From the IMG/VR virus record IMGVR_UViG_3300044993_000032, positions 1-42,768 of that record: a stretch of 42,768 bases of DNA, one strand, 5' to 3'. The translations under genes and the position numbers were made by a program. This document shows positions 1 to 42,768 of this stretch, one piece after another. Positions within the stretch are counted from its first letter, which is position 1, and the number at the start of each line of letters is the position of its first letter. The notes beneath the pieces were generated by a model. It had not been told where the DNA came from, made no database searches, and was given only the letters and a program-made list of their open reading frames with translations. This DNA comes from a virus.

Positions 1-142
1 ACTCACATGCGGGCATGCACTCACATGCGGGCATGCACTTTCGGGCCGGCGGGCATGCGGGCCGGCGGGCTGGCGGTGCCAGGCGATGCATGAAAAAAAA
101 GGCAGGTAGGGTTCTGCCCTACCCGGAGGAACGCTGGGCGCA
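1..142. repeat. Terminal direct repeat, left copy
   Basis: The first 142 bases recur at 42628-42768. The only difference seen is an A-run near base 92 that is 8 long here and 7 at the right end. The stretch is GC-rich, contains two tandem copies of CATGCGGGCATGCACT-like units and GGGCCGGCGGGC-like units, and ends in a short hairpin (GGTAGGG/CCCTACC). It means either a circular or permuted molecule whose assembly overlaps itself, or a true short terminal repeat. Confidence 0.9.
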
Positions 143-179
143 GCTTTAGGAGGTGATTAAGTTGTAAAGTTTGTAGGGT

Positions 180-209
180 GTGGGGGTACCCTTGTTAGGG
201 TACCCCCAC
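180..209 (-). terminator. Hairpin terminator of the leftmost minus-strand gene
   Basis: A perfect 12-base-pair stem (GTGGGGGTACCC pairing with GGGTACCCCCAC) with a 6-base loop lies 5 bases beyond the stop codon of the minus-strand gene at 215-499. There is no clear T-tract, as is common in GC-rich actinobacterial systems. Confidence 0.7.
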
Positions 210-214
210 CTTAC

Positions 215-499
215 CTACTCCTGAGAGGACTCAAGGTGCTCCAGGTAGTCCAGAAGTTCCTTCTTAGTCAGACCCTTCAGTCTGCTCATCCTTCTGTCCC
301 TCCTGGCAGCCTCCCACCTATCAGCTTCAGCCACAGGGATCAACCAGTGACCAGTGTTAGGGTCCCTAACAGCTTCCAGGGTGGCAGGAGTGTTCCTCCC
401 CTCCCTTCTTGCTGCCATGGCCTGGTACACCTCTTGAGGTGCAACCCCAACACGACGTGCCAGAGCAATAGGTGTGATGTGGGTGGGCTTGGTGCTCAT
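215..499 (-). CDS. Small helix-turn-helix-like DNA-binding protein
   Basis: A 94-residue protein. Its N-terminal part (about residues 10-30) reads ALARRVGVAPQEVYQAM, which looks like the helix-turn-helix of excisionase/MerR-like small proteins. It shares the pattern 'hydrophobic-A..-GV.PQ.VY' with three other proteins in this window (35492, 37774 and 39352). The C-terminus is charged. The ATG at 499 is chosen because the Shine-Dalgarno AAAGGGGGTG ends a few bases before it; a GTG three codons upstream overlaps that site and is less likely. It is transcribed leftward, away from the structural genes, and is followed by its own hairpin. A regulatory role is inferred from the fold only. Confidence 0.7.
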   Translation of the reverse strand: MSTKPTHITPIALARRVGVAPQEVYQAMAARREGRNTPATLEAVRDPNTGHWLIPVAEADRWEAARRDRRMSRLKGLTKKELLDYLEHLESSQE

Positions 500-550
500 T
501 TTTTTCACCCCCTTTCAGAAAGTAGAAGGTGTGGTTCCTTTCATAACTAT

Positions 551-579
551 ATTATACCCCTCATCTCAGATGATGATCA
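551..579 (-). promoter_or_regulatory. Possible promoter of the leftmost gene, within the 500-725 intergenic stretch
   Basis: On the minus strand a perfect TATAAT (551-556) lies about 50 bases upstream of the gene at 215-499, with only a weak -35 candidate (TGATCA) at 17-base spacing. The rest of 500-725 separates this leftward gene from the rightward structural genes and must hold the late promoter. On the plus strand TATACT-like and TATTAT-like hexamers occur near 625-680, but none has a convincing -35. Confidence 0.4.
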
Positions 580-725
580 CGACCCGTAGGTCCTACTCAA
601 AATAGAATCGTATTTCGAGTGGTGAAATTATATACTGAGGTAGGTACCTCAAGTTTGCTGCCTTGATATTATAGAGGCTGTACCCCATCTCACTCACCCT
701 ACTGACTCCAGCAAGGAGCCCCAAC

Positions 726-1097
726 ATGAGTGACGCAAGCCGACAGGTTGCTGGCGAGTGGGACCTGGAAAAGGCTCTCGCTGCTCTGGAAGTCCAGACT
801 GTTGTATCAGGTTCTGACAACCCCATCAAGATGGCGCAAGATATCTTCCGAGACAACGCGCCTCTGGCGGCAATGGCGATCGTCAACATTGCCACCTCTT
901 CTCCTCATGAGGCAACTCGTCTTAAGGCGGCGACGTACATTGTGGAACGCAACCTGGGTAGCGTTGCGCACGTCAACCCCGACGCCGAAGACGATCCTCT
1001 TACGATGTTTGTCAACTCAATCGTCACGGAGGCAGAAGATGCAGCGATCCAAGCGGCTCACCAGGCTTTGGACGGCTCTACGGAAGACGCTTCGTAG
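726..1097 (+). CDS. Terminase small subunit (probable)
   Basis: A 123-residue, largely helical acidic protein directly upstream of the large terminase. By position and size it is the small subunit that recognises phage DNA and delivers it to the ATPase. I see a helical core at residues 10-75 (EWDLEKALAAL, APLAAMAIVNIA, ATRLKAATYIV) and an acidic tail. The start ATG has AAGGAG eight bases upstream. No close family signature is obvious, so the call leans on context. The open frame +1 to it runs on to base 1188 but has no usable start. Confidence 0.65.
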   Translation: MSDASRQVAGEWDLEKALAALEVQTVVSGSDNPIKMAQDIFRDNAPLAAMAIVNIATSSPHEATRLKAATYIVERNLGSVAHVNPDAEDDPLTMFVNSIVTEAEDAAIQAAHQALDGSTEDAS

Positions 1098-1202
1098 CAT
1101 CCGCAAAGAAGCCCTGTGGTGGCTAACCTGGTCCCCGCATGAACCCGTCATTGTCTTTGGCAAGGACGACAAGGACACTGAATCCTAATACGTTAGGCAA
1201 TT

Positions 1203-2612
1203 ATGGCTACTGTTGACAAGTTCGCCCTCTTTAACGAGATCGGCTATAAACCACATCCTCGTCAGGTGGAGTATCACCGGTCGAAGCATCGATTCCGTAT
1301 CGCTTGCTGTGGGCGACGATTCGGCAAGAGTACCATGGCCGGACGCGACCTTGAGGCGAAGCTGTTCATTCCGAAGCGGAAGTACTGGATCGTTGGACCT
1401 ACCTACGACCTCGGCGAGAAAGAGTTCCGCGTGATTTGGGACGACCTAATCATCGGTCGAGGTTTGGGTAGGAATAAGAAGGTCAAGAGAGCTTACAACA
1501 AAAAGCAGGGGACTATGTTTCTTGAGTTCCCCTGGCAGACCCGCGTAGAAGTTAGGTCGGCTGAGCACCCGGAAAATCTGGTCGGTGAGTCACTCGACTG
1601 GGTCATTATGTCCGAGGCAGCGAAGCACAAGCATGAGACGTTCGAGAAGTACATCCGTCCAGCGCTTGCTGACCGGAGAGGAGGTGCGGACTTCCCCACT
1701 ACGCCCGAAGGGTTCAACTGGCTCTACGACCTGTGGAGGCTGGGGCAGAATCCTGACTTTACGGACTACGTGTCATGGAGGTTCCCTAGTTGGGAGAACC
1801 CGTACGTCTATCCTGGAGGTCGTCAGGACCCCGAGATCCTGCTCTTGGAGGAAACGACTACTCCTGAGTGGTTCCTTCAAGAGATCGGTGCTGACTTTGC
1901 AAGCTTCGTCGGCAAGATTTACAGCGAGTTCGACGAGAGTGTGCACGTCAAGAAGATCACGTACAACCCGGCCTGGAAGAACTACACTTTCTTCGACTGG
2001 GGCTTCGTCAACCCTATGGCTGCTTTGGACGTGATGATTGATCCGCAAGACAATATCTATATCTGGCGGGAGTACTACAAGCCCTACATGAGGCTTGAAG
2101 AGGCGTTGGCTGAGATGAAGCAGCGGGAGTGTCCGCCAGGCTACCATATGGACTGCGCCTTTGGCGACGCCGCCGATCCCGAGGCCGTGGCGACTGTAAA
2201 CCAGTTCTACGGCCCTTGCTTTGCCTTACCTGAGGCAAAGCTCAACTGGCGTGCGGGAGTTGATCTCGTGAAGCGTTTCCTGAAGCTTCGGGAGGTCGGA
2301 GAGCTTGACGAGTATGGTACTCCTAAGATGATGCCCAAGTTGTTCGTCGACCATTCGTGCGTCAACTTCATTCGCGAGATTAACAACTACCGAACTGTCA
2401 AGAACCTGAGTAGTGCCACACGAGAGAGCGGTGCTACCTCTGCAGCTCAGAAGCAGGACGACCACACTTTGGACGCTCTGCGTTACGGATTGGTTCACCT
2501 ATACGAGTTGGGATGCAACTCGCATCTTACAGACGTGTATAATGGTCCGATGTCTTTGGATACTCCGGAAGCAGGCGATCGGGGTATCTTTACTATGTCG
2601 CAGAGCTTCTAA
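1203..2612 (+). CDS. Terminase large subunit
   Basis: A 469-residue packaging ATPase-nuclease that pumps DNA into the prohead and cuts the concatemer. The N-terminal ATPase shows a Walker A-like CGRRFGKSTM near residue 36 and a Walker B-like SLDWVIMSEAAKH near residue 130. The C-terminal RNase H-like nuclease shows the expected spaced acidic residues: FFDWGFVNP (near 264), DCAFGDAADPEAV (near 315) and DHTLDALRYG (near 427). The length is normal for the family. It precedes the portal gene by 17 bases in the canonical terminase-portal order. Confidence 0.95.
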   Translation: MATVDKFALFNEIGYKPHPRQVEYHRSKHRFRIACCGRRFGKSTMAGRDLEAKLFIPKRKYWIVGPTYDLGEKEFRVIWDDLIIGRGLGRNKKVKRAYNKKQGTMFLEFPWQTRVEVRSAEHPENLVGESLDWVIMSEAAKHKHETFEKYIRPALADRRGGADFPTTPEGFNWLYDLWRLGQNPDFTDYVSWRFPSWENPYVYPGGRQDPEILLLEETTTPEWFLQEIGADFASFVGKIYSEFDESVHVKKITYNPAWKNYTFFDWGFVNPMAALDVMIDPQDNIYIWREYYKPYMRLEEALAEMKQRECPPGYHMDCAFGDAADPEAVATVNQFYGPCFALPEAKLNWRAGVDLVKRFLKLREVGELDEYGTPKMMPKLFVDHSCVNFIREINNYRTVKNLSSATRESGATSAAQKQDDHTLDALRYGLVHLYELGCNSHLTDVYNGPMSLDTPEAGDRGIFTMSQSF

Positions 2613-2629
2613 CGAAAGGCAACGGAGCT

Positions 2630-4048
2630 ATGGCCCTGTGGAATCGTAACAAGGAGCCCGTTACACGTGAACGCGTTATTAGCGACGTGCGGCAACTCTT
2701 GGACAACTACGACCTGGTAGAAGTCGCGCGAGACTACCTAGTTGTTGCGGACAAGCCACGAAAGTTGGCTGCAAACGGCCAAGTTAGCACAGAACTTGGT
2801 CGTACTGCAACTCGATACCGCTACATGGGTACTACTGAATACAACCCAAAGTGGATGGGTTTGCAGGGTCTGCGTGTTGCCGATGAGATGAGGCGCAGCG
2901 ATGGTCAAATCAGAGCGATTCTTCGGCTCGTCAAGACTCCCGTACTGGCAGGAAGTTGGTATATTGAGCCTGCTTCTGATAGTCCGCAGGATCAGGAGAT
3001 TGCGAAGTTCGTTTGGGACAACCTTACGAAGTGGATGTCGACGTCTTGGCCTCAACTTCTCACCGAAGCATTGGCGCATCTAGACTTCGGATGGTACTGC
3101 TTCGAGAAGGTTTACGACTTTCGTACCGTAAACGGTCAAAATCGAGTAATTTGGAAGAAGTTTGCGCCTCGTCATCCGATGGATGCTGGTGATTGGGTGT
3201 TCGATGACGAAGGTGGACCCAATGGGATCTACTTTCCTGCAGCCGGAGACGGAGGCGAAGAGGTTTACATCCCAATCGACAAGCTCCTTCTGTTTATCAA
3301 CGACAAGGAAGGCGGTAACTGGGAAGGTGTGTCTATCCTTCGACCTGCCTACAAGCATTGGTTCTACAAGGACAACTTGTACAAGATCGATGCTATTCAG
3401 AAGGAGCGCCACGGTGTTGGCGTGCCTTTGATCAAGCTTCCTCCGAACTATAGCTCGGATGACAAGAAGGTCGCCAATGAGCTTGGTTCGAATCTTCGTA
3501 CGAACGAGAAGGCTCACGTGGTTCTTCCTCCTGGATGGGACATCATGATGCTTCGACTCGAAGGCTCCCCCGTGGACGTCATGAAGTCGATCGAACACCA
3601 CGACACTTTGATTGCTCGTACAATCTTGGCTCCGCTGTTGAGTAGTGATTCTGAAGACACCTTCCTTAAGGCTACTCGGTACATCGCCTATCAAGTTCGA
3701 GACGTCTTCAACCGCTACGCTATCCCACAACTGGTTGACTTCAATTGGGATGTAGACGAGTACCCTGAGCTTCGAGTGAGACGAATTGGTGAGACGGTTG
3801 ACTGGCGTACCATTTCCTTCGCAATCCGAAACCTGGTAGGCGCGAACGTTATCATTCCTGACGAGCGGATGGAAAGCTACTTTCGTGAGGAACTGGATCT
3901 CCCTCGTAAGGATAAAGGCACCGAGCGTCTTGAGCTTCCGACGCCGCAGGGGGCTCGTGTAGGTTTGCCGAGGCAGTCGAGAGCAACGAACATGAGAATC
4001 GACTCAGGTAGCACTGGCCGAGTTGGTCAGGACCGAAGTGGAGGTTGA
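2630..4048 (+). CDS. Portal protein, Mu gp29/DUF935-like
   Basis: A 472-residue protein immediately after the terminase. It forms the dodecameric channel through which DNA enters and to which the connector and tail attach. Features that suggest the DUF935 group include MGTTEYNPKWMGLQGLRVADEMRRSDGQIRAILR-type N-terminal sequence (only parts quoted: IRAILRLVKTPVLAG), ALAHLDFGWYCFEKVY near residue 145, and the later GVPLIKLP and GSPVDVMKSIEHHD segments. The stop codon overlaps the region just before the next ribosome-binding site. Confidence 0.88.
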   Translation: MALWNRNKEPVTRERVISDVRQLLDNYDLVEVARDYLVVADKPRKLAANGQVSTELGRTATRYRYMGTTEYNPKWMGLQGLRVADEMRRSDGQIRAILRLVKTPVLAGSWYIEPASDSPQDQEIAKFVWDNLTKWMSTSWPQLLTEALAHLDFGWYCFEKVYDFRTVNGQNRVIWKKFAPRHPMDAGDWVFDDEGGPNGIYFPAAGDGGEEVYIPIDKLLLFINDKEGGNWEGVSILRPAYKHWFYKDNLYKIDAIQKERHGVGVPLIKLPPNYSSDDKKVANELGSNLRTNEKAHVVLPPGWDIMMLRLEGSPVDVMKSIEHHDTLIARTILAPLLSSDSEDTFLKATRYIAYQVRDVFNRYAIPQLVDFNWDVDEYPELRVRRIGETVDWRTISFAIRNLVGANVIIPDERMESYFREELDLPRKDKGTERLELPTPQGARVGLPRQSRATNMRIDSGSTGRVGQDRSGG

Positions 4049-4050
4049 CG

Positions 4051-4383
4051 ATGGCTATCGTTAAGCCTATCCGATACGTCAAAGGTTCGTCGCGTCCTAA
4101 CGTAACTTTGACTCTACGTGACTCTACTGGTAATGTCCTAGACCTCAGTCTTCCTTCCAGTCTTTCGTTTAAACTTGGCATTCCAGGTCAGCCGGCATTG
4201 CTGACTTCAGGGATCGGCTTAATTGGTGCTGCAACTGCGCCAAATGTTACGATTAGTGTTGATAGTAATACCGTTTTCAACACTTTGGAACCCGGACAGT
4301 ATACGTTCGTATTGATTCACACCGTTAACGGCAAGAAACAGATGTGGAAGTTTCCCTTCATTCTGGAACAGCCGGTATCGTGA
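4051..4383 (+). CDS. Small beta-rich head or baseplate-type protein
   Basis: A 110-residue protein between the portal and the protease. The N-terminus (RYVKGSSRPNVTLTLRDSTG) resembles the beta-sandwich opening of BppU-like N-terminal domains, with alternating hydrophobic residues throughout and a final strand KMWKFPFILE-like segment. The ATG at 4051 is preferred because GGAGG lies six bases upstream; an in-frame TTG at 4045 would fall inside that site. It could be a head decoration or accessory structural protein. Its function is not known from the sequence. Confidence 0.7.
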   Translation: MAIVKPIRYVKGSSRPNVTLTLRDSTGNVLDLSLPSSLSFKLGIPGQPALLTSGIGLIGAATAPNVTISVDSNTVFNTLEPGQYTFVLIHTVNGKKQMWKFPFILEQPVS

Positions 4384-4442
4384 ATTTATATACTAGCAGG
4401 GTGTGCCTACCGACTGGCCGTCTATATTCTTAGGAGGTGATG

Positions 4443-5549
4443 ATGCACAAGACCGGGTACTGGATTGATCTCACAGGCGTACAGTTTGCTGACGGCGAAG
4501 CTGTTACTTGGCTCCAGGCCCTTCCTCTCGGCAAGTATAAGCACCCGCTGTACGGCGTGATCAACATCACGCCTGAACGGGTGCGTCGTTTTGCTCAAAA
4601 CGTAAAAGACGGTGTTCGAGGAACCGATCTCGACATCGACTACGACCACAAACAGCACAGCGGCAAGGCCGCGGGATGGGTGCGCGATGCAGAAGCTCGC
4701 GCAGACGGCCTGTGGCTTGCAGTTGAGTGGACCGAGCCTGCAAGGGAGGCTATCAAGAACGGCGAGTACCGCTACTTCAGTCCTGAGTTCGTCGACGTGT
4801 GGACACACCCGAAGACGTCCCAGGTATACAAGGACGTCCTATTCGGAGGAGCGATTACCAATCGTCCCTTCCTTAAGGATATCCTACCCATCAACATGTC
4901 CGATCTCACTGGAGGTGAGCAAGTGGACGAGTTCCTGAAGGAGCTCCGTGACAAGCTCGGCCTGCCGGAGGAAGCGACTCAGGAGCAAATCCTGGAGGCC
5001 GCTTCCAAGGTGAATGTCGAGTCTCCCCCCAAGCCTAACGTCGGGGACAATCAGGAAGAGCCGGTTCTCGCTTCTGAGGACCTCATCAAGTTGGCAGAGA
5101 CCAACCCGTCGGTGAAGGCCCTTCTTGACACCGTGAAGACTCAGGGCGAAGCGATTAGTGCTCTTCAGGCAGCGAATCGTCTGTCGGAGGCTTCGCTTCA
5201 GCTGTCTGAGTGGCAGCGGGGTTCGGGTAAGGCGAAGTGGGCGATCCCGCCTGTGGTAGCCGAGACGGCTACTAAGTGTCTGACTGAGATGACTGGTGAG
5301 GTGCGTAAGCAGTTCACTGAGTTCGTCAACAAGCTCCTCGAGGTTGGCCTCGTGTCGCTCAAGGAGCAGGGTAAGGCTGAGGGTGAGCCGACTGTTACTG
5401 CAGCGGAGGCCTTTGAGGGTAAGGTCAGGAAGCTGATGGAGTCCTCGGAGGGTCTGTCATACGCTGACGCCGTTGTAGCCGTTGCTGCTGCAGAGCCGGC
5501 TCTTTACGACGAGTATCGAATTGAGTACCTGGGTCAGGAGGTGAACTGA
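4443..5549 (+). CDS. Mu I-like prohead protease and scaffold
   Basis: A 368-residue protein in the place expected for the maturation protease. Residues about 60-150 carry hallmarks of the Mu gpI family: DLDIDYDHKQHSGKAAGW, YRYFSPEFVDVW and FGGAITNRPFLKDI. The C-terminal half, from about residue 160, is charged and helical (EFLKELRDKLGLPEEATQEQ), which fits an internal scaffold released by self-cleavage. AGGAGG at 4432-4437 supports ATG 4443, although ATG 4440 and GTG 4437 are in frame. It acts in the prohead before DNA packaging. The 59-base gap upstream holds a TATACT-like element with no good -35. Confidence 0.88.
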   Translation: MHKTGYWIDLTGVQFADGEAVTWLQALPLGKYKHPLYGVINITPERVRRFAQNVKDGVRGTDLDIDYDHKQHSGKAAGWVRDAEARADGLWLAVEWTEPAREAIKNGEYRYFSPEFVDVWTHPKTSQVYKDVLFGGAITNRPFLKDILPINMSDLTGGEQVDEFLKELRDKLGLPEEATQEQILEAASKVNVESPPKPNVGDNQEEPVLASEDLIKLAETNPSVKALLDTVKTQGEAISALQAANRLSEASLQLSEWQRGSGKAKWAIPPVVAETATKCLTEMTGEVRKQFTEFVNKLLEVGLVSLKEQGKAEGEPTVTAAEAFEGKVRKLMESSEGLSYADAVVAVAAAEPALYDEYRIEYLGQEVN

Positions 5550-5550
5550 C

Positions 5551-5934
5551 ATGCCCCACTCCGTTCTCGACGAGTCCTTCGTTATCGATGCGGCGGCGAA
5601 TCGATTCACGTGCCAGAAGCTTGCTTCGACACGTGGTCACGTCACCATCGCAGGTTCGGGCGAGAAGGTCTGCGGTGTGCTGCAGGAGACTGTGTCTGCG
5701 GCCGACGCTGCTGCCGGTCGAGTCGCTGCTGTTCGTACGCAGGGTGTCGCTCGTTGTATTGCTTCAGAGGCAATCGCGATCGGCGCCGACGTGCGTTGCG
5801 CTGCGAACGGCAAGGTGCAGACCATGGCGCCTTCGACGAACAACCAGAATCGAGTCGGTGTCGCTCGTACAGCCGCCAGTGCTGACGGTGACTGGATCGA
5901 TGTCGCACTGACGCTCGACCAGATCGACACCTGA
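5551..5934 (+). CDS. Capsid decoration protein, DUF2190-like
   Basis: A 127-residue protein with small-residue-rich beta strands, located one base after the protease and just before the major capsid protein. Features seen include an N-terminal VLDESFVIDAAANRF and repeated segments such as VAAVRTQGVARCIASEA, with the periodic 'G.....V.G....' style of DUF2190 or head-fibre decoration proteins. It probably sits on the outer capsid surface at symmetry axes and stabilises it. The call rests on composition and position. Confidence 0.7.
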   Translation: MPHSVLDESFVIDAAANRFTCQKLASTRGHVTIAGSGEKVCGVLQETVSAADAAAGRVAAVRTQGVARCIASEAIAIGADVRCAANGKVQTMAPSTNNQNRVGVARTAASADGDWIDVALTLDQIDT

Positions 5935-5950
5935 TCAGGAGGAGAGATAG

Positions 5951-6928
5951 ATGCCTGCTTACGACCCTCGAGGTGGGGGCAACGTTCACATCGATCAGGT
6001 GCTGAGCCAGATCAGTGTGGCGTACCCCAACAATGCCTTCGTCGGGGGCGTGCTGTTCCCGCAAGTCATGGTGCGCAAGCAGTCGGATCTGTACTACGTC
6101 TTCGGTCGCGAAGCGTGGTCGGTGGATCCTGGTGGAGACCAGCGAGCCCCCGGTGCGCCTGCGTCGGAGATCCCCGGTATGGAAGTGTCGACTGAGTCGT
6201 ACTTTGCTACTGAGCACGCCCTCAAGATCGCGGTCACTCCAGAAGAGCGCGAGAACGCCGACAGTCCGCTGTCTCCTGACCGAGATGCCACGGAGCTCGT
6301 GACGTCGAAGTTGCTTCTGGCACGCGAGATCACGATGAAGAACCTGGCGACTACTGCCAGCAACTACGCAACTGGCTACAGCACTACGCTGTCCGGTTCG
6401 TCACAATGGAACAACTACACCAGCTCCGATCCGATTACCGACTTCCGAACTGGTAGGCGTAAGATCCACTCGGGTTTGTTCCTCGAGCCGAATCTTGCGG
6501 TTATCCCTTACCAGGTGATGTCGCAGTTGGAGGACCACCCGGACTTCATCGAGCGAATCAAGTACTCCCAGCGGGGGGTGCTGACTACCGAGATTATCGC
6601 GTCGATTCTGGGTATCCAGAACGTCGTGGTGCCGGGTGTCGGTTACAACACTGCTAATCCTGGCCAGGCGGTCAGTCTCTCGTACCTCTGGGGTAAGGAC
6701 GTCGTCCTTGCCTACGTGCCTTCGCGTCCAGGTCTTCGGATCCCTGCGTACGGGTACGAGTTCGTCTGGGGTTACGGGCAGCTGCCGCAGGTCGTGGACC
6801 GCTGGTGGGACAACGACCGTAAGGCTGACCTCATTCGAGTGCAACGGCGGTACGACGTCAAGCACGTGGCACTCGATGCCTCTGACAAGGTTATCGCTGG
6901 CTACGTCATCAAGTCTGCGGTGGCATAA
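5951..6928 (+). CDS. Major capsid protein
   Basis: A 325-residue protein, the main shell subunit with an expected HK97-like fold. The start (GNVHIDQVLSQISVAYPNNA) and the segments IPGMEVSTESYFATEHALKI and LTTEIIASILGIQNVVVPG resemble the capsid proteins that travel with Mu-like I proteases. Its position after protease and decoration genes and its length fit. AGGAGGAGA precedes the ATG. No N-terminal delta domain is evident, which is consistent with the scaffold being supplied by the protease gene. Confidence 0.9.
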   Translation: MPAYDPRGGGNVHIDQVLSQISVAYPNNAFVGGVLFPQVMVRKQSDLYYVFGREAWSVDPGGDQRAPGAPASEIPGMEVSTESYFATEHALKIAVTPEERENADSPLSPDRDATELVTSKLLLAREITMKNLATTASNYATGYSTTLSGSSQWNNYTSSDPITDFRTGRRKIHSGLFLEPNLAVIPYQVMSQLEDHPDFIERIKYSQRGVLTTEIIASILGIQNVVVPGVGYNTANPGQAVSLSYLWGKDVVLAYVPSRPGLRIPAYGYEFVWGYGQLPQVVDRWWDNDRKADLIRVQRRYDVKHVALDASDKVIAGYVIKSAVA

Positions 6929-6946
6929 GAGGAGGGAGGACAAGAT

Positions 6947-7216
6947 ATGGCTGCTGGCGAACAGCTGCTGACAAACGTGCGTCACGACGGAGAGTTCTTC
7001 GAAGCGGGAATTGCGGTTCCTGCTGAGTGGGACGAAGCCCTTGTGGACACCCTGCGCGAGTCAGGCGCAATCGGCTTCCCGCAGCTGTCTCCGACGGAGA
7101 TGGCTGCCCGGATGGCTGAGCTTGACGCAAAGCTGCAGGAGAAGACCGGCCTTACTCTTTCTGAGGTGCTGGCTGATCCTTCTGCAGATGAGGAGCTTTC
7201 GGACGACGAGGAATAG
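6947..7216 (+). CDS. Hypothetical head protein with acidic tail
   Basis: An 89-residue protein between the major capsid and connector genes, with GGAGGGAGG upstream. It has an EFFEAGIAVPAEWDEALVDT segment, a predicted helical middle (TEMAARMAELDAKLQEKTG) and a highly acidic end (DPSADEELSDDEE). It may be an assembly helper or a connector accessory. No family is recognised. Confidence 0.7.
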   Translation: MAAGEQLLTNVRHDGEFFEAGIAVPAEWDEALVDTLRESGAIGFPQLSPTEMAARMAELDAKLQEKTGLTLSEVLADPSADEELSDDEE

Positions 7217-7219
7217 CAA

Positions 7220-7699
7220 ATGGCTCTCGTAGTCACGCCTGCAGAAGTTCAGGCCTGGCTCGAGGAGACGAAGCTCCCCTTAGTGGAGATTGACCAGGGC
7301 TTGCACGAGGCGGCGCGAGTCCTGGTCTTCTCCCACTTGGCGGAAGTCTACGACACCTCTGGTTGGACTACTTCGACCAATACGCCAAGTCTTGTACGTC
7401 AAGTTGTAGCAATCTACATTGCTGCCTGGGTGTACAATAGGGCCTACTCGTCTGTCTCGATTGAGGGTCCTACCTATGGCGACAAGCTGATCGCCATGGC
7501 CGAATCGATTCTGGTGTCGATCGTCAACGGTAATGCGGATCTGACAGACGCTGATTCCTCTATTGCCCGGTCCACCAGTCCAGAATTCGTTCCGAATGAC
7601 TCTACGGGATCTAGTCAGCAGTATGATGCTGCTGGCAATGCTATCGGTCCTGATGAGTTTTCGGAGGACATCAAGTTCACCATGGGGATGCGGTTCTGA
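7220..7699 (+). CDS. Head-tail connector protein (adaptor)
   Basis: A 159-residue protein in the adaptor slot after the capsid. It has several predicted helices (TPAEVQAWLEET, HEAARVLVFSHLAEVY, SLVRQVVAIYIAAWVYNRAY) typical of gp6/gp15-like adaptors that bind the portal and start the neck. The stop TGA overlaps the next ATG (TGATG), so the two genes are translationally coupled. Confidence 0.72.
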   Translation: MALVVTPAEVQAWLEETKLPLVEIDQGLHEAARVLVFSHLAEVYDTSGWTTSTNTPSLVRQVVAIYIAAWVYNRAYSSVSIEGPTYGDKLIAMAESILVSIVNGNADLTDADSSIARSTSPEFVPNDSTGSSQQYDAAGNAIGPDEFSEDIKFTMGMRF

Positions 7700-8382
7700 T
7701 GGCTACGCCTATCGGCATCGGAGGTATTTCACCTCGAGGTATTGGCGTCGGGAATGTTCCCGGTGTCCAACTCAGACTCGACTGGTCGCCGTCTCCAGTC
7801 ATCCTCGCTTCCCAGTTTACTGTTCTTGGAGCAAGCTTTAGGTCCTTTAGGGAGCCTCTAAAGCGTTCCGTCAAGGAAGTCATGATTCCTTCCATTCAGA
7901 AGAACTTCGCCTCTGAGGGTCGTCCTTCTTGGGAACCTCTGTCTGACTTCACAATCGATACGCGTACCCGCGCAGGCTTTGGAGCAGGGCCGATTCTGAA
8001 GCGCAAAGGTATGCTCGCACGAGTTGCTGCCCAACTCAATATTTGGACGATTACAAGTCAGCAGGCTCACGTTGACTGGTCTAATCAGGCCCGAGCGCGT
8101 TACGGACCGATTCACCAGAATGGTGCGCGTTTCACTACTAGGATTCGGGGCATCAATCCTGCCGGTTTGGCTGCTCTGTCCAAGATCAAGATGTTTGCTG
8201 GTACGAAATCTGTTACAAAAGGTTCGGGCACGATTCCCGCCCGCCCCTTCCTTTTGATCCAAGACGAGGATGTCCCGAAGATCGAACATGTTTTCCTTAA
8301 CTGGGTTGAAGAGCGTCTAAATCGTACTGGATTCAGTTTGGCTACCAATGCTGCCGGTGCCCTGATTAAGACGGCACTCTGA
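7699..8382 (+). CDS. Virion morphogenesis / tail completion protein, Mu gpG-like
   Basis: A 227-residue protein with features of the phage virion morphogenesis (Phage_tail_S) group: an early FRSFREPLKRSVKEVMIPSI helix, SFEGRPSWEPLS-like wording (seen as ASEGRPSWEPLSDFT), a central GARYGPIHQNG-like segment (RARYGPIHQNGAR) and the C-terminal signature TIPARPFLLIQDED. It probably acts in neck or tail completion. TGATG coupling links it at both ends. Confidence 0.75.
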   Translation: MATPIGIGGISPRGIGVGNVPGVQLRLDWSPSPVILASQFTVLGASFRSFREPLKRSVKEVMIPSIQKNFASEGRPSWEPLSDFTIDTRTRAGFGAGPILKRKGMLARVAAQLNIWTITSQQAHVDWSNQARARYGPIHQNGARFTTRIRGINPAGLAALSKIKMFAGTKSVTKGSGTIPARPFLLIQDEDVPKIEHVFLNWVEERLNRTGFSLATNAAGALIKTAL

Positions 8383-8819
8383 TGACTCTATCCCACGATA
8401 TGGTTGCCATCGCCGAAGCGATGGTCGAAAATATCGAAGACTGGGCTACAGAACTAGGTATCGAGGCAGTGTTCTATGGGGATCAGAGTCTGATCCCTCA
8501 GGTTCCTGCGGTCTGTGTAGACCCTGGTCCGATGACAAGAGAGTACACTCAAGTAGGTTTCAAGACGACCAATAGGATCACGTTGTACATTATGGTGTAT
8601 CACGGTCCTGTTCAAACTACGATGTTAAATCGTAAGGAATGCGATCAGCTTGCAGTGGATCTGATGAATAAGATCCATACCGATAGTACTCTTGGCGGTT
8701 TAGTCATCAACGGTTTGTGCGTTTCGATGGAGCCTGGGGCTTCTGCGATGGAGAATCAGGAGTTTATGAGGGCTCATCGAATCACTTGGCAAGCTATCTC
8801 AAAGACGGGAGTAGTCTAA
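8382..8819 (+). CDS. Tail terminator protein
   Basis: A 145-residue protein following the gpG-like gene. A helical N-terminus (MVAIAEAMVENIEDWATEL) is followed by alternating strands (NRITLYIMVYH). This is the pattern of the small alpha/beta ring proteins (gpU type) that stop tail-tube polymerisation and join the tail to the head. It is coupled to its neighbours by TGATGA and TAATG overlaps. Confidence 0.65.
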   Translation: MTLSHDMVAIAEAMVENIEDWATELGIEAVFYGDQSLIPQVPAVCVDPGPMTREYTQVGFKTTNRITLYIMVYHGPVQTTMLNRKECDQLAVDLMNKIHTDSTLGGLVINGLCVSMEPGASAMENQEFMRAHRITWQAISKTGVV

Positions 8820-9112
8820 TGGCACGAACCATTACGGTCGACTTCCCCTATCTAGGAGAGATGGGGACCATCGAGATCCTTGGCCTGGGAGTCTTCACGA
8901 ACGGAGAGCACGAAGTCACGGACGAACAGGAAGGGACGTTTGAGGCGTTGGGGCAGAAGTGGCCTGATGACAACTTCTTCGGATACGTCGAGACCCCTTC
9001 TGTGGTAGAGAACGAAGAGCCTGCGTTTGACCTAAGAGTGGTCGAGCGTGATCCTGAACTCTTCGATGACGACGATATCGTCGATGACGACACCGATGGA
9101 GGTGACGAATAA
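8819..9112 (+). CDS. Hypothetical small tail-region protein, acidic C-terminus
   Basis: A 97-residue protein that starts at the ATG overlapping the preceding stop (TAATG) and whose own stop overlaps the next ATG. The N-terminal half has beta-like repeats (ITVDFPYLGEMGTIEIL), and the tail is strongly acidic (DDDDIVDDDTDGGDE). It lies just before the tail-tube gene. Its function is unknown; it may be an assembly factor. Confidence 0.72.
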   Translation: MARTITVDFPYLGEMGTIEILGLGVFTNGEHEVTDEQEGTFEALGQKWPDDNFFGYVETPSVVENEEPAFDLRVVERDPELFDDDDIVDDDTDGGDE

Positions 9113-10053
9113 TGGCTCTTGGCATCGGCGCTGGTGGGTCTCTTGGGTTCGCGTTCGAAGCGACTCGCGGGACCTATACTGCGCCTACGAAGTTCATGCC
9201 CATTTACGACGAGAACCTGCAGTACAAGCAGGGAGGCAAGCAGCGTCGACCGATTCGACAGGTTGCTGACGTCATTGGTGTGGCTGCTGGACCCAGTTGG
9301 GTTGAAGGCGAAATCACCATGGAGGTCCTGCCAGATTGCTTGCCATTTTGGCTGTATGTGAGTCGCAACAGCGTAACGAAAACCGGTTCGGGTCCTTATA
9401 CGTACACCTGTACCCCTAGTCATGTTGGTTCGGGAACTATCAACACCGGCAAGGGTTCGGCTTCACTCACTATCGTCCGCAACGACATTGTGTTCGGTTA
9501 CGTCGGCTGCGTCGTAACTGGGATGGAATTCACCATCGACGAACAGGTTCTGATGGTGAAGATCAGCATCCTGGGCTTTAATGAAGCGGTGCAGACGTCT
9601 CCGACGCCAACGTGGCCTACTACTGTTCCGTTCCAAGCGGGCCAGTACGATTTGTCGGTTGGGGGTTCTACGGTTACTGATACTGACTCGTTTACCTTCT
9701 CGGTTGACGATTCTGGTGAGCCTCAGCACCGTATTCGTAACTCACGCATTCCGACGGCTATCAAGTGGGGTGAGCGTTCGCTTTCCTGCAAGCTGGAGCG
9801 CGACTTCGAAAATCGTACTGAGTACGACGCTTTCAAGTCGTATACCTCAAACGCAATCGCGCTCGATTGCGTTCAGGATGCCAACAATCGGGTGACTATT
9901 ACGCTCCCAGCGAACATCAAGGAGAACTGGGATCTTGGTTTGAGTGGTCAGGGCGACATCGTTCGTTCGTCGATCGATTACGTTCCGATTTACAACCCAG
10001 GTACTTCGAAGGCCTACGAGATCGTCGTGATCACCGGTCAGAACATCACGTAG
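9112..10053 (+). CDS. Major tail (tube) protein
   Basis: A 313-residue protein located between the tail terminator region and the tail chaperones, which is where the tube protein is found in siphoviruses. The start GIGAGGSLGFAFEATRG is typical of actinophage tube proteins, as are YDENLQYKQGGKQRRPI and the late DCVQDANNRVTITLPAN segments. It polymerises as rings around the tape measure to form the tail tube. Confidence 0.85.
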   Translation: MALGIGAGGSLGFAFEATRGTYTAPTKFMPIYDENLQYKQGGKQRRPIRQVADVIGVAAGPSWVEGEITMEVLPDCLPFWLYVSRNSVTKTGSGPYTYTCTPSHVGSGTINTGKGSASLTIVRNDIVFGYVGCVVTGMEFTIDEQVLMVKISILGFNEAVQTSPTPTWPTTVPFQAGQYDLSVGGSTVTDTDSFTFSVDDSGEPQHRIRNSRIPTAIKWGERSLSCKLERDFENRTEYDAFKSYTSNAIALDCVQDANNRVTITLPANIKENWDLGLSGQGDIVRSSIDYVPIYNPGTSKAYEIVVITGQNIT

Positions 10054-10078
10054 TACAAACTCTTAGGGAGGGATTGTA

Positions 10079-10456
10079 ATGCCTAAGGCAACCATTAGTG
10101 CGAACGACACCGAGCGTTTCGATCTCAAGTCGTGTCCTGGAGGATACGTCGTACTGAAGCCAATGCCGTACGACCAGTATCTCCATCGTCGCGACATTGC
10201 GATGAGATTTCAGATGGAGGGGTCGGCTAGCGACAAGCGAGGCGACGACAAGGTCAAGATGGACATGGCACAGGCTCAGAAGGCTGTAGCTGAGTTCGAA
10301 TTTGGCCTTTGTATTGTCGACCACAACCTCGAGGACGACGATGGACAGAAGCTTCAGTTTCCACGTGACTTGAAGCGTCTTCATCCGAAGGTTGGCGAGG
10401 AGATCGCCAATCTGATCGACAAGATGAATACATTTGAGGAGGAACTGGGAAACTGA
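10079..10456 (+). CDS. Tail assembly chaperone (gpG-like)
   Basis: A 125-residue protein with GGGAGGG upstream. It sits between the tube protein and the tape measure, the standard slot for the chaperones that coat the tape measure during assembly. The product starts MPKATISANDTERFDLKS and ends EELGN. Its last codons, GGA AAC, are part of a slippery heptamer, so a fraction of ribosomes should read on in the -1 frame to give the longer product ending at 10722. Confidence 0.85.
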   Translation: MPKATISANDTERFDLKSCPGGYVVLKPMPYDQYLHRRDIAMRFQMEGSASDKRGDDKVKMDMAQAQKAVAEFEFGLCIVDHNLEDDDGQKLQFPRDLKRLHPKVGEEIANLIDKMNTFEEELGN

Positions 10457-10722
10457 AGCCTAGGATTCATCGGCTAGTCGTCTTTGAGACGACGCCCCGC
10501 GTGATGAATCCTTACGATCCTGAGGCCGTACGCATCGTTGAGATGGCAGCTCTTTGCGAAGCGTACCACGTTTTGCCTTACGCGGGAGGTCTGTACCAAC
10601 AGCCGGCTTACATTGTAGAGTGCCTAAAGTTGGTACAGGAAGCCAAGGCAGTCAGAGCCAAGATGGACAAGTTGCGAGCGGACTCAGAAGCACAGAAGGT
10701 AGCGAATGCCTCTCGGGGTTAG
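10079..10722 (+). CDS. Tail assembly chaperone fusion (gpGT-like) by -1 frameshift
   Basis: This predicted 214-residue product joins all of the 125-residue chaperone to 89 residues read in the -1 frame from base 10453. The downstream frame is open without a stop from before the slippery site to 10722 and has a helical character (AVRIVEMAALCEAYHVLPYA, VECLKLVQEAKAVRAKMDK). A start at 10504 (ATG, overlapping GTG at 10501) has no good ribosome-binding site, which also favours production by frameshift. It plays the T-domain role of recruiting tube subunits to the chaperone-coated tape measure. Confidence 0.85.
10447..10493 (+). promoter_or_regulatory. Programmed -1 frameshift signal: slippery heptamer and hairpin
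   Basis: The heptamer GGGAAAC at 10447-10453 is in the correct phase (G_GGA_AAC) just before the zero-frame stop TGA at 10454-10456. A perfect 7-base-pair stem (GTCGTCT with AGACGAC, loop TTG) lies at 10477-10493, 23 bases further on. This is the classic layout of lambda G/GT-type frameshifting. Confidence 0.9.
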
Positions 10723-13516
10723 AGACATCCTATTGGTCATGAGGGCCAAGGACGAAGCGTCTCGTACTATCATTAGCGTTGGGCGTTCCATGACGACTCT
10801 GTCTGGACAGACTAATCAGGTAGCTCAACGTGCCCTAGTAGCAGGCTCTGCTATTGCTGGGGTCGGCACCGCCATTGCCGCAATTGGCTCTGCCGGTGTC
10901 GCCTTTATGTATGCTGCTGCGAATGCCGCTGCCGACTATAGGCAGCAAGCGGCCCTAACTAAAACGCAGGTTGACGGATTCAAGGTATCCGTCGAAGAGT
11001 TGGAGGATATCGGTCTTCGTATTGCGAAGACCATTCCAGCTCCTCTGAGAGAGCTACAGCCTGCTCTCTACGACATCTTCTCTTCGCTGGAGGTGAATGT
11101 TCAGCAGGCTGATAAGATGCTGAAGGCGTTTGCACGGGGCGCTGTCGCTGGTCAGACCGATGTACAGACTGCCGGACGCTCTACGATTGCTATCATGAAC
11201 GCCTTCAAGATTCCTGCAGAGGACGTCAACAAGGTAATGGACCTGCAGTTTCAGCTGGTTCGTAAGGGCGTCGGTACCTACGAAGAGTTCGCCTCTACTA
11301 TTGGTACGGCTATTCCTGCTACAGTAAATGCCGGTCAAAGTATCGAAACTTTGGCCGGCATGTTGTCGTTCCTGACCCGCAACGGTTTGAACGCTGCTAA
11401 GGCGTCGACTTCGGCCGCTCGCGCTCTGGATGCTATGGCCAATCCTAAGGTCCAAGAACGTCTGGAGGCAATGGGTATTGCTACACGTGATTTGAATGGT
11501 CAGTTCCGACCTCTGAGTGACGTTCTAGGCGACTTGAATGCTAAGTGGTCTAATTTGACTAAGCCTGAGAAGGCTGCGGCACTTCAGGAACTTCTTAAGG
11601 GTGCTGGCGGTACCATTCAAGCTCGACGCTTCTTCAACTTGGCTCTAGACAACTTCGACCAGTTGAAGGCTCGTATTGATGAAATGTCGAGCGAGAACGT
11701 TATTGGGGCTATGAAGAAGGCCTACAATATTATGTTCCGTCAGCCTCAGAGCCAGACGCAACTGTTTAAGAACAACCTGGAAGCACTCAAGATTGAAATC
11801 GGCCGAGGTTTGCTGCCTATTAAGGAAAAGCTCATTGCGGTAGGCCTTAAGGTTCTGAAGATGTTCAATAGTCTTTCGCCTGGTGTGAGGAAGACTATTG
11901 TCGTAATTGGTGCGTTGCTATCGATTCTGCTACTGGTAAGCGGCGTCATCTTGACGATTGTCGGGTCGATTATGGCCTTCAGCGCCCTAATGACTATCTT
12001 GGGCGTATCGTTGGGTGCTGTCGCCGGAATCACTGCTGGCATCTTGACAGTTTTCGCTTTGCTGGCTGCTGCAGGATACCTGATTTATAAGAACTGGGAC
12101 ACCATCGGTCCCTTCTTCGAGAACCTGTGGAATCGGATTAAGGATGCCTTTGCTTCCGTCGTCGGGTTTATTAAGGACCACGTTGACGAGATCAAGCAGA
12201 CTTGGGAGAATCTGAAGAGTGATGCTCAAGACGTCTGGGAAGGTATTCGAAATTCCGTAGTTGACGCTTTTCACCGAGTTCGTGCAGGAATCGAGCGTGT
12301 ATGGAGTTCTGTTTCAACTCTTTTCAAGACTGTCTGGGAGGACGTGAGTTCTTGGTGGGAGAAGAATAAGCGGCACTTTATCGATTCCGTTCAAGGACTC
12401 TGGAAGAAACTGTCCGAAAACGTTTCTCAAATTTGGGAGCCGTTGAAGGAAGCTACCGTACACGTTGTAAACCTTCTCTTGGAATGGTTCAGTACGGGTT
12501 GGAACATTCTGCTTACCATCGTCTCCGCTGTCGTTGATGCTATCACGTGGGTCTGGAAGAACTTTGGAGACGAGATCCTCCAGTATGCCATGATCATCTG
12601 GGACTACATCGTTGGTGTAGTCAGAGGTGCTATGGATATCGTCTTCGGCATCATCAAGTTGGTCTTGGCTATCATCAACGGTGACTGGGGAGCTGCTTGG
12701 GACGCCATTAAGCAAATCTTTGAAGGCGCCTGGAACCTGATGATTAATACGCTGAATACGGCAAAGGACCTGATCGTTCTTGCTGTCGAGACCCTGCTGG
12801 AGTTGATCTGGACAGCGATTCAGAAGCTTCCTGGATGGCTTTGGGATATCGCTACTAGTGCCATTCGACTTATGGTCGAAGGTTTCTTGTCGCTTTCAGG
12901 TTGGGTCACTGAGCAGGCTTGGAACATCGTGCTGTGGGTGGTCAATCAGGTCAAGGCGCTACCTGATCACCTTTGGGCTTGGGGTATGAACGGTATTCAA
13001 CGTCTTTGGGACGGTATCGTTTCCCTCAAGGATTGGATTATTGAGAAGGCCAAGAATATCGTCGAGTGGGTCATCAATCAGGTTAAGGATTTGCCTGATA
13101 AGATGGCTGATATCGGTAAGAATGCTGGTAAGTCGTTGATGTCAGGTATTTTCAAGACGATGTCACCGATTCCTGGCCTTCCTGGTATTCCTGGTCTTCC
13201 CAGAATTGACGTTCCCTTCTTGGCTAGCGGTGATATCATTCGAGCTAAGGAAACTGTAGCAGTACTTCACGGACCCGAAGCCGTAATTCCCCTCAATAAC
13301 GCTAATCGAGCAATGGAGTTGATGCGTCAATCCGGACTCCTTAAGCTGGCTGCTGCGAATCTAGGCGGTGGCGGAAGTACTCAGATTGTTAACAACATTC
13401 AGATTAACAATCAGGTTACCGCGCATACGAACGCTGACCCCTATGCCATTAGTCGGGAGCTTGCGTTCATGCAGAAGACGAATCCGTTCCCGATGCCTAC
13501 TTCTACTTCGGGGTAA
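10706..13516 (+). CDS. Tape measure protein
   Basis: A 936-residue protein, the longest in the window, that sets tail length. The N-terminal 330 residues look like the TP901/PhageMin_Tail domain (coiled region, then AGMLSFLTRNGLNAAKAS and RFFNLALDNFDQL). Hydrophobic segments lie near residues 385-450 (VVIGALLSILLLVSGVILTI and following). A long tryptophan-rich stretch follows (repeated WxxI/W..V motifs), and the C-terminus has GHGPEAVIPL-like wording (VLHGPEAVIPLNNANRAME). The start overlaps the end of the chaperone fusion by 17 bases. At about 1.5 angstrom per residue, the usual relation, the tail would be about 140 nm; this is inference. Confidence 0.93.
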   Translation: MPLGVRDILLVMRAKDEASRTIISVGRSMTTLSGQTNQVAQRALVAGSAIAGVGTAIAAIGSAGVAFMYAAANAAADYRQQAALTKTQVDGFKVSVEELEDIGLRIAKTIPAPLRELQPALYDIFSSLEVNVQQADKMLKAFARGAVAGQTDVQTAGRSTIAIMNAFKIPAEDVNKVMDLQFQLVRKGVGTYEEFASTIGTAIPATVNAGQSIETLAGMLSFLTRNGLNAAKASTSAARALDAMANPKVQERLEAMGIATRDLNGQFRPLSDVLGDLNAKWSNLTKPEKAAALQELLKGAGGTIQARRFFNLALDNFDQLKARIDEMSSENVIGAMKKAYNIMFRQPQSQTQLFKNNLEALKIEIGRGLLPIKEKLIAVGLKVLKMFNSLSPGVRKTIVVIGALLSILLLVSGVILTIVGSIMAFSALMTILGVSLGAVAGITAGILTVFALLAAAGYLIYKNWDTIGPFFENLWNRIKDAFASVVGFIKDHVDEIKQTWENLKSDAQDVWEGIRNSVVDAFHRVRAGIERVWSSVSTLFKTVWEDVSSWWEKNKRHFIDSVQGLWKKLSENVSQIWEPLKEATVHVVNLLLEWFSTGWNILLTIVSAVVDAITWVWKNFGDEILQYAMIIWDYIVGVVRGAMDIVFGIIKLVLAIINGDWGAAWDAIKQIFEGAWNLMINTLNTAKDLIVLAVETLLELIWTAIQKLPGWLWDIATSAIRLMVEGFLSLSGWVTEQAWNIVLWVVNQVKALPDHLWAWGMNGIQRLWDGIVSLKDWIIEKAKNIVEWVINQVKDLPDKMADIGKNAGKSLMSGIFKTMSPIPGLPGIPGLPRIDVPFLASGDIIRAKETVAVLHGPEAVIPLNNANRAMELMRQSGLLKLAAANLGGGGSTQIVNNIQINNQVTAHTNADPYAISRELAFMQKTNPFPMPTSTSG

Positions 13517-13518
13517 TC

Positions 13519-14370
13519 ATGGCTGCAGGCGATCTTATTACCCAGGATTGGCAATTCGAATTCAACGGTTTGTTGTTGGGTCCGTCAACTGTGTATGATC
13601 TTGATAAGGTCGAAGGTCTTGATCTTATTGCAGTTCGTGAGGGCGATGTTGCTCGTCCTTATGATCACGGTCGTTTCGATCTTGCTCCTGACGTACTTCC
13701 AGGCCGTATCGTCGAAATTACTGGCGAAGTGATTTCGAGTACGTGGACAGATGTTACGGCGTTGTCACAAGCGCTCAAGGATCGTGAAGGTACACTCCCT
13801 TTGGTGTTCCGAACTCCTGACGGTACCCTAAAGAGGATCAACTGTCGTTGTCGGCGGCGTAAGGTACCTATTACCGCTAGCGGCACCGCACTAAGTACTT
13901 GGGAATTCGGAATCATGTTCTGGGCACCTGATCCTCGAATCTACGCCAATAATGCTAGTCAGCAAACAGTCTCGCCGGCATCGACTACAGAAGCTGCCGA
14001 TTTCGAAGATTGGGGTTTTGATCTAGCCTTCGGCGTAGCTGTTGCAGGATCCGTAATTTGTAATAATGCCGGCAACATAGAAACTAGACCTACAGTTACG
14101 TTCTATGGGCCTATGACGAATCCGGTTCTTTCGAATACAACCACAGGGATCGTTTGGTCGTCTAACATTAACCTGTCGGGAGGCGAAACTCTGGTTGTCG
14201 ACTTCGACGCAAAGACGTTGCTCCTGAATGGAGTAACTGATAGGTACTCCTACTTCACCGGCCAATGGTGGACTCTCGTACCTGGTGACAATGTTATCGA
14301 GCTGGCTGTTTCGGCTGGTTCTGGAACGGCGCAGATCAGTTGGCGATCTGCTTGGGATTCGGTGGTATAA
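13519..14370 (+). CDS. Distal tail protein (Dit-like)
   Basis: A 283-residue protein directly after the tape measure. The beginning (LITQDWQFEFNGLLLGPST) and the segment LRDREGTLPLVFR-like (seen as ALKDREGTLPLVFRTPDG) fit the N-terminal ring domain of siphoviral Dit proteins. A beta-rich C-terminal domain follows (GGETLVVDFDAKTLLLNG is typical). It forms the hexameric hub at the tail tip. Confidence 0.82.
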   Translation: MAAGDLITQDWQFEFNGLLLGPSTVYDLDKVEGLDLIAVREGDVARPYDHGRFDLAPDVLPGRIVEITGEVISSTWTDVTALSQALKDREGTLPLVFRTPDGTLKRINCRCRRRKVPITASGTALSTWEFGIMFWAPDPRIYANNASQQTVSPASTTEAADFEDWGFDLAFGVAVAGSVICNNAGNIETRPTVTFYGPMTNPVLSNTTTGIVWSSNINLSGGETLVVDFDAKTLLLNGVTDRYSYFTGQWWTLVPGDNVIELAVSAGSGTAQISWRSAWDSVV

Positions 14371-14372
14371 AA

Positions 14373-15437
14373 ATGGCTGAGAAGAATCCGGCTTACGTAA
14401 TTGCTGCCAGAACGGATCACAAGGCGGATATGTTTCGTCTCTTGCTTGCCGGTTTGGGAGGCAGAAACGAAGGCGTCTTTGGTCCCAACGATCTTGTTGT
14501 TTCCCAGCATACTGGTTCGAACATGAACAGCTCTGTTAGTGCCGGCGGAGCGTTCATGTACGGCGACGAAAACATCGCTCAGGGTATGTATATGGGTTAC
14601 AACGATGCAGCAGTTACTCTAACTCATGGCTCCGCTCCTGGTACTCCAGGTCATACGCGTTACGACTTGGTCGTAGCGCGTGCGCGGGATGCTGCCTACT
14701 CCGGGACTACTAACGCTTGGGCGTTGGAGATTATTGCAGGCACCGCTGCTGCAACCCCCGTGGATCCGTCAGTACCCAACAATGCGATCGTTCTTGCGCG
14801 TGTCTCTGTAGCTTACGGCCAAACAACAGTAACGAACGCAAACATCACTGACCTGCGACCTCGCTTTGCTGCTAGCGGCGGCATTGCAATTGCTAATAGC
14901 GCAAGACGTCCCGGCGCTACCTACGGTAACCGTTCTAACAACGGCCTCGCAGCGCCTGCTAATCCTTATACTCTGTCTGCAGGCATGTGGATCTACGAGA
15001 GTGATACCGGCCGAGTGCTTGTTTACAACGGCTCCGCTTGGGTCACCATCACCCCTGTAGCCGCACAAGTAGCGACTGGTCAGACTCGTAGCTCGGCGGC
15101 TTATGGAGACCTTACTACGGTTGGCCCAAGCGTGACATTGCAAACCGGCACCTCCGCACTGGTAAAGCTCACCTGTCGGGCCGAGTCTGGATCGTCACCA
15201 GGCGTCGCGGCGATGGGTGTCGCAGTATCGGGTGCGTCGTCTGTTGGTGCCGCCGACTCAGCGTCGCTTTATTTCGACCTCACAGGAGGCGCCGGTTGGG
15301 CTCGTCGAGCGTCTGCCGAAGTACTGTTCACCGGACTCAATGCCGGATCAAACACCTTTACCGCGAAGTATAGGTCTAATGGAACGATTACTACTACGTT
15401 TGCTGACCGTGTTATCTCCGTCGTCGGTTTGCTCTGA
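14373..15437 (+). CDS. Baseplate / receptor-binding tail protein (probable)
   Basis: A 354-residue protein after Dit. The N-terminal 170 residues contain wording common to actinophage and lactococcal-type baseplate or fibre N-domains: NEGVFGPNDLVVSQHTGSNM, FMYGDENIAQGMY and TRYDLVVARARD, with PVDPSVPNNAIVLARV later. The middle has YNGSAWVTITPV, and the C-terminus is a beta-rich, alanine/serine/glycine-rich domain likely to form the host-contacting tip. ATG 14373 is chosen because it follows the Dit stop by two bases; an in-frame TTG at 14340 lies inside dit. Receptor binding is inferred. Confidence 0.7.
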   Translation: MAEKNPAYVIAARTDHKADMFRLLLAGLGGRNEGVFGPNDLVVSQHTGSNMNSSVSAGGAFMYGDENIAQGMYMGYNDAAVTLTHGSAPGTPGHTRYDLVVARARDAAYSGTTNAWALEIIAGTAAATPVDPSVPNNAIVLARVSVAYGQTTVTNANITDLRPRFAASGGIAIANSARRPGATYGNRSNNGLAAPANPYTLSAGMWIYESDTGRVLVYNGSAWVTITPVAAQVATGQTRSSAAYGDLTTVGPSVTLQTGTSALVKLTCRAESGSSPGVAAMGVAVSGASSVGAADSASLYFDLTGGAGWARRASAEVLFTGLNAGSNTFTAKYRSNGTITTTFADRVISVVGLL

Positions 15438-15472
15438 TCGTCTCGTAAGGCCTCTAGAAAGGGAGGGTAGTA

Positions 15473-15853
15473 ATGGACTTTACAAACGCAGCGTACCTTA
15501 CTGGAGCCGTCTTCGGTATCGTCACTCTGGTTAAGGTTCTATTCAGAGTAAATGACCAGCGCATCGTAGTCGGCATTACTCTGATTGCCGCTTTGGCTTC
15601 TGTGTTTCTGATGGGAGCTACTGTTTGGGCTGATGAGCAAGTGATTGGCGGCCAACCTCTCAGTCAGCTAGACTTCTGGTCCAAGGTTGTTGCAGGGTTG
15701 TTCCTCGCAGGAGCCGAAACCGGAGTGTTCTTGGGTCTCGACGCCGTCAAGAACATCGGTAACAACCAGCCAAAGCCAATCGACCCCCGATTCCTTCCTC
15801 CGGCGGGTACGATCGACCCCGCGGCACTGACTAAGCAAGCTGAGGACGTCTGA
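15473..15853 (+). CDS. Holin-like membrane protein
   Basis: A 126-residue protein with three predicted membrane segments: about residues 5-24 (AYLTGAVFGIVTLVKVLF), 32-52 (VVGITLIAALASVFLMGA) and 70-92 (VVAGLFLAGAETGVFLGL). A hydrophilic, proline-rich tail follows. GGGAGGG precedes the ATG, and the stop overlaps the endolysin start (TGATG). Position and topology suggest a holin that makes inner-membrane holes to time lysis. No holin family signature is certain. Confidence 0.75.
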   Translation: MDFTNAAYLTGAVFGIVTLVKVLFRVNDQRIVVGITLIAALASVFLMGATVWADEQVIGGQPLSQLDFWSKVVAGLFLAGAETGVFLGLDAVKNIGNNQPKPIDPRFLPPAGTIDPAALTKQAEDV

Positions 15854-16704
15854 TGCCTAACGGATGGATTGACGGCTGCGAATGGCGAGTTGGTGCGAAC
15901 GCTGGCTACCGAGCAGGTCGTATCGATTCCCAGGGAGGCGTTGGACATGAAACCGTGGGACGTGAGTCCACGTCAATTGGTGATCGAGGCTACTTCCACT
16001 TTCTGATTCATGATGAGGTTGGAAGGCCTCCTTCACAGTTCGCTCCTATCTTTGCTGTATGCTACCACGCATGCGAGTGGAATCGTACGACGGTAGGGAT
16101 CGAACTGGAACGCTTTCCAGGCGAGCCTGCAACGCCCGAACAACTCTTCTGGATGCGCTATCTTGTTCACGCTATTGCGGCAGAAAGCAGAGGTGCCATC
16201 CGAGCAGAGTGGAAGGGTGATATTACTGTAGCGTCACCTTGGGACATGGGTGGCCAATGGGCCAACCATGGAGCATTGCGAATTCGTCAATGCGATCCCC
16301 ATACTGACGGATGGACTCCGGAAGAGTGGACCTACGTAACGAATCCCTCTTCCGAACAGAAGAAGGAGGAAGACAACGATATGTGGATTGCAGTTGCAGT
16401 TTGGCTTGATGGCGTTCACGCATTTAGATGCGCCGGAGACGTTATCCTGTGGGAGTACGACCGTAGCGTTCTTGGAGCCTACGGCATTCCACAGGGAGCT
16501 TTGGATGACGCTAACAAGAACGGCTACAAGATTGATAACCTCACCGCCAAGCCTGCTTGGGATGGTCAGGGTACTGCCTGGGATCGACTCGTTCGCACAA
16601 CAAAGGCGTCTGAGACAGCGTCTGTCGGGAGCGTCAACTTCGCCGCGAATCTGATTCGTCAGATCGTTCGAGAAGAGATCAACAAGACAAAGCTGACCGG
16701 CTAA
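15853..16704 (+). CDS. Endolysin, N-acetylmuramoyl-L-alanine amidase
   Basis: A 283-residue protein with an N-terminal amidase_2/PGRP-like domain (residues about 1-165). Zinc-ligand candidates are the histidine in GGVGHETVG, and the histidine and cysteine in WANHGALRIRQCDPHTDGW. The strand YHACEWNRTTVGIELE is typical of the fold. The C-terminal 110 residues, after an acidic linker (EQKKEEDND), have no recognised cell-wall-binding repeat and end in a helix. It cleaves the bond between muramic acid and the stem peptide. It is coupled to the holin upstream and to a tail gene downstream. Confidence 0.88.
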   Translation: MPNGWIDGCEWRVGANAGYRAGRIDSQGGVGHETVGRESTSIGDRGYFHFLIHDEVGRPPSQFAPIFAVCYHACEWNRTTVGIELERFPGEPATPEQLFWMRYLVHAIAAESRGAIRAEWKGDITVASPWDMGGQWANHGALRIRQCDPHTDGWTPEEWTYVTNPSSEQKKEEDNDMWIAVAVWLDGVHAFRCAGDVILWEYDRSVLGAYGIPQGALDDANKNGYKIDNLTAKPAWDGQGTAWDRLVRTTKASETASVGSVNFAANLIRQIVREEINKTKLTG

Positions 16705-17792
16705 TGGCAACGTACCGCTTCCTCCTGTGGGATTTGCTTACCAACACGCCCAAGGCGGAGATTCCGTTTGAAGGTGTACGGTATGGTTACATCCTCAACG
16801 ATTCTGGTAACTTCTCGGCGAATATCTCAGTTCGTCACCCGAAGGCTACTCAAGACAATTTGGATGAAGGCAAGACGGCAATCTACGTGGAGCGGAACGG
16901 TGAAATCGTCTGGGGTGGAGTACTTTGGCAGACGATGGTGAACTCGGGGACGGAATTCTCGACTTGTGTTTGTACAGGTCGAGAACTCTTCTCTCTGTTC
17001 CAAGATATCGGTAATCGTGGCCGTTACGTCCGGCATACGCTGGAGTACACAAATCTAGACCAGTTGGCGATTGCTCAAAATCTGATCATTTACGCACAGG
17101 ATACGACTTTGCACGGAGCCTCTGCCGACTACGATATCGTTACTAATGGTGAGACGTCTGGAGTACTTCGATCTCGGACCTACTATAGTTGGGAGCGTGC
17201 GAATATCGGCAAGGCTATTGAGAACCTGGCAGCTCTGGAGAACGGATTCGACTTCTACATTCGCTGCCGCTGGAATGGTACTACAATCAGTCGCGACTTC
17301 ATTTGTGCGTATCCTGGCGTTCCTTCAGCTAATGCCAACATTGCCTACGAGTGGAAGAAGAATATCCTGCGTTACACCATTCCTACCGACGCACTATCAA
17401 TGGCCAAAAAGGTGGACGCTATTGGTGCGGGTGAAGGTGACACGATGCTGATTGCCACAGCTGAAGACGGTATGCTTACTACATACCCGATGCGCGAAGC
17501 TGACTTCGCCTACAAGGATGTCTCAGACATACAAACGCTGCAGGCGCATGCAAACGCAGATTTGGTTCGAAATAGGCTTCCTGATACGGTTCCTACTCTC
17601 GTAGTCAAGCTAGACGACGACGTCCCCGTAGGAAGCGTTATACCGGGCATGAACGCCTCAGTCAAGATCGACGACGGTAAGGTACAAATCGACGACGTCT
17701 ACAAGATTGTCCAGATGGAAGTCCGAGTCGATGCAGAAGGCCAAGAAGAGATGACCGTTCGATTCAACACCTACGAAGAAGCAACAGCATGA
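16704..17792 (+). CDS. Minor tail protein, ReqiPepy6 Gp37-like / baseplate hub
   Basis: A 362-residue protein starting in a TAATG overlap with the endolysin stop. The opening (YRFLLWDLLTNTPKAEIPFE), VERNGEIVWGGVLWQ and the C-terminal NRLPDTVPTLVVKLDDD resemble the Gp37-like/phage-tail hub proteins of actinophages, a fold related to the T4 gp27/lambda gpL hub. It probably forms part of the tail tip together with Dit. The ATGA overlap with the next gene suggests coupled translation. Confidence 0.78.
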   Translation: MATYRFLLWDLLTNTPKAEIPFEGVRYGYILNDSGNFSANISVRHPKATQDNLDEGKTAIYVERNGEIVWGGVLWQTMVNSGTEFSTCVCTGRELFSLFQDIGNRGRYVRHTLEYTNLDQLAIAQNLIIYAQDTTLHGASADYDIVTNGETSGVLRSRTYYSWERANIGKAIENLAALENGFDFYIRCRWNGTTISRDFICAYPGVPSANANIAYEWKKNILRYTIPTDALSMAKKVDAIGAGEGDTMLIATAEDGMLTTYPMREADFAYKDVSDIQTLQAHANADLVRNRLPDTVPTLVVKLDDDVPVGSVIPGMNASVKIDDGKVQIDDVYKIVQMEVRVDAEGQEEMTVRFNTYEEATA

Positions 17793-18337
17793 GCAAGAGA
17801 GGTATCCTTCCCGAAGAAGCTCTCATTCAACGAATGCAGGCTTTGGAGGAACGAGTTAAGGTCCTGGAACGTGTTGGTAGCCAGGGCGTTACGCTTCAAC
17901 CAGTCAATTTGGTGCCATTTGCGCCGTCTTGGAGTGGAACGATCGGCAATGGTATCATCACGGCTAAGTACGGGACCTTTGGTGATGACCTTGCATTTCT
18001 GTCCTACTTTGTATACTGGGGTAGTACTACTTCGCATGGTCCCTCTGAGGAAATCTTTTTCCGTACTCCTGACGGCATCATCCTTTATGAAGAGTCACCC
18101 TACCAGATCTTGACAGCGTCGATTCTGGATAAGTCGGCTAATAAAAGGTATAATGGCAACGCCTACGTCGGGTACTACTACGACGAAGTGTACACTCCTG
18201 ACGTGACAACGATTGTTCGAATGTCTTTCGGCAACAATGCAAGTTTCGCAACGCCTACCAACCCTCTAACTCTTGCCGTTGGAGACGAACTCTACATTGA
18301 GGGCGTTATCAACGCCTATAGCCCTTTGGGTACCTAA
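17789..18337 (+). CDS. Hypothetical minor tail / baseplate protein
   Basis: A 182-residue protein overlapping the hub gene stop by ATGA. A short N-terminal coiled coil (EEALIQRMQALEERVKVLER) is followed by a beta-rich domain with many serine, threonine and tyrosine residues (VGYYYDEVYTPDVTTIVRM). This coiled-coil-then-beta arrangement suits a trimeric tail appendage. Host contact is inferred from shape only. Confidence 0.65.
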   Translation: MSKRGILPEEALIQRMQALEERVKVLERVGSQGVTLQPVNLVPFAPSWSGTIGNGIITAKYGTFGDDLAFLSYFVYWGSTTSHGPSEEIFFRTPDGIILYEESPYQILTASILDKSANKRYNGNAYVGYYYDEVYTPDVTTIVRMSFGNNASFATPTNPLTLAVGDELYIEGVINAYSPLGT

Positions 18338-18346
18338 GGAGAAAGA

Positions 18347-18766
18347 ATGCTGGCCGGAATTCTGGAGACTACTGCAGGCAAAATCGGAGCTGTAGCCGCC
18401 ATCATTCTAGGCGTAGGCGTCATCTGGAAACAAGTTATTGGACCTTTTATTCGTGCAATCATTACAATCGCCAACGGCGTCAACATTCTGATCGACATCT
18501 CCCAAGAGTTCAGAAACAACGGAGGCGTTACTCTCAAGGATGTCGTAGACGGTATCAAAGAGGACACCGCTGCCGTTAGAACAGAACTAAGCAGCCTTAG
18601 GGGCGAGTTCAACGCTCATAGAGTCGAAGACTGGCAGAATTTCGAAGCACTAACAACTCGCCAGGAACGAATCGAGCTTCACGTAACGGATGCTCTTCGT
18701 AACCAGGCGAGAGATGTTGAAGCCGGGGTCAGGAGTCGACCTAACCCTCCCGAGGTGCCAGGCTAA
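18347..18766 (+). CDS. Membrane-anchored coiled-coil protein, DUF2746-like
   Basis: A 139-residue protein with AAGGAG upstream. There is one strong membrane segment at about residues 10-45 (KIGAVAAIILGVGVIWKQ followed by FIRAIITIANGVNILI), then a soluble helical region with heptad-like spacing (TAAVRTELSSLRGEFNAH). Proteins of this build (DUF2746 or second-holin/spanin-like) follow lysis or baseplate genes in actinophages. A second lysis protein is possible. It is the last gene of the rightward cluster. Confidence 0.68.
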   Translation: MLAGILETTAGKIGAVAAIILGVGVIWKQVIGPFIRAIITIANGVNILIDISQEFRNNGGVTLKDVVDGIKEDTAAVRTELSSLRGEFNAHRVEDWQNFEALTTRQERIELHVTDALRNQARDVEAGVRSRPNPPEVPG

Positions 18767-18781
18767 GACCCCGGCTTCAAC
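18716..18781. terminator. Bidirectional terminator between convergent transcripts
   Basis: Perfect 15-base arms (GTTGAAGCCGGGGTC and GACCCCGGCTTCAAC) enclose 36 bases that contain the stop codons of both converging genes. The arms are therefore coding: the left arm is the end of the plus-strand gene and the right arm the end of the minus-strand gene. No T-tract flanks them. It probably stops both transcripts. Confidence 0.75.
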
Positions 18782-19206
18782 GCTCGAAGGAACCTCTGAT
18801 CCTTCTGGGTAAAACTAATATACTGCAAAACATGCCGCGTCGCGTCCATCGCGTGCGGCATGTTTGCTGTCCACAGGGCGAGTTGTGCGATCTTGTCGTT
18901 TGACCAGAACGCCTTCCCGTATGCAGCCGTTTGTGGCTTCGACTTCGTCTTCGTAACAGAGCAGAACAACTTGATGACACCGATGTACTCGACGGACACG
19001 AGTACGAGGTTGTCTCGTTGGCGTGTTCGGTATTCAAAGGATTCGTAGATGATGAGGTCCGGGCGGAGTTCTTTGAGCCATTCGTACAGTTCCTCATGAT
19101 GCTCTTCCGGACCTAGCTGCATCCTATTCTGGCTCCAGCTGTCTTCATTCAAGTCGAAAACGGCCACGCCCGTGGTCCCTCCCGGATCGAGTCCCACGAT
19201 TCGCAC
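18763..19206 (-). CDS. RuvC-like Holliday junction resolvase
   Basis: A 147-residue RNase H-fold nuclease. Catalytic acidic residues fit the RuvC pattern: D in VRIVGLDPGGTTGVAVF (N-terminus), E in DLIIYESFEYR (about residue 55) and D in MPHAMDATRHVL (about 120). It would resolve branched replication and recombination intermediates before packaging. The GTG at 19206 is chosen over ATG 19224 because AGGAGA lies at good spacing before it and the product then begins exactly at the first RuvC strand. It is the last gene of the leftward replication operon. Confidence 0.82.
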   Translation of the reverse strand: MRIVGLDPGGTTGVAVFDLNEDSWSQNRMQLGPEEHHEELYEWLKELRPDLIIYESFEYRTRQRDNLVLVSVEYIGVIKLFCSVTKTKSKPQTAAYGKAFWSNDKIAQLALWTANMPHAMDATRHVLQYISFTQKDQRFLRALKPGS

Positions 19207-19378
19207 TAGAGAGTCTCTCCTCATGATCTCAACGGTCTCATAGTGAGTCTAAGCTCTCGCAGTAAGGGTTTACTTTGTGTCTCAACGTAAGTCTCAGCGC
19301 TGAGACCCTAGTTAGACTCACGTTGTCAATCGCGCACACTCTCGCTGTTCTTAGCGCGACATAATAAGCAGCAATTGA
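19207..19378 (-). promoter_or_regulatory. Intergenic regulatory stretch with a perfect palindrome and GTCTCA half-sites
   Basis: Between the HNH-like gene and ruvC lie 172 bases containing the 16-base perfect palindrome GTCTCAGCGCTGAGAC (19291-19306). Several single GTCTCA or TGAGTC-like half-sites are nearby (about 19236, 19245 and 19279), and a CTAGTTAGACT element sits at 19308-19318. Similar inverted repeats occur at 36295-36312 and 42166-42179, so a shared DNA-binding regulator is plausible. A promoter for ruvC may lie here, but no good -10/-35 pair was found. Confidence 0.55.
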
Positions 19379-19690
19379 CTACCCGTCAGCAATTTCAGCT
19401 TCCAGAGCAGCGATTTCTGCGTTCAATTCGTCCCTCCTAGCAATGAGACGTGCCAACCGACGTCGCTTTGAAGATGTAGTTGTTACATAGACTGCGATGT
19501 TGGAGGGATCGAGGTTTGTACGATCACCGTCAATGAATCGGCATCGTTCGTTGTCGGCAAGCTTCCGCCCCAGAGTCTTCTCGGCGATAAGCTTGTGCGT
19601 CAGCTCCCAGCCGTCTTCTGTTCGAGTGTAGTGGTAGCCATTAGGCGACCACCTCTCGTCTCCGACTTCGCTACGTTGTCCTCTAGCCAT
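19379..19690 (-). CDS. HNH-like protein, probably catalytically degenerate
   Basis: A 103-residue protein starting one base after the polymerase stop (TAA ATG). The middle reads ELTHKLIAEKTLGRKLADNE then CRFIDGDRTNLDPSNIAVY, which aligns with the HNH_3 homing-endonuclease core. The usual 'HHIDG' is replaced by 'RFIDG', so the first catalytic histidine appears lost. The C-terminal third is a basic-then-acidic helix (RRRLARLIARRDELNAEIAAL). It may be a decayed homing endonuclease or one kept as a DNA-binding protein. Confidence 0.75.
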   Translation of the reverse strand: MARGQRSEVGDERWSPNGYHYTRTEDGWELTHKLIAEKTLGRKLADNERCRFIDGDRTNLDPSNIAVYVTTTSSKRRRLARLIARRDELNAEIAALEAEIADG

Positions 19691-22021
19691 TTATCCTAGG
19701 TCTCCCCATGTCGGTCCGATAGCGACGTCTACCGGAAATGGTACATAGTCGGTGAAGGTATCGATGGCCGTTTGCTCCATCACTTCCTTCATTGCATGCG
19801 CGACATCCTGCGCGTCCTCTTCAGCGCACTCAACCAGAATGGAGTCGTGAACTGGAATTCTAACGCTGAAGCCCATATTACGTAGGCGAATCAGTGAGGA
19901 CAAACAGATGTCGCTGGCAATGCTCTGAGGCATAAAGCTCAGACACTCCTTCATGATGTCCTTCTTGTTGTCTCGCGTGATGAGCCAGAATCGCCTGCGC
20001 CGACCGAATGGTGTAACTAGGTCCTCGCCGTCCAACACTCTTTGTTGCATTTCCTTACGCCAGACAACGGTCGAAGGGATCGCAGCAAAGAACGTATCTA
20101 GATATCGTTGTGCCTCGGCAACGGGGATCTTGAACTCGGCTGCGAGGGACGGGGCCTCTCGACCGTAGGAGAGTCCGAATACGACTGCCTTTGCACGAAC
20201 TCGCTGTTCCTTGGTCCAACCAGGGCCGTAGAACCGTTCTGCCACTTCTCCGTGTAGGTCTCGGCCTTCAGCAAAGACCTCTCGGAGGTATTCGTCTTGG
20301 GCCAACGTAGCGATGACTCGAAGTTCAGCCTGCGCATAGTCCCCTTGTACAAAGACATTTCCAGGCTGAGGGACAAAGAGGCGCCGCGCTTTGGATCCTC
20401 GTGGAATGTTCTGCATATTTGGATTTCGACACGATAGCCGGCCGCTAACGGTACCGTGAAGCAGGAATGTTGGGTAGACACGTCCACGATGTACTCGTTG
20501 GCGGATACCCTTGACGTACGTGCCATAGAACTTGGCTTCCTCTCTGAATGCCAATAGCGCTGTACTGAATTCGACTTCATGACCTCGATCAATAAGCGCT
20601 TTTAGCATCTCCTTATTCGTCGTGGGCACTTTGATACCCTTGTTGGCGAAGTATTGCTCTACTTGCTTCGGCGAGTTCGGGTTGATGGGATGGCCAGCGA
20701 TCTCAGCAAGTCGAGTCCGAAGCTCTTCCAGCTTGCTTTCACTCTCCTCAGCCACAAGGGGGATCTGCTCGAGATCGACACCAATACCTTCTACCTCCGA
20801 CTGTTGAAGAGCATCAGAAGCGCGGCATAGGAAGTCGTGCAAATCTCGCAGACCCTCTTCCGCCATCTGCTTATCGTACATTTCCCAAAGATCATACGTC
20901 ACCGCACAATCGACGGCATTGTATCGGTACAGCAGCTCGCGAGGGGCGTTTGCATAACTTCCTCCTTGTGTCCACGCTTTCATCTCGACATCCCAATCAG
21001 GAGTGCCAAAATGCTCTTTAGCCAGATACTTCAAGCCGTGCACACCTCTACGCTCGTCCATCACGTAGGATGCTAACATAGTGTCGCCGTAGAGTCGCGC
21101 CCCTGTGGTGTATCGACGAAGGCCCGCGAGATCGAACTTACCGTTATGACAGATTACATTCTTTACGGTAAGTACTCTTCCAAGTTGTTCTCCGACAAGG
21201 GGGTCTGAACAAGCAGTCTCACCGATGACGACGACCCGACCTGGAGCATAGCCAATTCCGACACACAGCATCTGATAGTGATCAGGGTGGTCAAATTCGG
21301 TGTCCTTCTCGAATCCGACCTCGATGTCAACAGTAATCGGTCCACTTCGATCGAGCAGTTCTGACAATGCTCTAAGTGCTCGATCAGGATCTTCATATGC
21401 GACAAAAGTGGGCGGTTCCCATCCGACTTTGATGCCACGACCCGTCAGCTTTCCAAAGTCAGCAACCAACGATGGGAACATGTCCGAGGATCGTAGGCAT
21501 GCTGCAGGATGAACGGTTGGGATAATGTCCACTCCTTCGTAAGCATCGCTTCGCTTTGGGGGACCTGCGCGGAGGGTAGTGATTCCTTCTTTAGTAGCCA
21601 GGACTGCTTGCGACGCGACATTACCCAAGGTGACAATATAACGTCTGTTACCGGCATTGAGTTCCTCCTTCAGTCGAGGATAGCAAGACTGAACAGCCTT
21701 AGTTGGAGGGGTTGAACCGTCAGCGGGTCGACACAAGCAGGCGTTCGTGAGAAAGATGTCTTCTCTTCGAAAGCCATAATTCTCAAGTACCATGTCAACC
21801 AGACGTCCAGAGGGTCCGATGAACGGAATGCCTCTGGAGACTTCTTGGAGTCCTGGCGCTTCGCCAACGATGGCGATGTCAGCGTCTCGAGGGCCAGCTG
21901 ACGCGACGTACTTGTTAGCCTCATCATTCAGAGGACATGTCTCGCAGGCGGCTAATGGGTGCTTCCGCCCAATTGAGGAAGATTCCGATGTTGAGCTGGA
22001 TGTATCCGAGCTGCCTGGCAT
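19691..22021 (-). CDS. Family 4 uracil-DNA glycosylase fused to DNA polymerase I
   Basis: A 776-residue fusion. Residues about 20-215 are a family 4 (Fe-S) uracil-DNA glycosylase: GEAPG near 53, PFIGPSGRLVD near 66, CRP near 97, HPAACLR near 171, and four cysteines (near 26, 29, 97 and 113) with the spacing expected for a 4Fe-4S cluster. Next comes a 3'-5' exonuclease domain with DIE (Exo I), CHNGKFDLAG (Exo II) and YNAVDCAVTYD (Exo III). The C-terminal polymerase has motif A GDYAQAELRV, motif B KAVVFGLSYG and motif C VHDSILVE. The glutamate that usually follows the catalytic aspartate in motif C is a serine here. ATG 22021 follows an AAAGGGA site. It is the replicative polymerase. Confidence 0.9.
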   Translation of the reverse strand: MPGSSDTSSSTSESSSIGRKHPLAACETCPLNDEANKYVASAGPRDADIAIVGEAPGLQEVSRGIPFIGPSGRLVDMVLENYGFRREDIFLTNACLCRPADGSTPPTKAVQSCYPRLKEELNAGNRRYIVTLGNVASQAVLATKEGITTLRAGPPKRSDAYEGVDIIPTVHPAACLRSSDMFPSLVADFGKLTGRGIKVGWEPPTFVAYEDPDRALRALSELLDRSGPITVDIEVGFEKDTEFDHPDHYQMLCVGIGYAPGRVVVIGETACSDPLVGEQLGRVLTVKNVICHNGKFDLAGLRRYTTGARLYGDTMLASYVMDERRGVHGLKYLAKEHFGTPDWDVEMKAWTQGGSYANAPRELLYRYNAVDCAVTYDLWEMYDKQMAEEGLRDLHDFLCRASDALQQSEVEGIGVDLEQIPLVAEESESKLEELRTRLAEIAGHPINPNSPKQVEQYFANKGIKVPTTNKEMLKALIDRGHEVEFSTALLAFREEAKFYGTYVKGIRQRVHRGRVYPTFLLHGTVSGRLSCRNPNMQNIPRGSKARRLFVPQPGNVFVQGDYAQAELRVIATLAQDEYLREVFAEGRDLHGEVAERFYGPGWTKEQRVRAKAVVFGLSYGREAPSLAAEFKIPVAEAQRYLDTFFAAIPSTVVWRKEMQQRVLDGEDLVTPFGRRRRFWLITRDNKKDIMKECLSFMPQSIASDICLSSLIRLRNMGFSVRIPVHDSILVECAEEDAQDVAHAMKEVMEQTAIDTFTDYVPFPVDVAIGPTWGDLG

Positions 22022-22691
22022 TGGCGTCCCTTTCGAAGTACGTATTGTCGTGCGGAGTGGCTGTGTAGTCGTCTCTGATGCTTTTGCACTGCAATCCCAT
22101 CTTGATCGGAGCAGCACTATCGATGCCTCTTACCAGAGGGATGTCCTGCAGCACCGCAGGCTCGCGCGTCCAGGAATGCATTCCCAAACAATGGATAGCT
22201 TCGAAGGCTGCGCCCAGATCTAGCCCCTCCGTTACAGCTTCGGCTGCAAGAGCACGATCCCACCTGTGGCGAGCTGCCATGTTTCGCGGTAGGTGGAGTA
22301 CGCTTACGTGATCCATGTACGCAAAGGCGGCCATAGCCTTGTATCTCTCGTCGAGACTTTCTCCTTGGGCAACAGCTCCGTACTTAAACTGCGGATAGGC
22401 TTCGGCATAGCGCGCCCACTGACGAGCCTTACCAATGGTGCCTTCGCAGTCGCCTGCGTAGTCTGGAATCACTACTTCGTCGACACGCATGCGAACTGCC
22501 CAGGCCATCAGCTCTTCATCACTGACGAGTGAACCCTCAGCCGCTCCGTTGTCCAGAATCTTGTACCCCTCTACCTGAAGGTAGAAATCCCTGTAGGTTG
22601 GGTTGTGCAACAAATGCGCCAGGATTAGGTGATACCCTGTTTGTGGTACCTTGTTCAGCAACGGGACCGGAGAGATCAATGCTACTTGCAC
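21924..22691 (-). CDS. DpdA-like DNA 7-deazaguanine transglycosylase
   Basis: A 255-residue protein related to tRNA-guanine transglycosylase, of the phage DpdA type that exchanges guanine in DNA for preQ0. Visible motifs are YKILDNGAAEGSLVSDEEL near residue 45, VVIPDYAGDCEGTIGKA near 73 (candidate catalytic aspartates), KYGAVAQGESLDERYKA and the C-terminal VRGIDSAAPIKMG. The GTG start at 22691 has GGAGG six bases upstream. The gene lies in one operon with queC, queD, queE and folE, which supply its substrate. It overlaps the gene before it by 155 bases and the polymerase gene after it by 98 bases. Confidence 0.87.
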   Translation of the reverse strand: MQVALISPVPLLNKVPQTGYHLILAHLLHNPTYRDFYLQVEGYKILDNGAAEGSLVSDEELMAWAVRMRVDEVVIPDYAGDCEGTIGKARQWARYAEAYPQFKYGAVAQGESLDERYKAMAAFAYMDHVSVLHLPRNMAARHRWDRALAAEAVTEGLDLGAAFEAIHCLGMHSWTREPAVLQDIPLVRGIDSAAPIKMGLQCKSIRDDYTATPHDNTYFERDANARQLGYIQLNIGIFLNWAEAPISRLRDMSSE

Positions 22692-22908
22692 GTAGTGCCT
22701 CCTCAAATGCACGCATCTTGATGTAGAAGAACGTTGCGTAATTCGCAATATCCGCTAACTCTTCGGCGTACATTGCAAACAAGTTATTCTGAAGGTAGCC
22801 CGGACCCTCAGGAGTCTCGTACTCCTTCCCCCTTTCCATTTGTCTCATCCGAATCATTTCGAATTCGGTCGACCACCGTTCGAGGTCCTCTCGCGAAACG
22901 TTCAACAT
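22537..22908 (-). CDS. Small MazG-like / hypothetical protein overlapping dpdA
   Basis: A 123-residue protein with GAGGAG upstream of its ATG. Residues 1-75 are helical and contain MYAEELADIANYATFFYIKM, which looks like the E..D metal-binding helix of MazG-type pyrophosphohydrolases. The last 45 residues lie entirely inside the dpdA reading frame and are low in secondary structure. It may act with the MazG-like enzyme next to it, perhaps in removing nucleotides made unwanted by base modification. The function is not certain. Confidence 0.65.
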   Translation of the reverse strand: MLNVSREDLERWSTEFEMIRMRQMERGKEYETPEGPGYLQNNLFAMYAEELADIANYATFFYIKMRAFEEALRASSIDLSGPVAEQGTTNRVSPNPGAFVAQPNLQGFLPSGRGVQDSGQRSG

Positions 22909-23194
22909 TGATGCTCCTCTTCAGGGCGTATCCTTCAGCTAGGTTCAAATTCAAAGCATTGGCCAACTGACACAAGTAAACCAGGATGTCGACAAGCTCC
23001 ATACAGAGCTCGAGGTGGTGTTCCTTTGTATAAACGGCTTGGTCCCTTATGTCCTTCTTGACCATGTTGGCAAACTCACCAACTTCTCCGGCCAAAGCGA
23101 TGACCAGATAAGGCACTCCCAGGTCGTCTCGTTCGGGAAACCAATCATCTGTATCGGCCTGTACCTGTCTCTGGATATCGACGATACTATCCAT
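22808..23194 (-). CDS. MazG-like nucleotide pyrophosphohydrolase
   Basis: A 128-residue all-helical protein with the MazG metal motif: ALAGEVGEFANMVKKD (EVGE, near residue 38) and ELCMELVDILVYLCQLAN (E..D near 72). The family hydrolyses (d)NTPs to monophosphates. Within a dPreQ0 cassette it may adjust dGTP or clear modified nucleotides. The ATG at 23194 overlaps the folE stop (TGATG), so translation is coupled. Confidence 0.82.
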   Translation of the reverse strand: MDSIVDIQRQVQADTDDWFPERDDLGVPYLVIALAGEVGEFANMVKKDIRDQAVYTKEHHLELCMELVDILVYLCQLANALNLNLAEGYALKRSINVERFARGPRTVVDRIRNDSDETNGKGEGVRDS

Positions 23195-23790
23195 CACTTC
23201 CCTCCGATTAGCGAGAGGAATTCCGAACGAGCGTCCTTCATCGGATCGCGAAACACTCCTGTCATCGACGAAGTGACGGTCTTAGCGCCTGGAACCTCAA
23301 CACCTCGCATAGTCATACAGAGATGTTCAGCTTCCATTACGACGCCTACGCCGAGAGGCTCCAACCGCTCGGTCAGGAAGTCGGCAATGTGGGAGGTCAA
23401 CTCCTCTTGAACATTCAAGTCACGACTAAAGTACTCTACGGTTCGAGCCAACTTGGAAATACCGCAGATTTTGCCATTGGGAATGTACGCGATATGCGCC
23501 ACCCCATGGAACGGAAGGATATGATGAGCGCAGAACGTGTAGAATGGAATATTCCTCACGATCACCATCTCATCCACGTCCGATTCAAAAACGGTGAAGT
23601 CGAATGACTCAGGCGTCGTCAACTCCGACAACATTTTAGCGAAACGTTCTGGTGTTCGCTTCAAGTGCGAATCGTCACAAAAGTCCTTCATAGGAAACAG
23701 CCTGGACAACAACACGAATGCCGCCTCTTCAGCTGACGAATCAAACACCTCGAGCCTCCGGACTCCAGATATACTTGTGGACTTGAACAT
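23194..23790 (-). CDS. GTP cyclohydrolase I
   Basis: A 198-residue enzyme for the first step of 7-deazaguanine synthesis, GTP to dihydroneopterin triphosphate. Zinc and active-site signatures are FCAHHILPFHGVAHIAYIP near residue 82, KICGISKLARTVEYFSR near 105 and EAEHLCMTMRGV near 153. The ATG at 23790 with GGAAGA upstream is preferred; it overlaps queE by 50 bases. It stands in the order queC-queD-queE-folE, so the phage carries its own entry into the pathway rather than relying on host folate synthesis. Confidence 0.92.
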   Translation of the reverse strand: MFKSTSISGVRRLEVFDSSAEEAAFVLLSRLFPMKDFCDDSHLKRTPERFAKMLSELTTPESFDFTVFESDVDEMVIVRNIPFYTFCAHHILPFHGVAHIAYIPNGKICGISKLARTVEYFSRDLNVQEELTSHIADFLTERLEPLGVGVVMEAEHLCMTMRGVEVPGAKTVTSSMTGVFRDPMKDARSEFLSLIGGK

Positions 23791-24421
23791 TAATCTTCCA
23801 GGGCAGCTGCCGAGCCAAAGCAAAGTTCATGACCTGTTCTGGCGTAAGATGGCCGAATGCCGCACCAGCCCAGATCTGCGCTCGTACTCCATAATGATAC
23901 AACCAATCGGTTACATCAGCTGCATGTTCCAGATCCTCCTCGTCTTTACAGACGAACTTGATCGCCTGGTGAGGCCATAGGACTCGACAGTTCGCTTTAA
24001 CCTTTTGTTCGTAAGCTTCAGTGTTTTCGCCACTTCCTGGAAGCTTCCAGTCCATGACAACATAGACCCTGTGGTCGAAAGCCCAAGTTGGGATTGCCTG
24101 ACTGCCATTCGTGAAGACATCAATCTTCCAATCACGTGGAAGTGCCTTTACAAATTGTTCTAGTTCTCTACTACGCTGAGCCAGAGGTTCACCCCCAGTT
24201 AGGCATACGTGCTTTGGAAATGGATTTACCAGACGAATAAGTTCGTCTGGATCGACGACCTTCCACTGATCTCCATACTTGACGGTGTCGATAGCGAATT
24301 CCGTATCGCAAGGCCAGTCAGCACACCTCATGTTGCAGCCGCCAAAGCGAATGAACTGGATAAGGTGTCCTGTATTCGGTCCCTCACCTTGGATACTGGT
24401 GTAAAGTTCAACCAACCTCAC
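23741..24421 (-). CDS. 7-carboxy-7-deazaguanine synthase (radical SAM)
   Basis: A 226-residue QueE, which converts carboxytetrahydropterin to 7-carboxy-7-deazaguanine with S-adenosylmethionine and a 4Fe-4S cluster. Residues 1-35 read VELYTSIQGEGPNTGHL and FGGCNMRCADWPCDT, then CLTGGEPLAQ near 73. The three cysteines are spaced CX3CX4C, not the usual CX3CX2C or CX14CX2C. GTG start with GGAGG six bases upstream. Confidence 0.9.
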   Translation of the reverse strand: MRLVELYTSIQGEGPNTGHLIQFIRFGGCNMRCADWPCDTEFAIDTVKYGDQWKVVDPDELIRLVNPFPKHVCLTGGEPLAQRSRELEQFVKALPRDWKIDVFTNGSQAIPTWAFDHRVYVVMDWKLPGSGENTEAYEQKVKANCRVLWPHQAIKFVCKDEEDLEHAADVTDWLYHYGVRAQIWAGAAFGHLTPEQVMNFALARQLPWKINVQVHKYIWSPEARGV

Positions 24422-24893
24422 GTCTCACCTCCGAAACGTAGGCAACGCTTGTAGGCGTCTCCCAAACGGTCACACCTTCCAGCCAAAGGTTGCCTCTCCA
24501 GTGATGCTCAATGATCGGCCGAAGCTGGTTAGCAACCCACAGGGCGATGTTCTCGGCTGTTGGAATGAAGTCGACGGTGATGACCTTAAGTGTATGTTCC
24601 GGTTCGAGCTGCTGCAGGTTTTGTAGAGCAGCTATGCAAGCAGTGTCGCCTTCGTAGACGATGAATCCGTGATCGAATCGATCGTGAATTTCTTCGGTCA
24701 TGATCGTCTTCAAATCACCAAAGTCAATCAGCATACCTTCGTCAGGAGCGCCTGGTTCGTCGATAATTTGTCCTCCGCACTCGACAGTCACTACATAGCG
24801 ATGACCGTGCAAGTTGCGGCACTTAGAGCCATGTCGAGGAACACGGTGCCCAGCGTCGAATTGAATCTCTTTTGAGATCGACACCCTCTGCAT
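24408..24893 (-). CDS. 6-carboxy-5,6,7,8-tetrahydropterin synthase
   Basis: A 161-residue QueD/PTPS-family enzyme that turns dihydroneopterin triphosphate into carboxytetrahydropterin. Zinc histidines are in FDAGHRVPRHG and RNLHGHRYVV, the catalytic cysteine candidate is in GSKCRNLHGH, and a later FDHGFIVYEGD and PTAENIALWVANQL complete the fold. The ATG overlaps the queC stop (TAATG). The position of this start, with the family's usual length, settles it. Confidence 0.9.
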   Translation of the reverse strand: MQRVSISKEIQFDAGHRVPRHGSKCRNLHGHRYVVTVECGGQIIDEPGAPDEGMLIDFGDLKTIMTEEIHDRFDHGFIVYEGDTACIAALQNLQQLEPEHTLKVITVDFIPTAENIALWVANQLRPIIEHHWRGNLWLEGVTVWETPTSVAYVSEVRREVG

Positions 24894-25594
24894 TACTTCA
24901 CCAGACCCGTTGCCATACGCCAGTAGTACTTGTCTACGTAAACAGTAGGATCCTCCACACAGGCGCGGAAGAACGCTTCGGCACGTTCGACACAAGTACC
25001 ACACCTGCCGCAGTGGTTCTTGCCCCCCTTGTAACACGACCACGTCTGATCGAACGGCACCTTCAACTGCTGACCGATAGTGACGATATCAGCCTTCGAC
25101 TTGTCTCTGAACGGAAATACCAACGTCGGTGGATCGAAGCCTTCGTTAGCGTGATTCGAAGCGAGCTGCAGGGCTTCGAAGAACGGCGGACGACAATCGG
25201 GGTAGACGAAGTGATCGCCAGCGTGCATACCTGCGTACACGTAGTTAGCACCCTGAGCCACTGCGACGCCGATAGCGATCGACAGCATCATCATGTTGCG
25301 ATTCGGAACGATCGTCCGACGCATGTTCTCTTCAGCGTAGTGGCCCTCAGGCACTTCCTCGTCGCTAGTCAGAGCCGACGATGCAATCAGCTTTGTGATA
25401 CTCGTCAAGTTGATGAGATTCCAATTACAGTTCAACCTATCAGCCGTCCTGAGTGCGAAGTCCAACTCCTTCTTGTGCTTCTGGCCGTAGTCAAAGGACA
25501 AGAGTTGGATCTCCGATCCTGTAAACTGTTCAGCAACGAGATGGCACAGAACAGTACTGTCCAACCCGCCGCTCGTGATAACGACAGCTTCCAT
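24893..25594 (-). CDS. 7-cyano-7-deazaguanine (preQ0) synthase
   Basis: A 233-residue ATP-dependent QueC that makes preQ0 from 7-carboxy-7-deazaguanine and ammonia. The PP-loop SGGLDST is at residues 8-14, and SFDYGQKHKKEL is near 33. MHAGDHFVYPDCRPPFF is near 122, and a zinc site WSCYKGGKNHCGRCGTCVER with four cysteines is near 187. GGAGGCGTAAAG precedes the ATG. No QueF follows, so the pathway should stop at preQ0, the substrate of DpdA. Confidence 0.92.
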   Translation of the reverse strand: MEAVVITSGGLDSTVLCHLVAEQFTGSEIQLLSFDYGQKHKKELDFALRTADRLNCNWNLINLTSITKLIASSALTSDEEVPEGHYAEENMRRTIVPNRNMMMLSIAIGVAVAQGANYVYAGMHAGDHFVYPDCRPPFFEALQLASNHANEGFDPPTLVFPFRDKSKADIVTIGQQLKVPFDQTWSCYKGGKNHCGRCGTCVERAEAFFRACVEDPTVYVDKYYWRMATGLVK

Positions 25595-25596
25595 CT

Positions 25597-27771
25597 TTAC
25601 GCCTCCACGGGGTATAGGTGTTCGGTCTTTCCATTCTTGGTTCGAGAGACAAGGCCTCTCTGTTCCAAGGTTTCGAATACCAAATTCGCCTCTCTAGCTG
25701 TCATATGGTACGTTTGCATCAGTTCGGACCGAAGGATTCCGGGCTTCTTTCGAACTGCTGTAAGTACCATCTCTACCTGTCTCTCCTGAGCAGTGAGACC
25801 CAGCTTCTGAATGACATCGACTACATGAGGACGCCAGCGTTCGATGTAGTAGAAGGCTCTCTTGATGTCATCGGGTTCGACAACGATCTCGGGTTCACCC
25901 TCCTTTTTGACTGCAGCAATGAGTACAGCAATTTTCAGTGCACTCTTCGACATGCGATCGAACGTAGGGGTCATCAACTCACTGCGAGGCAAGTCCAATG
26001 CGTTCTGAAGCATTGCCGACTCGTATTCGTTGTACAACGCCCAAGCTCGATCAGTCAGACGAGCATTCCACTTACGTTCACCTTGGGCTACTGTCTTCCC
26101 ATCCACAGAGACTGATTGGGCTCCGTGGTACGCACGGTAGACAGAACGAAACTTCGCAATGATTTCGTCACGCTTGGCTGTGGACTGCTCTGTCGGAGGG
26201 CCCAGAGGCTTCAGCTTCGTGACATCTGATTCTGCTGTCACGAGTAGGAAACGAGGCAAGAAGCCAGATGCTACGTGTTCCGTATTGAGAAGTTCCAAGG
26301 TACGTGTTTTGATGCCTCCAGCAAAGAAGATCAAGCAGGGGTCACGTACCTCGAGAATCTCCTTTCGAAGGACGCGCTTCTGGAGACGCCCATCGTACAG
26401 CTTAGTCAGAGTCTCCGCCATGCCTGCATAGTAGTCCTTTTTGGACATGGCCTCTAGAAGACCCGTAAACTCGTCCCGAAGAAATACACTAGGACGACCA
26501 GGCCGCATACTGAGAGAAGTAAGTAGACCTTCGAGAGAGCCGTCAGTTGCCAGAATGATGTCGCTATCGATTTCAGCCACGACATCAACGGCCAAATCCA
26601 TTGCGGTCGACTTCCGAGTGAGAGTCGTGTCTGCGAGAATCATGAACCAGAGATTCGGAATCACCAGACCGAAGCTCGTTGGCAGACGAACTGTCCCTGC
26701 GAGAAGAGAAGACAGGATGACAAAAGCGCCCACTTCGTGGTACTGCCACGCTGCATCGCCAATCGTTTTGGCCCATTCGATGTACTCCTCGATGATGGTT
26801 TGTTCCTGCTGACAGAACAAACGCTCCTCGTCAGTAAGGAGCGGTGTGAGATTGATTGTGACAGGTCCAGTCGGAAGGGCCTTCGCTTTGGCGTCGTAGT
26901 TCGACCACGCTCTACAGACATCCTTCCACAGCATGCGTTCGCTGCGGCCGTCTCTGTTGTACTTATTGCACTTCGCTTCTCGTACAACTGCGAAGACTTC
27001 CTCCCTGGATAGACCAGCCTCGAACAAATAGTTCTCCAGAACCCAAAGAGACTTCGACCAGTCCGAGGTAGGTGTCTCGCTGAAGAGTGTCCAGACTTGT
27101 GGTACGATAAAGGTCCGATGGTCATCGAGAATCTGCTCAGGTGTCTTATTGGGCAGACTCTCTGGAAACGGAATCGTCGAGTACTCGTGGCCCTCAGCTT
27201 CGGGATAGACCTCGAAGTCCTCGATGGCTAGGGGAGTCGCGTTCGTTTCCTTGATATCGATCGTCGGAAGAGTTCCGGCTCCTCGATACTTATGATTGAA
27301 TGAGAAAGGAACACGCAGCAGTTGTGTCAGATCCCAGCCAGACTTGTCAGCACCATCTTCTGCGTGATAGTACGCAATACGACGGCTGACTTCTTCGGCG
27401 ACAGCAGGTTCAGGAGAAGGCTTTACAATCCAAAGCGCCTGGTACCGATTCGGAGAAGTCTGAACCAGAATCGTTGGCTTCACCAGAAGCTTTTCTGGCG
27501 GACAATTATCCAAATCGGCCCAAAGAGTCGGACAAGTAATGACGGTTTCCTTACTACGCTTCGCCCTGCTCAAAAGCTGCGGGCAGTAATACAGATCGTG
27601 AGTAACGGCGAACTTGTGTAGGTGTCCGAATAGTTGCTCCCACTGATTCGGGAGCAAAAAGAAGTCTTCCTCGAACGTCCTGGTTCCAGGCATACGTCGA
27701 GCAATACAAACGTACCCCTTGTGCTCGCCGAAAATGATTCTGAAGAACTGTTCTCGGCGTTGCTTGGACAA
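25597..27771 (-). CDS. Primase-helicase (AEP-type primase plus DUF3987-like ATPase)
   Basis: A 724-residue protein. Residues about 60-200 carry primase-polymerase features: TLWADLDNCPPE (D-x-D), then GWDLTQLLRVPFSFNHKY, the typical 'R.PG..N.K' element. Residues about 330-600 form an ATPase of the DUF3987 type, with LADTTLTRKSTAM as the P-loop, VFLRDEFTGLLEAM as Walker B and GFLPRFLLV as the arginine segment. The C-terminal 60 residues look like a winged helix (RSELMQTYHMTAREANLVF). The start is TTG with AAAGG six bases upstream. It would prime and unwind at the replication fork. Confidence 0.85.
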   Translation of the reverse strand: MSKQRREQFFRIIFGEHKGYVCIARRMPGTRTFEEDFFLLPNQWEQLFGHLHKFAVTHDLYYCPQLLSRAKRSKETVITCPTLWADLDNCPPEKLLVKPTILVQTSPNRYQALWIVKPSPEPAVAEEVSRRIAYYHAEDGADKSGWDLTQLLRVPFSFNHKYRGAGTLPTIDIKETNATPLAIEDFEVYPEAEGHEYSTIPFPESLPNKTPEQILDDHRTFIVPQVWTLFSETPTSDWSKSLWVLENYLFEAGLSREEVFAVVREAKCNKYNRDGRSERMLWKDVCRAWSNYDAKAKALPTGPVTINLTPLLTDEERLFCQQEQTIIEEYIEWAKTIGDAAWQYHEVGAFVILSSLLAGTVRLPTSFGLVIPNLWFMILADTTLTRKSTAMDLAVDVVAEIDSDIILATDGSLEGLLTSLSMRPGRPSVFLRDEFTGLLEAMSKKDYYAGMAETLTKLYDGRLQKRVLRKEILEVRDPCLIFFAGGIKTRTLELLNTEHVASGFLPRFLLVTAESDVTKLKPLGPPTEQSTAKRDEIIAKFRSVYRAYHGAQSVSVDGKTVAQGERKWNARLTDRAWALYNEYESAMLQNALDLPRSELMTPTFDRMSKSALKIAVLIAAVKKEGEPEIVVEPDDIKRAFYYIERWRPHVVDVIQKLGLTAQERQVEMVLTAVRKKPGILRSELMQTYHMTAREANLVFETLEQRGLVSRTKNGKTEHLYPVEA

Positions 27772-27803
27772 TGTGCCCCTTTACGATACGATTGAGAGAG
27801 GAA

Positions 27804-27911
27804 GTAGAGGGCGCCGTCGGACTTTACTCGGAAGCTCCGACTACTACACGAGGAGGTGCGTTCCAGCGAAAGGACCCACAAACTCTGGACGCAGCTACCG
27901 GCGCCCTCTAC
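27804..27911 (-). ncRNA. Candidate structured RNA, three-way junction
   Basis: In the gap between the DUF669-type gene and the primase gene, a perfect 13-base-pair closing stem (27804-27816 with 27899-27911) encloses two further hairpins. One pairs 27817-27821 with 27836-27840 plus CTT/AAG inside. The other pairs 27857-27861 with 27889-27893 and 27863-27866 with 27885-27888, with a one-base bulge. It lies in the operon transcript, about 11 bases after one stop and 32 before the next start. It may be a processed RNA, ribozyme, riboswitch or stabilising element. No known family was matched by eye. Confidence 0.55.
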
Positions 27912-27922
27912 GACCAGCTGTA

Positions 27923-28372
27923 CTACGGCAACATACTCATGTCGGCGAGGTCTTCGTCGGTGACGCGCCTGACACGCTGTACGTCATTCGACTCATCGTA
28001 GTCGCCCGAAGCCGGACGCACCTTGACCTTCACCTTCACATCGCAACCGATCAGGTCGTCGAATTCGAACTCCACTTCGCCCATGAGGTCCGACTCCTCG
28101 AACCGACCGCTCGCCAGTAGTACTTCTCGGAGGCGGCCAAGACCACGCTCGACGCCGTCAGAGTCCGGTACCAGAACGTTGTTCATGAAGAACTTCCGCC
28201 CCTGGTACTCGCCTTCCTGAACCGTGAACTCCCACTTGACCATAGGCGAACCTGGCTTCTTGGAATTGGGACCCGTAACAGTTGCCTCGCCGCCGGTGAT
28301 CTTGCAGATATACGTACCTGCAGGGACGGCAGAGAAGCCTGAATCGCTGGCGCCAGAAAGGTTAATTCGCAT
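27923..28372 (-). CDS. DUF669-type protein, possible ssDNA-binding partner
   Basis: A 149-residue protein with a beta-rich core: AVPAGTYICKITGGEATVT near residue 15, KWEFTVQEGEYQGRKFFMNN near 46, EFEFDDLIGCDVKVKVKVRP near 105. This pattern is that of DUF669 proteins found beside Sak4/RecT-like recombination genes in phages, where an ssDNA-binding or accessory recombination role is suspected. The start ATG overlaps the preceding gene by 11 bases. Confidence 0.72.
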   Translation of the reverse strand: MRINLSGASDSGFSAVPAGTYICKITGGEATVTGPNSKKPGSPMVKWEFTVQEGEYQGRKFFMNNVLVPDSDGVERGLGRLREVLLASGRFEESDLMGEVEFEFDDLIGCDVKVKVKVRPASGDYDESNDVQRVRRVTDEDLADMSMLP

Positions 28373-29162
28373 CTTCTGTTTCTCCTTGTGCCTTGTTGAA
28401 CACGAGATCGTGGATGATCTGCATGTTTGGGTTTTCCACGACAGCAGGAAGTCGACCGGAACGATCCTTAGCAATCTGCGTGTCTGTGGGAGTCGTCAGC
28501 AAGAGACGTCGAAGTTCGTCGCCGAATCGCTTGAGGTACAAGTACCCCACGATGTCGACGAAGCCTGCAACCTCACCTGCCAACTGCCCAGAAAGACCAG
28601 GACGAGTCTTGTCGAGATTCGTCCTTACATCTCTCTGAGTTCTTGCCAATGCCGTGAAGATCGTATTGCACGGCAAGTCTCGAAACGCGCGAACGAGGCG
28701 GCGGATCTGCTCTGTATTTTTGCCCCACTCACGCATTCCGGGAACATCGGGGTCACGCGAGCTGTCCTGTTGAACTAGCTGGCGCATGATGATGTACATA
28801 CTGAACTTCTGAATTTCAGTCAGAGAGTCCAATACAACAGTTTGATACGTCATCTCGTTGTAGAGAGCATCGTACAACCTTTGCATGTCGTTCCAACTCT
28901 TGATACGAACGACATCAATGTCAGGATAACGCTCTGACAGGGAGAAGGTACCGCCTTCTACGTCGATGAAGAGTACTGGAGACAGTTCGGGTACAGCTGC
29001 GGCCGAGCCTGCAAGAACAGTCTTACCTACACCAGGTTCGCCGTATACCAGCATATTGATATACTCGACAGACTCTGTCACGGGACGAACCTGTAGGCCT
29101 CCTAGTGACTTCGATGTCAAGACCGTCAAATCAGAAGCGGGCGGTTCCAGTGTCTCTGTCAT
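28362..29162 (-). CDS. RecA-like ATPase, Sak4-like single-strand annealing factor
   Basis: A 266-residue ATPase with Walker A LVYGEPGVGKT near residue 38, a Walker B candidate TVVLDSLTEIQ near 113, and a sensor-like IFTALARTQRD near 176. Short RecA-core proteins of this build (AAA_24/Sak4) act as recombinases or annealing proteins in phages. It is flanked by a RecB/Cas4-like nuclease gene and a DUF669-type gene, a common phage recombination module. Confidence 0.82.
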   Translation of the reverse strand: MTETLEPPASDLTVLTSKSLGGLQVRPVTESVEYINMLVYGEPGVGKTVLAGSAAAVPELSPVLFIDVEGGTFSLSERYPDIDVVRIKSWNDMQRLYDALYNEMTYQTVVLDSLTEIQKFSMYIIMRQLVQQDSSRDPDVPGMREWGKNTEQIRRLVRAFRDLPCNTIFTALARTQRDVRTNLDKTRPGLSGQLAGEVAGFVDIVGYLYLKRFGDELRRLLLTTPTDTQIAKDRSGRLPAVVENPNMQIIHDLVFNKAQGETEDAN

Positions 29163-30282
29163 CGTCTCTCTTTCGGTAGTATTGATTCAAAATGAATTCA
29201 ACATCCTGCCCATCAGCATGAGCCAAACACGGCGCCTTGTAAGCGCAGCCCATACAGTTAAAGGGTCCCGCGTTACGGTAGATTGCGGGATTACCAAGCA
29301 TGTCCATCGCTTCCAAACAAATTGCACGTTCCAGGTTGGCGATTTCTGTAGTAGAACGATGAATCTGCACTCGTCTGTTGAAGCGATCAGGCTGTGCTCG
29401 AAGAAAGTTTAGGAAGTCAGCATACGGCTCTAGAGGCTCACCTGCCTCTTCGAGTGTACGACGGTATACCTCGTACGTCGTTCGTTGCTGCTTGTTCTTG
29501 GAAAAGCCTCCACCTTGCAAGGCAACAGGAGGCTTGGGATAGTCCTTCAAGAGTTGGTTGTAAACGACACCAGCGATATTGAGCCCGAGCTTTTCCCTAA
29601 GAGCCCAAATATAAGAACCGCCTTGGTCATCCATCTCCAACCACTCAGTACTACCCATTTGTCCGACAGTCTTGTGGTCCCAAATCCAGTATCGGTGAGG
29701 AGGCAGCAGCTCTCGGACAATCAAGTCGACGCGTCCTTGATAGACGACAGGAACCCATTGGTTGTCCTGCCAAATGACTAACTCGTGCCTCTGTGCTTCC
29801 TTTACCCACAGGGCGTCGAAGGGCAGTTTCACCTTCGGAAGCACGTCGTCAGGGATAACAATGGGCACCTCGAACTCGATCTCGGTCAGTACAGGCTCGA
29901 TGACCTTATCGTGTTCGGGTGCCCATGCAAAGTAGTTTCGAAGCATACCAGTGCCGAGAGTTACTCGATTCTGGAACTCTACGTCCTTCTCATAAACTAG
30001 GTCGTCCTGGTCCGTAGCAGCAAGGTGTCGGGCCTTCTGCTCGTTGCAAACCTCAATGAATCGACCAATCGCAGCAGCTTCTACGGCGGCACGAGGTGTA
30101 CGCCAGAGTTGCGGATCGTAGTAGACCTCTAGGGCAGCATGGATAGCCGTACCAAACTCCAAAGGTACTGGAGCTACAATAGGCTCGTAGTTCATACGAA
30201 GCTTCGAACTGAAGTCCCAGCGCATGCGGCATCCTTTGAAGATACCCCGATCGCTAGTTCTAATGATTGGTTTGGCCTGCAA
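29131..30282 (-). CDS. PD-(D/E)XK exonuclease with Fe-S cysteines, Cas4/RecB-like
   Basis: A 383-residue nuclease. The active site is QGRVDLIV followed by YWIWDHKT (D...DxK). A cysteine near the start (GIFKGCRMRW) and three near the end (FNCMGCAYKAPCLAH) fit the iron-sulfur arrangement of AddB/Cas4-type nucleases. It likely resects phage DNA ends to make substrate for the Sak4-like protein. The start is uncertain: TTG 30282 has GGGGAG upstream at 10 bases, and TTG 30300 is also in frame. It is the first gene of the long leftward replication transcript. Confidence 0.85.
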   Translation of the reverse strand: MQAKPIIRTSDRGIFKGCRMRWDFSSKLRMNYEPIVAPVPLEFGTAIHAALEVYYDPQLWRTPRAAVEAAAIGRFIEVCNEQKARHLAATDQDDLVYEKDVEFQNRVTLGTGMLRNYFAWAPEHDKVIEPVLTEIEFEVPIVIPDDVLPKVKLPFDALWVKEAQRHELVIWQDNQWVPVVYQGRVDLIVRELLPPHRYWIWDHKTVGQMGSTEWLEMDDQGGSYIWALREKLGLNIAGVVYNQLLKDYPKPPVALQGGGFSKNKQQRTTYEVYRRTLEEAGEPLEPYADFLNFLRAQPDRFNRRVQIHRSTTEIANLERAICLEAMDMLGNPAIYRNAGPFNCMGCAYKAPCLAHADGQDVEFILNQYYRKRDDDRDTGTARF

Positions 30283-30319
30283 GACGACTAGTCTCCCCAA
30301 AAGCGACGTGCTACTGTCT

Positions 30320-30348
30320 ATTATATAGCATCCTCACGGACCTCGCAA
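30320..30348 (-). promoter_or_regulatory. Promoter of the replication operon
   Basis: On the minus strand TTGCGA and a perfect TATAAT are separated by exactly 17 bases, about 40 bases upstream of the nuclease gene. It is a good sigma70-like promoter for the leftward replication and modification genes. Confidence 0.75.
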
Positions 30349-30356
30349 CGGGGCCA

Positions 30357-30503
30357 TTAGGGCGAGCAATCTAGTGCTTGACAAACGACCTCAAAGGTTG
30401 TAGTCGTCGTCGCCTCAACCCCTGCGGGAGGCGCTTCGGGTCCGCATCCTCCTAGGGTCAGACTACTGAGCGATAGTACGAACACGCACAATGCAAGCCT
30501 CAT
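30357..30503 (-). CDS. Small putative lipoprotein
   Basis: A 48-residue protein. The N-terminus has a signal sequence (MRLALCVFVLSLSSLTLGGC), with LGGC as a lipobox, and a short threonine-rich tail follows. ATG 30503 has GGAGAAGAG upstream. It overlaps the end of the 58-residue gene at 30463-30639 by 41 bases. A surface role such as superinfection exclusion would fit a phage lipoprotein but is not shown. Confidence 0.55.
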   Translation of the reverse strand: MRLALCVFVLSLSSLTLGGCGPEAPPAGVEATTTTTFEVVCQALDCSP

Positions 30504-30639
30504 TGCACTCTTCTCCGTATTTGTGTTCGTGGAGATGAACCTTGATCCCCTCCTCTCCAACTCGATCAAGGTCCATCTCGGCCTTACGTTCCATCTCTGC
30601 GCCGTTGTAGCCGGCCTTGTAGTAGTGACTGACTCTCAC
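30463..30639 (-). CDS. Small hypothetical protein, 58 residues
   Basis: It starts at a GTG overlapping the stop region of the lytic transglycosylase gene, with GGGGAGG four bases before it. The product is helical and charged (EMERKAEMDLDRVGEEGIKV), with two cysteines near the end (EECNEACIVRV). The strong ribosome-binding site and coupling support it. Its function is unknown. Confidence 0.6.
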   Translation of the reverse strand: MRVSHYYKAGYNGAEMERKAEMDLDRVGEEGIKVHLHEHKYGEECNEACIVRVRTIAQ

Positions 30640-31011
30640 TTATCCTCCCCAGGGCCGAGTACCTTTACCATTGAACAAAACACGTGCTGCACGAATGTTA
30701 CAATGAGCATCGAAGACGCCATCCCAGCCACACACGTCTCGAACGAGTTGTGAGTGAAGTGGCATCATAAGTTGGAAAATGCCAGAAGCTCCTGATCGAT
30801 TGTAAGCATCGGGCCGACAACGCGATTCACGGATTGCTGTGTCGACTGCCCAACGCTCGTAACCTGTATTAGCCCATTCAGCCATGATCTGAGCTGCATA
30901 TTCGCACTGATCGCCTCTATAGGTATCAGGTGCGTTTAGAATCGTCGGCCCGCAAGCGACTAGTGTACTCGCTAAACCAACAACGGCAATTCCAACTTTA
31001 AACTTACGCAC
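30640..31011 (-). CDS. Lytic transglycosylase-like lipoprotein
   Basis: A 123-residue protein with an N-terminal signal peptide and lipobox (VGIAVVGLASTLVACG), followed by an SLT-type core: WAVDTAIRESRCRPDAYN with the catalytic glutamate, then GASGIFQLMMPLHSQL. It would cleave peptidoglycan from the outer membrane side of the cytoplasmic membrane, possibly aiding lysis or marking infected cells. The GTG 31011 start has GGGAG seven bases upstream. It lies far from the holin-endolysin pair and has its own promoter. Confidence 0.75.
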   Translation of the reverse strand: MRKFKVGIAVVGLASTLVACGPTILNAPDTYRGDQCEYAAQIMAEWANTGYERWAVDTAIRESRCRPDAYNRSGASGIFQLMMPLHSQLVRDVCGWDGVFDAHCNIRAARVLFNGKGTRPWGG

Positions 31012-31078
31012 AAGGATTCTCCCTTGTAGGCAATAAGGACATGCTGCATTTGAGTCCTGCAGCATAGGACTTCGAGTT

Positions 31079-31108
31079 ATTATATTGCTTCTATTAGGGT
31101 GAACTCAA
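31079..31108 (-). promoter_or_regulatory. Promoter upstream of the lytic transglycosylase gene
   Basis: TTGAGT and TATAAT on the minus strand are separated by 18 bases. Between this promoter and the gene lies an 8-base inverted repeat (ATGCTGCA at 31041 with TGCAGCAT at 31058) that could be an operator or a leader hairpin. Confidence 0.65.
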
Positions 31109-31112
31109 GGAG

Positions 31113-31370
31113 CTACTTTGACTCCTTCAGGGCTAGCGCAGCGCGTACCTGCTGTTTCAAAGACTGTGGATACGGATGAATTGGATCAACAATGGTCATC
31201 CAGTTGTCGACACGAGTTAGAGCCTTTTCGAGTTGACCGACTCGTGCGCGAAGGTTGACGATCTCCGCGACCATGAAGTCGAACACGTCAACATGAGCTC
31301 CATATTCACCCCAGACGCTTACGATGTCGGCTCGCAGTGTGTGCTCATTGAAGCCTTCGACGTCGTTCAT
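31113..31370 (-). CDS. Hypothetical protein
   Basis: An 85-residue protein with AAGGGGGT upstream. It is predicted helical with a coiled-coil-like segment (EIVNLRARVGQLEKALTRV). No family is recognised. It is one of a run of small minus-strand genes. Confidence 0.65.
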   Translation of the reverse strand: MNDVEGFNEHTLRADIVSVWGEYGAHVDVFDFMVAEIVNLRARVGQLEKALTRVDNWMTIVDPIHPYPQSLKQQVRAALALKESK

Positions 31371-31374
31371 TGGT

Positions 31375-31425
31375 TTACCCCCTTCTCTTTAGAGCCTCTT
31401 CGTCGTGCTGCCAGGTGCTACTCAT
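31375..31425 (-). CDS. Very small coupled open frame, 16 residues
   Basis: It begins at an ATG overlapping the previous stop (ATGA) and ends just before the ribosome-binding site of the next gene. The product is MSSTWQHDEEALKRRG. Such minute frames can be translated by coupling or serve as spacers. Support is weak. Confidence 0.25.
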   Translation of the reverse strand: MSSTWQHDEEALKRRG

Positions 31426-31676
31426 CGGTCGGCCTTTGCAGCACGAATCGCAAAGAGGTCCTTGCGGCTACAGAAAGAGTTGTGACCGTCTTCGGCCACG
31501 TACATCTCGAACGGGTGAGGTACAGCCTCGATCCCGAACGCGTCGATGACAGCAGCAGCACCAAGGCGATACTGGTTCTGTGCCCACTCGGTTAGGGCAT
31601 CCCACGGCCACTCATCCAGGGCGCAGAGCGCACGGGCTCCCCGCTCGATCAGCTGGTCACGCGTCTCGTCGTCCAT
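31422..31676 (-). CDS. Hypothetical protein at the edge of the GC-rich island
   Basis: An 84-residue protein with GGAGAGGAG upstream of ATG 31676. The sequence has TRDQLIERGARALCALDEW, WPWDALTEWAQ and AVIDAFGIEAVPHPFEMYV. Its codon use is GC-richer than that of its right-hand neighbours. Its length and tryptophan pattern resemble small actinophage proteins of unknown function. Confidence 0.62.
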   Translation of the reverse strand: MDDETRDQLIERGARALCALDEWPWDALTEWAQNQYRLGAAAVIDAFGIEAVPHPFEMYVAEDGHNSFCSRKDLFAIRAAKADR

Positions 31677-31689
31677 GACGCTCCTCTCC

Positions 31690-31741
31690 ACGATCATGCT
31701 GCGATCATCCGGGCGAGCACGCCCGGCGGGTCGATGGCCGC
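31690..31741. repeat. Partial duplicate of the 3' end of the gene at 31865
   Basis: Fifty-two bases match 31861-31912 at 48 positions. In the matching reading frame (minus strand) it encodes AAIDPPGVLARMIAA and a stop, against AAIDPPGLLAQMIAA in the intact gene. It appears to be a duplicated gene end left out of frame. Confidence 0.8.
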
Positions 31742-31842
31742 AATGGGACGGTCGACCGGCACCAGCCCAAGAGTGCCCACGCTTCGGTCAGCGTGAGATG
31801 CCGGTGCTGCATCAGCCGCTTGACAATCGTCCAGTCGTTCAT
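31705..31842 (-). CDS. Small hypothetical protein, 45 residues
   Basis: ATG 31842 follows an excellent GGAGGAG site. The first 27 residues look natural (MNDWTIVKRLMQHRHLTL, EAWALLGW), and the last part runs out of frame through the duplicated gene end at 31690-31741. It could be a gene truncated by that duplication. Confidence 0.5.
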   Translation of the reverse strand: MNDWTIVKRLMQHRHLTLTEAWALLGWCRSTVPLRPSTRRACSPG

Positions 31843-31860
31843 GTCTCCTCCTACCTCCTG

Positions 31861-31912
31861 ACGATCATGCTGCGATCATCTGGGCGAGCAGGCCCGGCGG
31901 GTCAATGGCTGC
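31861..31912. repeat. Second copy of the 52-base repeat (intact gene end)
   Basis: It matches 31690-31741 at 48 of 52 positions and contains the last codons and stop of the gene at 31865-32515. Confidence 0.8.
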
Positions 31913-32515
31913 CCATGCGTGCTTCATGGCGGTGGGGGCAGCCCAAGCAGCGGCGTTCGCAGCGGCGATGGTCAGAGCGCCGTAGCGCTCCGGGGCGACG
32001 TCCCCAGCGGGATCGATGTAGAGGGTGTTGGCGGCGTGGGTGGCGGCGTATCCAGCGTTGCGTGCGCCGGCGGTCCAACTGGCGGTAGCGGCGATCTGTG
32101 CGGCGGTGATGGTGCGTTCCTCGCACATGGCACGCCACTCAGCACCGCACCCGCCGTTGTCAGCGATGCGCTGTAGGGACGGCAGCGTGACGGTCCACAT
32201 GTGGTCGAGTAGCACGTCGAGACGGGCACGCTCCCGGCTGTCGTTCCGTCCGGTCGCAGCAGCCGCAGGGAGCAGGGACCGCCACGCGGTGCTGTTGCGG
32301 ATCTCGGCGGGCATCGCATCCTGCACGACCGCGATCCAGTGGCCGACCACGAGGCTCATGCCGTCCGGCACCCGGTCGCTCAGGACGCCGAACAGCGCGA
32401 GGTTGATCGCCTCCAGCGAGTTCGGCTCATCAACGGTGCCGAGGCCCACGCTCAACCGTGGATGCGCGGCCAAGAACTTCTCGACCTGGCGGGCGATGAC
32501 AGCGGGATCACTCAT
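31865..32515 (-). CDS. Hypothetical protein, GC-rich, alanine-rich helical
   Basis: A 216-residue protein that starts in an ATGA overlap with the tiny gene before it. It contains LGTVDEPNSLEAINLALFG, LVVGHWIAVVQDAM and an alanine-rich second half. GC content and codon choice (GCG, CTG, GGC, CGC) stand out clearly against the rest of the phage and look streptomycete-like. No enzymatic motif is seen. It is likely recently acquired from another actinophage or host. Confidence 0.65.
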   Translation of the reverse strand: MSDPAVIARQVEKFLAAHPRLSVGLGTVDEPNSLEAINLALFGVLSDRVPDGMSLVVGHWIAVVQDAMPAEIRNSTAWRSLLPAAAATGRNDSRERARLDVLLDHMWTVTLPSLQRIADNGGCGAEWRAMCEERTITAAQIAATASWTAGARNAGYAATHAANTLYIDPAGDVAPERYGALTIAAANAAAWAAPTAMKHAWAAIDPPGLLAQMIAA

Positions 32516-32604
32516 CGGTCGGGCCTCCGCAGAGTGCGGCGTCGATCGCGGCCAGGTCGGCGCATGCCCGCCGTGCGCGCTCCGGGTAGCCCGCGGGCAG
32601 TCAT
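32512..32604 (-). CDS. Tiny arginine-rich protein, 30 residues
   Basis: It begins in a TGATG overlap with the preceding gene and ends in an ATGA overlap with the next one. It is very basic (MRRPGRDRRRTLRRPDR). The coupling on both sides supports expression; the composition could also be a by-product of high GC. Confidence 0.4.
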   Translation of the reverse strand: MTARGLPGARTAGMRRPGRDRRRTLRRPDR

Positions 32605-32939
32605 CACGCTGCACCCCCGGTAGCGCACGGCATCCACGAGCCAACGACACGCGCCTCGATCCGGTGCGGCGCGTAGTCCGGGTATTCCTCGTCCATCTCC
32701 TTCGCGGTCTCGTGCGCCACGTACCACTCGCTCAGCAGGCGGCCGGCGAGATCCTCGGTGTACGTGGCACCTCCGTTGTCCACGATACGGTATTCGGTTG
32801 CGAACTGCTCACTCATTAGTTGTATCCTTTCATTTCCGTAGCCGTCAGAGATACGGACCCAACGACTGCCATTCCAGACGTGGACCATCCCGGCGAGGGA
32901 TGAGTCGTTACGTATGACGAAGATCCCTTGTTCCCTCAT
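32604..32939 (-). CDS. Hypothetical protein spanning the island boundary
   Basis: A 111-residue protein starting in an ATGA overlap with the helicase stop. An internal ATG at 32816 with AAAGGA upstream could give a 70-residue form. The N-terminal 40 residues (VHVWNGSRWVRISDGYGNE) have phage-like composition, while the C-terminal 60 residues are GC-rich. The join of an acquired segment may therefore lie inside this gene. Its function is unknown. Confidence 0.6.
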   Translation of the reverse strand: MREQGIFVIRNDSSLAGMVHVWNGSRWVRISDGYGNERIQLMSEQFATEYRIVDNGGATYTEDLAGRLLSEWYVAHETAKEMDEEYPDYAPHRIEARVVGSWMPCATGGAA

Positions 32940-34342
32940 ACGTCCCCTAGGATTTGCTTGATCCAACTCCACTTCATTTCGATTTTCTGCTTTCGACCCA
33001 GGTCTACCGTATCACGAGCCATAATATCGATGACCGACACAGTATCTTTCTGTCCATGACGGTGAAGGCGGTCTTCTGCTTGTTGATTGAGTGCTGGAGA
33101 CCAGGCACGATCAAGGAAGACTACTGTGTTAGCTGCCCACAGATCGACGCCTACGCCTCCAGCCGTAATTGTTCCAACGAAAACTCTGACTTCACCAGTT
33201 TGGAACTTTCGAATGTTATTCGATCGGACGTCAGGTGGAACGTCTCCTGTAAGGAGAACGTAGGAGATGTTCTCCTTCGTAAGCCTCTCGGCTACTAGGT
33301 TGACCAGTTGCTTGAATTGGGTGAAAACGACTACTTGCTCCCCTTCGTACTCTTCCAAGAGCTGCATTAGTGCATCGATCTTAGAAGACGGCTCAGCCAA
33401 TCTCACTTCATGATTATCATTAATGGTAGCAGAGGCTACTGCGAACTGCTGCAAACGCATCAATTGAGCAATTACCACAGGGGCTACTAGCGGTTTGTCC
33501 TGATTCTGTCCGACCCAGGTGATCATGTCTCGACGCATCTCGTTGTATGCCTTACGCTGTACCGGACTGAGATCCACCCAGATCGGCGGCAAGTAGACCT
33601 TGTCAGGAAGCTGAGGCATCACACCTTCTGGATGATGCGCACAACAGCGACCCTTCTTGAGGTGTCTCACATAGAACGGAGCAATCCTAGTCTGCAAGTG
33701 CTCTACGTTCTTTGGCCCTATGACCTTGTGGAACTGTTGGGGGTAGACGATCTCGTAGTCGACGTAGTCCCTGTAGAATCGCCAGTATGAAGCGAAGTCC
33801 TGGGGATAGAGCCAGTTCAGAACTGACCAGAGTTCGTCAGGACGATTGATAGCAGGCGTACCCGACATAGCTGTCTTGTATTTTGTCTTAATCCGCTTGA
33901 AGGCTTGGGTCTGTTGAGCCTTACGATTCTTGATCCTGTGGCACTCATCAGCGATCACGTGGAACCAATACATATCCTTCATCTGCGGAACGAGCAGACG
34001 GAGAGCCTCGTAATGCATTACGAAGTAACCGCCTCGTTCGTCGTTTAGAAACTGTTTGAACGCCCGATCACGATTCTTCGGATCAATTACGTAGACGGGA
34101 AGGTCAGTAAGCTCCTCCAGATGACGAGGCCAAACGTTCATGGTCACGACCAAAGGGGAAACTACCACTAAGGTGCGCTTCGCAGGACGCCATTGGACGT
34201 CCTCTACGCGAAGCCGCAAGTCCCTAGCAATAGCTTCGTAGGTCTTACCTGTGCCCATTTCGTTTCCAATTAGGGCGCCTGTCTGGCCTGCGAGCTTCTC
34301 GACATCCTCCGCTTGAAAAGGGAAGAGTTCGAACTTCATCAT
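32936..34342 (-). CDS. SNF2-type DNA helicase/translocase
   Basis: A 468-residue superfamily 2 ATPase: FQAEDVEKLAGQTGALIGNE with GNEMGTGKT (motif I) near residue 25, DECHRIKN (motif II) near 135, MSGTPAINRPDELW (motif III) near 158, VVVFTQFKQLVN (motif IV) near 345, and QQAEDRLHRHGQ (motif VI) near 428. It probably remodels protein on DNA or helps replication or recombination. ATG 34342 has GAGG nearby; ATG 34363 lacks a ribosome-binding site and would overlap the gene upstream. Confidence 0.9.
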   Translation of the reverse strand: MMKFELFPFQAEDVEKLAGQTGALIGNEMGTGKTYEAIARDLRLRVEDVQWRPAKRTLVVVSPLVVTMNVWPRHLEELTDLPVYVIDPKNRDRAFKQFLNDERGGYFVMHYEALRLLVPQMKDMYWFHVIADECHRIKNRKAQQTQAFKRIKTKYKTAMSGTPAINRPDELWSVLNWLYPQDFASYWRFYRDYVDYEIVYPQQFHKVIGPKNVEHLQTRIAPFYVRHLKKGRCCAHHPEGVMPQLPDKVYLPPIWVDLSPVQRKAYNEMRRDMITWVGQNQDKPLVAPVVIAQLMRLQQFAVASATINDNHEVRLAEPSSKIDALMQLLEEYEGEQVVVFTQFKQLVNLVAERLTKENISYVLLTGDVPPDVRSNNIRKFQTGEVRVFVGTITAGGVGVDLWAANTVVFLDRAWSPALNQQAEDRLHRHGQKDTVSVIDIMARDTVDLGRKQKIEMKWSWIKQILGDV

Positions 34343-34346
34343 GGCC

Positions 34347-34844
34347 TCAGATCGGTTCGACATAGGGAGCCCAGCACAAGGAACTCACGTCCTCACCAAG
34401 CCAGCTCAAGAGTTCGTACCAGGTGTACGCCTTAGGCGACTTCGGACCTGTGGTGTACCACCTGCCGTTGCTCTTGATAGCGGCGTAGATGTACGACTTG
34501 TTTGAGTAGGAGTAGTGCTTGGTAAAGGTGATTACCGCACCGTTGTCAAAGTCATCTTGAGGTAGAGCCAGCAACCTCTCCTTCTCGGCCTCCAATTCCT
34601 GAATGCGCCTTTCGATGTTACTGATACGATCCACGTCTCCAACCCTGACCTCTGGAACCCAGCCCGTTCCCTGCACATGAATGCAGGGAACGAGTTCTCC
34701 AATGGGCACTTGCTTGTAACGGAATCGGTCCATACCGTTCCACGTTACTGCGGCCTTTGTCTTTCCGTCACGGTAACCCTTGAAGATTCCTACGGCACGA
34801 GTCTTCGTACTCATGACGTAGTCACCGATGTTGAACTGTCTCAA
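34347..34844 (-). CDS. Hypothetical protein with small beta and coiled-coil parts
   Basis: A 165-residue protein. The N-terminal 75 residues have a beta-barrel look (FNIGDYVMSTKTRAVGIFKG), then a coiled coil (SNIERRIQELEAEKERLLAL), then a beta-rich end. The start is TTG, overlapping the previous stop, with GGGGGG eight bases upstream. It is coupled to the helicase downstream. No family is recognised. Confidence 0.68.
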   Translation of the reverse strand: MRQFNIGDYVMSTKTRAVGIFKGYRDGKTKAAVTWNGMDRFRYKQVPIGELVPCIHVQGTGWVPEVRVGDVDRISNIERRIQELEAEKERLLALPQDDFDNGAVITFTKHYSYSNKSYIYAAIKSNGRWYTTGPKSPKAYTWYELLSWLGEDVSSLCWAPYVEPI

Positions 34845-35095
34845 ATGTATTGCCCCCCTTGAGACTCGTCGTCGTCCGAGTTCTTTTCCCGAACGTGAAC
34901 GGAGATGTTAGCCATCATCTGGCCGTAGGCGTTCTGTACCGGAATCGCATTCATGTCGTAGTCGTACTCGTAGGGAATCGGTCGCTTCTGGTCGTCTACG
35001 TAGTGACGTCTAGCTACCCTTTCGATAGCCTTAGATACGTCACTAGCGGTTGATGACAAAGGCATAGCAAGTTGGAAGTACAAGTCCTTTGCCAT
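34841..35095 (-). CDS. Hypothetical protein
   Basis: An 84-residue protein. The opening YFQLAMPLSSTASDVSKAI is followed by ARRHYVDDQKRPIPYEYDYD, and the tail is acidic. The start follows the upstream stop directly (TAA ATG). No function can be assigned. Confidence 0.65.
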   Translation of the reverse strand: MAKDLYFQLAMPLSSTASDVSKAIERVARRHYVDDQKRPIPYEYDYDMNAIPVQNAYGQMMANISVHVREKNSDDDESQGGQYI

Positions 35096-35329
35096 TTACA
35101 GGTCCTTCGGATCAGAAGCGGTGTGGAACAACTCAACGGTTGTGCTTTCGAGGTAATGTTGGTACTCGACGATCAAACTGACCAGACTATCTGCAACTTC
35201 AGGACTAGCCTGCGTAAGCTCGATACCAGTCAGTCCTCGACCGTCTTCCTCCAACATCGGACGAAGGCACTCAAAGATCGCCTGAGGCGTTCCATTCGTA
35301 GCATCGAAGATGAGAGTAATCCTTGTCAC
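35096..35329 (-). CDS. Hypothetical protein
   Basis: A 77-residue alpha/beta protein (ITLIFDATNGTPQAIFECL) starting at GTG, which overlaps the upstream stop, with GGAGGAG nearby. It is similar in size to other early small actinophage proteins. No family is recognised. Confidence 0.63.
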   Translation of the reverse strand: MTRITLIFDATNGTPQAIFECLRPMLEEDGRGLTGIELTQASPEVADSLVSLIVEYQHYLESTTVELFHTASDPKDL

Positions 35330-35532
35330 TCTAGGGGCTCCTCCTGAATTTGACCGTTACATGCCGCACACAGCGTCTCTCTCCACCAAGTTCCTTTGTA
35401 GAGGAAATACCGTCGTCTTGTCTTGCCGAATTTTCGGCACTGAGAACAGAACAAGCCCTTTTCAGGTTCGTATTCGCTGATAGGCTTATACTCACTTCCG
35501 ACGTGTTTCCTTTTTCGTCTGTAGAGCTTCAT
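35326..35532 (-). CDS. Small zinc-ribbon protein
   Basis: A 68-residue protein with two CxxC pairs, GLFCSQCRKFGKTRR and ETLCAACNGQ, separated by about 25 residues and rich in lysine and arginine. It probably binds nucleic acid or RNA polymerase. The start is unsure: ATG 35532 lacks a good ribosome-binding site, and GTG 35565 or an internal ATG would lengthen it and overlap the previous gene more. Confidence 0.6.
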   Translation of the reverse strand: MKLYRRKRKHVGSEYKPISEYEPEKGLFCSQCRKFGKTRRRYFLYKGTWWRETLCAACNGQIQEEPLE

Positions 35533-35722
35533 TCGCGGAGGCAACATCCACGACTCGTCTGCCACAGATACACGACTCCGTCTCGATTACGCCATTACGA
35601 ATGTAGTAGTACACGAGCTGAGGTGTCATACCCTTGAGTCTTGCATACTCCCTAGGGGAAAGCTTCGTAGCACCTTCCAGCTCGAACTTATCGAACTCAT
35701 CGAACAAGTCATCGATCGGCAT
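35492..35722 (-). CDS. Helix-turn-helix-like regulator of the PQxVYYYI family
   Basis: A 76-residue protein with SPREYARLKGMTPQLVYYYI near residue 20, matching the paralogues at 215, 37774 and 39352. CICGRRVVDV then forms the wing-like part. The start overlaps the previous stop (TGATG). It probably binds DNA as a small excisionase/MerR-like protein. Confidence 0.7.
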   Translation of the reverse strand: MPIDDLFDEFDKFELEGATKLSPREYARLKGMTPQLVYYYIRNGVIETESCICGRRVVDVASANEALQTKKETRRK

Positions 35723-35979
35723 CAGCGTACGATGTTTCCTGCAAGATCGAGCTGCCCACCACGCTTCAACGCGTTGATGTAGTTGTCGACTTGTACTTGC
35801 TTCCACTCTTCGCAATGCTTACAAAGCTGTTCGTGTTCGAGCCAGTCGTTCAACCTGTCAAGCTTTGTCTTTGTCGACGTACCCTTCAACGAGATACGAA
35901 ATGCTTGCCAGACATCACAGTCAATAGCAGTCATGATCTCCGCCTTCGTCAAGTGCTGTACGTCATGTTCCCAGCGCAT
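35722..35979 (-). CDS. Hypothetical protein with paired cysteines
   Basis: An 85-residue protein with AGGAGG upstream. It is helical (HLTKAEIMTAIDCDVWQAF) with CKHCEEWKQ near residue 55. It may bind metal and DNA; no family is certain. Confidence 0.63.
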   Translation of the reverse strand: MRWEHDVQHLTKAEIMTAIDCDVWQAFRISLKGTSTKTKLDRLNDWLEHEQLCKHCEEWKQVQVDNYINALKRGGQLDLAGNIVR

Positions 35980-36163
35980 CTTGCCTCCTGTATGAAATCT
36001 CGTCGATATGGCGACAATGCTTACGATACTTCCAGCCTTCGCACGTACAACGCACGCCATTTGTATCTACTACCACGGTGTGTACTAAGCCTGGACGACT
36101 TTTCGACGCAAACGTGTACACACCCGCTTCGCTTGGTTCATCGGCAACGTTGTACGTCGGCAT
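35963..36163 (-). CDS. SWIM-like zinc-finger protein
   Basis: A 66-residue protein with GGGAGGG upstream. It has the SWIM signature CTCEGWKYRKHCRHI (CxC...CxH) near residue 39, after a beta part (AGVYTFASKSRPGLVHTVVV). SWIM domains bind DNA or proteins. It overlaps the next gene by 17 bases and is transcribed from the promoter element at 36205. Confidence 0.75.
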   Translation of the reverse strand: MPTYNVADEPSEAGVYTFASKSRPGLVHTVVVDTNGVRCTCEGWKYRKHCRHIDEISYRRQDALGT

Positions 36164-36204
36164 CTTCCCTCCCAAGCATTGAGCCTATCGCAGCTTCTCC
36201 TTCT

Positions 36205-36239
36205 ATTATCTAGAGGAAGTATACGCCAAAGCACGGTCC
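36205..36239 (-). promoter_or_regulatory. Leftward promoter element, copy 1
   Basis: On the minus strand this holds GTGCTTTGGCGTATACT and AGATAAT, spaced like -35 and -10 boxes. It matches 27 of 35 bases of the element at 41958-41992. A second CGTGCTTTGG lies immediately upstream. It probably drives the genes at 36163 and leftward. Confidence 0.65.
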
Positions 36240-36294
36240 AAAGCACGCGCGTTCTCGCTGAGCGAGCCACGTTTGACAACGTATGTCTAACTCG

Positions 36295-36312
36295 AGTCTC
36301 TGCATTGAGACT
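36295..36312. promoter_or_regulatory. Operator-like inverted repeat
   Basis: AGTCTC and GAGACT flank TGCATT, in the gap downstream of the WhiB gene. It resembles the palindrome at 19291-19306 and the repeat at 42166-42179. A CTCGAG palindrome lies next to it. Confidence 0.5.
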
Positions 36313-36350
36313 TGGGTAGAGACTTATATCAATCCTTCTAACGTGCTAGG

Positions 36351-36635
36351 TTAGACTTCGTGAGAGACATCCTTAGACTCACGTAGTAACTCCGCGCGTT
36401 CGTTCTGCGTAAGCCCACCCCAAATTCCCGCTTCCTGAGTCATGCCATAGGTACGACAGGGGATCTTCACAGGACACTTGGCGCACACTGATTTCACATA
36501 CAGAAGGTCACTAACCTTCATGCGCATAGTCGGAAACCAGAGTTCTGACCTGGAATCTTTTGCACATAGACCATCGCGTGCGAGGAGATCCAGGAGGCCT
36601 TTCTCATCGGATCCCAGGAGGTCTTTCGGCTCCAA
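36351..36635 (-). CDS. WhiB-family iron-sulfur transcriptional regulator
   Basis: A 94-residue protein with the four conserved cysteines of WhiB proteins (near residues 24, 51, 54 and 60: GLCAKDSRS, VCAKCPVKIPCRTYG) and the GIWGGLTQNERAEL motif. These small proteins hold an iron-sulfur cluster and bind the primary sigma factor. Phage versions reprogram host transcription. TTG start, nine bases after AGGAG. It shows that the host is an actinobacterium. It overlaps the gene before it by 32 bases. Confidence 0.9.
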   Translation of the reverse strand: MEPKDLLGSDEKGLLDLLARDGLCAKDSRSELWFPTMRMKVSDLLYVKSVCAKCPVKIPCRTYGMTQEAGIWGGLTQNERAELLRESKDVSHEV

Positions 36636-36909
36636 GTTCCTGCTCTCCTAGAGTCTGTTCGATATAACGCCTCGCAGCTGCCTCTTGATCTGCAGAGAGA
36701 TCCGGATACTGCTTCGGTCCGGCCTTGCGTTCCGGAATCGAACCATCCTTAAGGACCTGCACGATCCAAGTTGTATTGTACCACGTACAGCGTTCGTTCT
36801 CGCAACGCAGCGTATGCACCATACCGCCATTCCCACCAGGGTGAATAGCAATTTGATTGCCAGGCTGTCCGCACTTAGGGCAACGCCGAGCCTCTTCCCA
36901 GCTAGCCAC
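36604..36909 (-). CDS. Zinc-ribbon protein
   Basis: A 101-residue protein with CPKCGQPGNQ near residue 10 and CENERCTWY near 36, a treble-clef or ribbon fold, and a helical charged C-terminus. GTG start with AGGAGG upstream. It may act in transcription or nucleic-acid binding next to WhiB. Confidence 0.72.
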   Translation of the reverse strand: MASWEEARRCPKCGQPGNQIAIHPGGNGGMVHTLRCENERCTWYNTTWIVQVLKDGSIPERKAGPKQYPDLSADQEAAARRYIEQTLGEQELGAERPPGIR

Positions 36910-37327
36910 CGACGGACCTCCTGAACCTCTCCAACTCCGTCACACGACGATTCAGATCACGAAGCTGCTGCTCGATGGTATCTAGGCGGTCATCCGTCTT
37001 CGTCTTGGTGACGAAGTCAGCGCGACTACTCTGAAACAGAACGAGTGAAGGTTCCTGCACCAAGAGCCACTGTGATGGCGTACTACCACCACCACGACGT
37101 AGCTGTCGGATGCAATCCATGCGAAGTAGCGCTCTGCGGATATAGGTATAGTACGGCGTTGGCATCCCCAGCTTCTGAACGAGTTTCGTAAGGAAGCCTT
37201 CGTACACTAGTAAGGTGGTGCCATCTTGGTATTGCTCTTCTGCTTCCTTCATCATTGCCTTGTACAGCTCTTCACAGTGCTGCAACAATGCAGGTTCAGC
37301 TAGCAAACCGTCGGCATCGGCCGCCAT
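36902..37327 (-). CDS. Hypothetical helical protein with coiled-coil end
   Basis: A 141-residue protein with GGGAGAAAC upstream. Residues 40-80 could be a winged helix (YEGFLTKLVQKLGMPTPYYT, then YIRRALLRMDCIRQLRRGG). The C-terminus is a coiled coil (RLDTIEQQLRDLNRRVTELE). A regulatory or DNA-binding role is possible. Confidence 0.68.
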   Translation of the reverse strand: MAADADGLLAEPALLQHCEELYKAMMKEAEEQYQDGTTLLVYEGFLTKLVQKLGMPTPYYTYIRRALLRMDCIRQLRRGGGSTPSQWLLVQEPSLVLFQSSRADFVTKTKTDDRLDTIEQQLRDLNRRVTELERFRRSVGG

Positions 37328-37536
37328 GTTTCTCCCTTCACGTAAGCATAAAGCTTCTCACGAATGGTGATAGCCATACCGTGCCTACTATGCATCCCAC
37401 TGACAAAGGATAGCAGTTCCTCAACAGAACTAGCAGGCGTCTCGACGAGGCTGTTCGTTGTAGCCTCTTCGTACCCGTCGATCCAGAAGTCTAGGATGTC
37501 GACCAGATACTGAGCCTCTTCGGTACTCAAGTCCAA
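37300..37536 (-). CDS. Hypothetical protein
   Basis: A 78-residue helical protein (EEAQYLVDILDFWIDGYEEA) starting at TTG with GGGAGG about nine bases upstream. It is the first gene of the transcript from the promoter at 37570. Confidence 0.63.
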   Translation of the reverse strand: MDLSTEEAQYLVDILDFWIDGYEEATTNSLVETPASSVEELLSFVSGMHSRHGMAITIREKLYAYVKGETWRPMPTVC

Positions 37537-37569
37537 CTTACGTTCCTCCCTAGAGTGTCGCTATACTTT

Positions 37570-37598
37570 ATTATACAGGAACCAGATGGACCACTCAA
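37570..37598 (-). promoter_or_regulatory. Promoter of the WhiB/zinc-ribbon cluster
   Basis: TTGAGT and TATAAT on the minus strand are separated by 17 bases, about 35 bases before the gene starting at 37536. Confidence 0.75.
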
Positions 37599-37623
37599 CG
37601 GTATTCAGGTGACCCTAAAAAGA

Positions 37624-37658
37624 GGACCCTCCTGACGCTGCACCCGTCAGGAGGGTCC
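37624..37658 (-). terminator. Intrinsic terminator
   Basis: A perfect 14-base-pair stem (GGACCCTCCTGACG with CGTCAGGAGGGTCC, 7-base loop) is followed on the minus strand by TCTTTTT. It ends the transcript of the gene at 37774-38124. Confidence 0.85.
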
Positions 37659-37728
37659 GATGTGTCGTGCGCGTCCTTGTCGGGGTCGCCGGCTAAAACA
37701 AGGCGCAGCTGCTACGACACGACTTAGT

Positions 37729-37758
37729 GGATGCGGAGGCTTTGACACCTCCGCATCC
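37729..37758 (-). terminator. Second hairpin after the 37774 gene
   Basis: An 11-base-pair stem (GGATGCGGAGG with CCTCCGCATCC, 8-base loop) lies just beyond the stop codon. It has no T-tract and may pause or stabilise the transcript before the stronger terminator. Confidence 0.6.
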
Positions 37759-37773
37759 TGGCTCGCTGCGGTA

Positions 37774-38124
37774 CTAGGCCTTGGCGGCCTCCTCCTTGGC
37801 AGCCTTCTTCGCAGCCTTCTCCGCCTCCTTGTGCTGGAGGAACGAGAGACCCTCCTCCAGCGGGATGACGATACGAGGCTTCGTACCCTCGCCCCGGTCC
37901 TTCTGTGGGAAGCCCTTCATGTTCTTGAGGTACCCGTAGACGATCTGCGGGCGGACCTCAGAACCGCGAACCTCGCTGAGACGCTTGGCGAACTCAACGG
38001 GGGCGACGAAGCCCTCCTCAACCGGAGTCTTGGTGCTCTCCTTGGTGGCCTTCGCCTTCTGCTTGGGGGTCTCCTCGACCGTCTCGGTGACGTCAGCCGC
38101 AGGAGCCTCGTTGATACGTGCCAT
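37774..38124 (-). CDS. Helix-turn-helix-like protein with basic tail
   Basis: A 116-residue protein. The N-terminal 35 residues are acidic and disordered. FVAPVEFAKRLSEVRG and VRPQIVYGYLKNMKGFP form the same HTH-like unit as in the genes at 215, 35492 and 39352. The end is rich in lysine and alanine (EKAAKKAAKEEAAKA), like a histone-type or nucleoid-binding tail. GGGAGGG precedes the ATG. It has its own promoter and terminator. Confidence 0.75.
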   Translation of the reverse strand: MARINEAPAADVTETVEETPKQKAKATKESTKTPVEEGFVAPVEFAKRLSEVRGSEVRPQIVYGYLKNMKGFPQKDRGEGTKPRIVIPLEEGLSFLQHKEAEKAAKKAAKEEAAKA

Positions 38125-38169
38125 AGTATTTCCCTCCCTCTATGGGTTGGTGGTTTGATGTTGCTTTTG

Positions 38170-38198
38170 ATTATAGAGCATCCCTTGGGAACACTCAC
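38170..38198 (-). promoter_or_regulatory. Promoter of the 37774 gene
   Basis: GTGAGT and TATAAT on the minus strand are 17 bases apart, in the same style as the other small-gene promoters here. Confidence 0.68.
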
Positions 38199-38218
38199 GT
38201 TTAGACAACTGGATTTTT

Positions 38219-38542
38219 TTAGCGCGTAGTCCCTCCTTCAGACTCTACATACAGATGAAGACGTACGACGTATCGATGGACGAGTCTACTTAATGGCCAG
38301 CATCCGAAAACCATGACGGCAATGCCAATTGGGATCGTCACGATGGGGATGCAAAGCAACAAGCCTAAGAACACAAACGGAACTGCGTATACGAACGTTA
38401 CACTTGCCAGCAACGTATACCAGAAGCCGTTCGGTTTCTTAACCGGCTTGATGAGATCCTGCCTACCTCCAGCCTCTAGGACCCTATTGCGAAGGTGAGC
38501 AGGCAGAGCATCAAGTAGCTCGTCAAACTCTTCACCCTGCAC
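38219..38542 (-). CDS. Membrane protein
   Basis: A 107-residue protein with two predicted membrane segments around residues 40-80 (VTFVYAVPFVFLGLLLCIPI, then IGIAVMVFGCWPLSRLV). The N-terminus is cytoplasmic and charged. GTG start with weak ribosome-binding support, 12 bases after the preceding stop. Superinfection exclusion or membrane modulation are possible but not shown. Confidence 0.6.
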   Translation of the reverse strand: MQGEEFDELLDALPAHLRNRVLEAGGRQDLIKPVKKPNGFWYTLLASVTFVYAVPFVFLGLLLCIPIVTIPIGIAVMVFGCWPLSRLVHRYVVRLHLYVESEGGTTR

Positions 38543-38555
38543 TCTTGTCCACTAC

Positions 38556-38867
38556 TTACTCCTCCTCTGGTTCGTATTGTGGCTTGAAGAAATCATCGAC
38601 AATGGCCTTAGCTTCTTCCTGCGTCATCTCGTAGTCCGAGATCACGATGCTGAAGAAAGGTCCACTCTTGACTACTGGTCCCTGACGAGGATGCCACGCC
38701 ATCATATGAGGGTAGCCAGGATCTGTGAAGTACAATCTCGGCGGCACATGCGGACCATGTTCTTCTACCCACAGGTCGATGAGCTGGTTGCACAAGCGGG
38801 AGACTTCTTGGAAGTCAAGCCACTCTTGGCCGGCAACTTTCCAGTAGACAACTGCTTCGTTACCCAT
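38556..38867 (-). CDS. Hypothetical protein
   Basis: A 103-residue acidic protein with motifs FQEVSRLCNQLIDLWVEEHG and FFSIVISDYEMTQEEAKAIV. The start overlaps the previous stop. No family is recognised. Confidence 0.65.
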   Translation of the reverse strand: MGNEAVVYWKVAGQEWLDFQEVSRLCNQLIDLWVEEHGPHVPPRLYFTDPGYPHMMAWHPRQGPVVKSGPFFSIVISDYEMTQEEAKAIVDDFFKPQYEPEEE

Positions 38868-39234
38868 TGACGCTGAGGTTGATGTTCTTCACCGCGCCTT
38901 CCAGGATCGCCTTCACGTCACCTTGAACCCGTCGTACGTATTCCCGATCCTCGTCGTAGAACTGCTGCCATTGGTCCGTGTCGGGCATGGGTGCCAGGTG
39001 GCCGAGGTTCGCCTTAGAGGCAATAGCCGCCATCCCAGCTGCGAACACCTCAGCGCTGTCGATCCAGTTATCGACCAGAGCAGACAATATAGCCATACGT
39101 CTGCAAGCCTGATCAATGCCGTCGGGTCCGCCTTCCTGGATTATCTTGACGGTGTTCTTGAACTCCTCCACCAGTACGTTGGCCGAATCACTTACGGCCT
39201 TTCTCATCTTGAATAGACATTCTTCGGTTCGCAT
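38860..39234 (-). CDS. Hypothetical helical protein
   Basis: A 124-residue protein with AAAGGA upstream, almost all helix (NVLVEEFKNTVKIIQEGG, RMAILSALVDNWIDSAEVF). No family is recognised. Confidence 0.65.
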   Translation of the reverse strand: MRTEECLFKMRKAVSDSANVLVEEFKNTVKIIQEGGPDGIDQACRRMAILSALVDNWIDSAEVFAAGMAAIASKANLGHLAPMPDTDQWQQFYDEDREYVRRVQGDVKAILEGAVKNINLSVNG

Positions 39235-39253
39235 GTCTGGGTTCCTTTCTGCT

Positions 39254-39310
39254 GTGTCCCAGGAGGGAGGTCACCTCTCTATAGTGGAGGTGACCTCCTT
39301 CTTGGGACAC
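39254..39310 (-). terminator. Long imperfect hairpin, terminator of the 39352 gene
   Basis: A 24-base-pair stem (GTGTCCCA... with ...GGGACAC), with two G-U positions and a short loop. It follows the stop of the minus-strand gene at 39352 and precedes the next gene's ribosome-binding site. Confidence 0.7.
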
Positions 39311-39330
39311 ACCATTAGCTGGTGTGTCCC

Positions 39331-39356
39331 CCTGATCTGCTTTGCGGCAGATCAGG
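39331..39356 (-). terminator. Hairpin overlapping the stop codon of the 39352 gene
   Basis: CCTGATCTGC pairs with GCAGATCAGG around a TTTGCG loop; the gene's stop codon is within the right arm. It is the first of two hairpins after this gene. Confidence 0.55.
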
Positions 39357-39663
39357 CGTTGTTGGCCTCGCCGGCGAGTTCCGCCTCGATCTTCGCCTTC
39401 CGCTTCTCCTCCCGCTCGGCCTTGTCGGTGAAGTACTTCGCGGTGAACTCCACCGCCGCCTCTACCGTCAGCACGCGCTTCTGGGTGTCCGCGGTGACCG
39501 TGCTAGCGATCCGCCCGTCACGGATGTACCCGTAGATCATTTGGGGGCGGACGCCGAGAGCCTCTGCGAAGGGGATAGGAGTGACGAACCCAGTGGTCAG
39601 CTGCTGACGCAGCCGGTCCGAGCCCTTCTCCTCCAGGTACGTCCTGGCCTGCTTGAGGTCCAT
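39352..39663 (-). CDS. Helix-turn-helix-like protein, basic tail
   Basis: A 103-residue protein. ITPIPFAEALGVRPQMIYGY-like wording (seen as FVTPIPFAEALGVRPQMIYG) at residues 25-50 is the shared HTH unit, followed by VLTVEAAVEFTAKYF. The C-terminus is charged (REEKRKAKIEAE). AAAGGACC is upstream of the ATG. It is paralogous to 37774. Confidence 0.73.
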   Translation of the reverse strand: MDLKQARTYLEEKGSDRLRQQLTTGFVTPIPFAEALGVRPQMIYGYIRDGRIASTVTADTQKRVLTVEAAVEFTAKYFTDKAEREEKRKAKIEAELAGEANNA

Positions 39664-39707
39664 GGTGGTCCTTTCGTTGATTGATTAGTTGGTTGGTTGG
39701 TGAGTCA

Positions 39708-39770
39708 TAGGACTCCAAGACGGCTCTTCTACGAGAGCCGTCTTGGAGTCCTACACCTCGTAGTGTAGGA
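39708..39770 (-). terminator. Strong terminator plus overlapping second hairpin
   Basis: The main stem has 20 perfect base pairs (39708-39727 with 39734-39753, loop TCTACG). A second hairpin (TCCTACAC with GTGTAGGA, 39749-39770) shares five bases with it, so the two cannot form fully at the same time. It lies after the gene at 39782-39970 on the minus strand. Confidence 0.75.
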
Positions 39771-39781
39771 CTCGTCCCTCA

Positions 39782-39970
39782 CTACTCGAAAGACCTGAAC
39801 AGAATCCTCCTGCAGCAGGGCGAGATCGCCTCCCCGACGATTCGTCCTTGGTTCCGTTCGATCATTGCGTCGATACGGTCCTGCATCAACCAGGTCAGTT
39901 CGAGCAGCTCCTCCGTGGTGTAGTGATCCAACGCCTTGCTGATACCTTCTACCCTCTTAGGCTTCATCAT
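39782..39970 (-). CDS. Hypothetical small helical protein
   Basis: A 62-residue protein that overlaps the previous stop (TGATG). It has HYTTEELLELTWLMQDRIDA followed by a basic, cysteine-pair end (ISPCCRRILF). No family is recognised. Confidence 0.6.
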   Translation of the reverse strand: MMKPKRVEGISKALDHYTTEELLELTWLMQDRIDAMIERNQGRIVGEAISPCCRRILFRSFE

Positions 39971-40140
39971 CAGCTGCCGGAGGTAGCGTCTGCAACCGTG
40001 ACCACGATGGTCTGCGGAATCGTACCGTCGAGGCGGCTCTTGGGCACGTACAGCGTCTCCTTGCGGCCGTCGATTTCCGCCGTGTAACGCACCGTACCAG
40101 GAGTCTCCTTTTCGAAGTACAGTTCGTAGGAATATTTCAT
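39970..40140 (-). CDS. Small hypothetical beta protein, 56 residues
   Basis: ATG 40140 follows AAAGGA. The product reads MKYSYELYFEKETPGTVRY, then IDGRKETLYVPKSRLDG, then TIPQTIVVTVADATSGS, which is a small beta-sheet pattern shared by many small actinophage proteins. It is coupled to the 39782 gene. Confidence 0.65.
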   Translation of the reverse strand: MKYSYELYFEKETPGTVRYTAEIDGRKETLYVPKSRLDGTIPQTIVVTVADATSGS

Positions 40141-40179
40141 TGCAGTTGTGTCCTTTCCTTTGAAGGTTGTCTGCTACTT

Positions 40180-40208
40180 ATTATAGCGCAGACTCATGGC
40201 ACAAGCAA
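40180..40208 (-). promoter_or_regulatory. Promoter of the 40140 gene
   Basis: TTGCTT and TATAAT on the minus strand are 17 bases apart. Confidence 0.72.
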
Positions 40209-40236
40209 GGGTTGGACACCCTCACCCGTACGGTTT

Positions 40237-40259
40237 GGTACCCTTCAGTGAAGGGTACC
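40237..40259 (-). terminator. Hairpin terminator of the 40279 gene
   Basis: A perfect 10-base-pair stem, GGTACCCTTC with GAAGGGTACC, around an AGT loop. It lies 20 bases after the stop. Confidence 0.7.
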
Positions 40260-40278
40260 GCACCCTGCGGGCGACAGG

Positions 40279-40443
40279 TTAGACGTTGTCAGCGTTGTTC
40301 TTAGCCATGCGTGCCGTGTACTGCTTGGCCTTCTTCTCGACACGGCGGCGCTGCTTGGGCGTCAGCGCAGCCGTAGGGCTACCGTTCTGAGCCTTGTAGT
40401 TGGCAACGCGCTTATGGTCCTTCTCACCCATAATCAACAACAT
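40279..40443 (-). CDS. Small lysine/arginine-rich protein, 54 residues
   Basis: Start ATG 40443 with GGAGG ten bases upstream; ATG 40431 would give 50 residues. It contains HKRVANYKAQNGSPTAALTP and KQRRRVEKKAKQYTARM. Such LTPKQRRR proteins are common among small actinophage gene products, and nucleic-acid binding is likely. It has its own promoter and hairpin. Confidence 0.62.
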   Translation of the reverse strand: MLLIMGEKDHKRVANYKAQNGSPTAALTPKQRRRVEKKAKQYTARMAKNNADNV

Positions 40444-40496
40444 GTAGCTGGAACCTCCGTCCGTCGAAGCAGCACTAGTGTTGCGCTGCTATTTTG

Positions 40497-40525
40497 ATTA
40501 TATAGCGGAAGCTTGGGACCAATCA
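40497..40525 (-). promoter_or_regulatory. Promoter of the 40443 gene
   Basis: A perfect TATAAT (in TATATAAT) with TGATTG at 17 or GTGATT at 18 bases. The -35 is weaker than at neighbouring promoters. Confidence 0.55.
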
Positions 40526-40546
40526 CGGTTCTTACCCGAGAAATCC

Positions 40547-40753
40547 TTAATCCCCTCGGTAGCCGAACATGTGCCCGTAGTACTTCTCCGCCAGCTCGTA
40601 TTCGAACTCCGAGCACACACCCTGAGCCAGAGCGGACTTCCAGTACGATTGAGGCGAACCGTAGTTGAAGTCGTTCGCAGCGTACTCACGTGCCCACGTC
40701 GTCACCTTACGCTTGGCAGAGCTGAACACCAGGGACTCTGAAGGAGTCAGCAT
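40547..40753 (-). CDS. Hypothetical small protein
   Basis: A 68-residue protein with GGGGAGGTG upstream. It contains KRKVTTWAREYAANDFNYGS and ALAQGVCSEFEYELAEKYYG. It is helical and of unknown function. Confidence 0.65.
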   Translation of the reverse strand: MLTPSESLVFSSAKRKVTTWAREYAANDFNYGSPQSYWKSALAQGVCSEFEYELAEKYYGHMFGYRGD

Positions 40754-40867
40754 TGTATCACCTCCCCTCACATGACTGCTTTGGTTTTTCAGCAAGACGG
40801 CCGCACGGACCCCAGGAATCTTGCCACAGGGTGAGGCGGGCTGTACTGTAACGGAAACTCGTTAGTG

Positions 40868-41005
40868 TTAGTTAGTGCAAGCGTGGTTGGCACCTGTGTT
40901 GTTGTTGTTGTTATGGTTGACGCCTGTAGCACCGATGGCAACGCCCAACAAGAGCATTGCACTGAGTACAAGTCCTTTCTTGAATTCTTGACTGGTAAAA
41001 GGCAT
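40868..41005 (-). CDS. Small membrane protein with poly-asparagine run, 45 residues
   Basis: ATG 41005 follows AAGGAGGG. There is one membrane span (GLVLSAMLLLGVAIGATGV) and then NHNNNNNTGANHACTN. The asparagine run comes from a (GTT)n tract. It is likely an early membrane protein. Whether the tract is length-variable is not known. Confidence 0.6.
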   Translation of the reverse strand: MPFTSQEFKKGLVLSAMLLLGVAIGATGVNHNNNNNTGANHACTN

Positions 41006-41047
41006 TCGTTTAGCCCTCCTTGTTGTTGTTGTAGTAGTACCCACTAG

Positions 41048-41075
41048 GCAGCACCTCCTAAGTAGGAGGTGCTGC
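41048..41075 (-). terminator. Hairpin terminator of the 41086 gene
   Basis: A 12-base-pair stem (GCAGCACCTCCT with AGGAGGTGCTGC, AAGT loop) about 10 bases after the stop. Confidence 0.72.
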
Positions 41076-41085
41076 GAACTGAGTG

Positions 41086-41388
41086 CTACACGTGGTACCT
41101 GGTATACGCTTCTGCAGCCTTGATCAGCGTCAGCATGAGGTTCGCTGGCAGGTCGTCACTCATGTCCGTGCTGGCTTGCAGTTCTTCGAGGGTGTCAAGC
41201 AGCTGCTTGAGCAGTTGCACCCTGTACGCCGGTTGCTTGCGTTCGTACGCCAGCCGCATCTCGACCTCCTTGACGTGATCGTCGAGACGGCGACGCAGCG
41301 GTGTGTTGGGGGTTTCGTTGTTGCGGAGGGACGTCAGATATGTAAGCTGACGCTTGAGTTCCTCCACCCCCATGCCGTCGTAGTTCAT
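41086..41388 (-). CDS. Hypothetical coiled-coil protein
   Basis: A 100-residue protein with AAGGAG upstream, overlapping the previous stop (ATGA). It has heptad-like helices (GVEELKRQLTYLTSLRNN, then QLLKQLLDTLEELQAS). No function can be assigned. Confidence 0.66.
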   Translation of the reverse strand: MNYDGMGVEELKRQLTYLTSLRNNETPNTPLRRRLDDHVKEVEMRLAYERKQPAYRVQLLKQLLDTLEELQASTDMSDDLPANLMLTLIKAAEAYTRYHV

Positions 41389-41627
41389 GCTTCTCCTTGT
41401 TGTGGTTGTGTTGCTTGGCAGCTTTTGTGGACGTACTGGTAGAAGCCCTTAACAGGGGGTAGCCCTAGCTCGCCCAACACCTTTGTTACGAGAGGGTCTT
41501 CGAAGTCAACGTACTCCTTGACCATCTCGTCTTGGCGGTCGTCCTTGTCACACACCGCGCAGCTACCGTAGTAGCCATGCGGCGTGTTGACACGGATCAT
41601 GGTTGGGTTGTCGTTGTTGTCGTGCAT
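41385..41627 (-). CDS. Hypothetical cysteine-containing protein
   Basis: An 80-residue protein starting in a TAATG overlap with the previous gene. It contains GYYGSCAVCDKDDRQDEMV, with a CxxC pair, and a later VHKSCQATQ, so it may bind zinc. The tail is glutamine-rich. Confidence 0.63.
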   Translation of the reverse strand: MHDNNDNPTMIRVNTPHGYYGSCAVCDKDDRQDEMVKEYVDFEDPLVTKVLGELGLPPVKGFYQYVHKSCQATQPQQGEA

Positions 41628-41920
41628 TACCAACCCATCCTGATGCGCTGCTTGATCTCCTCATCTGTCAGACGAGGACCGAAGATTGGGTTGTTTGGGC
41701 TGGTGCGAATCACTCTCAGTGACTGCTTTGCGATTTGGTTGGCCCGATACTGACTGGTGTGAGGCTTCCACCGAGGCGACATCCTGCCTCGGTCGACTGC
41801 CGTGATTCCCCAGTTGAAGCCGTTAGCATCGCCTGGCACCGCCAGCCCGCGCTTCTTGCGTGTTGGTGTTGGTGTTGGTGTTTTGTTGTTGTGTGAGTTT
41901 GAGTATGATGTGTTTGCCAC
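41627..41920 (-). CDS. Hypothetical protein carrying a segment shared with the genome ends
   Basis: A 97-residue protein starting at GTG 41920 with AGGAGGTG upstream. A TPTPTP run is followed by RKKRGLAVPGDANGF, then PRWKPHTSQYRANQIAKQSL and a basic C-terminus. The 25 bases coding for RGLAVPGDA-like residues (41826-41850) recur exactly, inverted, at both genome ends. It is first in the transcript from the promoter at 41958. Confidence 0.63.
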   Translation of the reverse strand: MANTSYSNSHNNKTPTPTPTRKKRGLAVPGDANGFNWGITAVDRGRMSPRWKPHTSQYRANQIAKQSLRVIRTSPNNPIFGPRLTDEEIKQRIRMGW

Positions 41921-41957
41921 TTCACACCTCCTAAGTAGTATAGCGGCTGATGATTAT

Positions 41958-41992
41958 ATTATAATGGAGCAGTATATGCCAAAGCACGATCC
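41958..41992 (-). promoter_or_regulatory. Leftward promoter element, copy 2
   Basis: On the minus strand TGCTTT and TATAAT are 17 bases apart (41958-41986). The element matches 27 of 35 bases with 36205-36239. It drives the gene starting at 41920. Confidence 0.7.
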
Positions 41993-42083
41993 GAAGGGTG
42001 TGCCTTTGAGGAGGATTGTGTGTTACTGGTATAATCAGAAGGTAGACATAGTAATACATGAGGGCACTTTTCGCCGTTACTAG
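41964..42083 (+). CDS. Possible leaderless small protein, 39 residues
   Basis: An ATG placed just after a plus-strand TATATT with no ribosome-binding site, as in leaderless actinobacterial transcripts. The product reads MPKHDPKGVPLRRIVCYWY, then NQKVDIVIHEGTFRRY. It covers the twin-promoter element, so it may be only chance open frame. Confidence 0.22.
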   Translation: MEQYMPKHDPKGVPLRRIVCYWYNQKVDIVIHEGTFRRY

Positions 42084-42440
42084 TATAACGCATGCCTAGC
42101 TTGCTCAAAGCAAAGGTCCAGAATGTTTTGGCGGCGTCTGTTTCTGGTTGAAAAACCCCGCTTAGAGTCTAGTTAGACTTTCTCGTGCCGGGCGGTTGTA
42201 TAATTACGTAACACTTTGCCATTGAGATAAATATGCATGATATATAATACTATAAGGATACAGTAACGTCAGTATAACTCTTTATTTTTCAACGGGGTCC
42301 GCGCGTGCCTGTTGTTACGTTATATCTCGCGCAGCTTTTTCTCACAGCCTCAAGAGCCTCAATTTCACCCTTATAACCCACTCGTTACCAGTATATTACC
42401 ACAACCGCCAAGCAGTCTCACCCTGTAGTACGAGACTCGG
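42084..42440. other. AT-rich intergenic regulatory region
   Basis: No gene is seen here. It holds several plus-strand TATAAT-like boxes (42199-42204 and 42243-42248) without strong -35 partners, and repeated GTTACNNGTATA motifs (42022, 42076 and 42384, the first two just upstream). An inverted repeat AGTCTAGTTAGACT is at 42166, and several ACGTAAC/GTAACG-like elements occur. It could be an origin, a control region for divergent transcription, or the packaging site. Confidence 0.5.
42166..42179. promoter_or_regulatory. Operator-like inverted repeat
   Basis: AGTCTA and TAGACT around GT. CTAGTTAGACT also occurs at 19308, with related forms at 36346 and near 36280. It overlaps the -35 region of a possible plus-strand promoter at 42199. 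Confidence 0.5.
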
Positions 42441-42627
42441 GTGCCAGATGGTCTTAAGCCGGCCGGAAGGCCTAGGAAGGGCTCACATGCCTGCAGACAG
42501 TTACCGTCAAGCGGCATTTGGGCCTCTTGGCTGCCAGGTCCGAAGGGCCAGTGGAGCCTCGCTACCGCTAGGGCCCTGTGGAGAGCATAAACATGAGGCC
42601 GGCGTCTGGCCGGAAGGCCTAACTGGC
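42441..42627. other. GC-rich, repeat-laden stretch next to the genome end
   Basis: There is no gene with convincing features; open frames on both strands are short and compositionally biased. GGCCGGAAGGCCTA occurs at 42461-42474 and 42608-42621, each followed by a CTCACATGC-like element. The base composition changes abruptly from the AT-rich stretch before it and continues into the terminal repeat. Confidence 0.6.
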
Positions 42628-42768
42628 ACTCACATGCGGGCATGCACTCACATGCGGGCATGCACTTTCGGGCCGGCGGGCATGCGGGCCGGCGGGCTGG
42701 CGGTGCCAGGCGATGCATGAAAAAAAGGCAGGTAGGGTTCTGCCCTACCCGGAGGAACGCTGGGCGCA
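42628..42768. repeat. Terminal direct repeat, right copy
   Basis: It is the same as bases 1-142 except for one missing A in the homopolymer. It contains the 25 bases that also occur, inverted, at 41826-41850. Confidence 0.9.

Follow-up and report, generated by a model that had tools for sequence, protein, structure and literature searches.

A putative structured RNA, kept by place rather than by sequence, between the SSB and primase genes of a phage replication operon

Introduction

In the replication operon of the virus studied here, known from a 42.8-kb IMG/VR virus record (hereafter the window), the gap between the genes for a single-stranded DNA-binding protein (SSB) and a primase holds a branched, folded element; in related phages almost all gaps at this position fold into a strong stem, and none aligns with that of the window in sequence. 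The constancy of place, compensatory changes within clades and wobble mismatches on the mRNA strand, all of them evidence from relatives, argue for a functional RNA structure at this site. This part of an earlier, sequence-only reading of the window was upheld, while its suggestions of a riboswitch, a self-cleaving ribozyme or an origin structure were not; a processed RNA, which it also named, is possible. Being kept by place and not by sequence, the element is invisible to searches based on sequence or on RNA families. The role that we favour, tentatively and at somewhat short of an even chance, is that of an intercistronic stem of the kind known from selective RNA processing and stabilisation (SRPS), a barrier to 3' exonucleases that would keep the SSB message above the primase message. 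From a single transcript, phages have to produce SSB in large excess over primase, and the element would offer a simple, testable account of how this is achieved.

The operon and its SSB-primase gap

The operon lies on the minus strand and includes genes for a PD-(D/E)XK exonuclease, a Sak4-like ATPase, a DUF669/SSB protein, a primase, QueC, QueD, QueE, GTP cyclohydrolase, a MazG-like protein and a DNA polymerase. By the coordinates of their open reading frames, the genes overlap or abut from the exonuclease to the SSB and again from the primase to QueE; between the SSB and the primase, by contrast, 151 nucleotides (27772-27922) are free of genes, and the gap described earlier between the DUF669-type and primase genes is thus real. 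The upstream gene matches Pfam PF05037 (E 3.5e-9) and PHROG 378, single strand DNA binding protein, and the downstream gene matches PF16793 (RepB_primase), PF13148 and the PHROG DNA primase; the closest relative, locus L001, has the same reading of the TTG start at that position. The features of the region, all on the minus strand, are as follows, in the direction of transcription.

27923-28372, minus strand: upstream gene, DUF669 / phage SSB, with ATG at 28372 and stop codon TAG at 27925-27923
27899-27911, minus strand: 5' arm of the closing stem P1 (GUAGAGGGCGCCG), a 13-bp perfect inverted repeat that begins 11 nt past the SSB stop
27852-27898, minus strand: inner hairpin P2, imperfect and stacked directly on P1 in the predicted minimum free energy (MFE) structure
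27842-27851, minus strand: unpaired junction strand UCGUGUAGUA of the MFE structure
27816-27841, minus strand: inner hairpin P3 (GUCGGA...UCCGAC) of the MFE structure, with no linker to the 3' arm of P1
27804-27816, minus strand: 3' arm of P1 (CGGCGCCCUCUAC), from the MFE structure and the inverted repeat
27795-27803, minus strand: pyrimidine-rich 3' flank (UUCCUCUCU), G-free and with no U run
27776-27782, minus strand: AAAGGGG, resembling a Shine-Dalgarno sequence, of the primase gene; not part of the folded element
25597-27771, minus strand: downstream gene, primase with an N-terminal RepB_primase domain and DUF3987, TTG start

The two arms of P1 are perfectly complementary over 13 nt and enclose 82 nt; in 5000 dinucleotide shuffles of the gap a perfect 13-bp stem never appeared. 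RNAfold predicts a branched three-way junction for either strand, with -49.1 kcal/mol (z -3.7) on the minus (mRNA) strand and -53.9 kcal/mol (z -6.1) on the plus strand, and on either strand none of 200 shuffles folds as well. The closing stem around two further hairpins, as it had been read from the sequence, is therefore confirmed by inverted repeat, folding and shuffles alike. Since the neighbouring genes are all on the minus strand, the transcribed strand is the one with the less stable fold of the two. The remark that a T-tract is missing is correct in that T does not occur as a run, yet four of the 8 nt 3' of the stem (UUCCUCUC) are U.

The que cluster (23197-25594) lies directly 3' of the primase, as it does in 44 of 45 long IMG/VR relatives, which suggests from gene content that phages of this group carry 7-deazaguanine modification in their DNA. 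The queC gene is 2.2 kb from the element and has no leader of its own.

Further hairpins occur elsewhere in the window. Four of them (37729-37758, 39304-39330, 39746-39773 and 41048-41075) start 8-21 nt past plausible stop codons far from the primase, a placement expected for 11% of random positions, so that stop-proximal hairpins look like a habit of this phage and not like a device tied to the primase. Long perfect hairpins of up to 20 bp are present at 39266-39356, 39708-39773, 37624-37658, 41048-41075, 18716-18781 and 180-209, between small minus-strand genes and at a convergent gene junction; only that at 37624-37658 has a U-tract and is a clear terminator.

Recurrence of the fold in relatives

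With the primase as query, 80 IMG/VR loci were collected at 45-63% identity; Sak4 as query gave eight loci, none closer than these, and a search of genome contigs for relatives yielded none. The order Sak4-SSB-gap-primase is found in nearly all of the 80 loci whose contig reaches that far, and removal of near-duplicates left 61 loci with 52 gap sequence clusters. Even in the nearest relative (L001, primase 63% identical) the gap sequence is not alignable to that of the window. A DNA similarity search of the gap against 50,697 phage records gave short chance matches only, and the exact two-arm pattern was found nowhere in IMG/VR.

Structure, in contrast to sequence, recurs. Perfect inverted repeats of at least 12 bp fall in the zone from -300 to +40 of the primase start in 25 of the 61 loci (about 21 kb in total), and 16 repeats of the same class lie in the other ~674 kb, making the zone about 50-fold denser. 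A composition-corrected folding scan of 22,936 segments along the 61 loci has its sole peak at -120 to 0 of the primase start, where the mean z is -1.2 and -1.0 and some 11% of segments fall below z -3, as against 0-1% elsewhere. In 19 of the 61 loci (~14 kb examined) no other place folds better than the gap. The best stem of a gap lies above the 99th shuffle percentile in 28 of the 52 clusters; about a third of the clusters have no strong simple stem.

Across relatives the stems measure 11-24 bp and start a median of 12 nt past the SSB stop (interquartile range 9-20), ending a median of 38 nt before the primase start and clear of its ribosome site; three outliers (L032, L062 and L079) have another hairpin near the stop. 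The enclosed loop spans 41-105 nt in several relatives, and L045, L050 and L078 have hairpins of 12-13 bp with loops of 6-7 nt. In the clade of L004, L006, L007 and L060 the gap opens with CACTCCCA, a sequence complementary to the GGGGGTG that immediately precedes the primase start, a pairing that may mask the ribosome site.

A motif search of the 52 clusters found none in common: the commonest 6-mer, CGCACC, occurs in 11 clusters where the maximum of the null was 12, and it is the conserved loop of a single clade. In a clade formed by L030, L036, L038, L045, L050 and L053, the stems are unrelated in sequence, while the loop (GCGCACC) is identical and the flanks (TCCACCT ... AGGGCAG) are conserved.

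Pairing as RNA or as DNA

The strand and the molecule on which pairing is maintained can be read from mismatches. In 34 strong stems, picked by a score with no preference between G·T and A·C, the mRNA strand shows 37 G·T against 3 A·C (a nominal binomial p of 1e-8, which overstates independence because the loci are related), spread over 21 and 2 loci, respectively. A DNA duplex or cruciform predicts equal numbers of the two mismatches and an antisense RNA the reverse; the ratio of 37:3 thus points to an mRNA strand whose pairing is maintained at the level of RNA, and away from a DNA element. The signal is carried by the main stems only, since inner helices in single gaps have no bias (18:19), and the strand assignment for the window element rests on its relatives because its own stem has no G·T pair.

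Three small within-clade alignments show 4, 2 and 9 base pairs, respectively, in which both partners have changed; two of these alignments hold two sequences each and serve as illustrations, not statistics. The sequence-only reading had staked the element on conservation or covariation of the gap in phages that keep the flanking genes, and here the structure fares well, with its place kept and covariation within clades, while the sequence is not conserved. Two groups of gaps merit separate description. The divergent phages of L063, L056 and L097 have a common branched RNA, with the core GARGUUACGAAMG ... YUACUAGUGYUCAGUAGAGG inside a covarying closing stem of 13-15 bp, and with no Rfam match in L056 and L063. 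The gaps of L040 and L043 hold a homologous element in which a covarying 7-bp outer stem surrounds the conserved strand TGGTTACTCYARGGAACAGCAGCC.

An origin structure, as had been suggested from the sequence, would take the form of a DNA-level origin or an ssi-type priming hairpin serving the adjacent RepB-like primase. The idea draws on the RepB_primase domain of that protein, on the position of the element just upstream of its gene, and on the RepB' primase of RSF1010, which primes at hairpin ssi sites (PMC4434180). Such sites consist of a hairpin with specific flanks and a GTG 4-6 nt after it (PMC4434180); a GTG at the ssiA spacing follows none of the 34 stems in the sense direction and one in the antisense direction, so that it is absent from 33 of 34 on either strand. 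The excess of G·T over A·C and the lack of a motif among the 52 clusters also count against an origin, as do stems that hug the SSB stop and not the primase and the similar hairpins past stops far from it. The G·T/A·C test alone would leave some room for a hairpin formed by mRNA-like single-stranded DNA, which is disfavoured by the missing shared motif and ssiA GTG. We regard an origin as very improbable.

Searches against known RNA families

No family of Rfam 15 matched anywhere in the window at the gathering threshold, in line with the inability of the sequence-only reading to place the element in one, and matches within the gap up to E 10 were at chance level. ARAGORN detected no tRNA anywhere in the window, and the tRNA covariance model RF00005 had no match up to E 10 in 27700-28000. 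Among the loci of 30 relatives, Rfam returned nothing except one tRNA.

These results bear directly on the proposals of a 7-deazaguanine riboswitch or a self-cleaving ribozyme, for which the branched three-way-junction form, the que genes downstream in 44 of 45 long loci and the conserved single-stranded core of the sub-clade L056, L063 and L097 could be cited. The preQ1 families do not match the window element, no core is conserved across relatives, the ribosome site of the primase is outside the structure, and queC is distant. In the IMG/VR set, absence of que genes is no test of a preQ1 sensor, since 44 of 45 loci carry them; the argument comes instead from the absence of a motif and from the isolates Nonagon (a Curtobacterium phage), Frankenweenie (a Streptomyces phage) and Quantum, whose gaps hold strong, plain GC-rich hairpins although the stretch retrieved for each contains no que genes. 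Rfam ribozyme models matched neither in the window nor in the loci of the 30 relatives, and a hammerhead-like CUGACGA in L063 and L097 was dropped as a ribozyme candidate because it is not kept in L056. A sensor or ribozyme is, on this evidence, barely credible.

tRNAs in the same slot

The SSB-primase slot is occupied by tRNA genes in several isolated phages that carry the same operon, namely Yappy, Molivia, Anansi, Pan2 and Jojan60, and in the IMG/VR locus L026. The Curtobacterium phage Yappy and the Stenotrophomonas phage Jojan60 have a stop-proximal hairpin besides their tRNAs; the only tRNA of the Pseudanabaena phage Pan2 is the one in the slot, and all four tRNAs of Jojan60 lie there. 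In Jojan60 they are followed (L091:2880-2962) by an Rfam tmRNA match of 83 nt and 61.8 bits, in which the acceptor/T-arm domain and CCA are kept while 292 model positions of the message part are missing. The slot tRNAs of the Arthrobacter phages Molivia and Anansi have undetermined or odd anticodons. In two Arthrobacter phage loci (L090:2603-2756 and L093:2078-2239) the slot tRNAs have odd anticodon loops or are reported by ARAGORN as tRNA-???, with undetermined anticodons. The tRNA of L026 scores above threshold, and L004, L006, L007 and L015 are tRNA-like by eye or by a T-arm pattern, not by Rfam.

One explanation, which we hold to be rather doubtful, is that this is a general slot for structured RNA in a wide range of phages, in which stems (plain or branched), tRNAs (including degenerate ones) and the acceptor domain of a tmRNA lacking its message part would be interchangeable, splitting or insulating the SSB message, with selection acting on foldedness and place alone and the slot tRNA genes kept partly for their shape over decoding. 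The sharing of one slot by tRNAs and hairpins would give a possible reason beyond codon supply for the odd or degenerate tRNA genes that some phages retain.

The same observations could reflect endonucleolytic punctuation, in which the SSB message would be separated from the primase message by a nuclease specific for double strands (RNase III) or, at tRNA-like elements, by RNase P/Z. RNase III cleaves helices of some 20 bp and longer. A cut site would be consistent with the 15-24-bp stems that many relatives have, with the ~19-bp helix that stacking of P1 and P3 could form in the window element, and with the tRNAs and degenerate tRNA-like elements of the slot; many members, however, are hairpins of 12-13 bp with loops of 6-7 nt, short for RNase III, the window element lacks a tRNA match even at E 10, and no cleavage motif is conserved. 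Cleavage as the main role appears unlikely.

The 3' flank and partial termination

In the 9 nt that follow the 34 stems, G is depleted (0.10) and T enriched (0.34) relative to whole gaps (0.29 and 0.21), and the flank is also C-rich; at least three U occur within 8 nt in 21 of 34, and TTTT after the stem in two. A partial terminator after the SSB gene, U-poor and "I-shaped" or Rho-assisted, would allow only a fraction of polymerases to reach the primase, the que genes and the polymerase gene. Such a device would account for a GC-rich stem soon past the stop with a G-poor, mildly U-rich 3' flank, and the window contains a U-tract terminator of similar make at 37624-37658. Furthermore, most isolates with related primases infect actinobacteria, and in Streptomyces clavuligerus 353 structured 3' ends that lack U have been described (PMC8269248). 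Against this stand the rarity of TTTT, the large enclosed loops (82 nt in the window, 41-105 nt in several relatives), which would be slow to close during transcription, and the lack of an A-tract upstream. A short-loop GC stem with a U-tract, as in intrinsic terminators, is not what the gap contains, and a terminator scan of the window gave no site at 27.8 kb. Partial termination is, in our estimation, unlikely. A partial terminator and a cut site are serious rivals of a barrier. All three predict more SSB message than primase message, the enzyme involved being the only difference.

A proposed intercistronic stability boundary

We favour, with the reserve stated at the outset, a barrier to 3' exonucleases. 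The element would be a structured RNA of the 3'-UTR type that directly follows the SSB stop on the minus (mRNA) strand, within an exonuclease-Sak4-SSB-primase-que-polymerase transcript that probably runs across the gap as a single operon. On cleavage or decay of the downstream part of this message, with the primase, 3'-to-5' exonucleases would halt at the GC-rich stem, and the upstream part with the SSB would persist, presumably leaving SSB in excess over primase, in keeping with the greater demand of replication for SSB. Our proposal is that only the strength and place of the stem matter, so that sequence and inner branches could drift and any stable fold could fill the slot.

A stable stem inside an operon, 3' of the favoured gene, is what the window holds, with co-directional genes on both sides, and the same is true of the relatives; the window element has no U-tract, and 32 of 34 stems have no TTTT, the flank being mildly enriched in U. 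Several observations weigh against a barrier: the window's own stem lacks G·T pairs and its antisense strand folds better (-53.9 versus -49.1 kcal/mol), the U content of the 3' flank (0.34) is what a weak terminator would also give, a strong simple stem is missing from about a third of the gap clusters, and the tRNAs of the slot point to endonucleolytic processing over a plain barrier.

Comparison with known systems

Among 34 gene pairs of Escherichia coli that decay differentially and have a stabilised 5' gene, the mRNA 3' end falls directly behind a stable, U-tract-free hairpin in 26, and these ends have been read as a block to 3'-to-5' exonucleases (PMC5927463); in SRPS operons, stoichiometry is set by stem-loops of the 3' UTR (PMC8219983). 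The element resembles such cases of differential operon decay, malE-malF among them (PMC5927463, PMC8219983), in having a stable intercistronic stem without a U-tract after a gene needed in excess, and a structure conserved free of sequence. By this likeness of structure and place it may work as an SRPS stem, a class that itself rests on mapped 3' ends and half-lives. The known cases differ in being bacterial operons with measured decay, whereas the present one is a phage operon known from sequence, in which the stems are often branched and the slot may hold tRNAs.

Several other systems offer partial parallels. The U-lacking and I-shaped terminators of GC-rich actinobacteria (HS-U-lack; PMC8269248) also combine a GC-rich stem, no U run and a position near the stop codon; here, unlike there, the stem is inside an operon, often with a very large enclosed loop. 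The ssiA and ssiB sites of RSF1010 (PMC4434180) are likewise hairpins beside a RepB-type primase, but have specific flanking sequence, and none is common to these gaps. Polycistronic transcripts punctuated by tRNAs follow what is known as the mitochondrial model. A slot between two genes filled by tRNAs or hairpins at equivalent places recalls that arrangement, although the window element is not tRNA-like by the covariance model and cleavage is here only putative. A phage parallel would be gene 32 of T4, which encodes its SSB; no other T4 message is as stable as that of gene 32 (PMC3014915). There, as proposed here, a phage SSB message is singled out for stability via RNA processing, with the difference that T4 employs RNase E sites and a 5' pseudoknot (PMC3014915), while the present element lies 3' of the SSB gene.
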